From Nitrospirota bacterium (lineage in GTDB: Bacteria; Nitrospirota; Thermodesulfovibrionia; UBA6902; DSMQ01), in the NCBI GenBank assembly GCA_016212185.1, contig JACRGX010000038.1, positions 1 through 39,346 of the forward strand: a stretch of 39,346 nucleotides of DNA, read 5' to 3'. This document shows, one piece after another, positions 1 to 39,346 of this stretch; the stretch's first letter is position 1, and the number at the start of each line of letters is the position of its first letter. The notes beneath the pieces were generated by a model. That model was given only the letters and a program-made list of their open reading frames with translations, made no database searches and was not told where the DNA came from. The position numbers and the translations under genes were made by a program.

Positions 1-1
1 A

Positions 2-1201
2 GGGCTTCATACCACTTCAACAGCCGATGTTGCCAGCATCAGGTTTACTATATCAGCCTCTGACATGTCAACAATCACAAGGACTGTCTCCTATTCAGGA
101 GGCACAGTATCAGAGTCATTTAACGTGCCTAACGGCTCAAATAGGCGTTTTCTGGTGGAGGCGCTTAATTCATCAGGCAGTGTTATTTACAATGGAGAAA
201 CCACCACTAATCTGAACGGCTCGGCGGTTACGCTTGGAATTGCCTTGTCAGCAGTAACAACAGCTCAATTGTATGTATTAGTGTCAAATGCTGATTCAGA
301 CAATGTCTCAGTTATTGATCCAAATACATTAACGGTTCAAACAACGCTAAACTGTTCATCCCTCGGGGATATAAGCTGTTATGAACCGCGCAACCTTGCA
401 ATAAGTCACGCTGGCACACTGGCGTATATTCCATTCAGACACTCTGATAATGTAATTAAAAGCCACCCTGACGTGCCTGACTTCAGTCTGGAAATTTCAG
501 ATGATGGTTTTAATGAACCTTATGCAGTCGCATTCACTGCCGACGATTCAGAGGCATGGGTTGTCAATAAGCAGGGCGGCGGAAGTTCAACGGGAAGCGT
601 CAGTATTATAGATACATCCACTCAATCTGTTACAGATACTATTGACGACATCTGTTTTTCCTCACCCGAAGGCATTGCAATTGCCAATGGCAAGGCTTAT
701 GTAGCCAACAGGGGAGACGGCACTGTATGCGTAGTGAATGTGGCTTCACGGACTGTAAGCACTACCATCTCTACCGGCGGAAGTCCCAGATATGCAGTAG
801 CCACGCCCAACGGCAATTTCGTATATGTCTCTACCGACAGCTCGTCTGCCGGCATTAAAAAAATACGCACGTCGGATGACACAATTACGGCAACAATTGC
901 CGTAAGAGGGAGAAACCTTGCTGTTATGCCTGACGGGACAAAAGTCTATGTTGCAACACAGGGCAATACCATTGAAGTCATCAATGTCTCAAATAACTCA
1001 TATTCCACAATTACTTTCACGGGCGCATACTCTATTTACGGAGTGGCTATTCTGAGCGACAGCAGTTACGGCTTTGCCACAGATGAAGACAGAGACGTTG
1101 TATATGTGTTTAATCCGTCAACTGATACGGTAGTTACTACCGGCGGGTCTCCGGTTGAAATATCCGTAGGCAGTACACCCCGCGCTATTGCCGCTCAGTA
1201 A
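2..1201 (+). CDS. YVTN-type beta-propeller surface protein (5' truncated by window edge)
   Basis: The frame is open from base 2, so the start lies upstream; the ATG at 65 is internal, because the codons before it continue the same domain. The N-terminal visible part (about 80 residues, with FNVPNGSNRRFLVEAL and a following GSAVTLGIAL) resembles the beta-sandwich module found in exported Nitrospirota and deltaproteobacterial proteins. The rest is made of repeats of the type LYVLVSNADSDNVSVIDP, AYVANRGDGTVCVVN and VYVATQGNTIEVIN, each with a Y/W-V-x-N blade strand and a sV-IDt turn, which is the signature of YVTN or lactonase-like beta-propellers. About seven blades can be counted. It is probably secreted or surface-bound with a binding role; no catalytic motif is visible. 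The function is inferred from fold only. Confidence 0.8.
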   Translation, partial: GLHTTSTADVASIRFTISASDMSTITRTVSYSGGTVSESFNVPNGSNRRFLVEALNSSGSVIYNGETTTNLNGSAVTLGIALSAVTTAQLYVLVSNADSDNVSVIDPNTLTVQTTLNCSSLGDISCYEPRNLAISHAGTLAYIPFRHSDNVIKSHPDVPDFSLEISDDGFNEPYAVAFTADDSEAWVVNKQGGGSSTGSVSIIDTSTQSVTDTIDDICFSSPEGIAIANGKAYVANRGDGTVCVVNVASRTVSTTISTGGSPRYAVATPNGNFVYVSTDSSSAGIKKIRTSDDTITATIAVRGRNLAVMPDGTKVYVATQGNTIEVINVSNNSYSTITFTGAYSIYGVAILSDSSYGFATDEDRDVVYVFNPSTDTVVTTGGSPVEISVGSTPRAIAAQ

Positions 1202-1211
1202 AAATTTGCAG

Positions 1212-1282
1212 CCCCTTAACTCTTAACTTTTAACTCTAAACTTTTAACTTTTCACTTTTAAGCTTTAACTTTTACCTCTTAA
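1212..1282. repeat. Degenerate heptad tandem repeat (TTAACTY-type)
   Basis: About nine imperfect 7-bp units of the form TTAACTC or TTAACTT fill the spacer between the beta-propeller gene and the cyclase gene. It is one of several blocks with a 7-8 bp period in this window. Only the pyrimidine-rich orientation is present here, so no hairpin is formed. Confidence 0.75.
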
Positions 1283-1287
1283 ACCTG

Positions 1288-1300
1288 TATAATTGCATCA
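1288..1300 (+). promoter_or_regulatory. Candidate -10 (TATAAT) exactly 7 nt before ATG of the cyclase gene
   Basis: A perfect TATAAT at 1288-1293 is followed by TGCATCA and then ATG at 1301. No Shine-Dalgarno sequence precedes the ATG. A transcript starting 6-8 nt after the -10 would be leaderless. The -35 position (1265-1270, TTAACT) lies in the heptad repeat and matches only partly. Confidence 0.45.
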
Positions 1301-3238
1301 ATGAAAAGCAGGCGCCTGTTTTACCTCATCGCATTAGTCTCAACAGCTTTATTCGCCTCCCTGCATCTCTTTGACTCCGTGATAATCCGCGAACAAATTG
1401 AGAGCAAAACCTATGACCTGCGGCTGCGTATCCGGAATTTCATCAAAAATGAGCTGCCGCCTGAAGATGTTATTATCGTCACTGTTGACGAAAAAAGCAT
1501 TAAGGAAATCGGCAGATGGCCCTGGAGCCGAGACGTTATGGCTGATCTTGTCAATAAAATCTCTGAAGGCACGCCCAAAGTCATAGGCATTGACATCATG
1601 TTCAGCGAGAGGGAGAGTAAAAAAACAGACAATAAACTTGCAGATGTTTTCAAAAAGGCAGGGAATGTAGTTCTGGCTACGGCATTCATCACAACCGAAG
1701 ACAAAATGGTCTCTGAAACGCCAAAGGAAGTGCCGGATTCCCTCTGGGACTCTGCATTTATGGAGGTCAAAAGTCAGGAGGGAATCCAGTGGAAAAAATG
1801 GGCGGTTAAGCCTGAGAGCGTCAACCCCCCGATTGAAGAATTCTCAAAAGCGGCATCCCTCGGGCATGTCTATACTCATCCTGACATGGATGCAGTGCTG
1901 AGGTGGGAATTCATGTATGTAAATTTCGGAGACGACTGTTATCCGAGTTTCCCGCTTCAGACTGCAAGAATTGCGCTTGGCTTCGGCATGAACGACATGA
2001 TCCTATACGGCGGCTCAGGGATAAAACTCGGCAGCCGTTTTATCCCCACCGACTTAAGCGGCCGCATCCTTATAAATTACCGGGGCAAAGAAGAGACTTT
2101 CCGGTACATACCGGCGTCAGATATCATCAAAGGCAATATCCATCCTAAGTACTTTCAAAACAAAATTGTCCTCCTCGGCACATCAGCGCTTGCAACATAT
2201 GATCAAAAGGTTACTCCGCTTTCAGCCAACATGCCCGGCGTTGAAAAAAATGCAAGTATCGTAAAAAGCATTCTTCTGGACAATTATCTCAGAAAGAGCC
2301 CCGGCGTCGTAGAACTGACAATTATCATCATAACGGGCATCTTGCTGGGATTCTTTATTCCGAATCTGAAGGCAATCCCGGGCACTATCCTTGCGTCAGC
2401 ATCTATAATCCTCTACATCATACTCAGCGTCTATCTGCTGGCATATCAAAACCTCTGGATAAACCTGATCTATCCCGTTTCAAATATGTTTGTCATTGTC
2501 ATAACACAGACAGTAATAAGCTTTTTCCAGGAAGAGAAAAAGGCGCGTGAGATAAGAAAGATGTTTTCAAGCTATGTCTCTCCACAAATTGTTGCAGAGC
2601 TTATCAATCATCCTGAAAAAGCGAAGCTCGGAGGTGAAAGAAGGACCGTGACAGTAATGTTTTCTGACCTCATAGGATTCACAAGCCTCTCTGAAAAACT
2701 GCCTCCCGAAGAGGTCGTCTCCAGACTTAATGAATATTTTAAAGAGATGGTGGATATTATATTCAAATGGAACGGCACTCTGGATAAACTTGTCGGGGAC
2801 GAGATAATGGCATTCTGGGGCGCGCCCCTGGAACAGCCGGACCATGCAGAGCTTGCCGTAAGGTGCGCCCTCAATATGTCGGACCGATTAAATGAGATAC
2901 AGGAGGAATGGAGGCGTAAAAAACAGGATGTCCTTGACTGCGGCATAGGGATTAACACCGGAGAAGTGCTGATAGGCAATATCGGCGCGCCCGGGAAAAA
3001 AATGGACTACACAATCATCGGCGACCATGTCAATCTCACGGCAAGGGTAGAGAAACTGACAAGACAATACGACACAAGAATCCTCATTACTGAAGACACA
3101 GTCGTTGGAATTGAATCAGCCATAAAAAGCGACCTCATAGGGCATATTGAATTAAAAGAACCTATATCTACAACTGTCAAAGGCAAGGAAAAGGCAATAA
3201 AGCTCTTTCAGCTGCGGGGCTTAAAACATCATCACTAA
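1301..3238 (+). CDS. CHASE2-domain class III adenylate/guanylate cyclase
   Basis: A 645-residue membrane protein. Residues 5-22 form a first membrane segment. Residues about 30-330 match the extracytoplasmic CHASE2 sensor domain (SIKEIGRWPWSRDVMADLV, IGIDIMFSERE, ILINYRGKEETFRYIP, VLLGTSALATYD). Three membrane segments follow at about 335-408, then a short linker and the class III cyclase catalytic domain at about 440-625. The two metal-binding aspartates are D456 in MFSDLIGFTSL and D500 in KLVGDEIMAFWG; K496 and the DYTIIGDHVNLTARVE segment supply the purine- and transition-state-binding positions, a set more consistent with ATP than GTP. It should make cAMP (less likely cGMP) in response to an envelope signal. 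No cNMP receptor gene is seen nearby. The gene is followed by tetR after 66 nt. Confidence 0.92.
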   Translation: MKSRRLFYLIALVSTALFASLHLFDSVIIREQIESKTYDLRLRIRNFIKNELPPEDVIIVTVDEKSIKEIGRWPWSRDVMADLVNKISEGTPKVIGIDIMFSERESKKTDNKLADVFKKAGNVVLATAFITTEDKMVSETPKEVPDSLWDSAFMEVKSQEGIQWKKWAVKPESVNPPIEEFSKAASLGHVYTHPDMDAVLRWEFMYVNFGDDCYPSFPLQTARIALGFGMNDMILYGGSGIKLGSRFIPTDLSGRILINYRGKEETFRYIPASDIIKGNIHPKYFQNKIVLLGTSALATYDQKVTPLSANMPGVEKNASIVKSILLDNYLRKSPGVVELTIIIITGILLGFFIPNLKAIPGTILASASIILYIILSVYLLAYQNLWINLIYPVSNMFVIVITQTVISFFQEEKKAREIRKMFSSYVSPQIVAELINHPEKAKLGGERRTVTVMFSDLIGFTSLSEKLPPEEVVSRLNEYFKEMVDIIFKWNGTLDKLVGDEIMAFWGAPLEQPDHAELAVRCALNMSDRLNEIQEEWRRKKQDVLDCGIGINTGEVLIGNIGAPGKKMDYTIIGDHVNLTARVEKLTRQYDTRILITEDTVVGIESAIKSDLIGHIELKEPISTTVKGKEKAIKLFQLRGLKHHH

Positions 3239-3261
3239 AATTCATAAGAGATTAATTCCGC

Positions 3262-3304
3262 TTGACAAACCTTCCCGCCAGTTTTAAAATGAATCATCAT
3301 TCAT
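3262..3304 (+). promoter_or_regulatory. tetR promoter with overlapping palindromic operator
   Basis: TTGACA (3262-3267), a 17-nt spacer and TAAAAT (3285-3290) form a good sigma70-type promoter. The perfect inverted repeat ATGAAT-CATC-ATTCAT (3289-3304) begins inside the -10 and ends at the base before the tetR ATG (3305), covering the expected transcription start. This is the arrangement expected for an autorepressing TetR-family operator. The 5' UTR would be only about 8 nt and has no Shine-Dalgarno. Confidence 0.7.
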
Positions 3305-3886
3305 ATGAACCACCGTTCAGCAAAAAAGACTCCTAAGTCAAAGGTTTTGAAAACCGCCCTATGCCTTTTTTCATCAAAAGGCTATTCCAAAACAAAAATG
3401 GCGGAGATTGCACGCAAAGCGGGCCTAAGCGTGGGAGCCCTTTATCTCAGGTACAAAAGCAAGGAAGAGCTTTGCCTTGAACTCATTAAGGACCAAACGC
3501 AGGATTTCATTGAACGCACCAGAAACCTGCCTCAAAAAGACCCTCTTAAAGCCCTGCAGACCTACATTGAACTGAATCTTGATTATGCGTTTCAAAAAAG
3601 GCGCCTGCTCTCTTTATTTTTCAGGGAGCATAACCTCCCTTTTATGCATCCCTTGAGAAAAAACTTTTTCAGGGTACAGCATGAAATAATTAGAAAAATC
3701 CTTAATGAAGGAATCAGGTCCGGGATATTCATGCCCTCAAACAACAAAGACTGCGCCACCATGATTTTTGCAAGCATCAGGGGCGCCGTATTGTTAAAGC
3801 TTATTTTTAACATCGGCGATACAAAAACAATGAGCAAATCTCTCTTTAACCTTATTATTAACGGAATAGGAAAGGACCCGAAATGA
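3305..3886 (+). CDS. TetR/AcrR-family transcriptional regulator
   Basis: A 193-residue protein with a classic TetR N-terminal helix-turn-helix at residues about 12-58 (ALCLFSSKGYSKTKMAEIA, then KAGLSVGALYLRYKSKEEL). The C-terminal part is all-helical and diverged, as usual for the ligand pocket of this family. It is the first gene of the efflux locus and overlaps the TolC-type gene by 4 nt (ATGA), so the two should be translationally coupled. A palindrome over its own promoter suggests autorepression, with release by a pump substrate; this is inferred from family and layout. The ligand cannot be predicted. Confidence 0.93.
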   Translation: MNHRSAKKTPKSKVLKTALCLFSSKGYSKTKMAEIARKAGLSVGALYLRYKSKEELCLELIKDQTQDFIERTRNLPQKDPLKALQTYIELNLDYAFQKRRLLSLFFREHNLPFMHPLRKNFFRVQHEIIRKILNEGIRSGIFMPSNNKDCATMIFASIRGAVLLKLIFNIGDTKTMSKSLFNLIINGIGKDPK

Positions 3887-5196
3887 AAAAATTATTTTTT
3901 ACATTGCTGATTTTATCCGCTTCAATGCCCTGCATCTTGTCTGCTGCGGAGTACTCCCTTGAAGAGCTTTACGGAATGGCCCTTGAGCGCAGTGAAACCA
4001 TACAGATAGCCAGAGAAGATCTCTTTATATCAGAGCAGAAAAAAGACATGTCCGCGGCAGGCCTGCTGCCGACTCTTTCGGCCTTTGGAAGCCATACGAG
4101 ATACAGTGAAGATAAACGCTCAGGCGCAGCCATACTGCAGCCGGATTACAGCAATTCATGGGGGCTTAAACTGGACCAGTCATTATCAACAGGAGGCAGG
4201 GAAATCACGTCCTACAAGATGTCAAAAAATGAGATACTGAAAAGCAGGAATGGTTTTGCCTCAGTCAAGGAGGAGTATTTACTAAGCATAGCCTCCGCAT
4301 ATTATGAGGTCCTGAAATCAAAAAAGGCGCTTGACATCGTAAACTCAAATGTTGAAAGACTTACAAAACACCGGGACGCAGCAAAGACAAGGCTTCAGGT
4401 CGGCGAGGTCACAAAGACAGTGCTTCTCAGGGCAGAGGCAGAGCTTTCAGGCGCCCAGTCAGATGCCATAAAGGCAGAAAACAATCTAAAACTTGCAAAG
4501 GCTGAACTGGCAAAAAAAGCAGGCCTCAGCGGAGACTTTGATGTCAGGGAAAATCCGAGTTCATCCGATTGGAAATCTCTGACTGACGGCTGCACTCTTC
4601 AGGCAATGGACTGTTTTAAGGAAAAGGCGCTGTCTGAAAGGTCCGAATTAAAAGCGCTGAGTCTTGACAAAAAAATTTCAGAAAGCCGGGTCAGCTACGC
4701 AAAGGGTTCTTTTATGCCCACCCTTTCGCTTGAAGGTGTATATTCACGCAAGGAAGACTCTCCGGGTTCAGCCTCTGCAATTAATGAAAATAAATACGCC
4801 GTGCTTAAGCTGGATTTCCCCTTCTTTGAAGGAGGACTGCGCAGGGCTGAAGTTATGGAGGCAAAGGCAAAGCTAAAACAAAGCGAATACCGTTATGCCG
4901 ATGCAAAAAAATCAATCGGCTTTGAGGTTGAAAGCGCCTATCTGACCCTGATTACAGAGTCGGGAATACTGACAAGGCTTGAGGCGCAGGTTGAATATGC
5001 CTCGGATAATTACAATGCGGTATCCAAGCAGTTTGAGCATGGAATTGCAAACAGCATAGACGTTATGGATGCCAACACCCTGCTTGTTACCGCAGAAAGA
5101 GATCTTGCCAATGCCAGGTATGATTATCAGTTTGCAATTTTAAAATTAAGACGCGCAACCGGCACGCTGTTAACAACAGTGAGTGGTGGAAAGTAA
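3883..5196 (+). CDS. TolC-family outer membrane efflux channel
   Basis: A 437-residue protein with a signal peptide (about residues 1-21, MKKLFFTLLIL..., cleavage near SAAEYSL). Two similar halves are rich in long coiled-coil helices: around residues 145-200 (NVERLTKHRDAAKTRLQVGE) and 345-415 (VEYASDNYNAVSKQFEHGI, DLANARYDYQFAILKLRRA), which is the duplicated outer-membrane efflux protein (OEP) fold. Length is normal for the family. It would form the trimeric outer-membrane exit duct. It is the only such gene in the window, so the RND, MacAB and EmrAB systems downstream may all use it. It is translationally coupled to tetR; a purine-rich AGGAAAGGA before its ATG can serve as ribosome binding site. 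Confidence 0.93.
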   Translation: MKKLFFTLLILSASMPCILSAAEYSLEELYGMALERSETIQIAREDLFISEQKKDMSAAGLLPTLSAFGSHTRYSEDKRSGAAILQPDYSNSWGLKLDQSLSTGGREITSYKMSKNEILKSRNGFASVKEEYLLSIASAYYEVLKSKKALDIVNSNVERLTKHRDAAKTRLQVGEVTKTVLLRAEAELSGAQSDAIKAENNLKLAKAELAKKAGLSGDFDVRENPSSSDWKSLTDGCTLQAMDCFKEKALSERSELKALSLDKKISESRVSYAKGSFMPTLSLEGVYSRKEDSPGSASAINENKYAVLKLDFPFFEGGLRRAEVMEAKAKLKQSEYRYADAKKSIGFEVESAYLTLITESGILTRLEAQVEYASDNYNAVSKQFEHGIANSIDVMDANTLLVTAERDLANARYDYQFAILKLRRATGTLLTTVSGGK

Positions 5197-5232
5197 GGGA
5201 TGAGGGGTAAGAAGTGAGAAGTAGAAAGACGA
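5192..5232. repeat. Degenerate 7-bp purine-rich repeat in the spacer
   Basis: GTAAGGG, ATGAGGG, GTAAGAA, GTGAGAA and GTAGAAA follow one another at a 7-bp step between the TolC-type gene and the RND adaptor gene. It belongs to the heptad class seen elsewhere in the window. Confidence 0.5.
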
Positions 5233-5272
5233 AATAATAAACTTAAAATGAAGTAACTATAGGAGCAATAGA

Positions 5273-6406
5273 ATGCGGAAAAAAACCTTTTTCACTGATT
5301 ACTGTTCACCGTTCACCGTTCACTGTTTACTGTTCACTGTTTACTGTCTGCTGTTTCTGCCGTCATGTTCAAAAGATGCAGCAAAACAGGCAATGATGAA
5401 GCCCGCCGCACCGGTTACCATTGCCCCTGTAATCCAAAAAACAGTGCCTGTTCAGCTCCGCGCAATCGGAACTGTAGAGGCTTACTCCACTGTTTCAATA
5501 AAGGCGCGTGTAAGCGGAGAACTATTGAGCGTAAATTTCAAAGAAGGACAGGATGTGAAAAAAGGGGATTTACTTTTTACCATAGACCCCAGACCCTATG
5601 AAACTGCGCTTGCGGCCGTGAATGCCAACCTGGCAAAAGATTCGGCGCTGGCCCAAAAAGCTGCGGATGATTTTATCCGTTATGCCGGACTGTTTAAGGA
5701 ACAGCTTGTCAGCAGGGAGGATTATGAGCGTGTGAGGGCAAATGCAGAGGCGCTTAAGGCTGCTGCTGCTGCAGACAGGGCGGCCGTTGATAATGCAAAA
5801 CTGCAGTTGGGCTACTGCTCCATATATTCCCCTGTTACAGGCCGCACAGGCAGTCTTTTGGCGGACCCGGGCAGTATTATCAAAGCAAATGACGACAAGC
5901 CGATGGTGGTCATTAACCAGATTCAGCCTGTTTTTACAGGCTTCTCTGTTCCTGAACAGAACCTTCCTGATATAAGAAAACGTATGGCCTCCGGAAAGTT
6001 AAAGGTTGAGGCCTTCATATCTAATGAAGACAAAAATCCTGCAGTAGGGACGCTTAATTTTATAGACAATACAGTGGATGCCGCAACAGGAACAATCAAA
6101 CTGAAGGCCATCTTTCCCAACAAGGAAAAACGCCTTTGGCCCGGACAATTTGTAAATGCAGTCCTGACGCTTGATACCCGGCGTGATGCTATTGTAGCGC
6201 CTTCACAAGCTGTGCAGACCGGACAGCAGGGGCAGTTTGTCTTTGTGGTAAAGGGAGATTCAGCAGAGCTTCGTCCGGTTAATACCGGCATCACACATGA
6301 GGATATGACGGTCATTGAAAAGGGACTTGCGATGGGAGAGCAGGTAGTAACTGACGGGCAGATGCGTCTTATGCCGGGCGCAAAGGTGGAGATTAAAAAT
6401 AAATAA
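5273..6406 (+). CDS. RND efflux periplasmic adaptor (membrane fusion lipoprotein)
   Basis: A 377-residue adaptor of the AcrA/MexA type. Residues 1-32 are a lipoprotein signal with lipobox L29-P-S-C32. Then come a beta-barrel/lipoyl part (residues about 45-105, IKARVSGELLSVNFKEGQDV, LFTIDPRPYE), a coiled-coil hairpin (about 105-165), the second lipoyl half (LGYCSIYSPVTGRTG), and a beta-barrel plus membrane-proximal domain to the end. The start is fixed by AGGAG at 5261-5265, 7 nt before the ATG. Oddity: the hydrophobic core of the signal peptide is encoded by about eight 7-bp units (5301-5356), giving the repeated peptide FTVHCLL/FTVYCLL. It ends 1 nt into the RND pump gene, so the two are coupled. 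Its role is to link the inner-membrane pump with the TolC-type channel. Confidence 0.94.
   Translation: MRKKTFFTDYCSPFTVHCLLFTVYCLLFLPSCSKDAAKQAMMKPAAPVTIAPVIQKTVPVQLRAIGTVEAYSTVSIKARVSGELLSVNFKEGQDVKKGDLLFTIDPRPYETALAAVNANLAKDSALAQKAADDFIRYAGLFKEQLVSREDYERVRANAEALKAAAAADRAAVDNAKLQLGYCSIYSPVTGRTGSLLADPGSIIKANDDKPMVVINQIQPVFTGFSVPEQNLPDIRKRMASGKLKVEAFISNEDKNPAVGTLNFIDNTVDAATGTIKLKAIFPNKEKRLWPGQFVNAVLTLDTRRDAIVAPSQAVQTGQQGQFVFVVKGDSAELRPVNTGITHEDMTVIEKGLAMGEQVVTDGQMRLMPGAKVEIKNK
5301..5356. repeat. 7-bp tandem repeat inside the adaptor signal peptide
   Basis: About eight units of the ACTGTTC/ACTGTTT/ACCGTTC type in direct tandem. Three units equal 21 bp, so the repeat encodes a 7-residue peptide repeat. 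The same heptad class occurs in non-coding spacers at 29405-29480 and 38653-38725. Confidence 0.85.
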
Positions 6407-9400
6407 TGAACATTTCCGAACTATTTATAAAACGCCCGATTATGACCAGTCTGGTCATGCTCGCCATCATGATTTTCGGCGTCTTTGCTTATAGAATTCT
6501 GCCGGTCAATGACCTGCCGAATATTGATTTCCCGACGATTCAGGTAACAGCCAATCTGCCCGGCGCCAGCCCTGAGACAATGGCAAGCGCCGTGGCAACT
6601 CCGCTTGAGCGCCAGTTTTCAACTATTGCAGGCGTTGATTCCATGACCTCTACCAACGGGCAGGGGGTGTCAATTATAACTCTGAAGTTTGCCCTTGAAC
6701 GTGACATTGACGCCGCTGCACAGGATGTTCAGGCCGCTATCTCCAAAGCAGCCCGCCAATTGCCTCAGGACATGCCGAGTCCTCCTTCGTACCAGAAGGT
6801 CAATCCCGCCGACCAGCCTGTTCTTTATCTCGCGCTGAGTTCTCCAACACTGCCCCTGTCTCAGATAACAGAGTATGCCGACACTATTATTTCGCCGCGC
6901 ATCTCTATGATTAAAGGAGTAGCGCAGGTCCTGGTTTATGGTTCACAGAAATATGCGGTGAGGGTGCAGCTCAATCCGCAGGCGCTGGCAAACCGCAAGA
7001 TCGGCATAGACGAAGTTGCCTCGGCGCTGTCGCAATGGAATGTAAACCTGCCCACCGGAGGACTTCAGGGCAAACAGCAGGCATTCACCATCCATGCCAG
7101 CGGTCAGCTTTATAATGCTGCGGCCTTCAAGCCTATGATCGTGGCTTACCGGAACGGTTCGCCGGTGCGTCTTCAGGATATCGCAAATGTGACGGACAGC
7201 GTGGAGAATGACAAAATTGCCGCCTGGTACAATACCGGGGGCAAGTCTACAAGGGCAATTGTCCTTGCAATCCAGCGCCAGCCCGGAACCAATACCATTG
7301 AGGTGGTTGACAGTATCAAAAAACAGATTCCTGATTTCCGCAGGCAGCTCCCCGCGGCTGTTCAGTTAAACACCCTTTTTGACCGCTCGGAGTCTATCAG
7401 AGACTCTGTTAAAGACGTAAAATTCACCCTGCTGCTCACTGTAGCCCTTGTTATCCTGGTAATTTTTCTGTTCCTGAGGAACCTGTCGGCAACGATAATC
7501 CCGAGCCTTGCACTGCCGCTTTCAATAATCGGTACGTTTGCGGCGATGTATGTCCTCGGTTTTTCAGTCAACAATATCACCCTGATGGCGCTCACCCTTT
7601 CAGTAGGCTTTGTCGTGGACGACGCCATCGTCATGCTTGAAAACATCGTACGCCACATGGAGCACGGTGAAAAGCCCATGGACGCGGCATTCACAGGCTC
7701 AAAGGAAATCGGATTCACTATTATTTCCATGACGGCATCGCTGATAGCGGTTTTCATCCCGGTCTTTTTTATGGCAGGAATGTTAGGCCGAATGCTTCAC
7801 GAATTCGCCGTAACCATCACATTTGCAATACTTATATCCGGCGTTGTTTCCCTGACGCTGACCCCGATGCTTTCCAGCCGCTTTCTCAAGGCTTCGGGCA
7901 AAAAACAGCACGGCAGGCTTTACAACATCATGGAAAGATTTTTTGACGGCCTGCGCAGCCTCTATGAACTTACCCTTAAGCAGGTGCTCCACTTCCGCCG
8001 TACAACTATTGCCGTAATCTTTATCCTGACAGCGGCGACGGTCTGGCTTTTTGCCGCAATGCCTACGGGACTTTTGCCGCCGGACGACATCGGCGGCATC
8101 CTTGCCATCACCGAGGGAGCGCAGGGGGCCTCCTTTGAAGAAATGAAAAAACACCAGCAAAAACTCGTGGAGATTGTATTTCAGGACCCCGACATTGAAG
8201 CCTTTATGTCAGCCGTAGGCGCAGGAGGCTCAAGGGCGGCATCAAACGGCGGCTTTATGTTCATTAAGCTCAAACCCCGCCATGAGCGCAAACTTAATGC
8301 CGACCAGATTATAGAGAGGCTCAGGCCGAAAGTCATGGGCGTTCCCGGTATCTTAATGTTTATGCAGAACCCGCCCCCTATACGTCTGGAAGCAACTCTC
8401 TCAAAAGCACAGTACCAGTTTGTCCTGCAAAGCCCTGATACCGATGAGTTGTATAAAAATTCGGCAGATTTTGAAATGAAGCTGCGCAAACTTTCCATGC
8501 TGCAGGATGTAACAAGCGACCTGCAGATTAAAAACCCGCAGGTCGATCTGGACATTGACCGCGACAGGGCAGCTGCCTTCGGCATAACTGCAAAACAAAT
8601 TGAAGACTCCCTGTATTCGGCATACGGCGCTCGTCAGGTCTCAACCATATATTCTCCTGCAAACCAGTATAAAGTAGTCATGGAGCTTGAACCGCAGTAT
8701 CAGATGGATCCGTCGGCGCTCGGCATGCTATATGTGCGCTCAAACACCGGACAGCTTGTGCCGCTTTCTTCCCTGACTGTGATGAACAAGGGGTTGGGAC
8801 TGCTGTCTGTAAACCACCTTGGGCAGATTACCTCTGTTACAATTTCCTTTAACCTTAAACCGGGCACTCCGCTCGGCGACGCAGTGACAGCAATTGAGAA
8901 GGAGGCAAAGTCCCTTCCTTCTTCCATTACAACCGGCTTTCAGGGTACGGCGCAGGTCTATCAGGCTTCCACCAAAGGGCTGACTATGCTCCTGATCCTT
9001 GCAATTGTCGTGATATATATCGTGTTAGGCATTCTATACGAGAGTTACATCCATCCCCTGACAATTCTTTCAGGACTGCCGGCGGCAGGTTTCGGAGCGC
9101 TCATAACCCTGCTTATCTTCGGCAAGGATCTGAACCTGTATTCCTTTGTCGGCATCATCATGCTGGCAGGCATTGTAAAAAAGAACGCTATCATGATGAT
9201 AGACTTTGCGCTTGAGGCTCAGCGCAAGGGTCATAAGAGTCCCATTGATGCAATTTACGAAGGGGCTATCGTACGTTTCAGACCTATTATGATGACCACT
9301 ATGGCGGCGTTGATGGGCACACTGCCTATCGCAATTGGATTCGGCGCAGGTGCGGATTCACGCCGTTCTTTAGGTCTTGCCGTAGTCGGAGGGCTGCTTG

Positions 9401-9513
9401 TTTCACAGCTTCTGACTCTGTACATAACCCCGGTGGTTTATTACTACATGGACCAGTTTCAGGAAAAGATGCGCAATATGTTTAAGGGTAAGTCCGGGGA
9501 ACGGGGTATCTAA
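6406..9513 (+). CDS. RND multidrug efflux permease, HAE1 (AcrB/MdtB-like) family
   Basis: A full-length, 1035-residue inner-membrane pump. It starts MNISELFIKRPIMTSLVML, the usual N-terminal amphipathic helix and TM1 of the family. TM4 carries the proton-relay pair D405-D406 in VGFVVDDAIVMLEN, and TM10 carries K925 in GIVKKNAIMMIDFA. The two large periplasmic loops (residues about 35-335 and 560-870) are present, and the last transmembrane block has the usual RPIMMTTMAALMGTLPIA. It exports hydrophobic or amphipathic compounds by proton antiport through the upstream adaptor and TolC-type channel. The ATG shares one base with the adaptor stop codon. Substrate range cannot be deduced. Confidence 0.96.
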   Translation: MNISELFIKRPIMTSLVMLAIMIFGVFAYRILPVNDLPNIDFPTIQVTANLPGASPETMASAVATPLERQFSTIAGVDSMTSTNGQGVSIITLKFALERDIDAAAQDVQAAISKAARQLPQDMPSPPSYQKVNPADQPVLYLALSSPTLPLSQITEYADTIISPRISMIKGVAQVLVYGSQKYAVRVQLNPQALANRKIGIDEVASALSQWNVNLPTGGLQGKQQAFTIHASGQLYNAAAFKPMIVAYRNGSPVRLQDIANVTDSVENDKIAAWYNTGGKSTRAIVLAIQRQPGTNTIEVVDSIKKQIPDFRRQLPAAVQLNTLFDRSESIRDSVKDVKFTLLLTVALVILVIFLFLRNLSATIIPSLALPLSIIGTFAAMYVLGFSVNNITLMALTLSVGFVVDDAIVMLENIVRHMEHGEKPMDAAFTGSKEIGFTIISMTASLIAVFIPVFFMAGMLGRMLHEFAVTITFAILISGVVSLTLTPMLSSRFLKASGKKQHGRLYNIMERFFDGLRSLYELTLKQVLHFRRTTIAVIFILTAATVWLFAAMPTGLLPPDDIGGILAITEGAQGASFEEMKKHQQKLVEIVFQDPDIEAFMSAVGAGGSRAASNGGFMFIKLKPRHERKLNADQIIERLRPKVMGVPGILMFMQNPPPIRLEATLSKAQYQFVLQSPDTDELYKNSADFEMKLRKLSMLQDVTSDLQIKNPQVDLDIDRDRAAAFGITAKQIEDSLYSAYGARQVSTIYSPANQYKVVMELEPQYQMDPSALGMLYVRSNTGQLVPLSSLTVMNKGLGLLSVNHLGQITSVTISFNLKPGTPLGDAVTAIEKEAKSLPSSITTGFQGTAQVYQASTKGLTMLLILAIVVIYIVLGILYESYIHPLTILSGLPAAGFGALITLLIFGKDLNLYSFVGIIMLAGIVKKNAIMMIDFALEAQRKGHKSPIDAIYEGAIVRFRPIMMTTMAALMGTLPIAIGFGAGADSRRSLGLAVVGGLLVSQLLTLYITPVVYYYMDQFQEKMRNMFKGKSGERGI

Positions 9514-9517
9514 AATT

Positions 9518-9594
9518 GTCATTCCGGCTTGTCCGGAATCTTTTTTTAGGAAGGATTCCCGACGCTCCCGAAGTTTCGGGATTGCGGGAATGAC
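9518..9594. repeat. REP/BIME-like paired hairpin
   Basis: Two inverted arms, each itself a hairpin: left GTCATTCCGG...CCGGAATC, right GATTCCCG...CGGGAATGAC. The right arm carries an extra palindromic insert (CCCGAAGTTTCGGG). It starts four bases after the RND stop codon, so it may end or protect that transcript. It belongs to a family with several copies in the window. Confidence 0.85.
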
Positions 9595-9673
9595 AACCAA
9601 AGGACAGAACTTAACCCCAAAGCAGAGCTTTGAGGAATTTTTTGATTAAAAATAGTATATAGCGGGGTATGTT

Positions 9674-10837
9674 ATGAAAAAAATTTTAATCGGTATTGTG
9701 ATTTTAACAGCTTTGGGAATCACCGCTTTCTTCCTGTTTAAGGATAACGGCGAAGAACCGGAATTTAGGACTGAAAAAATTATCAGGGGCGATATAGTAG
9801 AAACAGTGACTGCTTCGGGCACGGTGAATCCGGTGACCGCAGTGCTTGTGGGGACACAGGTGTCAGGGACCGTAAAAAATATTTATGCGGATTTCAACTC
9901 GCCCGTAAAAAAGGGGCAGTTGATAGCGCAGATAGACCCTGCCGTATTTGAGGCGCAGGAGGAGCAGGCCAGGGCAAATCTGCTCTCAGCAAAGGCAAAC
10001 ATGGAAAAATCCGACGCTGCGCTTCTTGATGCAAAAAGGGTGATGGAAAGAAACAGCAAACTCTTTTCAGAGAACTTGATCTCAAGAAATGACCTTGATA
10101 CATCCTTGACAAATTATGAGACGGCAAAGGCAGGGGTAAGCGCGTCAAAGGCGCAGGCTGCCCAGGCAGAAGCGGCATTAAAAATCGCTGGGACCAATCT
10201 CAGATATACAAAGATACTTTCGCCTGTTGATGGAATTGTTGTTTCAAGAAATGTGGATGTCGGGCAGACAGTTGCGGCGAGTTTTCAGACCCCTACCCTC
10301 TTCACTATTGCACAGGACCTCACAAAAATGCAGATAGACACAAATGTGGATGAGGCGGATATCGGCAGGGTAAAAGCCGGACAGGATGTTGAATTTAATG
10401 TTGACGCCTATCCAGACGTCATTTTCAAAGGCACGGCGTCACAGGTAAGAAATGCGCCGGTAACAATACAAAATGTGGTTACTTATGATGTAGTTATTAA
10501 GGTAGACAACCCTGAATTTAAACTAAAGCCGGGTATGACTGCAAATGTTTCAATAATCTTGTCCGTAAAAAAAGATGTTTTAAAAGCGCCGAATGCGGCA
10601 TTAAGATTCAGCCCGTTAGATAAAAATAAAACTAATGCGCATCAAAAAGACAAAGGCGTCTGGGTAGTTGAAAACAATAAACCAAAACGCATATCAGTAT
10701 CCGCGGGCGTCACCGACGGCAATTACAGCGAACTTGTCGCCGGAGAGATAAAAGAAGGGCAGGAGGTAATTGTAGAATCTCTGAACAAAACAAAGGGGCC
10801 GGCTGCACCTGCTTCTCACGGCCCGAGGATGTTCTGA
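9674..10837 (+). CDS. macA: MacA-like periplasmic adaptor (HlyD family)
   Basis: A 387-residue adaptor. One N-terminal membrane anchor (residues about 4-21) has no lipobox. It is followed by a lipoyl half (GTVKNIYADFNSPVKKGQLI, residues about 55-80), a coiled-coil hairpin (about 85-165, rich in Ala, Glu and Lys), the second lipoyl half (LRYTKILSPVDGIVVSRNVD) and a beta-barrel domain ending in a membrane-proximal segment. The motif VGTQVSGTVKNIYADFNSPV is typical of MacA. It is separated by one base from the ATPase gene and so belongs to one operon with it. Partner: MacB and a TolC-type channel, for export of macrolides, siderophores, lipopeptides or other substrates; the substrate here is unknown. 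Confidence 0.92.
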   Translation: MKKILIGIVILTALGITAFFLFKDNGEEPEFRTEKIIRGDIVETVTASGTVNPVTAVLVGTQVSGTVKNIYADFNSPVKKGQLIAQIDPAVFEAQEEQARANLLSAKANMEKSDAALLDAKRVMERNSKLFSENLISRNDLDTSLTNYETAKAGVSASKAQAAQAEAALKIAGTNLRYTKILSPVDGIVVSRNVDVGQTVAASFQTPTLFTIAQDLTKMQIDTNVDEADIGRVKAGQDVEFNVDAYPDVIFKGTASQVRNAPVTIQNVVTYDVVIKVDNPEFKLKPGMTANVSIILSVKKDVLKAPNAALRFSPLDKNKTNAHQKDKGVWVVENNKPKRISVSAGVTDGNYSELVAGEIKEGQEVIVESLNKTKGPAAPASHGPRMF

Positions 10838-10838
10838 A

Positions 10839-11534
10839 ATGCCGCCGCTCATTGAGGCAAAGGAAATCACAAAGATTTACAAGGTTGGAAATATTGAAGC
10901 CCCTGCGCTGTGCGGTGTGTCTTTAAAAATAGAAAAAGGAGAATTCGTCTCAATAATGGGGCCGTCAGGGTCAGGCAAATCAACCTTTATGAATATTATG
11001 GGATGTCTTGATAAGCCCACAGCCGGACAATACCTTTTGGAAAATGTAAATATCGGCGATTTAAACAGGGATGAGCGCGCAGGCCTCAGGAATAAGAAAA
11101 TCGGCTTCGTCTTTCAGGGATTCAACCTGCTTCCAAGGACCTCGGCGCTTGAAAACGTTGAACTCCCCATGCTCTATAACGGTTTATCCTCAACAGAAAA
11201 AAGAGACCGGGCAAAGGCGGCGCTCACAAGCGTAGGCCTTGAGGGAAAAGAGGAATATCACCCAAATCAGCTTTCCGGCGGGCAGCAGCAAAGGGTTGCC
11301 ATAGCAAGGGCGCTTGTGAATGACGCCCCGATAATTCTTGCAGACGAACCCACAGGCAATCTTGATACGAAAACAAGCGCTGAAATAATGAAACTTTTCG
11401 TAAAGCTCAACACAGAATCAAACATTACAATAATTCTCGTGACCCATGAGACTGACATAGCCGCATACAGCAGGCGGGTAATTAAATTCCTTGACGGCGG
11501 GGTTGTGAATGATGAACAACGGAAAAATTTATAA
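10839..11534 (+). CDS. MacB-type ABC transporter ATPase subunit (LolD-like)
   Basis: A 231-residue nucleotide-binding protein with Walker A GPSGSGKST (residues about 41-49), Q-loop in GFVFQGFNLLPR, signature LSGGQQQRVAIARAL, Walker B IILADEPTGNLD and the H-loop histidine in ILVTHE. The sequence is typical of the MacB/LolD/FtsE group. In E. coli MacB the ATPase and permease are fused; here they are separate genes, an arrangement common outside the Enterobacteria. It powers the permease at 11717-12946 together with the adjacent MacA-like adaptor. Confidence 0.94.
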   Translation: MPPLIEAKEITKIYKVGNIEAPALCGVSLKIEKGEFVSIMGPSGSGKSTFMNIMGCLDKPTAGQYLLENVNIGDLNRDERAGLRNKKIGFVFQGFNLLPRTSALENVELPMLYNGLSSTEKRDRAKAALTSVGLEGKEEYHPNQLSGGQQQRVAIARALVNDAPIILADEPTGNLDTKTSAEIMKLFVKLNTESNITIILVTHETDIAAYSRRVIKFLDGGVVNDEQRKNL

Positions 11535-11565
11535 CAAACTTTACTCCAATATTTGCAAAGTTAGT

Positions 11566-11659
11566 GTCATTCCGGCTTGTCCGGAATCTTTCTTAAAAGA
11601 GATTCCCGACGCGTTTCACTTGCGGGAATGACGTCATTCCTGCGAAAGCAGGAATCCAG
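11566..11659. repeat. REP/BIME-like pair plus a third single REP hairpin
   Basis: A paired element (11566-11632, GTCATTCCGG... to ...GGGAATGAC) is directly followed by a single short hairpin of the related form GTCATTCCTGC-GAAA-GCAGGAATCCAG (11633-11659). It lies in the 182-bp gap between the ATPase and permease genes of one transporter. Confidence 0.85.
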
Positions 11660-11716
11660 ATGTTTTAACTATTGAACCAGAGTCCACTGTGAATTAAACT
11701 TTTTATCATATAAAAA

Positions 11717-12946
11717 ATGCTTAACATAACTTCCACATTAAAAATATCCTTCAGGGCGTTAAGGGTGAACAAGATGCGCTCGGCCCTTACAATGCTCGGC
11801 GTTATTATCGGGGTTGGCGCAGTGATTGCGATGCTTGCCGTCGGCACAGGCGCAAGCAGGCAGATAGAGGCGCAGATTTCAAGCATGGGAAGCAATCTCA
11901 TAATGGTCGTTCCGGGAGCAACCACGGCAGGCGGCGTCAGAATGGGGTCCGGAACTCAATCCACCCTTACAATGGGAGATGCTGAAGCCATTTTAAAGGA
12001 TTGCCCTGCGGTATCGGATATAGCTCCGATATTGGGAGGTGTTGCACAGGTTGTTTACGGCAATCAAAACTGGTCCACAGGCGTGACAGGAACAACGCCC
12101 AATATACTGAATGTGAGGGATTGGGTTTTGTCCGCAGGCAGGCCTTTTACAGAGCAGGACGTTAAGAGCGCCACAAAGGTATGTTTAATGGGACAGACTG
12201 TTGTTGATAACCTTTTTGGCGGCATTAATCCCATTGGGCAAATTGTCAGGATTAAGAAAATTCCGTTTACGGTAATCGGCCTACTGAAAAGCAAAGGGCA
12301 GTCGCCTTTAGGACAGGATCAGGATGATACTATATATGTTCCGGTTACAACCGCCCAGAAAAAACTCTTTGGCACTGCAAGACCAGGCATGATAAGGTTA
12401 ATCATTGTCAAAGCAAAAAACACGGAAGACCTTCAGGCTGCAGAAGAACAGATAACTGAACTGCTCAGACAGAGACACCGTATCGGGCCGAAAGAGGAAA
12501 ATGATTTCACAGTCAGGAACCTCACGCAGATGATGCAGGCGGCAGAACAGTCCACAAAGGTCATGACCATACTGCTCGGCGCAATAGCATCAGTATCACT
12601 GCTTGTAGGAGGAATCGGGATTATGAACATAATGCTCGTATCGGTTACTGAAAGGACCAGAGAGATTGGCATAAGAATGGCAGTGGGCGCAAGGACCTGG
12701 GATATAAGGCTTCAATTCATTGTGGAGGCGCTTACGCTGTCATTCACAGGAGGCGTCATCGGCATAATTGCGGGAATATCAACGGCCAAAATTTTATCAA
12801 CACTTGCAGAATGGGCTGTAATGGTGACCCCTGCTTCAATACTGCTGGCATTCGGATTCTCAGGACTGGTTGGGATATTCTTCGGATTTTATCCGGCATA
12901 CAAGGCTTCGCTCCTGGACCCGATAGATGCATTGAGGCATGAGTGA
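11717..12946 (+). CDS. MacB-type ABC transporter permease subunit (FtsX-like)
   Basis: A 409-residue permease. TM1 lies at residues about 20-45 (MRSALTMLGVIIGVGAVIAM), preceded by the elbow helix; a large periplasmic MacB-type domain spans about 50-275; three more membrane segments follow in the C-terminal FtsX domain (about 285-310, 335-360, 370-395), with the conserved GIGIMNIMLVSVTERTREIG and the closing ASLLDPIDALRHE. This topology matches type VII ABC mechanotransmission proteins. It must work with the ATPase gene upstream. No good Shine-Dalgarno precedes the ATG. Confidence 0.93.
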   Translation: MLNITSTLKISFRALRVNKMRSALTMLGVIIGVGAVIAMLAVGTGASRQIEAQISSMGSNLIMVVPGATTAGGVRMGSGTQSTLTMGDAEAILKDCPAVSDIAPILGGVAQVVYGNQNWSTGVTGTTPNILNVRDWVLSAGRPFTEQDVKSATKVCLMGQTVVDNLFGGINPIGQIVRIKKIPFTVIGLLKSKGQSPLGQDQDDTIYVPVTTAQKKLFGTARPGMIRLIIVKAKNTEDLQAAEEQITELLRQRHRIGPKEENDFTVRNLTQMMQAAEQSTKVMTILLGAIASVSLLVGGIGIMNIMLVSVTERTREIGIRMAVGARTWDIRLQFIVEALTLSFTGGVIGIIAGISTAKILSTLAEWAVMVTPASILLAFGFSGLVGIFFGFYPAYKASLLDPIDALRHE

Positions 12947-12949
12947 AAA

Positions 12950-12977
12950 GAGTTAAGAGTTAGGGGTTAGGAGTTAA
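12950..12977. repeat. Heptad repeat (GAGTTAA-type)
   Basis: GAGTTAA, GAGTTAG, GGGTTAG and GAGTTAA follow in tandem with a 7-bp step just after the permease stop codon. Confidence 0.75.
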
Positions 12978-13006
12978 TGCATTGACCCGAAAATACGTTT
13001 AAAAAT

Positions 13007-13064
13007 GTCATTCTGGCTTGTCCAGAATCTTTCCGAAAAAGGATTCCCGACAAGCGGGAATGAC
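13007..13064. repeat. REP/BIME-like paired hairpin
   Basis: The left hairpin is GTCATTCTGG...CCAGAATC, the right is GATTCCCG...CGGGAATGAC. The left stem changes CGG/CCG to TGG/CCA relative to the copy at 9518, keeping the pairing. It lies in the spacer before the EmrA-like gene. Confidence 0.85.
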
Positions 13065-13096
13065 AAAAACATAAAAAACTTTAATGAGGTAATAAT

Positions 13097-14194
13097 ATGG
13101 AAGAACAAACGACATCAACACCTGCAAATCACAGTAAGAAAAAAATAGCAGTCACGGTTTTTACAGTCATTTTAATTATCGGCGCTGTCACGGGATATTT
13201 TTATACCCGGTACAAAAATACCCACATCTCAACAGACGATGCATTTGTTGAAGGCGATATACATACCATCGCTTCCAAGGTACCGGGCACGGTCAAGAAT
13301 ATTTATGTTAAATCCAATCAGCCTGTTAAAAAAGGCTCTCTCCTCCTTGAATTAGACCCTGCTGATTATGAAGTGAAGGTAAAGGAGGCAATGTCCGCGC
13401 TTAATGCTGAAAAGGCAAAATCAGAGGTGATTGCCGCAAAAATAGAATCATCACAAAAACAGATAGCTGAGTTAAATTCCCGGGCAAACGCGATAAAGGG
13501 GCTTTTGGCAGTACAGGAGGCAAATCTCCAGCAGGCAGAATCAGATATGAAAAGGGCCGAAGCCCTTTACAAAGAAAACTTAATCCCCCATGAAAAATAT
13601 GAGAAAGCAGTAACCAATTATAAGACCTCCTTTGCCATGGTGCAGGCGGCGGCAGAGGGACAGAAATATTCAACACTGTCGGTTGAAACACAAAAATCAG
13701 TCGTAAAACAGGCCGAGGCGGAAAAAATTGCCCTGCAGTCAGCCATAAAGCAAAAAGAAGCCTTGCTTGAAGCGGCAGAGCTTAATCTCGGATACACAAA
13801 AATCTATGCGCCTGCCGACGGTTATGTCACAAAAAAATCTGCTGAATCGGGCAACCAGATAAATGCCGGACAGCCTCTCATGACAGTAGTCCCTCTTGAT
13901 GATGTGCATGTGGTTGCAAACTACAAAGAGACCCAGCTTGAAAAAATAAAGCCCGGGCAAAAGGTTGAAATAAAAGTAGATACCTACCCAGGCAAAAAAT
14001 TCACCGGAACGGTTGAAAGCATCATGGCCGGCACAGGAGCGGCTTTCTCCTTATTCCCCGCTGAAAACGCCACAGGCAACTTTGTCAAAGTAGTGCAGAG
14101 AATACCGGTAAAAATACTTATTGATAAAAACTCAGACCCCGAACACATTTTACGAGTCGGGATGTCGGTAGTGCCGGTTGTACTGGTAGAGTAA
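13097..14194 (+). CDS. emrA: EmrA-like adaptor of a tripartite MFS efflux system
   Basis: A 365-residue HlyD-family protein: cytoplasmic N-terminal tail, one membrane segment (residues about 16-36), lipoyl half-motif (ASKVPGTVKNIYVKSNQPVK), a long coiled-coil hairpin (about 90-225), the second lipoyl half (LNLGYTKIYAPADGYVTKKS) and a beta-barrel region (VVANYKETQLEKIKPGQKVE). The motif HISTDDAFVEGDIHTIASKV is typical of EmrA/FarA. TGAGGT at 13085-13090 is the ribosome binding site. It lies 30 nt before the EmrB-like gene and should form a pump with it and a TolC-type channel. Confidence 0.94.
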   Translation: MEEQTTSTPANHSKKKIAVTVFTVILIIGAVTGYFYTRYKNTHISTDDAFVEGDIHTIASKVPGTVKNIYVKSNQPVKKGSLLLELDPADYEVKVKEAMSALNAEKAKSEVIAAKIESSQKQIAELNSRANAIKGLLAVQEANLQQAESDMKRAEALYKENLIPHEKYEKAVTNYKTSFAMVQAAAEGQKYSTLSVETQKSVVKQAEAEKIALQSAIKQKEALLEAAELNLGYTKIYAPADGYVTKKSAESGNQINAGQPLMTVVPLDDVHVVANYKETQLEKIKPGQKVEIKVDTYPGKKFTGTVESIMAGTGAAFSLFPAENATGNFVKVVQRIPVKILIDKNSDPEHILRVGMSVVPVVLVE

Positions 14195-14224
14195 GTTTTT
14201 AATCTCAAATTAAGACCATACCCT

Positions 14225-15748
14225 ATGAACAAATGGCTTGTTGCATTAACAGTAATGCTTCCGACTCTGATAGAGATTATTGACACGTCTGTGGTCAATG
14301 TCTCTCTGGACCACATCCGCGGGAGCCTGTCGGCAGGCATTGATGAATCCACATGGACGATAACATCCTATCTCGTTTCAAATGCAATCATAATCCCGAT
14401 GACCGGGTGGCTGAGCAGATTATTCGGAAGAAAGCGCTATCTGATTTTTTCAATTTCATTGTTTACCTTAAGCTCCCTGCTCTGCGGCTTTGCATGGAAT
14501 TTGCAGAGCCTTGTGCTGTTCAGAATTTTTCAGGGTATCGGAGGCGGCGCGCTTCAGCCCATATCCCAGTCCGTTTTATTTGAGACGTTTCCCCGGAAAC
14601 AGCACGGCATGGCTATGGCGATATTCGGCGTCGGCATTATGTTCGGGCCCATCATCGGACCTCTGTTAGGAGGCTGGATAACAGACAATTGGTCCTGGCA
14701 CTGGATCTTCTTTATAAATATTCCGATAGGGATAATTTCCATCCTGCTTGTAATGTTTTTCATAATTGACCCGCCGTACATGAAGCGCATGAAGATGAAG
14801 ATTGACTACTGGGGGCTTGCGTTTCTCACAATCGGGCTCGGATGCCTTCAGGTAGTCCTTGACAAAGGAGGGCGTGAAGACTGGTTTTCATCAAATTTCA
14901 TAATCTGGCTTAGCTTAATTTCAGCAGTCTCTTTGATGCTTTTTATAATTACAGAGCTGTTTGCAGAGCATCCTGTCGTGAATCTGAAGGCCTTTAAAAA
15001 CCTCACATTCAGCACAGGGAATATTGTGATGTTTTTTGCGTTTTTCAATCTCTTCGGCAGTATTGTTCTACTCCCGATATTCCTCCAGACGCTTATGGGC
15101 TATACATCAACGCTCGCAGGCGTGGTGCTCGGACCCGGAGGCATCGCAACGCTTATCGCCATGCCCATTGCAGGACGGCTTGTAACAAAAATGAATCCAA
15201 AGATACTGCTGGGCTTTGGCATACTGGTATCCGCATATTCCACGCATCTGATGTCTCAATTCACCCTCTCGGCGGATTTCAACACAATAATATGGACCAG
15301 GATTGTTCTGGGCGTAGGCATGGGATTTCTTTTTATACCGCTTACGACACTGACCATGTCAGGCGTCAAAAAGGAGGATATGGGCAATGCAACGGCTATC
15401 TATAACCTTCTAAGGAATCTCGGCGGCAGTTTCGGTGTCGCGTTTATCACTACAATGCTTGCAAGACGTTCGCAGTTCCATCAGAATCATCTTGTGGAAC
15501 ATCTTACGCCGTTTGATGTAAACTATCAGACAGTTTTATCTCAGATTGCCCGATTCCTGCATCTCAGGGGGGTTGAAGAAAGCGGCTCGCAGCATGCAGG
15601 CTTGAGCGCCATTTACAGCCAATTATTAAGACAGGCTTCCATGCTGTCCTTCAATGATGCCTTTTATATTTTAAGCCTTCTCATGATTTGCACCCTGCCT
15701 CTATTGCTGTTAATCAGGAGGAGTGCAGTAAAAAGCAAAGAAAGCTGA
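14225..15748 (+). CDS. emrB: EmrB-like DHA2-family MFS drug:H+ antiporter
   Basis: A 507-residue protein with 14 predicted membrane segments, the number for the DHA2 family. Diagnostic motifs: IIDTSVVNVSLDHIRGSL after TM1, motif A GWLSRLFGRKRYLI, and motif C GVGIMFGPIIGPLLGGWITD in TM5. A periplasmic loop before the last segment contains HLTPFDVNY, as in EmrB. It exports hydrophobic compounds or uncouplers together with the adjacent adaptor. The metallophosphoesterase gene follows after 11 nt and may be co-transcribed. Confidence 0.95.
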   Translation: MNKWLVALTVMLPTLIEIIDTSVVNVSLDHIRGSLSAGIDESTWTITSYLVSNAIIIPMTGWLSRLFGRKRYLIFSISLFTLSSLLCGFAWNLQSLVLFRIFQGIGGGALQPISQSVLFETFPRKQHGMAMAIFGVGIMFGPIIGPLLGGWITDNWSWHWIFFINIPIGIISILLVMFFIIDPPYMKRMKMKIDYWGLAFLTIGLGCLQVVLDKGGREDWFSSNFIIWLSLISAVSLMLFIITELFAEHPVVNLKAFKNLTFSTGNIVMFFAFFNLFGSIVLLPIFLQTLMGYTSTLAGVVLGPGGIATLIAMPIAGRLVTKMNPKILLGFGILVSAYSTHLMSQFTLSADFNTIIWTRIVLGVGMGFLFIPLTTLTMSGVKKEDMGNATAIYNLLRNLGGSFGVAFITTMLARRSQFHQNHLVEHLTPFDVNYQTVLSQIARFLHLRGVEESGSQHAGLSAIYSQLLRQASMLSFNDAFYILSLLMICTLPLLLLIRRSAVKSKES

Positions 15749-15759
15749 GTGAATAAAAA

Positions 15760-16920
15760 ATGATTATATTTTTAATTTTTTACTGCATATATGCGGCCGG
15801 GAATGTTTATGTATTTTTTAAAGTAAGACGCATATTCCATCCGGGTATTTTGGCAAGCGTCTTATTGGGTTTATTCCTGATGTTTATGACCTTCTCGCCA
15901 ACGTTAATACATTTGTGCACTTCACACTGTCCTTATGCACTGACAAAAACTTATGCATATCCGGGCTATATGTGGGTGGCAGTCATCGTGTTTTTTGCCT
16001 CGGTTGGAATTTTGCTTAACCTTTTCAATATCGTTATCAGAGCAAGTAGTATTATCCTGCGGAAGAATTCAATTAGAACAATCCTGTTCCCTCAGGCTGT
16101 GTCATTTTTTATCACTGTTTTTTTTACAATAACACTCACTGTCTACGGTTATTTTGAGGCGCAGAATTTACAGGTGGAAAAACTGACGGTTAAGACCTCC
16201 AAACTCCCGCCCGGGGTCGGCAAATTGACAATCGCACAGATATCTGATGTGCATCTCGGCATAATAGTCAGGGAAAATATCTTAGATAAAGTTCTTAAAA
16301 TAATTATAGACGCAAAACCGGATTTAATAGTATCAACCGGCGACCTTGTGGACGGCGAGGTGAGCCATATTACTTATCTCACCGGAAGGCTGAAAACGGT
16401 TAATTCAAGATTGGGGAAATTTGCAGTGACTGGCAATCATGAATTTTACGGCGGCATAGAAAATACCGTTAAATTCATGCAGGACTCCGGCTTTACTGTC
16501 TTGCGCGGTGAGGGTGTCAACATACAAAATCTGATTAATATCGCAGGCATTGACGACTCCGCAGTCAAGGATTTTGAACCGGCGGAAAATGTTCCAAAAA
16601 AGTCCGTAAGAAAAATCATCTCAGGGCTTCCCCGCAATACCTTTACAATATTACTGAACCACAGACCTGAAATAGACGGAGCTGCACTCGGGGTTTTTGA
16701 CCTGATGCTCTCAGGACATACGCATAAAGGGCAGATATTCCCCATCCACATTATTCCCAACCTAATGTACCCTATAGACTCTGGTTATGCAAAACTGCCC
16801 AAGGGCTCTTCCATGTATGTAAGCAGGGGCGCAGGAACTGCAGGACCGCCCGTGCGTTTTCTTGCCCCACCTGAAGTAACTATTATTGAGATTGTCCCTG
16901 AAAAGCAACCTCAAAAATGA
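15760..16920 (+). CDS. Membrane-anchored calcineurin-like metallophosphoesterase (YkuE/YaeI type)
   Basis: A 386-residue protein. Four membrane segments occupy residues 1-140, followed by a metallophosphoesterase domain with all metal-ligand motifs: QISDVHLG (D-x-H), STGDLVDGE (GD-x-x-D), TGNHEFYGG (GNHE), LLNHRPE and SGHTHKGQ (GH-x-H). This layout matches the YkuE/YaeI/UDP-diacylglucosamine hydrolase-like group, which act on phospholipid or nucleotide-lipid phosphoesters at the membrane; the true substrate is not determined by the sequence. It follows the EmrB-like gene closely. A role in the efflux locus is not evident. Confidence 0.92.
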   Translation: MIIFLIFYCIYAAGNVYVFFKVRRIFHPGILASVLLGLFLMFMTFSPTLIHLCTSHCPYALTKTYAYPGYMWVAVIVFFASVGILLNLFNIVIRASSIILRKNSIRTILFPQAVSFFITVFFTITLTVYGYFEAQNLQVEKLTVKTSKLPPGVGKLTIAQISDVHLGIIVRENILDKVLKIIIDAKPDLIVSTGDLVDGEVSHITYLTGRLKTVNSRLGKFAVTGNHEFYGGIENTVKFMQDSGFTVLRGEGVNIQNLINIAGIDDSAVKDFEPAENVPKKSVRKIISGLPRNTFTILLNHRPEIDGAALGVFDLMLSGHTHKGQIFPIHIIPNLMYPIDSGYAKLPKGSSMYVSRGAGTAGPPVRFLAPPEVTIIEIVPEKQPQK

Positions 16921-16921
16921 A

Positions 16922-17097
16922 CCTCCCCGCCGCAGAGACGGCGGGGTATCCTAAAGTCTCCCCTCCCTTGTCAGAGCGACCCTTCGCGGAGACCCGCTTC
17001 GGGACGGGAGGGGATGGGGAGGGTGGAAAAAGCGTCTTAATCACCCCTCAAGGGGGAGGGAAGTATAAGGATACCCCACAGCAAAAACTATGGGGTA
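16922..17097. repeat. Composite palindromic element between efflux locus and aro operon
   Basis: A perfect 8-bp stem hairpin (CCCCGCCG at 16925-16932 with CGGCGGGG at 16939-16946) opens the element; its right arm runs into GGGGTATCC (16943-16951). The reverse complement GGATACCCC starts at 17069 and runs into a second hairpin (CCCCACAG...CTATGGGG) ending at 17095. In between are CCCTCCC/GGGAGGGG blocks in inverted orientation and a GC-rich segment. This looks like an inserted repeat unit with paired ends. A small reading frame (16917-17150) is made almost wholly of it. Confidence 0.6.
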
Positions 17098-17118
17098 TTG
17101 AAAATTTAATAAATAAAT

Positions 17119-17147
17119 TTGTAGAAATTGCCGGATTTCTTTATAAT
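17119..17147 (+). promoter_or_regulatory. Candidate promoter for the aromatic amino acid operon
   Basis: TTGTAG (17119-17124), a 17-nt spacer and a perfect TATAAT (17142-17147) lie 58 nt before the pheA ATG, directly after the composite palindromic element. GGGAGAA upstream of the ATG can act as Shine-Dalgarno. No attenuator or T-box structure was recognised. Confidence 0.55.
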
Positions 17148-17205
17148 TAAGCTTTGCAATGCTTAAAGCAGGACAGACGGCCGATAGCCTGCAGGGAGAA
17201 AATTA

Positions 17206-18273
17206 ATGGATGAAATTAAAAAATTCAGGGAAGAAATCAACAACATTGATGCTCACATCGTTGATTTATTAAACAAACGCACGGAAATTGCCCTTGAGAT
17301 AGGAAAGACTAAAAAAGACAAGCAGATAACCCCTCACTCGCCTGACCGGGAGATGGAAATACTGAAAAGGCTTGAGCAGTTAAACCCCGGCCCCTTTCCC
17401 AACAGCGTCCTAAAGGCCATCTACAGGGAAATCTTCTCGGTGTCAATCTCATTGAGACAGCCTTTAAAAATAGCATACCTTGGACCTTCGGCAACCTTCA
17501 CGCATCTTGCAGCCCAAAGGCAGTTCGGCTTGCTGACCCAGTATAAACCTGAAAGCACTATTAAAGGGGTTTTTGAGGCGGTTGAAAGGGAGGAATGCCA
17601 TTACGGGGTAGTGCCGATTGAAAATTCCACGGCAGGGGTCGTCAACTATACATTAGACATGTTTATAGATTCTGAATTGAAAATTGCCTCTGAGATAATG
17701 CTTGAGGTATCACACAATTTATTATCCAAAACTGGCAAAAAATCAGACATTAAAAAAATTTACTCGTTCCCGCAGGCCACCACCCAGTGCAGGGGCTGGC
17801 TTGAGGAAAACCTCCCGGGCATACCTGTCATAGAGGAAATGAGCACTGCCGCCGCCGCTGAACGAGTTTCAAAAGATCCGGGCGCCGCGGCCGTTGCAAG
17901 CGAGCTTGCGGCAAGCATTTACAACCTTCAATTCGTTGAAAAGGGGATTGAAGACCGCAAATACAATTATACACGCTTCCTTATAATTGCAAAAAATTTC
18001 CCTGCCAAAACCGGAAAGGACAAGACATCAATCATGTTCTCAATTAAAGACAAGGCAGGCGCCCTTTACGCAATACTTAAACCATTTGCAAAACACAAAA
18101 TAAATCTTAAAAAGATTGAATCCAGACCCTCCAGAAGAAAGGCCTGGGAATATATCTTTTTCGTTGATATGGAAGGACATATAGAAGACAAAAAGGTCAA
18201 AAAGGCAATTGATGAAGTCAAAAAAGAATGCCTTTATCTGAAGGTGCTCGGCTCCTATCCGTCGGCGGATTGA
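17206..18273 (+). CDS. pheA: Bifunctional chorismate mutase / prephenate dehydratase (P-protein)
   Basis: A 355-residue fusion. Residues 1-88 are an AroQ-type chorismate mutase (MDEIKKFREEINNIDAHIVD, then ALEIGKTKK and PDREMEIL). Residues about 92-270 are prephenate dehydratase (IAYLGPSATFTHLAAQRQFG, VPIENSTAGVV, and the catalytic T256-R257-F258 in NYTRFLII). Residues about 280-355 are a C-terminal ACT domain (KAGALYAILKPFAKHKINL, ESRPSRRKAWEYIFF) expected to bind phenylalanine for feedback control. It converts chorismate through prephenate to phenylpyruvate. First gene of the aro cluster; hisC follows after 51 nt. Confidence 0.97.
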   Translation: MDEIKKFREEINNIDAHIVDLLNKRTEIALEIGKTKKDKQITPHSPDREMEILKRLEQLNPGPFPNSVLKAIYREIFSVSISLRQPLKIAYLGPSATFTHLAAQRQFGLLTQYKPESTIKGVFEAVEREECHYGVVPIENSTAGVVNYTLDMFIDSELKIASEIMLEVSHNLLSKTGKKSDIKKIYSFPQATTQCRGWLEENLPGIPVIEEMSTAAAAERVSKDPGAAAVASELAASIYNLQFVEKGIEDRKYNYTRFLIIAKNFPAKTGKDKTSIMFSIKDKAGALYAILKPFAKHKINLKKIESRPSRRKAWEYIFFVDMEGHIEDKKVKKAIDEVKKECLYLKVLGSYPSAD

Positions 18274-18322
18274 GAAACATTTGAACGATTCAAACAGTTT
18301 AAACCGTTCAAGCAGTTTAATT
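18274..18322. repeat. Degenerate 7-8 bp repeat in the pheA-hisC spacer
   Basis: Units such as GATTCAAACAGTTTAA and CGTTCAAGCAGTTTAA alternate through the whole spacer, and TTTGAACG near the left end is inverted relative to CGTTCAAG near the right end, so the spacer can fold. Related to the GTTCAAGC units inside cobA/hemD. Confidence 0.65.
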
Positions 18323-18324
18323 TC

Positions 18325-19407
18325 ATGGTAAATTCTCCTGAATACGTAAATACAATTAAGCCTTACGTCCCAGGCAAGCCGGTTGAAGAGCTTGAGCGGG
18401 AGCTCGGCATCAAGGGCGCCATAAAGCTTGCCTCCAATGAAAGCCCTCTGGGCCCCTCCCCGTCTGTGCTCAGGGCGCTGCGTCAGGCACTTAAGGGAAT
18501 CAACAGATATCCTGACGGAAGCTGTTATTACCTTAAAAACTCCCTCACAAAAAAACTTGGCGTATCTGCCGAAGAAATCATGCTCGGCAACGGCTCCAAT
18601 GAACTGATTGAGCTTGCGGTGCGGACGTTTCTTAACGCAGGGGATGAGGCGATAATGGCTCATCCGTCTTTTGTCGTCTATTCAATGATAACCCAGGCGG
18701 CAGGCGGGAAAAATGTAGTTGTTCCCCTCAAGGAGTGGCGTCACAATCTTGAGGCCATGGCCTCGCAGATAACAGAAAAAACAAAAATTATTTTTATTGC
18801 AAATCCGAACAACCCGACAGGCACCATCAATACAAAAGCCGAGATGGACGCCTTTATGAATAAGGCGCCCGAAGGCGTGCTTGTCGTGGTTGACGAGGCT
18901 TATTATGAATATGTCACATCCCCTGAATACGCTGACAGCATGAAGCATTTCAGGCAGGGGCGGGATATCTTGATACTCAGGACTTTTTCAAAGATTTACG
19001 GGCTTGCAGGGCTGAGAATCGGCTATGGCATTGCCAAGCCGTCATTAATTACAGAGATGAACAAAGTCCGCCAGCCGTTTAACGTCAATTCAATGGCCCA
19101 GAAGGCGGCGCTTGCATCCCTTGAAGATGAAAAACATATCTCAAAGGCAAAAAAAATTAATGAAAAAGGGAAAAAATATCTTTACAGGGAATTAAGGGCC
19201 TTGCAGTTTGATTTCGTACCTACCGAAACAAACTTTATATATGTTATTTTAAAAGATGACAGCGCCAGGCAATTATACGAAAAACTTTTACGCACGGGCA
19301 TTATTGTCAGACCCATGGGGCAAAGGGAAATCAGGGTGACAATAGGGCTGCCGGAGGAAAACAAGAAATTCATAGAAACACTTAAGAAAATTCAAAATGC
19401 AAATTGA
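18325..19407 (+). CDS. hisC: Histidinol-phosphate / aromatic aminotransferase (PLP fold type I)
   Basis: A 360-residue HisC-type enzyme. Visible motifs: LASNESPLGPSP near the N-terminus, LGNGSNELIEL for cofactor phosphate binding, ANPNNPTGT, VVDEAYYEY, the PLP Schiff-base lysine K223 in TFSKIYGLAGLRIGYG, and a C-terminal arginine region TGIIVRPMGQREIRVTIG. By sequence it is a histidinol-phosphate aminotransferase, but placement between pheA and aroF suggests it also (or mainly) transaminates phenylpyruvate and hydroxyphenylpyruvate, a dual use known for HisC-type enzymes in other bacteria. No other his genes are in the window. Confidence 0.93.
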   Translation: MVNSPEYVNTIKPYVPGKPVEELERELGIKGAIKLASNESPLGPSPSVLRALRQALKGINRYPDGSCYYLKNSLTKKLGVSAEEIMLGNGSNELIELAVRTFLNAGDEAIMAHPSFVVYSMITQAAGGKNVVVPLKEWRHNLEAMASQITEKTKIIFIANPNNPTGTINTKAEMDAFMNKAPEGVLVVVDEAYYEYVTSPEYADSMKHFRQGRDILILRTFSKIYGLAGLRIGYGIAKPSLITEMNKVRQPFNVNSMAQKAALASLEDEKHISKAKKINEKGKKYLYRELRALQFDFVPTETNFIYVILKDDSARQLYEKLLRTGIIVRPMGQREIRVTIGLPEENKKFIETLKKIQNAN

Positions 19408-19463
19408 AAAATTGAAAATTACGGAATTCCTTAATTTTTCATTTTTAATTTACAACTTTTAAT
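19395..19463. repeat. Heptad-type imperfect hairpin in the hisC-aroF spacer
   Basis: The left arm is AAATTGAAAAATTGAAAATTA, the loop contains CGGAATTCC, and the right arm (TTAATTTTTCATTTTTAATTT) is its near reverse complement. It begins within the last codons of hisC. The same build, with a TACGGAA loop, is found between tRNA genes at 39008-39078. Confidence 0.65.
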
Positions 19464-19481
19464 TTATAAATGGGGGAGACG

Positions 19482-20507
19482 ATGGATATTATAGTACTTG
19501 GACCTGGAGCAACGGATAAAAAAATTCAGCGGATAGTCAAGAAACTTGAAGATAAAGGCTTCACTGCCAATATTTCAAGGGGGACGGAACGGACCGTCAT
19601 CGGCGTAATCGGCGACACTTCAAAGATTACGGATGAGGAAAGCAGTGCTTTTGAATCCATGCCGGGCGTTGAAAAGGTCCTCCGCATTATTCAGCCTTAT
19701 AAGCTTGCAAGTAGGAGTTTTAAATCTGAAGACACGGCAATTAAAATCAACGGGCATGTGATTGGAGGCAAAAAAATACAGGTTATTGCCGGGCCCTGCG
19801 CAGTTGAGAATCTGCCTACGCTTTTGAAAACTGCTAAGGCAGTAAAAAAAGCCGGTGCGGCATTTATAAGAGGCGGGGCATACAAACCGAGAACTTCGCC
19901 CTACAGTTTTCAGGGGCTTGGAGAGGAAGGGCTCAGATACCTCGCAGAGGTAAAAAAACAGACCGGAATGCCGGTTGTTACAGAGATAATGGATCCCAGA
20001 GATATGGATGCAATCCTTCAATATGCCGATATCATCCAGATAGGGGCCAGAAACATGCAGAACTTCAGGCTGCTGCTTGAAGTAGGCTCTTATAATAAGC
20101 CTGTGCTTTTAAAAAGGGGTCTATGCTCAACCATCAAGGAGCTGCTTATGGCAGCAGAATATATCATGTCAAAAGGCAATAATAAGGTTATCCTATGCGA
20201 AAGAGGGATAAGAACCTTTGAAACAGAAACAAGGAATACGCTGGATTTAAGCGCCGTTCCTGTCTTAAAAGAACTTTCTCATCTGCCTGTCGTAGTGGAC
20301 CCGAGCCACGGCTCCGGCAAGCGGCATCTCGTTGCGCCTATGGCAAAGGCGGCTGTTGCAGCAGGCGCAGACGGACTGATAATTGAGGTGCATGCGCATC
20401 CTGAAAATGCATTGTCCGACGGAGAACAATCCCTGAAGCCTGAAAAGTTCAGGACCCTGATGAAAGAGCTAAAGGCGGTTGCAAAGGCTGTTGGAAGGGA
20501 AATCTAA
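19482..20507 (+). CDS. aroF: 3-deoxy-7-phosphoheptulonate synthase (DAHP synthase), Thermotoga-type with N-terminal regulatory domain
   Basis: First committed step of the shikimate pathway: PEP plus erythrose 4-phosphate. An ATG at 19470 is also in frame, but GGGGGAG at 19472-19477 is a good ribosome binding site for the ATG at 19482, giving [14 protein letters not shown] and 341 residues, as usual for this type. Residues 1-75 form the ferredoxin-like regulatory domain that binds Tyr/Phe in the Thermotoga enzyme. The TIM barrel follows with [60 protein letters not shown] and [17 protein letters not shown]. Part of the aro cluster, so likely feedback-inhibited by its products. Confidence 0.96.
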
Positions 20508-20593
20508 GTTGCAATTGATGGTGTATTTTAATGATAACCACACAACAGCATATATGCCATTAGGCAATAAATACAATGTCTAAATGAAGAACA

Positions 20594-20611
20594 CTGTCGC
20601 AAGTTGCAGGG
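20594..20611. repeat. Short hairpin copy (CTGTCGC-AA-GTTGCAG type)
   Basis: Near-identical to the hairpin at 37621-37640 (sharing GCAAGTT and CAGGG) and related to the one at 20724-20741. It lies just before the REP pair at 20640, so this REP pair is bracketed by two copies of the small hairpin. Confidence 0.5.
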
Positions 20612-20639
20612 TATCAGAAAGATAAGTGGTTATTTTGTT

Positions 20640-20711
20640 GTCATTCCCGCTTGTCGGGAATCTTTCTGCTTTTTGAGGGCAACAAAATGATTCTGGACAA
20701 GCCAGAATGAC
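20640..20711. repeat. REP/BIME-like paired hairpin before tyrA
   Basis: The left hairpin is GTCATTCCCG...CGGGAATC, the right is GATTCTGG...CCAGAATGAC. Both stems differ from the 9518 copy by paired changes. The loop between the arms is longer and contains GTTG/CAAC bases. Confidence 0.85.
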
Positions 20712-20723
20712 AGACCGAGCAAC

Positions 20724-20741
20724 CCTGTATCAAGATACAGG
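20724..20741. repeat. Perfect hairpin CCTGTATC-AA-GATACAGG just upstream of tyrA
   Basis: An 8-bp perfect stem with a 2-base loop, 18 nt before the tyrA ATG and 12 nt after the REP pair. A second copy (CCTGTAGC-AA-GTTACAGG, still fully pairable) stands in the same position relative to a REP arm and to the rlmB gene at 37621-37640. Confidence 0.7.
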
Positions 20742-20759
20742 AAATTGCCAAGTTACACT

Positions 20760-21629
20760 ATGAATGAAATAAATTTCAAACGTGTTGCCATCATCGGGGT
20801 CGGGCTTATCGGCGGCTCGTTTGCACTCGCCCTTAAAAAATACGGATTCACCGGCAAAATTGCAGGAACCGGCAGAAAAAAAGAAAATCTCGTCCGGGCC
20901 AAGGGAAGAGGACTGATTGACGAATATTCCACATCTGCTTCAGAAACTGTTTCTGATGCGGATTTGATTGTGCTTTCAACCCCGGTCGGGCAGTTTCAGG
21001 ATATCTTTAAAACCATCAGAAAAAACATAAAGGCAGGCGCAATCGTCACTGACGTCGGGAGCGTCAAGGCAGAAGCGATAAAAATACTTAAGCCCCTCAT
21101 GCCCCCGGGCGTGAGTTTTGTCGGCAGTCATCCTATTGCAGGCAAAGAAAGCTCAGGCATTGATAATGCAGCGCCTGATATCTTTAAAGGCGCGCGCTGT
21201 ATTATTACTCCTGCGCCGGATACAGATAAGAGTTCTCTGGAAAAGATCCTTGCCCTCTGGACTGCGCTCGGCTCCAAGACATCGCTGATGAGCCCGGAGC
21301 AGCATGACTGGATTTTTGCCGCAACAAGCCATCTGCCTCATGTAATTGCCTACGCCCTCATAAATACTATTCTTGATTTAAACCAGAACACCCTGCCTCA
21401 CAGCGGCCCGAGTTTGAGAGATATGACAAGGATTGCGCTAAGCTCTCCTGAACTGTGGCGCGATATTTGCTTATACAACAAAGAAAACATACTTAAATCC
21501 CTTAATCAGTTTCTGTCTTCCATCATACACCTGAAAGAGCTTATTGAAAAATCCGACGCAGACGGCCTTGAGAAAGAATTTCAAAAAGCGCAGACAGGCC
21601 GGTGGCTCTTAGAAAAGGCAGCGCCTTGA
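20760..21629 (+). CDS. tyrA: Prephenate dehydrogenase
   Basis: A 289-residue enzyme making 4-hydroxyphenylpyruvate from prephenate, for tyrosine. The ATG at 20760 (MNEINFKRVAIIGVGL) is preferred over an in-frame TTG at 20745, which lies in repeat-derived sequence. Rossmann motif IGVGLIGGSFALALKKYG at residues about 10-28; the NAD-linked segment VSDADLIVLSTPVG; the catalytic histidine region VGSHPIAGKESSG; and AATSHLPHVIAYAL in the helical C-terminal domain. There is no ACT domain. Its stop overlaps the start of aroA (TTGA), implying coupled translation. Confidence 0.95.
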   Translation: MNEINFKRVAIIGVGLIGGSFALALKKYGFTGKIAGTGRKKENLVRAKGRGLIDEYSTSASETVSDADLIVLSTPVGQFQDIFKTIRKNIKAGAIVTDVGSVKAEAIKILKPLMPPGVSFVGSHPIAGKESSGIDNAAPDIFKGARCIITPAPDTDKSSLEKILALWTALGSKTSLMSPEQHDWIFAATSHLPHVIAYALINTILDLNQNTLPHSGPSLRDMTRIALSSPELWRDICLYNKENILKSLNQFLSSIIHLKELIEKSDADGLEKEFQKAQTGRWLLEKAAP

Positions 21630-22948
21630 ATGTTATTAAAATAACAAATAAGGGCGCCCTGAGCGGTGAAATTGCAGCGCCGCCAGATAAGTCCATCTCC
21701 CACAGGGCTGTCATCCTTGCAGCCATTGCCGACGGCAAAAGCTCAATAAAAAACTTCCTTGCAGCCGAGGACCCTTTGCGGACGGTTGAGGCCTTCCGCC
21801 GGATGGAAATTGAAATAGAAGTGGCAAAGTGGCAAAGTGACAAAGTGGCAAAGCGGCAGGGAACAGCAGATTTGATAATTCACGGCAGGGGATTAATGGG
21901 TTTAACGGCGCCCAACGGCGTCATAGGCTGCGGTAATTCAGGGACCACAATGAGACTTTTGTGCGGCGTGCTTGCCGGTCAGCCGTTTTCCGTAACACTT
22001 ACAGGAGATGCCTCTTTAAGCAAAAGACCCATGCAGAGAATCATCACCCCCTTGACAGAGATGGGCGCAAAGATTACCTCGCAGGCAAAGGGCTGTCCGC
22101 CTCTTAACGTTGCGGGCGGCAGTGTGAAGCCTATTAGTTATAAATCCCCGGTAGCAAGCGCGCAGGTCAAATCCGCAGTCCTGCTTGCAGGGCTTTACGG
22201 CAACGGTATTACATCGGTCCTTGAGCCTGACCGTTCAAGAGACCATACTGAGAGGATGCTTGGCGCTGCAGGCGTTGAGATTAAAATTAAAAACCTTGAA
22301 GTAAGTGTCAAAGGCAGGGCGCATCTTAAACCAATAGATATTACTGTGCCCGGAGATTTTTCCTCTGCCGCATTTTTTATTGCGGCAGGCGCTGTGGTCC
22401 CGGGCTCTGAGATTTTAATCAGAAACGTAGGCGTCAATCCAACCAGGACAGGGCTCCTTGAAATCTTAAAATTGATGGGCGCCAGGATAGAAATCAAGAA
22501 CGAACATGAAGTATCAGGTGAGCCGGTTGCAGACTTGCAGGTAAGATACGCCCCTCTTACAGGCATTGCAATCGGAGGCGGGTTAATTCTCAGGGCCATT
22601 GACGAATTCCCCATCCTGTGCGCTGCGGCATCGCTGGCCTCCGGGACTACAACAATAACAGGCGCCCGGGAATTAAGGGTAAAAGAGTCGGACAGAATTA
22701 AGTCAATGGCTGAAGGGCTGAAAAAAATTGGCGCAGGGGTGGAAGAACTTGAAGACGGCATTATAATTCACGGCAAGGAGAGGCTTCTGCCTGCAACCCT
22801 TCAGAGTTACGGCGACCACAGAGTTGCAATGGCAATGGCAATAGCCGGGCTCATGACTCAGGGAGAAACTATTGTTGAGGATTCAGACTGCATAAATACT
22901 TCATTCCCCGGTTTTATGGAGATGTTAAACAGACTGCAGATGGTTTGA
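21626..22948 (+). CDS. aroA: 3-phosphoshikimate 1-carboxyvinyltransferase (EPSP synthase)
   Basis: Transfers enolpyruvyl from PEP to shikimate 3-phosphate. The TTG at 21626, overlapping the tyrA stop as TTGA, gives 440 residues starting at the usual family position (MNVIKITNKGALSGEI); a GTG at 21602 is an alternative that adds 8 residues. Motifs: PPDKSISHRAVILAA, GNSGTTMRLLCGVLAG, LTGDASLSKRPM, ARELRVKESDRI, SYGDHRVAMAMA. Oddity: residues about 66-79 (VAKWQSDKVAKRQG) are encoded by five 8-bp tandem units (21821-21860) and form an extra surface segment between FRRMEIEIE and DLIIHGRGL, where typical family members have only a short loop. The reading frame is kept. Last of the aro genes in this cluster. 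Confidence 0.95.
   Translation: MNVIKITNKGALSGEIAAPPDKSISHRAVILAAIADGKSSIKNFLAAEDPLRTVEAFRRMEIEIEVAKWQSDKVAKRQGTADLIIHGRGLMGLTAPNGVIGCGNSGTTMRLLCGVLAGQPFSVTLTGDASLSKRPMQRIITPLTEMGAKITSQAKGCPPLNVAGGSVKPISYKSPVASAQVKSAVLLAGLYGNGITSVLEPDRSRDHTERMLGAAGVEIKIKNLEVSVKGRAHLKPIDITVPGDFSSAAFFIAAGAVVPGSEILIRNVGVNPTRTGLLEILKLMGARIEIKNEHEVSGEPVADLQVRYAPLTGIAIGGGLILRAIDEFPILCAAASLASGTTTITGARELRVKESDRIKSMAEGLKKIGAGVEELEDGIIIHGKERLLPATLQSYGDHRVAMAMAIAGLMTQGETIVEDSDCINTSFPGFMEMLNRLQMV
21821..21860. repeat. 8-bp tandem repeat inside aroA
   Basis: Five direct units: GTGGCAAA, GTGGCAAA, GTGACAAA, GTGGCAAA, GCGGCAGG. It is part of the coding sequence and encodes a charged insertion in a loop of EPSP synthase. 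Confidence 0.9.
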
Positions 22949-22978
22949 TGTAACATAATAAAAAATCAAACAATTTTC

Positions 22979-23010
22979 TTGACAATTACCTGCCTTTGAA
23001 TTAAATTCAA
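22979..23010 (+). promoter_or_regulatory. Candidate promoter with palindrome before the PAS sensor gene
   Basis: TTGACA (22979-22984), a 17-nt spacer and TAAATT (23002-23007). The perfect palindrome TTGAATT-A-AATTCAA (22996-23010) overlaps the -10 and could be an operator. It lies 58-89 nt before the sensor ATG and suggests that the gene has its own promoter inside the cluster. Confidence 0.5.
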
Positions 23011-23067
23011 TTTAGAGTTGCCGAGTCAGAAAAAACAGGGAAAACAAAATAACACAGTACAAATAAT

Positions 23068-24735
23068 ATGAGCCTGCGAACCAAATTTTTAACAGGAACT
23101 TTGGGGATGATAATCCTCTTAGGCGTTTTGGTGGTAATTTTTATCCAGACCATACTGGTACAAAAGCTTCCGCACAATTTTTTGCAGGCAGGAATTTCTA
23201 TATCCAGAGACATAATCAATGAAAGTGCTCATTACATAACAGAAGGCAATTTACTGGAGCTTCACAGAGGAATAATTTTACATAAAGATGCTCTGGATGA
23301 TATTAATTATATCTTTCTACTGGATGCGCGAGGAAATGTTATGGCGCATACTTTCAGAGAAACACTGCCTGATGAGCTGAAAAAAGCAAACATCCCTGAA
23401 CCGGGAGTAACACAAAGCATTAAATCCATCGTCTTTGAAAAAGAGAAGGTACTTGATATTGCATCTGTACGGGAAGGCGTCCCGGGGATTTTACATGTAG
23501 GAATCTCCGAAAAAAACATCGGGAAAACTATTTCCGATATTGTTTTATTGATTGTCGGGATACTTGCCGGTGTTTTAGTTCTGGGAGGGGGCATAGCAAT
23601 TGTCTTTGCCGCAAAGGTATCAAAACCGCTTTTCATCCTGACAAAAACTGCTGAAATGGTCGGAAGAGGCGATTTAGAGCACAAAGTCCCGGTCAGCACA
23701 AATGACGAGATTGGCACTCTGTCAGAGACTTTTAATAAAATGACCGGTGATTTAAAAAGCGCTAAGGAAGAGCTGATGAAGTTAAACACCGCGCTTGAAA
23801 CAAGCAATATTGAACTTACTATAACAAAAGAACGCCTGCTCCTTGAAAGAAACAGGGCGCAGGATTACCTTGATATCGTCGGCGTCATGATTGTAGTTAT
23901 TGATTCTGACCAGAATGTCAGCCTCATAAACAAATACGGGGCTAAACTTTTAGGGGATGAAGCGGATGAGATTATAGGACAAAACTGGTTTGACAATTTC
24001 ATCCCTGAGAGGATGCAAAGCGAAGTAAAGACAGTTTTTGAAAAATTAATGACCGGGAAAAGCGAATCGCTTGAATATTATGAAAATCCCGTCTTAACAA
24101 GGAGCGGGGAGGAGAAGCTTATCGCATGGCACAATGCCGTCCTGAAAGACGATTCAGGCAATATAGTCGGGACCCTCAGTTCCGGGGAGGACATAACCGA
24201 ACACAGAAAAATAGAGGATATCATAGCAAAGGCAAAGACAGAATGGGAAAGGACCTTTGACAACGCCGATGAATTCATCATACTTGTTGATAAGGATTTT
24301 ACAATAATCCGCTGTAATAAAGGCTTTACAAACCTTATTGGGAAACCGATAAAGACCATACCGGGGAACAAATACACTGTCATATTCCCGGCAGGGGCAG
24401 GCCTTGTAGAATTATGCAGACAGCACACGCAGACAGCCCCGATTTCAAAGCTGGAAATAAAAACAGAAACCGGGCAGTGGTTGTATGCAAGCTGCCACCC
24501 TGTTTTTGATGAGAAAAATGAGTTTCAGCACGCCATCATAATGCTTACCGACATTACTGAACTTAAGAAAGCACAGCAAGTGCTGACTACATCACAAAAA
24601 GAACTGGAGAAAAAGGTTGATGAGCTTGAGCGGTTTTATGAAGTTGCAGTTGACAGGGAGATTAAGATGAAGGAACTCAAGCAGGAGATTGCAAAATTGA
24701 GAATTAATTCTCATGACAAAGACTCAAAATCTTAA
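23068..24735 (+). CDS. Membrane sensor with HAMP and two PAS domains, no kinase domain
   Basis: A 555-residue protein: TM1 (residues about 8-31), an extracytoplasmic sensor of about 120 residues (ISRDIINESAHYITEGN, IFLLDARGNVMAHTF), TM2 (about 155-178), HAMP (about 180-232, SKPLFILTKTAEMVGRGDLE, TNDEIGTLSETFNKMTGDLK), coiled coil, PAS 1 (about 270-385, ending GTLSSGEDITEHRK), PAS 2 (about 390-505, ending IIMLTDITELKKA), and a C-terminal coiled coil ending RFYEVAVDREIKMKELKQEI. No H-box, N-box, GGDEF, EAL or other output domain is visible, and the reading frame ends cleanly. Proteins ending in this AVDRE-type segment often precede kinase modules, so this may be a stand-alone sensory partner or a kinase that has lost its catalytic part. 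It sits between aroA and cmk. Confidence 0.85.
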   Translation: MSLRTKFLTGTLGMIILLGVLVVIFIQTILVQKLPHNFLQAGISISRDIINESAHYITEGNLLELHRGIILHKDALDDINYIFLLDARGNVMAHTFRETLPDELKKANIPEPGVTQSIKSIVFEKEKVLDIASVREGVPGILHVGISEKNIGKTISDIVLLIVGILAGVLVLGGGIAIVFAAKVSKPLFILTKTAEMVGRGDLEHKVPVSTNDEIGTLSETFNKMTGDLKSAKEELMKLNTALETSNIELTITKERLLLERNRAQDYLDIVGVMIVVIDSDQNVSLINKYGAKLLGDEADEIIGQNWFDNFIPERMQSEVKTVFEKLMTGKSESLEYYENPVLTRSGEEKLIAWHNAVLKDDSGNIVGTLSSGEDITEHRKIEDIIAKAKTEWERTFDNADEFIILVDKDFTIIRCNKGFTNLIGKPIKTIPGNKYTVIFPAGAGLVELCRQHTQTAPISKLEIKTETGQWLYASCHPVFDEKNEFQHAIIMLTDITELKKAQQVLTTSQKELEKKVDELERFYEVAVDREIKMKELKQEIAKLRINSHDKDSKS

Positions 24736-24798
24736 AAAATTGAGTTTTAATATTTTATCAGTTTAAGATATAATGTTTTCAAGCAGTTCACCGTGTTC

Positions 24799-24818
24799 CC
24801 TGCCTGCCGGCAGGCAGG
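24799..24818. repeat. Perfect 20-bp palindrome (CCTGCCTGCC and its complement)
   Basis: CCTGCCTGCC is followed at once by its reverse complement GGCAGGCAGG, with no loop. Palindromes of this kind produce the recurrent spurious peptide LPAGRQ in several uncultivated lineages. No T-run follows, so it is not a standard terminator. Confidence 0.8.
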
Positions 24819-24929
24819 TCTTTGGTAAATATCCTTATTTATGCATAAAATTCCTTATTAATAAAGGTTCATTCGCAAAAAAGTTTAAAAAAACATTAAA
24901 CGATCAATTAACTCGTCCATGCTCGTCGT

Positions 24930-25006
24930 GTCATTCCGACTTGTTCGGAATCGTTCTTTTTTTAACTATCTGTATTTAAGAAGGATTCCAGACAAGCTGG
25001 AATGAC
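24930..25006. repeat. REP/BIME-like paired hairpin before cmk
   Basis: The left hairpin is GTCATTCCGA...TCGGAATC, the right is GATTCCAG...CTGGAATGAC, with paired differences from other copies. The two arms are separated by a T-rich loop. Confidence 0.85.
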
Positions 25007-25069
25007 ATATAAACATAGTTGAGCTTGATTAAAGTAGCTTTCAACTTAAATACGAAAGACGGTTAATAA

Positions 25070-25720
25070 ATGAATAATATTATAACAATAGACGGTCCTT
25101 CAGGCGCAGGCAAGAGCGCCATAGCAAGACAGCTTGCTCAAAGACTCGGCTACACATATCTTGACACAGGCGCGCTTTACAGGGCTGTCGCATGGAAAGT
25201 AAGGCATGATAATGCAGACCCTGATGACAGCAAACACCTTCAGGACCTTCTCAGAAAAATCAATATCACCCTTTCAGAAAACAAGATTATTGTAAATGGG
25301 ACAGATGTTACTTCTATGATACGGACGCCGGAGATATCAGAATTAAGCTCCAAGGTTTCTGCCATTCCAGTTGTCAGGAAGCATCTCTTCAAACTGCAAA
25401 GGGAAATCGGGCTTAAAGGCAGGGTGGTCATTGAAGGAAGGGACACCGGCACTGTTATTTTTCCCGAGGCGAATAATAAATTTTTTATGGACGCAACTCC
25501 GGAAGAAAGAGGCAGAAGGAGATACGAGGAATTAAAGGGGAAAAACCCTGAAACAACACTGAAAGAAACTATTGACGGCATTAAGACAAGAGACGAAAGG
25601 GACTCAACAAGGCAGAGCGCACCGCTTAAAAGGACTGATGACATGATTTATATTGACACCAGCAATCTTACAATTGAGCAGGTTATCACAAAAATAATGG
25701 GGTCGCTGAAAACAACTTGA
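25070..25720 (+). CDS. cmk: Cytidylate kinase
   Basis: A 216-residue (d)CMP kinase. P-loop GPSGAGKSAIARQLAQRLG at residues about 6-24, YLDTGALYRAVAWK, the NMP-binding region with VSAIPVVRKHL, EGRDTGTVIFPEA, and the Arg-rich lid DSTRQSAPLKRTDDMIYIDT. Length is normal. It phosphorylates CMP and dCMP with ATP. The stop codon overlaps the TTG start of the acyltransferase gene by 4 nt. The order aroA-cmk-plsC-ispH-rpsA is conserved in several bacterial lineages. Confidence 0.96.
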   Translation: MNNIITIDGPSGAGKSAIARQLAQRLGYTYLDTGALYRAVAWKVRHDNADPDDSKHLQDLLRKINITLSENKIIVNGTDVTSMIRTPEISELSSKVSAIPVVRKHLFKLQREIGLKGRVVIEGRDTGTVIFPEANNKFFMDATPEERGRRRYEELKGKNPETTLKETIDGIKTRDERDSTRQSAPLKRTDDMIYIDTSNLTIEQVITKIMGSLKTT

Positions 25721-26361
25721 AGATAAAATCATTCAGTGATTTTTTCTATTTAGTGATTACCACTGTGCTGATAAGGCTTATTGTGCGCAGCTGCGGCCGT
25801 GTGTATATTAAAGGAGCGGACAACATCCCGTTGGAGGGAGGAGTAATTATAGCAGTAAATCACACAAGTTATTTAGACCCTCCGCTTATTGGCACAGTGA
25901 CTCCGAGGAGGGCCACATTTATGGCAAGAAAGGGGCTTTTCAGCATTCCCCTGCTCGGCTGGGTTATTAAACACTATGCATTCCCTGTAGACAGGGCCAA
26001 GACGCTTCCGTCAACAATAAAAGAAGCAGTCCGGAGGCTGAAAAACGGTGAACTGCTCGTCATTTTTCCTGAAGGAAGGAGGAGCGAGACAGGGGAGCTG
26101 ACCGAAGGCAAAAGAGGAGTCGGAATGGTAGCGGCGCTGAGCAAGGCAGTCGTCGTGCCTGCGTTTATTTCAGGCACTGACAAAATGCTGCCTGTCGGCG
26201 CAAAATGGCTGAAACGGGCTGACATTCTGGTAATGTTCGGCAGGCCTTTGGATTTTCATATAACAAACAGCAGGGATGAGGATTTACATATATCCATTAC
26301 TCAAAAAATCATGACCGCAATCGGAGAACTAAAAAAAAGCTATGCAGATAATAGTGGCTAA
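25717..26361 (+). CDS. plsC: 1-acyl-sn-glycerol-3-phosphate acyltransferase
   Basis: A 214-residue enzyme of phosphatidic acid synthesis at the inner membrane. One N-terminal membrane segment (residues about 8-25), then the catalytic H49-x4-D54 motif in VNHTSYLD, the glycerophosphate-binding IFPEGRRS around residues 115-122, and VVPAFISG. The start is a TTG overlapping the cmk stop (TTGA), so translation is probably coupled. The 3' end overlaps ispH by 20 nt. Confidence 0.94.
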   Translation: MKIKSFSDFFYLVITTVLIRLIVRSCGRVYIKGADNIPLEGGVIIAVNHTSYLDPPLIGTVTPRRATFMARKGLFSIPLLGWVIKHYAFPVDRAKTLPSTIKEAVRRLKNGELLVIFPEGRRSETGELTEGKRGVGMVAALSKAVVVPAFISGTDKMLPVGAKWLKRADILVMFGRPLDFHITNSRDEDLHISITQKIMTAIGELKKSYADNSG

Positions 26362-27178
26362 AAAAGCAGGGTTTTGTTTTGGTGTTAAACGGGCTATAGA
26401 TATTACCTTTGCCCTTGCAAAGGATACCGCAGGAACATATACTTTAGGCCCGCTCATACATAATCCCCATGTCATTAATAAACTCATTTCTCAGGGAGTC
26501 GCCCCGACTGAGGATGTGCAGTCTCAGAAAATAAAAACCCTTATCATAAGAACGCACGGCATATCTCCCCAGCTTTATGAGAAAATATCAAAAATAGGCT
26601 ATAAGATTGTGGACGCCACCTGCCCTTTTGTTAAAAAAGCGCAGAAGTTTGCCCAGACACTTAAGGAAGAAGGTTATCAGGTGCTCATCGTCGGCGATAA
26701 GGAACATCCGGAGGTTCAGGCATTATTAGGCTTTGCGGGCGATAATGTTCTTGTTGTAAACAGCAGCAACCCCCTCCCGCCTTTTAAAAACAGGGTCGGA
26801 ATAATTGTTCAGACAACACAGCCGTTTGAAGCGCTTAAAAAAATCGTGAGCGGGGTCCTCGGCATTGCAAAAGAGGTCAAAGTCTATAATACAATATGCA
26901 ATTCAACATCACAGCGGCTTGAAGAAACAAAAAACCTGGCAAAGGAAGTTGACGCCATGATTATCGTCGGCGGTAAAAACAGCGCCAATACAACGCAACT
27001 TGCCAGGCTTTCAGCAGAAATTTGTGCTAAAGTATATTTCATAGAAGATGCCGGCGAGCTTCGGGAAGAGTGGTTTAAAGGGGTGAAAAAAGTCGGCGTG
27101 ACAGGGGGCGCTTCAACCCCCGCATGGATAATTGACAGGGTAGTTGCAAAACTTAGTGAAATTTCTGTTAAAACATAA
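26342..27178 (+). CDS. ispH: 4-hydroxy-3-methylbut-2-enyl diphosphate reductase
   Basis: Last step of the MEP isoprenoid pathway, giving IPP and DMAPP. 278 residues with the three Fe-S cysteines C12 (KAGFCFGVKRAI), C94 (VDATCPFVKKAQ) and C186 (YNTICNSTSQRLEET), and the conserved E121-H122-P123-E124. GGASTPAWIIDRV closes the protein, as in other IspH enzymes. Unlike some homologues it is not fused to an S1 domain; rpsA is a separate gene directly after it. It begins inside the end of plsC. Confidence 0.96.
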   Translation: MQIIVAKKAGFCFGVKRAIDITFALAKDTAGTYTLGPLIHNPHVINKLISQGVAPTEDVQSQKIKTLIIRTHGISPQLYEKISKIGYKIVDATCPFVKKAQKFAQTLKEEGYQVLIVGDKEHPEVQALLGFAGDNVLVVNSSNPLPPFKNRVGIIVQTTQPFEALKKIVSGVLGIAKEVKVYNTICNSTSQRLEETKNLAKEVDAMIIVGGKNSANTTQLARLSAEICAKVYFIEDAGELREEWFKGVKKVGVTGGASTPAWIIDRVVAKLSEISVKT

Positions 27179-27191
27179 TATAATACAGCCA
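27179..27191 (+). promoter_or_regulatory. TATAAT exactly 7 nt before the rpsA ATG
   Basis: TATAAT at 27179-27184, starting at the base after the ispH stop, then ACAGCCA and ATG at 27192. There is no Shine-Dalgarno. The -35 region is not convincing. The spacing would give a leaderless rpsA mRNA in addition to read-through from ispH. Confidence 0.4.
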
Positions 27192-28547
27192 ATGGAACTG
27201 CAAAGAGAAGATTTAAACAGTCTTTATGCCGAAACTTTCAAGGGATTGAAGGGATTGCATGAAGGCACAATCATCAGGGGAAAGATTATCCTGAAGAAAC
27301 AGGACGGCATTATTGTAAACATAGGCTGCAAGTGCGAGGGATTCATTCCGTTAACTGAATTCTCCCAGGATGAACTCAGCGCCGCAGTCCCAGGCAATGA
27401 GATTGAAGTCTATGTAACAAACAAAGATGTCTCAAACGGCTTTATTTCCCTGTCAAAAGACAAGGCTGCAAAAATAAAGATATGGGATGTGTTAGAAAAT
27501 GCACTGCATCAGGGCGTTCCGATAGACGGGAAAATCGTAGGTAAAGTCAAGGGAGGCTTGAGCGTTGATATTTCAGGGGTTAAAGCCTTTCTCCCCGGCT
27601 CTCAGATAGATCTGAGGACCTTAAAAGACACAGACCATCTCATAGGACAGGTATTCCCCTTTAAGGTAATAAAGGTTGATAATAAACGGTCTAACGTAAT
27701 CGTCTCAAGGCGGGCTCTGCTTGAAAATGAGCGCGAAAAACAAAGGGAAACAATCCTTTCAACTATTAAGGAAGGGGCTGTTGTAAAAGGCCTCGTTAAA
27801 AACATAACAGACTACGGGGCCTTTATTGACCTCGGCGGAATAGACGGCCTGCTGCACATATCAGACATGTCCTGGGGCAGGATAAGTCATCCCGGCGAAC
27901 TGTTCAGCATCGGCGACACCGCCGAGGTAGTCGTGCTTAAATTTGACAGCGAAACGGCAAGGGTTACCCTCGGCTATAAACAGAAAAAAAACGATCCCTG
28001 GATTACGGCAGAGGAAAAATTTCCTTGCGGCAAAATGGTTAAAGGAAAAATTATAAATATTGTTGATTATGGGATTTTCATAGAGATTGACGAAGGTCTT
28101 GAGGGCCTTGTGCATATAACCGAACTTGACTGGGCGGAGAAAATCAAAAAACCGTCCAAATATTTTTCCATTGGTGATGTTGTTGAGGCAGTCATCCTTA
28201 AGGTCTCCTGCGCCGAGAAAAAAATATCGCTGAGCATAAAACAGCTTAAGCCTAATCCGTGGGAGATAGTTAAGCAAAAATACACTGTCGGCCAAAAAGT
28301 TATCGGAAGGGTAAGGAATTTTACGGATTTCGGGGCCTTTATAAGCCTGGAAGAAGGCGTGGACGCACTGCTGCACATATCGGACATCACATCCGCCAAG
28401 CCCATAAAGCATCCTTCAGACGTCCTTAAGAAAGGACAGGAGATAGAAGCTACTGTTATCAGCATTGACGCAGAAAAAGAAAGAATGTCTCTTGGACTGA
28501 TGGAAGCTGCCGGCAGCCAGGCAACCGAAGAAGCAACAGGAAGTTAA
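27192..28547 (+). CDS. rpsA: Ribosomal protein S1 (five S1 domains)
   Basis: A 451-residue RNA-binding protein of the 30S subunit. The ATG at 27192 (MELQREDLNSLYAETFKGL) is preferred over an in-frame TTG at 27144 inside ispH. Five S1 domains start near residues 22, 105, 190, 275 and 361; the last three carry the canonical DYGAFIDL, DYGIFIEI and DFGAFISL followed by GLLHIS or similar, whereas the first two are more diverged, as in all S1 proteins where they contact the ribosome. E. coli S1 has six domains. sppA starts 2 nt after the stop. Confidence 0.95.
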   Translation: MELQREDLNSLYAETFKGLKGLHEGTIIRGKIILKKQDGIIVNIGCKCEGFIPLTEFSQDELSAAVPGNEIEVYVTNKDVSNGFISLSKDKAAKIKIWDVLENALHQGVPIDGKIVGKVKGGLSVDISGVKAFLPGSQIDLRTLKDTDHLIGQVFPFKVIKVDNKRSNVIVSRRALLENEREKQRETILSTIKEGAVVKGLVKNITDYGAFIDLGGIDGLLHISDMSWGRISHPGELFSIGDTAEVVVLKFDSETARVTLGYKQKKNDPWITAEEKFPCGKMVKGKIINIVDYGIFIEIDEGLEGLVHITELDWAEKIKKPSKYFSIGDVVEAVILKVSCAEKKISLSIKQLKPNPWEIVKQKYTVGQKVIGRVRNFTDFGAFISLEEGVDALLHISDITSAKPIKHPSDVLKKGQEIEATVISIDAEKERMSLGLMEAAGSQATEEATGS

Positions 28548-28548
28548 C

Positions 28549-29403
28549 ATGAAAAAAACTATAATCTTTTTCTCCCTCTTTGCTGTGCTCATTGCGCTGT
28601 TGAGCCTGATACTGGCGTTGACACACAAAGTGCCGTTAGGCGAGCATGTCGCTCTGATAAGGGTAGAAGGCGTAATTATGGACTCACGGAATGCAATAGA
28701 AGAATTGAAGGAATACTCTGACGACCCTTCAATAAAGGCCATTGTCCTGCGCGTTGACTCCCCGGGCGGAGGGGTGGCCCCGTCGCAGGAGATATATGAA
28801 GAGATTAAAAAAGTAAAGCAAAAGAAAAAAGTGGTTGTTTCAATGGGCTCTGTGGCAGCATCAGGCGGTTACTATATTTCATGTCCGGCAGACAAAATAG
28901 TCGCTAATCCCGGAACGCTTACAGGGTCCATCGGCGTAATAATGGAACTGCCGAACTTTGAAGGACTTATGAATAAAATCGGCGTAAAGACCGAGGTGAT
29001 AAAAAGCGGCAGGCACAAAGATATGGCCTCGGCCTTCAGGACCATGCTGCCTGAAGAGAGAAAACTTCTTCAGAATGTGCTGGACGATGTCCACGAGCAG
29101 TTTATCAATGCAGTTGCCGACGGCAGAAACATGAAAGTTAAAGATATTAAAGAACTTGCCGACGGAAGGATATTCACCGGGAAAAATGCCAAGGCCATCG
29201 GTCTTGCCGATGAACTTGGAAATCTTGAGGATGCAATCAATCTTGCGGCAAAACTCAGCGGAATAAAAGGCAAACCCAAGGTTGTCACGAAAAAAGAGAA
29301 ATTCAGTTTTTTAAACATGATAGCGGACAGTTCATTAAAAGAACTGATAAAGGTGAAGGACGCTGTCCCGACAGTCAGAATAAATTATATGTTTGCGCCA
29401 TAA
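28549..29403 (+). CDS. sppA: Signal peptide peptidase SppA (S49 family, short form)
   Basis: A 284-residue membrane serine protease with one N-terminal anchor (residues about 5-25). The S49 catalytic dyad is visible: nucleophile S105 in GSVAASGGYYISC and general base K157 in SGRHKDMAS. RVDSPGGGVAPSQEIYEEI marks the conserved oligomer interface. The size is that of the short SppA of Gram-positive and many other bacteria, with one protease domain rather than the doubled E. coli form. It degrades leftover signal peptides in the membrane. Confidence 0.95.
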   Translation: MKKTIIFFSLFAVLIALLSLILALTHKVPLGEHVALIRVEGVIMDSRNAIEELKEYSDDPSIKAIVLRVDSPGGGVAPSQEIYEEIKKVKQKKKVVVSMGSVAASGGYYISCPADKIVANPGTLTGSIGVIMELPNFEGLMNKIGVKTEVIKSGRHKDMASAFRTMLPEERKLLQNVLDDVHEQFINAVADGRNMKVKDIKELADGRIFTGKNAKAIGLADELGNLEDAINLAAKLSGIKGKPKVVTKKEKFSFLNMIADSSLKELIKVKDAVPTVRINYMFAP

Positions 29404-29404
29404 A

Positions 29405-29482
29405 ACAGTAAACAGTGAACGGTGAACAGTTTTTTACTAAATACTTTTCACTAACGACTATTCACTATCTTTACTTATATTC
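29405..29482. repeat. Heptad-type imperfect hairpin (sppA-HU spacer)
   Basis: The left arm has AGTAAAC, AGTGAAC, GGTGAAC units; the right arm has TTCACTA, TTCACTA, TTTACTT units in the inverse orientation, separated by a T-run. The TGAACAGTTTTTT stretch may also act as a weak terminator after sppA. Confidence 0.7.
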
Positions 29483-29503
29483 ACTTAAATAAAAGGGGGA
29501 ATT

Positions 29504-29788
29504 ATGACAAAATCAGTCCTGATTGAAAAAATAGCAGAAAAGGTCAAAGACCTCAATCTGACAAAAAAACAGACGGAAGTCGTGATAGAAACTGTATTTG
29601 AAAGCATAAAAGAAGCCCTTGCCAAAGGCGATAAGGTTGAGGTGCGGGGATTTGGCAATTTCAGGCTTCGTCACAGAAAGTTCAGAAAGGCAAGAAACCC
29701 TAAGACCGGCGAGTTCGTAGAAGTCCAGCCAAAAAAAGTTCCCTTTTTTAAAGTCGGCAAAGAACTCAGGGAAATGATAAACAAGTAA
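29504..29788 (+). CDS. HU/IHF-family DNA-binding protein
   Basis: A 94-residue histone-like protein. It has the two N-terminal helices (KSVLIEKIAEKVKDLNLTKK), VEVRGFGNFRLRHRKFRKAR, the DNA-intercalating arm with RNPKTGEFVEVQPKKVPFFK, and the final KELREMINK. The GFGNF signature and R-x-x-R-N-P-x-T-G are diagnostic of the family. AAGGGGGAA before the ATG is a strong ribosome binding site. The sequence alone does not decide between HU and IHF alpha. The cobA/hemD gene follows after 5 nt. Confidence 0.95.
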   Translation: MTKSVLIEKIAEKVKDLNLTKKQTEVVIETVFESIKEALAKGDKVEVRGFGNFRLRHRKFRKARNPKTGEFVEVQPKKVPFFKVGKELREMINK

Positions 29789-29793
29789 ATAGT

Positions 29794-31374
29794 GTGCCGG
29801 GTAAAGTTTACATAGTAGGCGCCGGCCCCGGCGACATCGGGCTCTTTACGGTAAAAGGGGTTAAATGCCTTCAAAAAGCAGGGGTAGTCGTATATGACTT
29901 TCACCTCAATGCCCAGATACTGAATTACATAAACCACGATGCTGAGTTTATCTATGCGGGAAAACGCGGCGGACAGCACACCCTCACGCAGGAGCAGATA
30001 AATCAGATACTTGTTGATAAGGCAAAACAGGGCAAGGTCATTTGCCGTTTAAAAGGGGGCGACCCGTTTGTATTCGGCAGAGGCGGCGAAGAGGCGGAGA
30101 CACTCTCAAAAAATAATATTGAATTTGAAATTGTTCCTGGTGTAAGCTCTGCAGTTGCCGCGCCTGCTTATGCAGGAATTCCCCTGACCCACCGTCTTTA
30201 TTCCTCATCTTTTGCAGTTGTCCCCGGCTATGAAGACGCATCAAAAGTGGAAAGCTCAATCAACTGGGCAAATCTCGCAACAGGCGTAGGAACCATAGTC
30301 TTTCTCATGACCGTAAAGAATATCAGCACTGCATGCCGTAGGCTTATTGAAAACGGCAGAAGCCCCGATACTCCGGTTGCTGTTATAAGGTGGGGCACAA
30401 GACCCGAGCAGACAACTATCACGGGCAATTTGAAGAATATTGCCGGACTAATCAAAGCGGAGGATATAAAACCTCCGGCAGTAATGGTCGTAGGCGATGT
30501 TGTGAATCTTAGGGATAAGCTTAAATGGTATGAAAAAAAACCGATGTTCGGGCATAGAGTTCTCGTCACAAGAGAACACTCAGGCGGTTTTGAGCAGTTG
30601 GAAGAATTAGGCGCTGAAATAATGGAGTTTTCCACTGTTGAAATCGTGCCGCCCAAAGATTGGGGCAAACTTGACAAGGCTGTTGCAAAGATAGACTCAT
30701 ACAACTGGTTAATATTCACAAGCGCAAACGCAGTTAAATTTTTATTCCGTCGGCTTTTTGAACTGAACAAAGACATCCGTGATTTAAAGGGAGTGAAAAT
30801 CTGCGCCATAGGCGCAAAAACAGCAGAAGCGATCAATAAGTTCGGGATAAGGGTGGATTTAGTGCCTGAAGAGTTCAATGCGGAAGGAATTATTAAATCA
30901 GTTCAAGCGTTCAAGCGTTCAAGCGTTCAAAGTGACAAGGACTCAGCTTCCGAACTCCGAACTCCAAACTCCAAACTATTAAAGGGAGTGCGTTTTCTCC
31001 TGCCGCGGGCAGAAGTTGCGCGGGAAATTTTTCCGGAAAAGGTTAGGGGACTTGGCGGTGAGATAGATGTTGTTACTGCATACAGAGCAGTAAAGCCTGA
31101 AGTGCATGGAAAAAGGCTGAGAAGATTTTTAAAAGAAGGGAAGATCTCAATAGCGACATTTACCAGCGCGGGAACCTTTAAAAATTTCATGGAGATAATG
31201 GGCGATGAGGCTCACGGGCTTTTAGAAGGCATTGCAATAGCGGTAATTGGTCCCGTAACCGCAAAGGCGGTTCAAAAAGCAGGTCTGAAAATTGACATCA
31301 TGCCGAAAGAGGCGACAATTGAGGCAATGGTTAAGGCGATAATTGAATGGGCAGGGAACAAAGGCAGAGGATAG
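29794..31374 (+). CDS. cobA/hemD: Fused uroporphyrinogen-III C-methyltransferase / uroporphyrinogen-III synthase
   Basis: A 526-residue fusion with a GTG start. Residues 1-245 are the SAM-dependent methyltransferase (VYIVGAGPGDIGLFTVKG, CRLKGGDPFVFGRGGEEAE, VPGVSSAVAAPAYAGIPLTH, VIRWGTRPEQTT), which makes precorrin-2. Residues about 255-520 are uroporphyrinogen-III synthase (HRVLVTREHSGGFEQLEELG, NWLIFTSANAVKFLF, CAIGAKTAEAINKFGI, ATFTSAGTFKNFM), which closes hydroxymethylbilane. Together they channel flux toward siroheme, cobalamin or the alternative heme route. Such fusions occur in Nitrospirota, Clostridia and others. Oddity: residues about 370-395 (VQAFKRSSVQS... to ...RTPNSK) are encoded by short tandem repeats in a linker between the two lobes of the synthase. 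The upstream heme genes are not in the window. Confidence 0.95.
   Translation: MPGKVYIVGAGPGDIGLFTVKGVKCLQKAGVVVYDFHLNAQILNYINHDAEFIYAGKRGGQHTLTQEQINQILVDKAKQGKVICRLKGGDPFVFGRGGEEAETLSKNNIEFEIVPGVSSAVAAPAYAGIPLTHRLYSSSFAVVPGYEDASKVESSINWANLATGVGTIVFLMTVKNISTACRRLIENGRSPDTPVAVIRWGTRPEQTTITGNLKNIAGLIKAEDIKPPAVMVVGDVVNLRDKLKWYEKKPMFGHRVLVTREHSGGFEQLEELGAEIMEFSTVEIVPPKDWGKLDKAVAKIDSYNWLIFTSANAVKFLFRRLFELNKDIRDLKGVKICAIGAKTAEAINKFGIRVDLVPEEFNAEGIIKSVQAFKRSSVQSDKDSASELRTPNSKLLKGVRFLLPRAEVAREIFPEKVRGLGGEIDVVTAYRAVKPEVHGKRLRRFLKEGKISIATFTSAGTFKNFMEIMGDEAHGLLEGIAIAVIGPVTAKAVQKAGLKIDIMPKEATIEAMVKAIIEWAGNKGRG
30901..30978. repeat. 8-bp and 7-bp tandem repeats inside cobA/hemD
   Basis: Block 1 (30901-30930) is GTTCAAGC repeated three times plus GTTCAA; block 2 (30951-30978) is CGAACTC, CGAACTC, CAAACTC, CAAACTA. 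The two blocks partly mirror each other (GTTCAAG versus CGAACTC). The reading frame stays open through both. Confidence 0.9.
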
Positions 31375-31496
31375 TGGAAGTTAACCCCATTCAACATATG
31401 GCAGCTTAAATTAATGCTGACTGTTTACCCATTGAAAAACAACCCCTACTTGTAAAATCAAATGGCTTTAAAATTACACAATAAAGTTTCCTGAAA

Positions 31497-31520
31497 TGCT
31501 ATAATATTTTCAGAGGAGGT
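31497..31520 (+). promoter_or_regulatory. Extended -10 promoter and strong Shine-Dalgarno before the antitoxin-like gene
   Basis: TGC-TATAAT (31497-31505) is a perfect extended -10; a clear -35 is lacking, as usual for this promoter type. AGGAGGT (31514-31520) is a full Shine-Dalgarno 4 nt before ATG 31525, with a 5' UTR of about 12 nt. Confidence 0.65.
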
Positions 31521-31524
31521 TGAG

Positions 31525-31740
31525 ATGCAAACAACATTAAAAGGCAATAAGGTATTGTTTGAATTATCTTTGGGAGAAATTGACAATGATATACTTTCTT
31601 TTCTGTCAACCCTTAAGATTGCAAGAAAAAGCAGAGCAAAGGAAAAAGAAATATTCAGGCTTTCTGAAGAAATAAAAGAGAAATGGTGGAAAAAGAATAA
31701 GAAAAAATTTATTGATGAAAATAGTAATAGACGTAGATAG
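31525..31740 (+). CDS. Small antitoxin-like protein upstream of a PIN toxin remnant
   Basis: A 71-residue charged protein, rich in Lys and Glu in its C-terminal half (SRAKEKEIFRLSEEIKEKWW). I recognise no named family. Its position is that of a VapB-type antitoxin: it has its own promoter and strong ribosome binding site and overlaps the start of a PIN-domain frame by 26 nt. A DNA-binding N-terminus and a toxin-binding helical C-terminus would fit but are not shown by motif. The toxin partner is broken, so this may now be an orphan antitoxin. Confidence 0.6.
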   Translation: MQTTLKGNKVLFELSLGEIDNDILSFLSTLKIARKSRAKEKEIFRLSEEIKEKWWKKNKKKFIDENSNRRR

Positions 31741-31959
31741 TAATATCCTTTTTTCTGCCCTTCTGAGCGCTGATAACCGATTTAAGACACTCCTGCGGAG
31801 TTATGTAAAGATATTGATGAAAAAGATACTCCATTTATAGCCCTCTCAATATTTCTTGATGCTTATTTTCTTACCGGAGACAAAAAACTTTTTGATGGCT
31901 TAAAAAATAAAGGTTTTGAGAAAGTCATGTCTGTAAAAAAGCTTGAGAAACTTCAATAG
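31715..31959 (+). pseudogene. PIN-domain (VapC-like) toxin with internal deletion and frameshift
   Basis: ATG 31715 gives MKIVIDVDSNILFSALL, the N-terminal strand and first acidic residue of a PIN nuclease, but the frame stops at tag after about 41 codons (ILMKKILHL). In another frame the tail CKDIDEKDTPFIALSIFLDA, then YFLTGDKKLFDGLKNKGFEK, runs to the tag at 31957-31959; this is the C-terminal PIN half with its conserved D-x-x-D and T-G-D-K-K-L. Together the two parts cover only about 80 codons, against roughly 130 for a whole domain, so about 50 central codons are missing. Not functional as a nuclease. Confidence 0.75.
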
Positions 31960-32009
31960 TTCATAGGATAATCAGAAAGGTTTTAAAACAACAGGGTATA
32001 AAACCATAG
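31959..32009 (+). pseudogene. Relic of a HEPN gene 3' end
   Basis: Sixteen codons (VHRIIRKVLKQQGIKP) and the stop tag at 32007-32009 match the end of the intact HEPN protein at 33470-33883 (VRKIIRKVLKQHSIKP). No start or upstream part is present; it is fused to the end of the PIN remnant. Confidence 0.8.
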
Positions 32010-32114
32010 AACTCCTGCAATGAAAATGACAGCCAATGTCATCAGATTTAGTTCTCTCCTTAATGTAAAAAATACCTTGATAGAAGGCGCCCAGCGTTGT
32101 ATTATCTATAAAAA

Positions 32115-32186
32115 TTCCCCCTTAGAAAAGGGGGCGGAGGGGGTTGTTATATTCCCCCTTAACAAAGGGGGAAACAGGGGGTTGTT
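32115..32186. repeat. CCCCCTT/AAGGGGG palindromic repeat, two units
   Basis: TTCCCCCTTAGAAAAGGGGG followed by GGAGGGGGTTGTTATA, then TTCCCCCTTAACAAAGGGGG and CAGGGGGTTGTTGTAA. Each unit is a hairpin plus a GGGGGTTGTT tail. Related single units lie at 32832-32871 and 33990-34063 at the same place in copies B and C. Confidence 0.8.
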
Positions 32187-32226
32187 GTAAAGATTTCGTC
32201 ATTGACCTGAAAATGCTTTTAACACT

Positions 32227-32259
32227 GTCATTCCGGCAGGTCGTAAGCCGGAATCCAGA
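32227..32259. repeat. Single REP hairpin in copy A
   Basis: GTCATTCCGGC...GCCGGAATCCAG: one arm only, of the same short form as 11633-11659 and 32888-32917. Confidence 0.75.
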
Positions 32260-32290
32260 GTTTTCTGATTTTCTAAAAAGAATAAATCCC

Positions 32291-32380
32291 ATGACAACTA
32301 TCTCCGTTAAAAAAATCACTTTCCTTTTCCTTGTCATATTTGCGATAGGCCTGGCGGGAACTGCCTTTGCCCAAACATAG
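32291..32380 (+). pseudogene. Signal peptide fragment, copy A (29 codons)
   Basis: ATG 32291 encodes a basic N-terminus, a hydrophobic core (ITFLFLVIFAIGLAG) and the cleavage site TAFAQ, then Thr and a stop. Nothing of a mature protein remains. It is the export signal of the same family as 32953 and 34212. Whether a tiny peptide is still made is unknown; it most likely is debris of a truncated gene. Confidence 0.7.
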
Positions 32381-32431
32381 TAAGTACTGTTATATTTTAT
32401 AATTCTATTGAATTAGAGTAAAATAGAGCAA

Positions 32432-32701
32432 ATGGGAGTTACAAATATTTTAGAAAAAAAACATGCGATATTAGTCACAGAATTTGACCGTTATGTTACG
32501 GAGCATCCTGAGTTTGCCGAAAAAATCCCCAAAAACGCCCAGATTGTTTTGCAGGTTGAAGGAGACGAGGATTATAACAAATGGTGTAGACGAATTGCTG
32601 ATAAACAGAGAGAGGCGCGCCAGCCGGTTGTTTACGTCAGAGTAAAAGGATTAAAACCTGCCAAATCAAGACTGATTAAACCGGAAGTTGCGTTAGTGTA
32701 A
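32432..32701 (+). CDS. Small protein of the DUF5647 type
   Basis: An 89-residue protein. LVTEFDRYVTEHPEFAEKIP, AQIVLQVEGDEDYNKWCRRI and ARQPVVYVRVKGLKP fit my memory of the DUF5647 family, small proteins of unknown function often found beside toxin-antitoxin genes or other mobile cargo in uncultivated bacteria. TAAAAT at 32419-32424 stands exactly 7 nt before the ATG, with no Shine-Dalgarno. It lies alone between leader copies A and B. The family call is moderate; no biochemical role can be given. Confidence 0.7.
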   Translation: MGVTNILEKKHAILVTEFDRYVTEHPEFAEKIPKNAQIVLQVEGDEDYNKWCRRIADKQREARQPVVYVRVKGLKPAKSRLIKPEVALV

Positions 32702-32952
32702 ATGTCCGATTAAGGTCAGCGGCTTGCTTTAAATTCTTCCATGTAGATTTCAGGCACAGCCGGCATATACCGTAAAATGTGTGAAAATTACCTTGATTGA
32801 AGGCGCCCTGCGTTGTATTATCTATTCAAAAATTCCCCCTTAACAAAGGGGGATTCAGGGGGTTGTTATAAAAAAACCTTGAAATCCGTCATTCCCCGAT
32901 TTAATCGGGGAATCCAGTCCTTTCCAATATTATATAATGTAAAATAAATCCC
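32702..32952. other. Intergenic interval leading into copy B
   Basis: No gene seen. The first 70 bases show nothing recognisable; the rest is the 5' part of leader copy B with one CCCCCTT/AAGGGGG unit, one single REP hairpin and a TATATAATGTAAAAT promoter-like stretch ending 7 nt before ATG 32953. Confidence 0.6.
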
Positions 32953-33050
32953 ATGACCGCCATTCCCGCTAAAAAAATCACTTTCCTTTTCCTTGTCATG
33001 TTTGCGATAGGACTTGCGGGAACTGCCTTTGCCCAGTCAGAGGATGAGGT
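32772..33050. repeat. Leader/signal-peptide module, copy B
   Basis: Shares with copies A and C the block TACCTTGAT.GAAGGCGCCC and GCGTTGTATTATCTAT, a palindromic CCCCCTT unit (32832-32871), a REP hairpin (32888-32917), AAATAAATCCC-ATG and the signal peptide up to TCAGAGGATGAG. It lacks the HEPN-derived left end of A and C. Confidence 0.85.
32888..32917. repeat. Single REP hairpin in copy B
   Basis: GTCATTCCCCGATTTAATCG and then GGGAATCCAG: a stem of about nine pairs. It occupies the place that holds a different REP hairpin in copy A and a paired REP in copy C. Confidence 0.75.
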
Positions 33051-33084
33051 GCTGAAGCACTATCCGCAGAAGTGCTGGATATAA
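32953..33084 (+). pseudogene. Signal peptide fragment, copy B (43 codons)
   Basis: ATG 32953 encodes an export signal nearly identical to copies A and C (ITFLFLVMFAIGLAGTAFAQ), then SEDEVLKHY, after which homology to copy C ends and PQKCWI and a stop follow. In copy C the SEDEALKLY segment runs into a TPR repeat, so copy B is a truncated gene of that family. Confidence 0.75.
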
Positions 33085-33094
33085 TAATGGTTTA

Positions 33095-33103
33095 TGATAT
33101 AAT
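33095..33103 (+). promoter_or_regulatory. Extended -10 promoter upstream of the MNT/HEPN pair
   Basis: TGA-TATAAT at 33095-33103 is a perfect extended -10, 62 nt before the MNT start codon. No good -35 is seen. It starts 10 bases after the stop of fragment B. Confidence 0.55.
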
Positions 33104-33165
33104 GAAACTAAAAATAAGCTTAATTTTTTGGATACAATTTAGAAAAGGAAGTTTGAAAAAAATAT

Positions 33166-33495
33166 ATGATAAATAAAGAACTCATTAAAAAAGCTGTTGC
33201 AAAGATATCTGCTCAGTTCAATCCTCAGCGTATTATCCTTTTTGGCTCATATGCGAGGGGCACCGCTGATGATAAAAGTGATATTGACCTTTTAGTGATA
33301 TGTCCTCTAAGGAAAAGGCGACGGACCTTAATGCTTGAAATGGATAGAGTGCTGAAGGGTTTAAAATTGGCAAGGGATATTGTTGTGCTAAGTCCGGGGG
33401 AATTTGAGATTGAAAAAGAAATCTCAGGCACAATAGCCCGTTATGCATGGAAGGAGGGAAAACCTCTCTATGAACATAAACAAAAAAGTAAATGA
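33166..33495 (+). CDS. MNT-type minimal nucleotidyltransferase (antitoxin of a HEPN/MNT pair)
   Basis: A 109-residue protein with the polymerase-beta nucleotidyltransferase signature: ILFGSYARGTADDKSDIDLL, that is G-S-x10-D-x-D at residues about 27-40, and a third strand DIVVLSP. Small MNT proteins of this form pair with HEPN partners. It overlaps the HEPN gene by 26 nt, so they form one operon. By analogy with known pairs it would neutralise the HEPN protein, perhaps by nucleotide transfer; this is an inference. Confidence 0.88.
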   Translation: MINKELIKKAVAKISAQFNPQRIILFGSYARGTADDKSDIDLLVICPLRKRRRTLMLEMDRVLKGLKLARDIVVLSPGEFEIEKEISGTIARYAWKEGKPLYEHKQKSK

Positions 33496-33883
33496 AATTG
33501 CAAGAGAATGGATTGGACATGCCGAAGAAGATTTGCGGCTGGCAAAACATGCATTTAAGCTCTCAAGTTCGTGCCCATATAAACTGGTTGCTTTTCATGC
33601 ACAGCAGTGTGCGGAGAAATATTTAAAGGCTTTTCTGACAATTAAAAATGTGGATTTCCCTTATACGCATAACATATCCCTGTTGCTGGAGTTATGTTCT
33701 TCCTATGCCGACTGGGCAAAAGATTTGCACGAAGCTGAGGATTTAACCCCCTATGCAATTACCGCCCGTTATCCCGGAAAAGATAAAGTAACTAAAAAAG
33801 ACGCCGTTAAAGCTGTAGAGACTGCCAATAAAGTTCGTAAGATAATCAGAAAAGTTTTAAAACAACACAGTATAAAACCATAG
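33470..33883 (+). CDS. HEPN-domain protein (toxin candidate of the MNT pair)
   Basis: 137 residues from ATG 33470, chosen because AAGGAGGG at 33451-33458 precedes it; an in-frame ATG at 33443 would add 9 residues. It is an all-helical HEPN domain of the COG2250 type: WIGHAEEDLRLAKHAF, VAFHAQQCAEKYLKAFL, VDFPYTHNISLLLEL, LTPYAITARYPG. No canonical R-x4-6-H RNase motif stands in its C-terminal half, so whether it is an RNase is unclear. Its last 16 codons are duplicated as a relic at 31959-32009. Confidence 0.85.
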   Translation: MNINKKVNEIAREWIGHAEEDLRLAKHAFKLSSSCPYKLVAFHAQQCAEKYLKAFLTIKNVDFPYTHNISLLLELCSSYADWAKDLHEAEDLTPYAITARYPGKDKVTKKDAVKAVETANKVRKIIRKVLKQHSIKP

Positions 33884-34330
33884 AACTTCTGCAATGGAAA
33901 TAGCAGACAATGTCATCAGATTTAGTTCTCTCCTTAATGTGAAAAATACCTTGATAGCGGGCGCCCAGCGTTGTATTATCTATAAAAATTCCCAACAAAT
34001 TCCCCTCTATAAAGAGGGGTTAGGGGTGTGTTGAAAATACGGGCATAGAGGGGTTGTTATAAAGATTTCGTCATTTATAGGTTTGTCATGCCGGCTTGTC
34101 CGGCATCTTTCTTAAGAAGGATTCCCGACAAGCGGGAATGACAGCCGAAAGGCAAAAGTGTTCCCATGCGGATTCAAGTTATAAACTTAAACCCGCAATA
34201 AAATAAATCCCATGACAACCATCTCTGATAAAAAAATCACTCTCCTTTTCCTTGTCATATTTGCGATAGTCCTTGCGGGAACTGCCTTTGCCCAGTCAGA
34301 GGATGAGGCATTGAAACTTTATCAGGAAGG
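33832..34330. repeat. Leader/signal-peptide module, copy C (longest)
   Basis: Begins within the HEPN gene and runs through the same leader as copy A (GTCATCAGATTTAGTTCTCT, GCGCCCAGCGTTGTATTATC), a CCCCTC/GAGGGG palindromic unit, a full REP pair (34085-34142), AAATAAATCCC-ATG and the signal peptide. The non-coding part 33884-34211 (328 bp) holds no other gene. Confidence 0.85.
34085..34142. repeat. REP/BIME-like paired hairpin in copy C
   Basis: The left hairpin is GTCATGCCGG...CCGGCATC, the right is GATTCCCG...CGGGAATGAC. The left stem has a T-to-G change paired with an A-to-C change relative to other copies. Confidence 0.85.
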
Positions 34331-34451
34331 GCAAGAGGCACAAAAAAACGGCAAGTATCAGGAGGCGCTCGGATATTTTGGAAGGTCATTAAGAATCTTT
34401 TGTGCATTAAACCTTAATTTTGGAATTGAAATGTTTGGGTTCAAGTTGTAA
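34212..34451 (+). pseudogene. Signal peptide plus start of a TPR repeat, copy C (truncated gene)
   Basis: 79 codons. An export signal ends at TAFAQ; the mature part is SEDEALKLYQEGQEAQKNGK and YQEALGYFGRSLRIF, a clear first tetratricopeptide repeat; the frame then shifts into unrelated sequence (CALNLNFGIEMFGFKL) and stops. Full-length relatives would be expected to carry many TPRs. TAAAAT stands 7 nt before the ATG. It is probably the surviving 5' end of a larger secreted TPR protein. Confidence 0.7.
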
Positions 34452-34457
34452 ACTTGA
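34441..34457. repeat. Inverted repeat TCAAGTT-GTA-AACTTGA
   Basis: A perfect 7-bp stem with a 3-base loop just after the copy C fragment, with a similar imperfect form at 34173-34189. No T-run follows. It marks the join between fragment C and the caspase gene. Confidence 0.5.
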
Positions 34458-34478
34458 GCCACAGAAATGGAGGGGAAA

Positions 34479-35681
34479 ATGCTATTAAAAGTATGCAAAT
34501 ATTTTCTGTTAATTTTTAATTTTTTAATTATTACAGGCTGTGCAACATCTCCATATGGCAAAGATGCAACTGTCGGTTGGTTTCATGGTGGAGACTACAA
34601 AATCCGTGTTATTACAACACCAGAAGGAGCACGTGTCTATGCAGATGGAAATTATGTTTGCATGTCACCATGCTCAGTCATGGCATACACCGCCCAAGTG
34701 CTCTCAATCACAAAACCCATTTCTTCTCCCAAAACTATTCGGATAGAAAAAGAAGGTTACTTAACTCGTGAGATACAACTTAATTCTCGTTGGGATCTGG
34801 AAAAATTTGGGATTCTTCGTTTAACTCTCTCCCAAATGGATCAAAAAATTAATAAATTATCTGATATTTCATCTCAAATCCCTGTCTCCACCCTCTGGCG
34901 TGCACCCCGTATAACAAGAGTGCTGTCAGTGGGCGTAGGAAATTTCAGGGATGCCTCCATCCCGCAGGTTGAAAATGCCGCATCTGATGCCCGGTATTTT
35001 TCATCATTTGCACAGTCAGTAGGCATCCCGCAGGAAAATATCACATCCCTTTCCAATGAACAGGCAACACGCAGTGATATTACAGACGCAATTCTCAAAT
35101 TAAAGATGGCGACTACAGAATCCTCTGAAACGGCCATTCTCTATTTTTCAGGTCATGGAGCGCCTGTAGTCAAAGACGGCAATGTCATAGATGCCGCACT
35201 TGTCCCCTATGATGCCAGAGAAAGCAGTCTTGAATTTACAGGCATAAGACTGTCCACCCTGAAAGAAATGCTCTCCAATACCAGAGGCAACTGGATTGTG
35301 ATTCTTGATGCCTGTTTTACCGGCAAAGAAGGCAGAAGCCTTATGGCAAAGAACATTAAAGGAATAACAATAGTGCCAAAGGGATTTAAGGCTGTTCAGG
35401 ATACAGGCGAGAATTCCTGGTGGGTGACAGCCACAAGCAGCGACAACTTTGCCAATGACTTTTCAAAGGAAAAACGTGGGCTTTTTACCTACTATTTTGT
35501 CAAGGCGCTTGCCGGCGAAAAAGGAGTTGATGCAAACAAAGACGGTCTTATCAGCCTGAAAGAGGCATTTGACTGGACAAGGGCAGAGGTACGGGATGTC
35601 TCTGCAAAGTCACTCGGCCGCCCGCAGATTCCTGAACTGATTGGCGAGGGCGATGTAATACTTACCATGCCAAAACAATGA
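34479..35681 (+). CDS. Lipoprotein with PEGA and caspase-like (peptidase C14) domains
   Basis: 400 residues from ATG 34479, set by GGAGGGG at 34469-34475; an in-frame ATG at 34467 is part of that site. Residues 1-20 are a lipoprotein signal with lipobox IITGC21; the +2 residue is Ala, so outer-membrane sorting is expected. Residues about 40-105 are a PEGA domain (RVITTPEGARVYADGNYVCM, IRIEKEGYLTREI). Residues about 143-390 are a caspase fold: RVLSVGVGNFRDASIPQVEN, catalytic H226 in YFSGHGAP, catalytic C279 in ILDACFTG, and GLFTYYFVKALAGEKGVD. Both catalytic residues are intact, so protease activity is plausible. It precedes a DUF4384-type gene by 66 nt. Substrate unknown. The PEGA half is visibly more AT-rich than the caspase half. 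Confidence 0.88.
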   Translation: MLLKVCKYFLLIFNFLIITGCATSPYGKDATVGWFHGGDYKIRVITTPEGARVYADGNYVCMSPCSVMAYTAQVLSITKPISSPKTIRIEKEGYLTREIQLNSRWDLEKFGILRLTLSQMDQKINKLSDISSQIPVSTLWRAPRITRVLSVGVGNFRDASIPQVENAASDARYFSSFAQSVGIPQENITSLSNEQATRSDITDAILKLKMATTESSETAILYFSGHGAPVVKDGNVIDAALVPYDARESSLEFTGIRLSTLKEMLSNTRGNWIVILDACFTGKEGRSLMAKNIKGITIVPKGFKAVQDTGENSWWVTATSSDNFANDFSKEKRGLFTYYFVKALAGEKGVDANKDGLISLKEAFDWTRAEVRDVSAKSLGRPQIPELIGEGDVILTMPKQ

Positions 35682-35747
35682 AGATATCTTGCCGAATTTT
35701 GATTTTTGCTTTTTCTCTTTTTACGAATATCTGATTAAGGAGGAATC

Positions 35748-36608
35748 ATGAAAAAAGTATTTCTCACATTATTTTTGACCCTGGTTTTAACTGCAAATCT
35801 CTACGCCGCGCAGTCCACTATCACTGAATCCGAGGGCTATTCATGCATGGGCGAAGACAAGTCAAGGAAGCAAACCGAGCAGACAGCAATGGCTGATGCA
35901 AAGAGGAATGCAGTTGAATATGCCGCAACTTATATCAAGAGCGAAACGCAGGTCAAAGATTTTGAGCTTCAGAAGGATTTGATTGAAGCTTATTTAAGGG
36001 CGTCTGTGAAGGTAATTCAGGAGATTAAAAAGGAATGGTACAAAGACGCTTCTGCAGGAGACTGTTTTAAAATTAGAATTAAGGCAGAGGTTATTCCTGA
36101 TGAAAAGGCAATGGAAAAGGTTGCCAAAAATATACAATCTGACGATGACCCGTCTGCGCCGTTAAGTATTCAGCTTTGGACAGACAAAAAGGAATATAAA
36201 AAAGGTGAGATGGTAAAGGTCTATGTCAAAGGCAATAAGCCTTTTTATGCACGCGTTTTATACAAAGACGCAGGCGGTGAATTACTGCAATTGCTTCCAA
36301 ATCCATACAGAAAGGATAATTATTTTAACGGCGGGGTAATTTATGAAATCCCTTCGGGAAATGACAAGTTTGACCTTGAGGTAAGCTCGCCGTTCGGTGA
36401 GGAAAATGTGGTAATCTATGCAAGCACATCCCCTTTGGGTGAGCTAAATCTCAAATCAGAGGGCGGGGTTTATCAGATAAAGACAAAGGCATCGGATGTG
36501 GGAGACAAGACAAGGGGGATTACATTTAAAGAAAAGACAGGGGATAAAGCAACACAGGCATCTGAGTTTTTTGAGGAAAAGGCGGTTGTGAGAACAGGGC
36601 AGAGATAA
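35748..36608 (+). CDS. Exported protein with LPP20-like and DUF4384 domains
   Basis: 286 residues with a signal peptide (cleavage near LYAAQ, about residue 21). Residues about 35-130 (MADAKRNAVEYAATYIKSET, then VIQEIKKEWYKDASAGDCFK) look like the LPP20/LPP-type fold found in outer-membrane associated proteins. Residues about 140-235 match DUF4384: LSIQLWTDKKEYKKGEMVKV, YARVLYKDAGGELLQLLPNP, NYFNGGVIYEIP. AAGGAGG precedes the ATG. DUF4384 is known to accompany caspase-domain proteins, fused or adjacent, so the two genes probably form one envelope-located system; this link is family knowledge plus adjacency, not shown by the sequence itself. Confidence 0.8.
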   Translation: MKKVFLTLFLTLVLTANLYAAQSTITESEGYSCMGEDKSRKQTEQTAMADAKRNAVEYAATYIKSETQVKDFELQKDLIEAYLRASVKVIQEIKKEWYKDASAGDCFKIRIKAEVIPDEKAMEKVAKNIQSDDDPSAPLSIQLWTDKKEYKKGEMVKVYVKGNKPFYARVLYKDAGGELLQLLPNPYRKDNYFNGGVIYEIPSGNDKFDLEVSSPFGEENVVIYASTSPLGELNLKSEGGVYQIKTKASDVGDKTRGITFKEKTGDKATQASEFFEEKAVVRTGQR

Positions 36609-36620
36609 AACAAAGTCCGG

Positions 36621-36649
36621 TTGATAAAATCCTATGTGTTTGTTAAGAT
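36621..36649 (+). promoter_or_regulatory. Candidate promoter of the mntA-hepT type operon
   Basis: TTGATA (36621-36626), a 17-nt spacer and TAAGAT (36644-36649), 9 nt before ATG 36659. The resulting mRNA would be almost leaderless; no Shine-Dalgarno is seen before the ATG. Confidence 0.45.
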
Positions 36650-36658
36650 GGCAGTATC

Positions 36659-37096
36659 ATGCAGGCGGCAAAAAAATACATTGTTAATAAAGAAACGCGC
36701 TATGAACTCATTGAAAGGATTGCCGGCTATTTCAGGAAGGATGAAGAGGTTTCTTTTGCGTATATCTACGGCTCATTTAACGAATCAGGAGAGTTTAACG
36801 ATATAGATGTCGCTGTCTATCTTGAAGAGTCATTTGCCGTAAAAGAAAATACCATTGACTGTCAGCTTGAGCTTGGGGTTAATCTTGAGAGGGAATTAAA
36901 AGGCTACACCGTTGACTGCAGGGTACTTAACACCGCCCCTCTTTCGTTTCGTTTTTCAGTAATTACCTCAGGGGACCTCATCTACTCAAAAGATGAAGCC
37001 AAAAGGGTTTCTTTTGAGGTAATGACGAGGAATCTCTACTTTGACTTTAAACCCCATGCTGATTTCTACTATCAAAAGATTGCGTTGGGAAGATAG
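36659..37096 (+). CDS. mntA: MntA-type nucleotidyltransferase antitoxin
   Basis: A 145-residue protein with the nucleotidyltransferase signature FAYIYGSFNESGEFNDIDVA (G-S...D-x-D; 8 residues between, near residues 37-49) and a third acidic strand in YTVDCRVLN. Partner of the HepT-like protein encoded directly after it (no gap). In the characterised Shewanella system MntA adds AMP residues to a tyrosine of HepT and so silences the RNase; the same is proposed here. It is clearly different in sequence and length from the MNT gene at 33166. Confidence 0.87.
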   Translation: MQAAKKYIVNKETRYELIERIAGYFRKDEEVSFAYIYGSFNESGEFNDIDVAVYLEESFAVKENTIDCQLELGVNLERELKGYTVDCRVLNTAPLSFRFSVITSGDLIYSKDEAKRVSFEVMTRNLYFDFKPHADFYYQKIALGR

Positions 37097-37522
37097 ATGA
37101 CACCGATTAATCCTGAAGTTGTAACGAGGCTCCTTACTGAAATGGAGCAGGCTGTTGGAAAGTTGAATGTCTTATCCTCGCTTTCACAGGATGAATTTCT
37201 TTCTGACTCAAAATATTATGACTCCGCAAAATATAACTTGATAGTAGCTGTTGAATCTCTTATTGACCTCTGCAATCACATCATCGCACAGAAAAGGCTT
37301 GGGAAACCGGAGGACTATGGGGATATCCTCAGGATCGCAGGGAAAGAGCTTACCCTTAATGCTGATTTTATAAAAAGTCTTGAGAAGATGGCAAAATTCA
37401 GAAATCTTATTGTTCACTTATACTGGAAAACTGATAATGCAGAGGTTTATAACATATTGAAGAACAACCTTGGTGACTTTGACAAAATAAAAAAGTCATT
37501 GCAAGAATACTTAACCCGCTAA
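37097..37522 (+). CDS. hepT: HepT-type HEPN ribonuclease toxin
   Basis: A 141-residue all-helical DUF86/HepT-like protein. The catalytic motif R102-x4-H107-x-Y109 (FRNLIVHLYW) is complete, including the tyrosine that MntA modifies in the known type VII system. VAVESLIDLCNHIIAQKRLG and YGDILRIAGKEL match the conserved dimer helices. It starts at the base after the mntA stop codon. Predicted to cleave RNA (tRNA in the studied case) unless modified by MntA. Confidence 0.88.
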   Translation: MTPINPEVVTRLLTEMEQAVGKLNVLSSLSQDEFLSDSKYYDSAKYNLIVAVESLIDLCNHIIAQKRLGKPEDYGDILRIAGKELTLNADFIKSLEKMAKFRNLIVHLYWKTDNAEVYNILKNNLGDFDKIKKSLQEYLTR

Positions 37523-37566
37523 TTATCAGACAATCTTTTCCATTATCCCTTAAACCGGCAGACGTG

Positions 37567-37607
37567 GTTCGGAATCATAAGAAAGATTCTGGACAAGCCA
37601 GAATGAC
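37567..37607. repeat. REP pair with truncated left arm, before rlmB
   Basis: Only the inner part of the left arm (GTTCGGAATC) remains; the right hairpin GATTCTGG...CCAGAATGAC is whole. Confidence 0.7.
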
Positions 37608-37620
37608 AGAAATAAGGCAA

Positions 37621-37640
37621 CCCTGTAGCAAGTTACAGGG
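37621..37640. repeat. Hairpin CCTGTAGC-AA-GTTACAGG upstream of rlmB
   Basis: The second near-copy of the hairpin at 20724-20741, again just after a REP arm ending GAATGACAGA and just before a gene start. One position is a G-T pair, so the stem is kept. Confidence 0.65.
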
Positions 37641-37673
37641 AATAATCAAGTTTAAAACTTAAATGAAATTTCC

Positions 37674-38414
37674 ATGAAACAATCAACAGACGACTGGATT
37701 TACGGCATTAACCCCGTGCTTGAGGCCTTAAAAGCCGGCGGCAGGATTAAATCCATCCATATCTCATCAGGCAGGCACAGGACTGTCCCTGAAATAATTC
37801 AGGCGGCGGAAAAAACTGGAATACACGTAACAATTGAAAACGAGGATTTTTTTAATAAGACATTCCCAAAGGGACATCAGGGGGTTGCGGCAAGGATTTC
37901 GCAAAAGGGATATGTTGAGCTCGGCGAGTTGTTAAAGATACCTTCAGAGAGAAACGAGCCTGCATTTTTTTTAATCATGGACTGCATAGAAGACCCGCAA
38001 AACTTAGGCGCAATCTTAAGAACAGCCGAGACTGCCGGGGTTCACGGTATTATCATCCAATCACACAGGGCAGCAGGGCTAAGCCCTGCTGTTTACAAAT
38101 CATCCGCCGGTGCGGTAGAATACATGCCGGTAGCTCAGGTATCCAATATCAAACATGCCATTGACCTCCTGAAAAAAACCGGAGTTTGGATATACGGGGC
38201 TGACATGCAGGCCAAAGAAACACTATGGGATACTGATCTCAGGGGCCCTGTTGCAATTGTACTGGGTTCTGAAGGCTCAGGCTTAAGAAAAACTGTCAGG
38301 GAGCACTGTGATTATCTCCTTAGAATCCCCCTCAAGGGAAGGGTTTCCTCATTGAATGTCTCTGTTGCCTCTGCATTGATTGTTTTTGAAGCATTAAGGC
38401 AACGCACAAGATAG
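37674..38414 (+). CDS. rlmB: SpoU/TrmH-family 23S rRNA (guanosine-2'-O)-methyltransferase
   Basis: A 246-residue SPOUT enzyme. The N-terminal substrate-binding domain (residues about 5-75: WIYGINPVLEALKAGGRIKS, FPKGHQGVAARIS) is followed by the knotted methyltransferase domain: DCIEDPQNLGAILRTAETAG, SSAGAVEYMPV, VLGSEGSGLRKTV and IPLKGRVSSLNVSVASA, the three SPOUT motifs. This matches RlmB, which methylates G2251 (E. coli numbering) in the ribosomal peptidyl-transferase centre. A close TrmH relative cannot be fully excluded. Position before a tRNA-tuf type cluster is consistent with a translation gene neighbourhood. Confidence 0.92.
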   Translation: MKQSTDDWIYGINPVLEALKAGGRIKSIHISSGRHRTVPEIIQAAEKTGIHVTIENEDFFNKTFPKGHQGVAARISQKGYVELGELLKIPSERNEPAFFLIMDCIEDPQNLGAILRTAETAGVHGIIIQSHRAAGLSPAVYKSSAGAVEYMPVAQVSNIKHAIDLLKKTGVWIYGADMQAKETLWDTDLRGPVAIVLGSEGSGLRKTVREHCDYLLRIPLKGRVSSLNVSVASALIVFEALRQRTR

Positions 38415-38471
38415 CAAAAACCCTGCCAAATTAAAAAAGTTGTAAAAAATGCATCATTATTGTTATACTAC

Positions 38472-38501
38472 TTGACTAAAAATATATTTTTTTACTATAA
38501 T
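38472..38501 (+). promoter_or_regulatory. Strong sigma70-type promoter of the tRNA cluster
   Basis: TTGACT (38472-38477), an 18-nt A/T-rich spacer and a perfect TATAAT (38496-38501). It is the best promoter in this interval and lies about 220 nt before the first tRNA, fitting a highly expressed tRNA(-tuf) operon. Confidence 0.7.
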
Positions 38502-38652
38502 TTATAGTTTTAAAAGTCTCTGTTTTTACCGAAAAAATATAAACGTGCGGGGAAAACTGTTTTTAGTCACCGGCATGACGGGGAAATATATGCTTTTTTA
38601 TTGTATTGCTTATCTCCTCAAAGTACAAGGCAAATTCCAGGTAATGACAGTG

Positions 38653-38725
38653 AATAGTCATTAGTGAATAGTATTCAGTAGAAACACTATTCACCGTTTA
38701 TTTTTCACTAACAACTGTAGTTAAC
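38653..38725. repeat. Heptad-type imperfect hairpin before tRNA-Thr(UGU)
   Basis: AGTGAATAGT units on the left and ACTATTCAC/TTTTTCACTAAC units on the right, in inverse orientation. Confidence 0.65.
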
Positions 38726-38801
38726 GCCGATGTAGCTCAGTTGGTAGAGCAGCTGATTTGTAATCAGCGGGTCGGGGGTTCGAATCCCTTCATCGGCTCC
38801 A
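38726..38801 (+). tRNA. tRNA-Thr (anticodon UGU)
   Basis: A full cloverleaf: acceptor GCCGATG/CATCGGC, D arm with TAGCTCAGTTGGTAGAGC, anticodon stem GCTGA/TCAGC with loop TTTGTAA, T arm GGGGGTTCGAATCCCTT. Discriminator T and encoded CCA (38799-38801). Confidence 0.97.
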
Positions 38802-38811
38802 TGTTATAACA

Positions 38812-38886
38812 GCAGTTAAGAATTGAAAGTTAAGAGTGAAGGAAACAAAAACTAATAACTTTTAACTAATAATTGTTAACTAAACC
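38812..38886. repeat. Heptad-type imperfect hairpin between tRNA-Thr and tRNA-Tyr
   Basis: AGTTAAGAATTGAAAGTTAA on the left, TTTTAACTAATAATTGTTAA on the right, nearly complementary. Confidence 0.65.
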
Positions 38887-38891
38887 GGGAA

Positions 38892-38976
<85 letters not shown>

Positions 38977-39007
38977 GCGAAATTTGCAGAGCAAATTTCG
39001 CTGAAAA

Positions 39008-39078
39008 AAGTTAAGAAGAGTTAAGAGTTACGGAAATAATTACTTTTAATTTTTAACTTATAACTTTTTACTCTTAAC
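39008..39078. repeat. Heptad-type imperfect hairpin between tRNA-Tyr and tRNA-Gly
   Basis: AGTTAAGAAGAGTTAAGAGT on the left, loop TACGGAAATAATTA, and TTTTTAACTTATAACTTTTT, then ACTCTTAACT on the right. Confidence 0.65.
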
Positions 39079-39088
39079 TATAGTTTTT

Positions 39089-39160
39089 GCGGGAGTAGCT
39101 CAGTGGTAGAGCGTCAGCCTTCCAAGCTGAGGGTCGCGGGTTCGAATCCCGTTTCCCGCT
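39089..39160 (+). tRNA. tRNA-Gly (anticodon UCC)
   Basis: Acceptor GCGGGAG/TTCCCGC (one G-U pair), anticodon stem TCAGC/GCTGA with loop CTTCCAA, T arm GCGGGTTCGAATCCCGT, discriminator T. CCA is not encoded. Confidence 0.96.
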
Positions 39161-39164
39161 CTTG

Positions 39165-39247
39165 AACGGTAGTAAACAGTTGACCGTTGACAGATGACAG
39201 AACTCAAACTGACAACTGTTAACTGACAACTGTCAACTGATAACTTA
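39165..39247. repeat. Heptad-type imperfect hairpin between tRNA-Gly and tRNA-Thr
   Basis: CAGTTGACCGTTGACAGATG on the left and CAACTGTTAACTGACAACTG, then TCAACTGATAAC on the right, in inverse orientation. Confidence 0.65.
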
Positions 39248-39253
39248 GTTATT

Positions 39254-39326
39254 GCCCATGTAGCTCAGTTGGCAGAGCACATCCTTGGTAAGGATGAGGT
39301 CACCGGTTCAATCCCGGTCATGGGCT
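39254..39326 (+). tRNA. tRNA-Thr (anticodon GGU)
   Basis: Acceptor GCCCATG/CATGGGC, anticodon stem CATCC/GGATG with loop TTGGTAA, T arm CCGGTTCAATCCCGG, discriminator T. CCA is not encoded. It closes the Thr-Tyr-Gly-Thr cluster 20 bases before the window ends. Confidence 0.96.
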
Positions 39327-39346
39327 CTGGGAATATGATTTCACAG

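Follow-up and report, generated by a model that had tools for sequence, protein, structure and literature searches.

To our knowledge, bacterial caspase homologues are mostly without known partners and substrates, and DUF4384, a widespread domain, is without a known function. The closest described systems join the two in a single polypeptide. Published accounts describe C14-DUF4384 fusion proteins, which are cyanobacterial orthocaspases (PMC8283722, PMC7475262), and trypsin-p20-DUF4384 fusions, with DUF4384 also a built-in domain of kinases (PMC6426788); in these papers, where they mention DUF4384, the DUF4384 caspases appear as fusions only, and a two-gene operon of the kind reported here does not appear. 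A further parallel is offered by bacterial gasdermins, whose processing depends on C14, CHAT or trypsin-like proteases encoded next to them (PMC9612521). Here we describe a caspase lipoprotein gene and its DUF4384 neighbour (Table 1) in a 39,346-nucleotide stretch of DNA from a Nitrospirota bacterium, which was analysed as a whole and is referred to as the window. Whereas C14-DUF4384 is already known as a fusion from the literature, the separate exported genes and the exchange of the protease appear to be new, and the chief new result is a natural protease swap beside a retained DUF4384 gene.

Table 1. Features of the caspase-DUF4384 locus and its surroundings (positions in the window)
Feature	Position	Strand	Description	Basis
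Third relic of TPR-CHAT head	32279..32377	+	aa 6-39; precedes DUF5647 gene	
Second relic of TPR-CHAT head	32941..33069	+	aa 6-49; precedes MNT-HEPN	
MNT-HEPN pair	33166..33883	+	Also in sister genome; context, outside module	Pfam
Relic 5' end of TPR-CHAT gene	34197..34397	+	Sister aa 5-72	tblastn E 7e-21, blastn E 1e-41
Caspase lipoprotein	34479..35681	+	400 aa; signal peptide, lipobox (C21), PEGA, Peptidase_C14	ORF, Pfam, alignment, fold
PEGA domain of caspase lipoprotein	34596-34778	+		Pfam
Peptidase_C14 domain of caspase lipoprotein	34923-35639	+		Pfam
Caspase catalytic residues	H226 = 35154-35156; C279 = 35313-35315	+		Alignment
Intergenic gap caspase/DUF4384	35682..35747	+	66 bp; no terminator-like site	
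Exported DUF4384 protein	35748..36608	+	286 aa; signal peptide, LPP20-like N-domain, DUF4384	Pfam, alignments, fold
DUF4384 domain	36192-36434	+		Pfam
MNT (Polbeta)-HepT pair	36659..37522	+	Missing from sister locus; context, outside module	Pfam

The ATG at 34479 is the right start of the caspase gene, with GGAGGGG 4 nt ahead of it; a further in-frame ATG lies upstream at 34467. The N-terminus of the protein (MLLKVCKYFLLIFNFLIITGC) carries the lipobox ITGC with C21 and an Ala at +2, which agrees with the lipoprotein signal read by the earlier note and predicts export and lipid anchoring. Both domains scored above their Pfam cut-offs (PEGA, 31.2 bits versus 20.8; Peptidase_C14, 60.4 bits versus 21.4). 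The catalytic residues H226 and C279, also named in that note, were invariant in 64 aligned C14 domains, as was D170, while D277 was conserved in at least 90% of them. In the AlphaFold2 model the C14 part had pLDDT values mostly above 90, the signal and PEGA part being poor, and the fold of the C14 model matched those of MALT1 (3v4o, E 8e-12) and Geobacter GSU0716 (3bij). The distorted dyad that would have spoken against the earlier proposal was not evident at the level of the fold. The window caspase is thus of the Peptidase C14, or orthocaspase, type, with a caspase fold and a His-Cys dyad; against the EACC1-associated caspase profile NF047832 it scored 75.1 bits, which is under the cut-off of 140.

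The G+C content of the gene is 36% in the PEGA part and 47% in the C14 part, and such a difference possibly reflects a recent fusion of two sources, which would make the caspase a chimeric newcomer. A second PEGA-C14 protein was not found in 296 genomes of the phylum, where matches fell mainly over the C14 part, and 14 further genomes yielded the C14 domain only. There was no close second copy in the window's own genome and no match to the caspase in phages; a sequence search of solved structures gave one weak match, and a literature search for PEGA plus caspase returned nothing relevant.

No terminator-like site was found in the 66-bp gap that separates the caspase from the downstream gene. 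As the earlier note had it, the product of this second gene has a signal peptide and a DUF4384 domain (PF14326; 87.0 bits versus a cut-off of 27). The LPP20-like N-domain, which the note also listed and which we place at approximately residues 21-130, had support from the fold only: the match to 5ok8 had a Foldseek probability of 0.99 and a TMt of 0.43, with no Pfam LPP20 match. The model had a mean pLDDT of 86.7, and the DUF4384 beta-sandwich resembled a macroglobulin or Ig-like domain, these matches being hints at the fold level with low query TM-scores. The conservation of C33 (60/62 sequences) and C106 (61/62) would fit a periplasmic disulfide. A plasmid search for DUF4384 retrieved only a distant Rhizobium DUF4384.

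We next turn to how constant the pairing is. A bacterial-genome scan with an alignment of the window's DUF4384 subfamily yielded 80 loci, mostly from Nitrospirota and deltaproteobacterial groups. The set for the adjacency count comprised 82 loci, namely the scan loci and nearby genomes, classed by profiles built here. In 35 of these 82 loci, which are not fully independent and come nearly all from different species, a gene for a clan CD protease (C14 or CHAT) lay directly beside DUF4384, and in 42 it lay within three genes; the background was 11 C14/CHAT genes among 417 (2.6%) at four or more places from DUF4384, and the enrichment peaked at positions -1 and +1. By Pfam, C14 and CHAT accounted for 12/60 and 5/60 of the same-strand upstream neighbours and for 9/48 and 3/48 of the downstream ones. 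When 61 related Nitrospirota genomes were searched separately for DUF4384, C14 and CHAT, 12 of the 29 DUF4384 genes were at most 1.5 kb from a C14/CHAT gene (0.115 expected for random placement) and 20 at most 5 kb (0.32 expected). Most relatives in the comparison are draft genomes. Reciprocally, DUF4384 was present in 16 of 39 loci fetched solely by similarity to the window caspase, and in nine of these 16 it started -4 to +33 bp from the stop of the upstream caspase; several caspases of this set were short lipoproteins carrying ankyrin or another part at the N-terminus. The usual partner in the 39 loci was a second DUF4384 subfamily, paired with lipoprotein caspases, which is also present, without a protease, on contig C52 of the window's genome. 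The adjacency that the earlier note had proposed to survey is therefore conserved across genomes. Over half of the loci of the window-type subfamily had no adjacent protease, some of them lying among housekeeping genes, so DUF4384 may also act alone or with a protease encoded elsewhere. At L007:1120-2946, a second C14-DUF4384 pair within one genome includes a DUF4384 protein without a signal peptide and most of its N-domain, which is apparently decaying.

The comparison with a sister genome of the same genus (G001) was the most informative. At the corresponding locus (L072) a TPR-CHAT protease of 763 aa, exported according to its signal peptide, stands where the window has the caspase, while the DUF4384 protein is 92-93% identical to that of the window and the outer flanks, MNT-HEPN upstream and a SpoU methyltransferase downstream, are common to both. 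The homology between window and sister ends at 34391-34397 and resumes at 35739, at the ribosome-binding site of DUF4384. Directly upstream of the caspase, the window retains the 5' end of that TPR-CHAT gene, its first 72 codons, as a relic that gives rise to a 79-aa ORF (34212-34451). The earlier note described the window genes correctly and overlooked this relic together with two further heads. The genome comparison thus indicates that the PEGA-C14 lipoprotein replaced the exported TPR-CHAT protease in place in the window's species. TPR-CHAT also adjoins DUF4384 in a less closely related family of the same class (G049, L090), so that TPR-CHAT probably represents the ancestral state and PEGA-C14 the later arrival. 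In the DUF4384 tree, two other closely related loci with unlike proteases, WD40-C14 (L119) and TPR-CHAT (L126), form a second such pair, on a branch with a support of 100. From these comparisons we conclude that the constant element of the pairing is DUF4384 and not the caspase.

The three TPR-CHAT heads of the window lost their bodies at different codons and are followed by DUF5647, MNT-HEPN and the caspase, respectively, which looks like a tandem protease array in decay; three heads likewise occur in the sister genome. Dispersed short repeats of the ATTCCCCCTTAACAAAGGGGGA type occur at 32113-32191 and 32832-32872 and on several contigs of the genome. The TPR-CHAT frame of the sister (L072:3982-6273) stops just short of where the CHAT profile ends, and the profile search reads through the stop; the frame may be slightly truncated or contain a draft error. 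Misassembly was considered as a source of the swap and rejected: the junction at ~34391 lies past the repeated part of the heads, a second close caspase copy is absent from the genome, and the sole remaining CHAT gene (contig C74) is no ortholog (29% over 152 aa). A misjoined MAG contig at the junction may be given a small remaining probability.

The proteases linked to DUF4384 vary in their catalytic family (C14 or CHAT) as well as in their N-terminal module (PEGA, WD40, TPR or ankyrin). Export of the caspase, held to be unusual in the earlier note, was common in this set: a simple rule for signal peptides and lipoboxes, used in place of SignalP, classed 97 of 114 C14 and 13 of 16 CHAT proteins as exported. 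Moreover, CHAT, DUF4384 and trypsin are joined in one protein in two genomes (L096:6540-9587, L095:5942-8980), and such fusions, like the published C14-DUF4384 ones, support a physical partnership of protease and DUF4384. In sum, the protease is intact and its export is predicted, the adjacency is conserved, and both a swap and fusions occur. The recurrence of the pairing in many bacteria and the persistence of DUF4384 through the swap suggest that the window pair is a so far undescribed envelope proteolytic system and not an isolated oddity.

We propose that DUF4384 serves as a constant accessory, a sensor or an adaptor, of interchangeable envelope caspase-like proteases, a reading to which we give an even chance. 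The caspase-fold cysteine protease would be exported and, once lipidated, stay anchored at the membrane, and the module at its N-terminus, which is PEGA in the window and WD40, ankyrin or TPR in related proteins, would recognise a structure or a partner. The DUF4384 protein would be its dedicated periplasmic accessory subunit, binding the protease physically, and its LPP20-like domain and Ig- or macroglobulin-like beta-sandwich would sense a ligand or present substrates. Such an accessory would tolerate exchange of the protease, as in the replacement of TPR-CHAT by PEGA-C14. The retention of the acidic pocket residues D170 and D277 points to Arg or Lys as the probable residues after which the protease cuts. 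The output of the module may lie in envelope signalling or quality control, the former in keeping with the FecR and CHASE2-cyclase genes of several related loci.

Alternatively, DUF4384 could be the substrate: C14 or CHAT would cut it, perhaps after Arg256, which directly precedes a disordered loop, and the product of cleavage would act on the envelope. As in bacterial gasdermin operons (PMC9612521), the partner is constant and the proteases are interchangeable, the pocket aspartates of C14 are conserved, and Arg256 is invariant (62/62) and followed by a loop with pLDDT below 50. However, loci with no protease beside DUF4384 keep Arg256 just as strictly (24/24), which ruled it out as a protease-specific cleavage site, and the second DUF4384 subfamily, though paired with lipoprotein caspases, lacks the loop in the alignment. 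No gasdermin-like fold was among the matches listed for the DUF4384 protein. DUF4384 is also built into proteases and, according to PMC6426788, kinases, which suits an accessory better; on the same ground a sensor fits better than the target that the earlier note had considered. We therefore regard the substrate reading as unlikely. In a broader version, DUF4384 proteins would be zymogen-like periplasmic executioners, activated through cleavage by any exported clan CD protease, and would form an envelope counterpart of gasdermin systems spread over Nitrospirota and deltaproteobacterial groups; this we consider distinctly improbable.

It is also conceivable, if rather doubtful, that the two genes merely share an envelope-stress or surface-remodelling operon, their products working in one pathway without contact. 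FecR was found at position -1 of DUF4384 in 7/79 loci and a CHASE2-cyclase at +1 in 4/79, and the presence of exported FecR and CHASE2-cyclase in the modules of several relatives points to envelope signalling; many DUF4384 genes, furthermore, stand alone. Operon-like arrangements of FecR, DUF4384 and WD40-C14 (or TPR-CHAT), with CHASE2-cyclase, were seen in four loci (L076, L119, L116, L126). Nevertheless, a pathway without contact would sit poorly with one-polypeptide fusions, both the CHAT-DUF4384-trypsin proteins and those described in PMC8283722, and with a protease enrichment that peaks exactly at the adjacent positions.

The earlier note had placed the pair between two toxin-antitoxin modules and suggested that it may be a periplasmic proteolytic or a self-destruction device. 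Both modules were confirmed by Pfam, but a meaning of the bracket found no support, as the right-hand MNT-HepT is missing from the sister locus while DUF4384 and the outer flanks are retained there. The pair has no gene for a gasdermin, a lysin or a pore protein next to it, and the PADLOC search returned a single-protein caspase model and weak MNT matches, with no complete known anti-phage system. A device for self-destruction or phage defence, set in an island rich in toxin-antitoxin genes and favoured by the modules on both sides and the PADLOC caspase match, is thus very improbable, given the loss of the right module in the sister, the lack of a PADLOC match for DUF4384 and of a phage match for the caspase, and related loci that hold envelope genes and not known effectors.

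With the accessory reading preferred, comparative genomics provides a candidate partner for a caspase, DUF4384, both being predicted to reside in the envelope. The swap amounts to a natural experiment in which the class of the protease changes while the DUF4384 partner stays; it makes the question of substrate or adaptor directly testable and gives DUF4384 a concrete working hypothesis.

Among known systems, Helicobacter Lpp20 (5ok8) is like the N-domain of the DUF4384 protein at the fold level, but it stands alone, without DUF4384. Craspase TPR-CHAT of type III-E CRISPR (PMC9729208) has the same domain order as the replaced protease, whereas the sister TPR-CHAT carries a signal peptide, and the stretch read around it showed no CRISPR gene. 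Bacterial gasdermin operons (PMC9612521) are alike in combining one constant partner with interchangeable C14, CHAT or trypsin-like proteases. They differ in that the window has no gasdermin, the partner being the exported DUF4384 protein, and in that both window proteins are predicted to be extracytoplasmic. Closest are the C14-DUF4384 (PMC8283722, PMC7475262) and trypsin-p20-DUF4384 (PMC6426788) fusions, which unite the same two domain families in one polypeptide and include, among the C14-DUF4384 fusions, true orthocaspases with a catalytic HC dyad like that of the window caspase. In contrast to these fusions, the window has two separate exported genes, a caspase with a lipid anchor and PEGA, and a DUF4384 protein with an LPP20-like domain that persists through the exchange of its protease.
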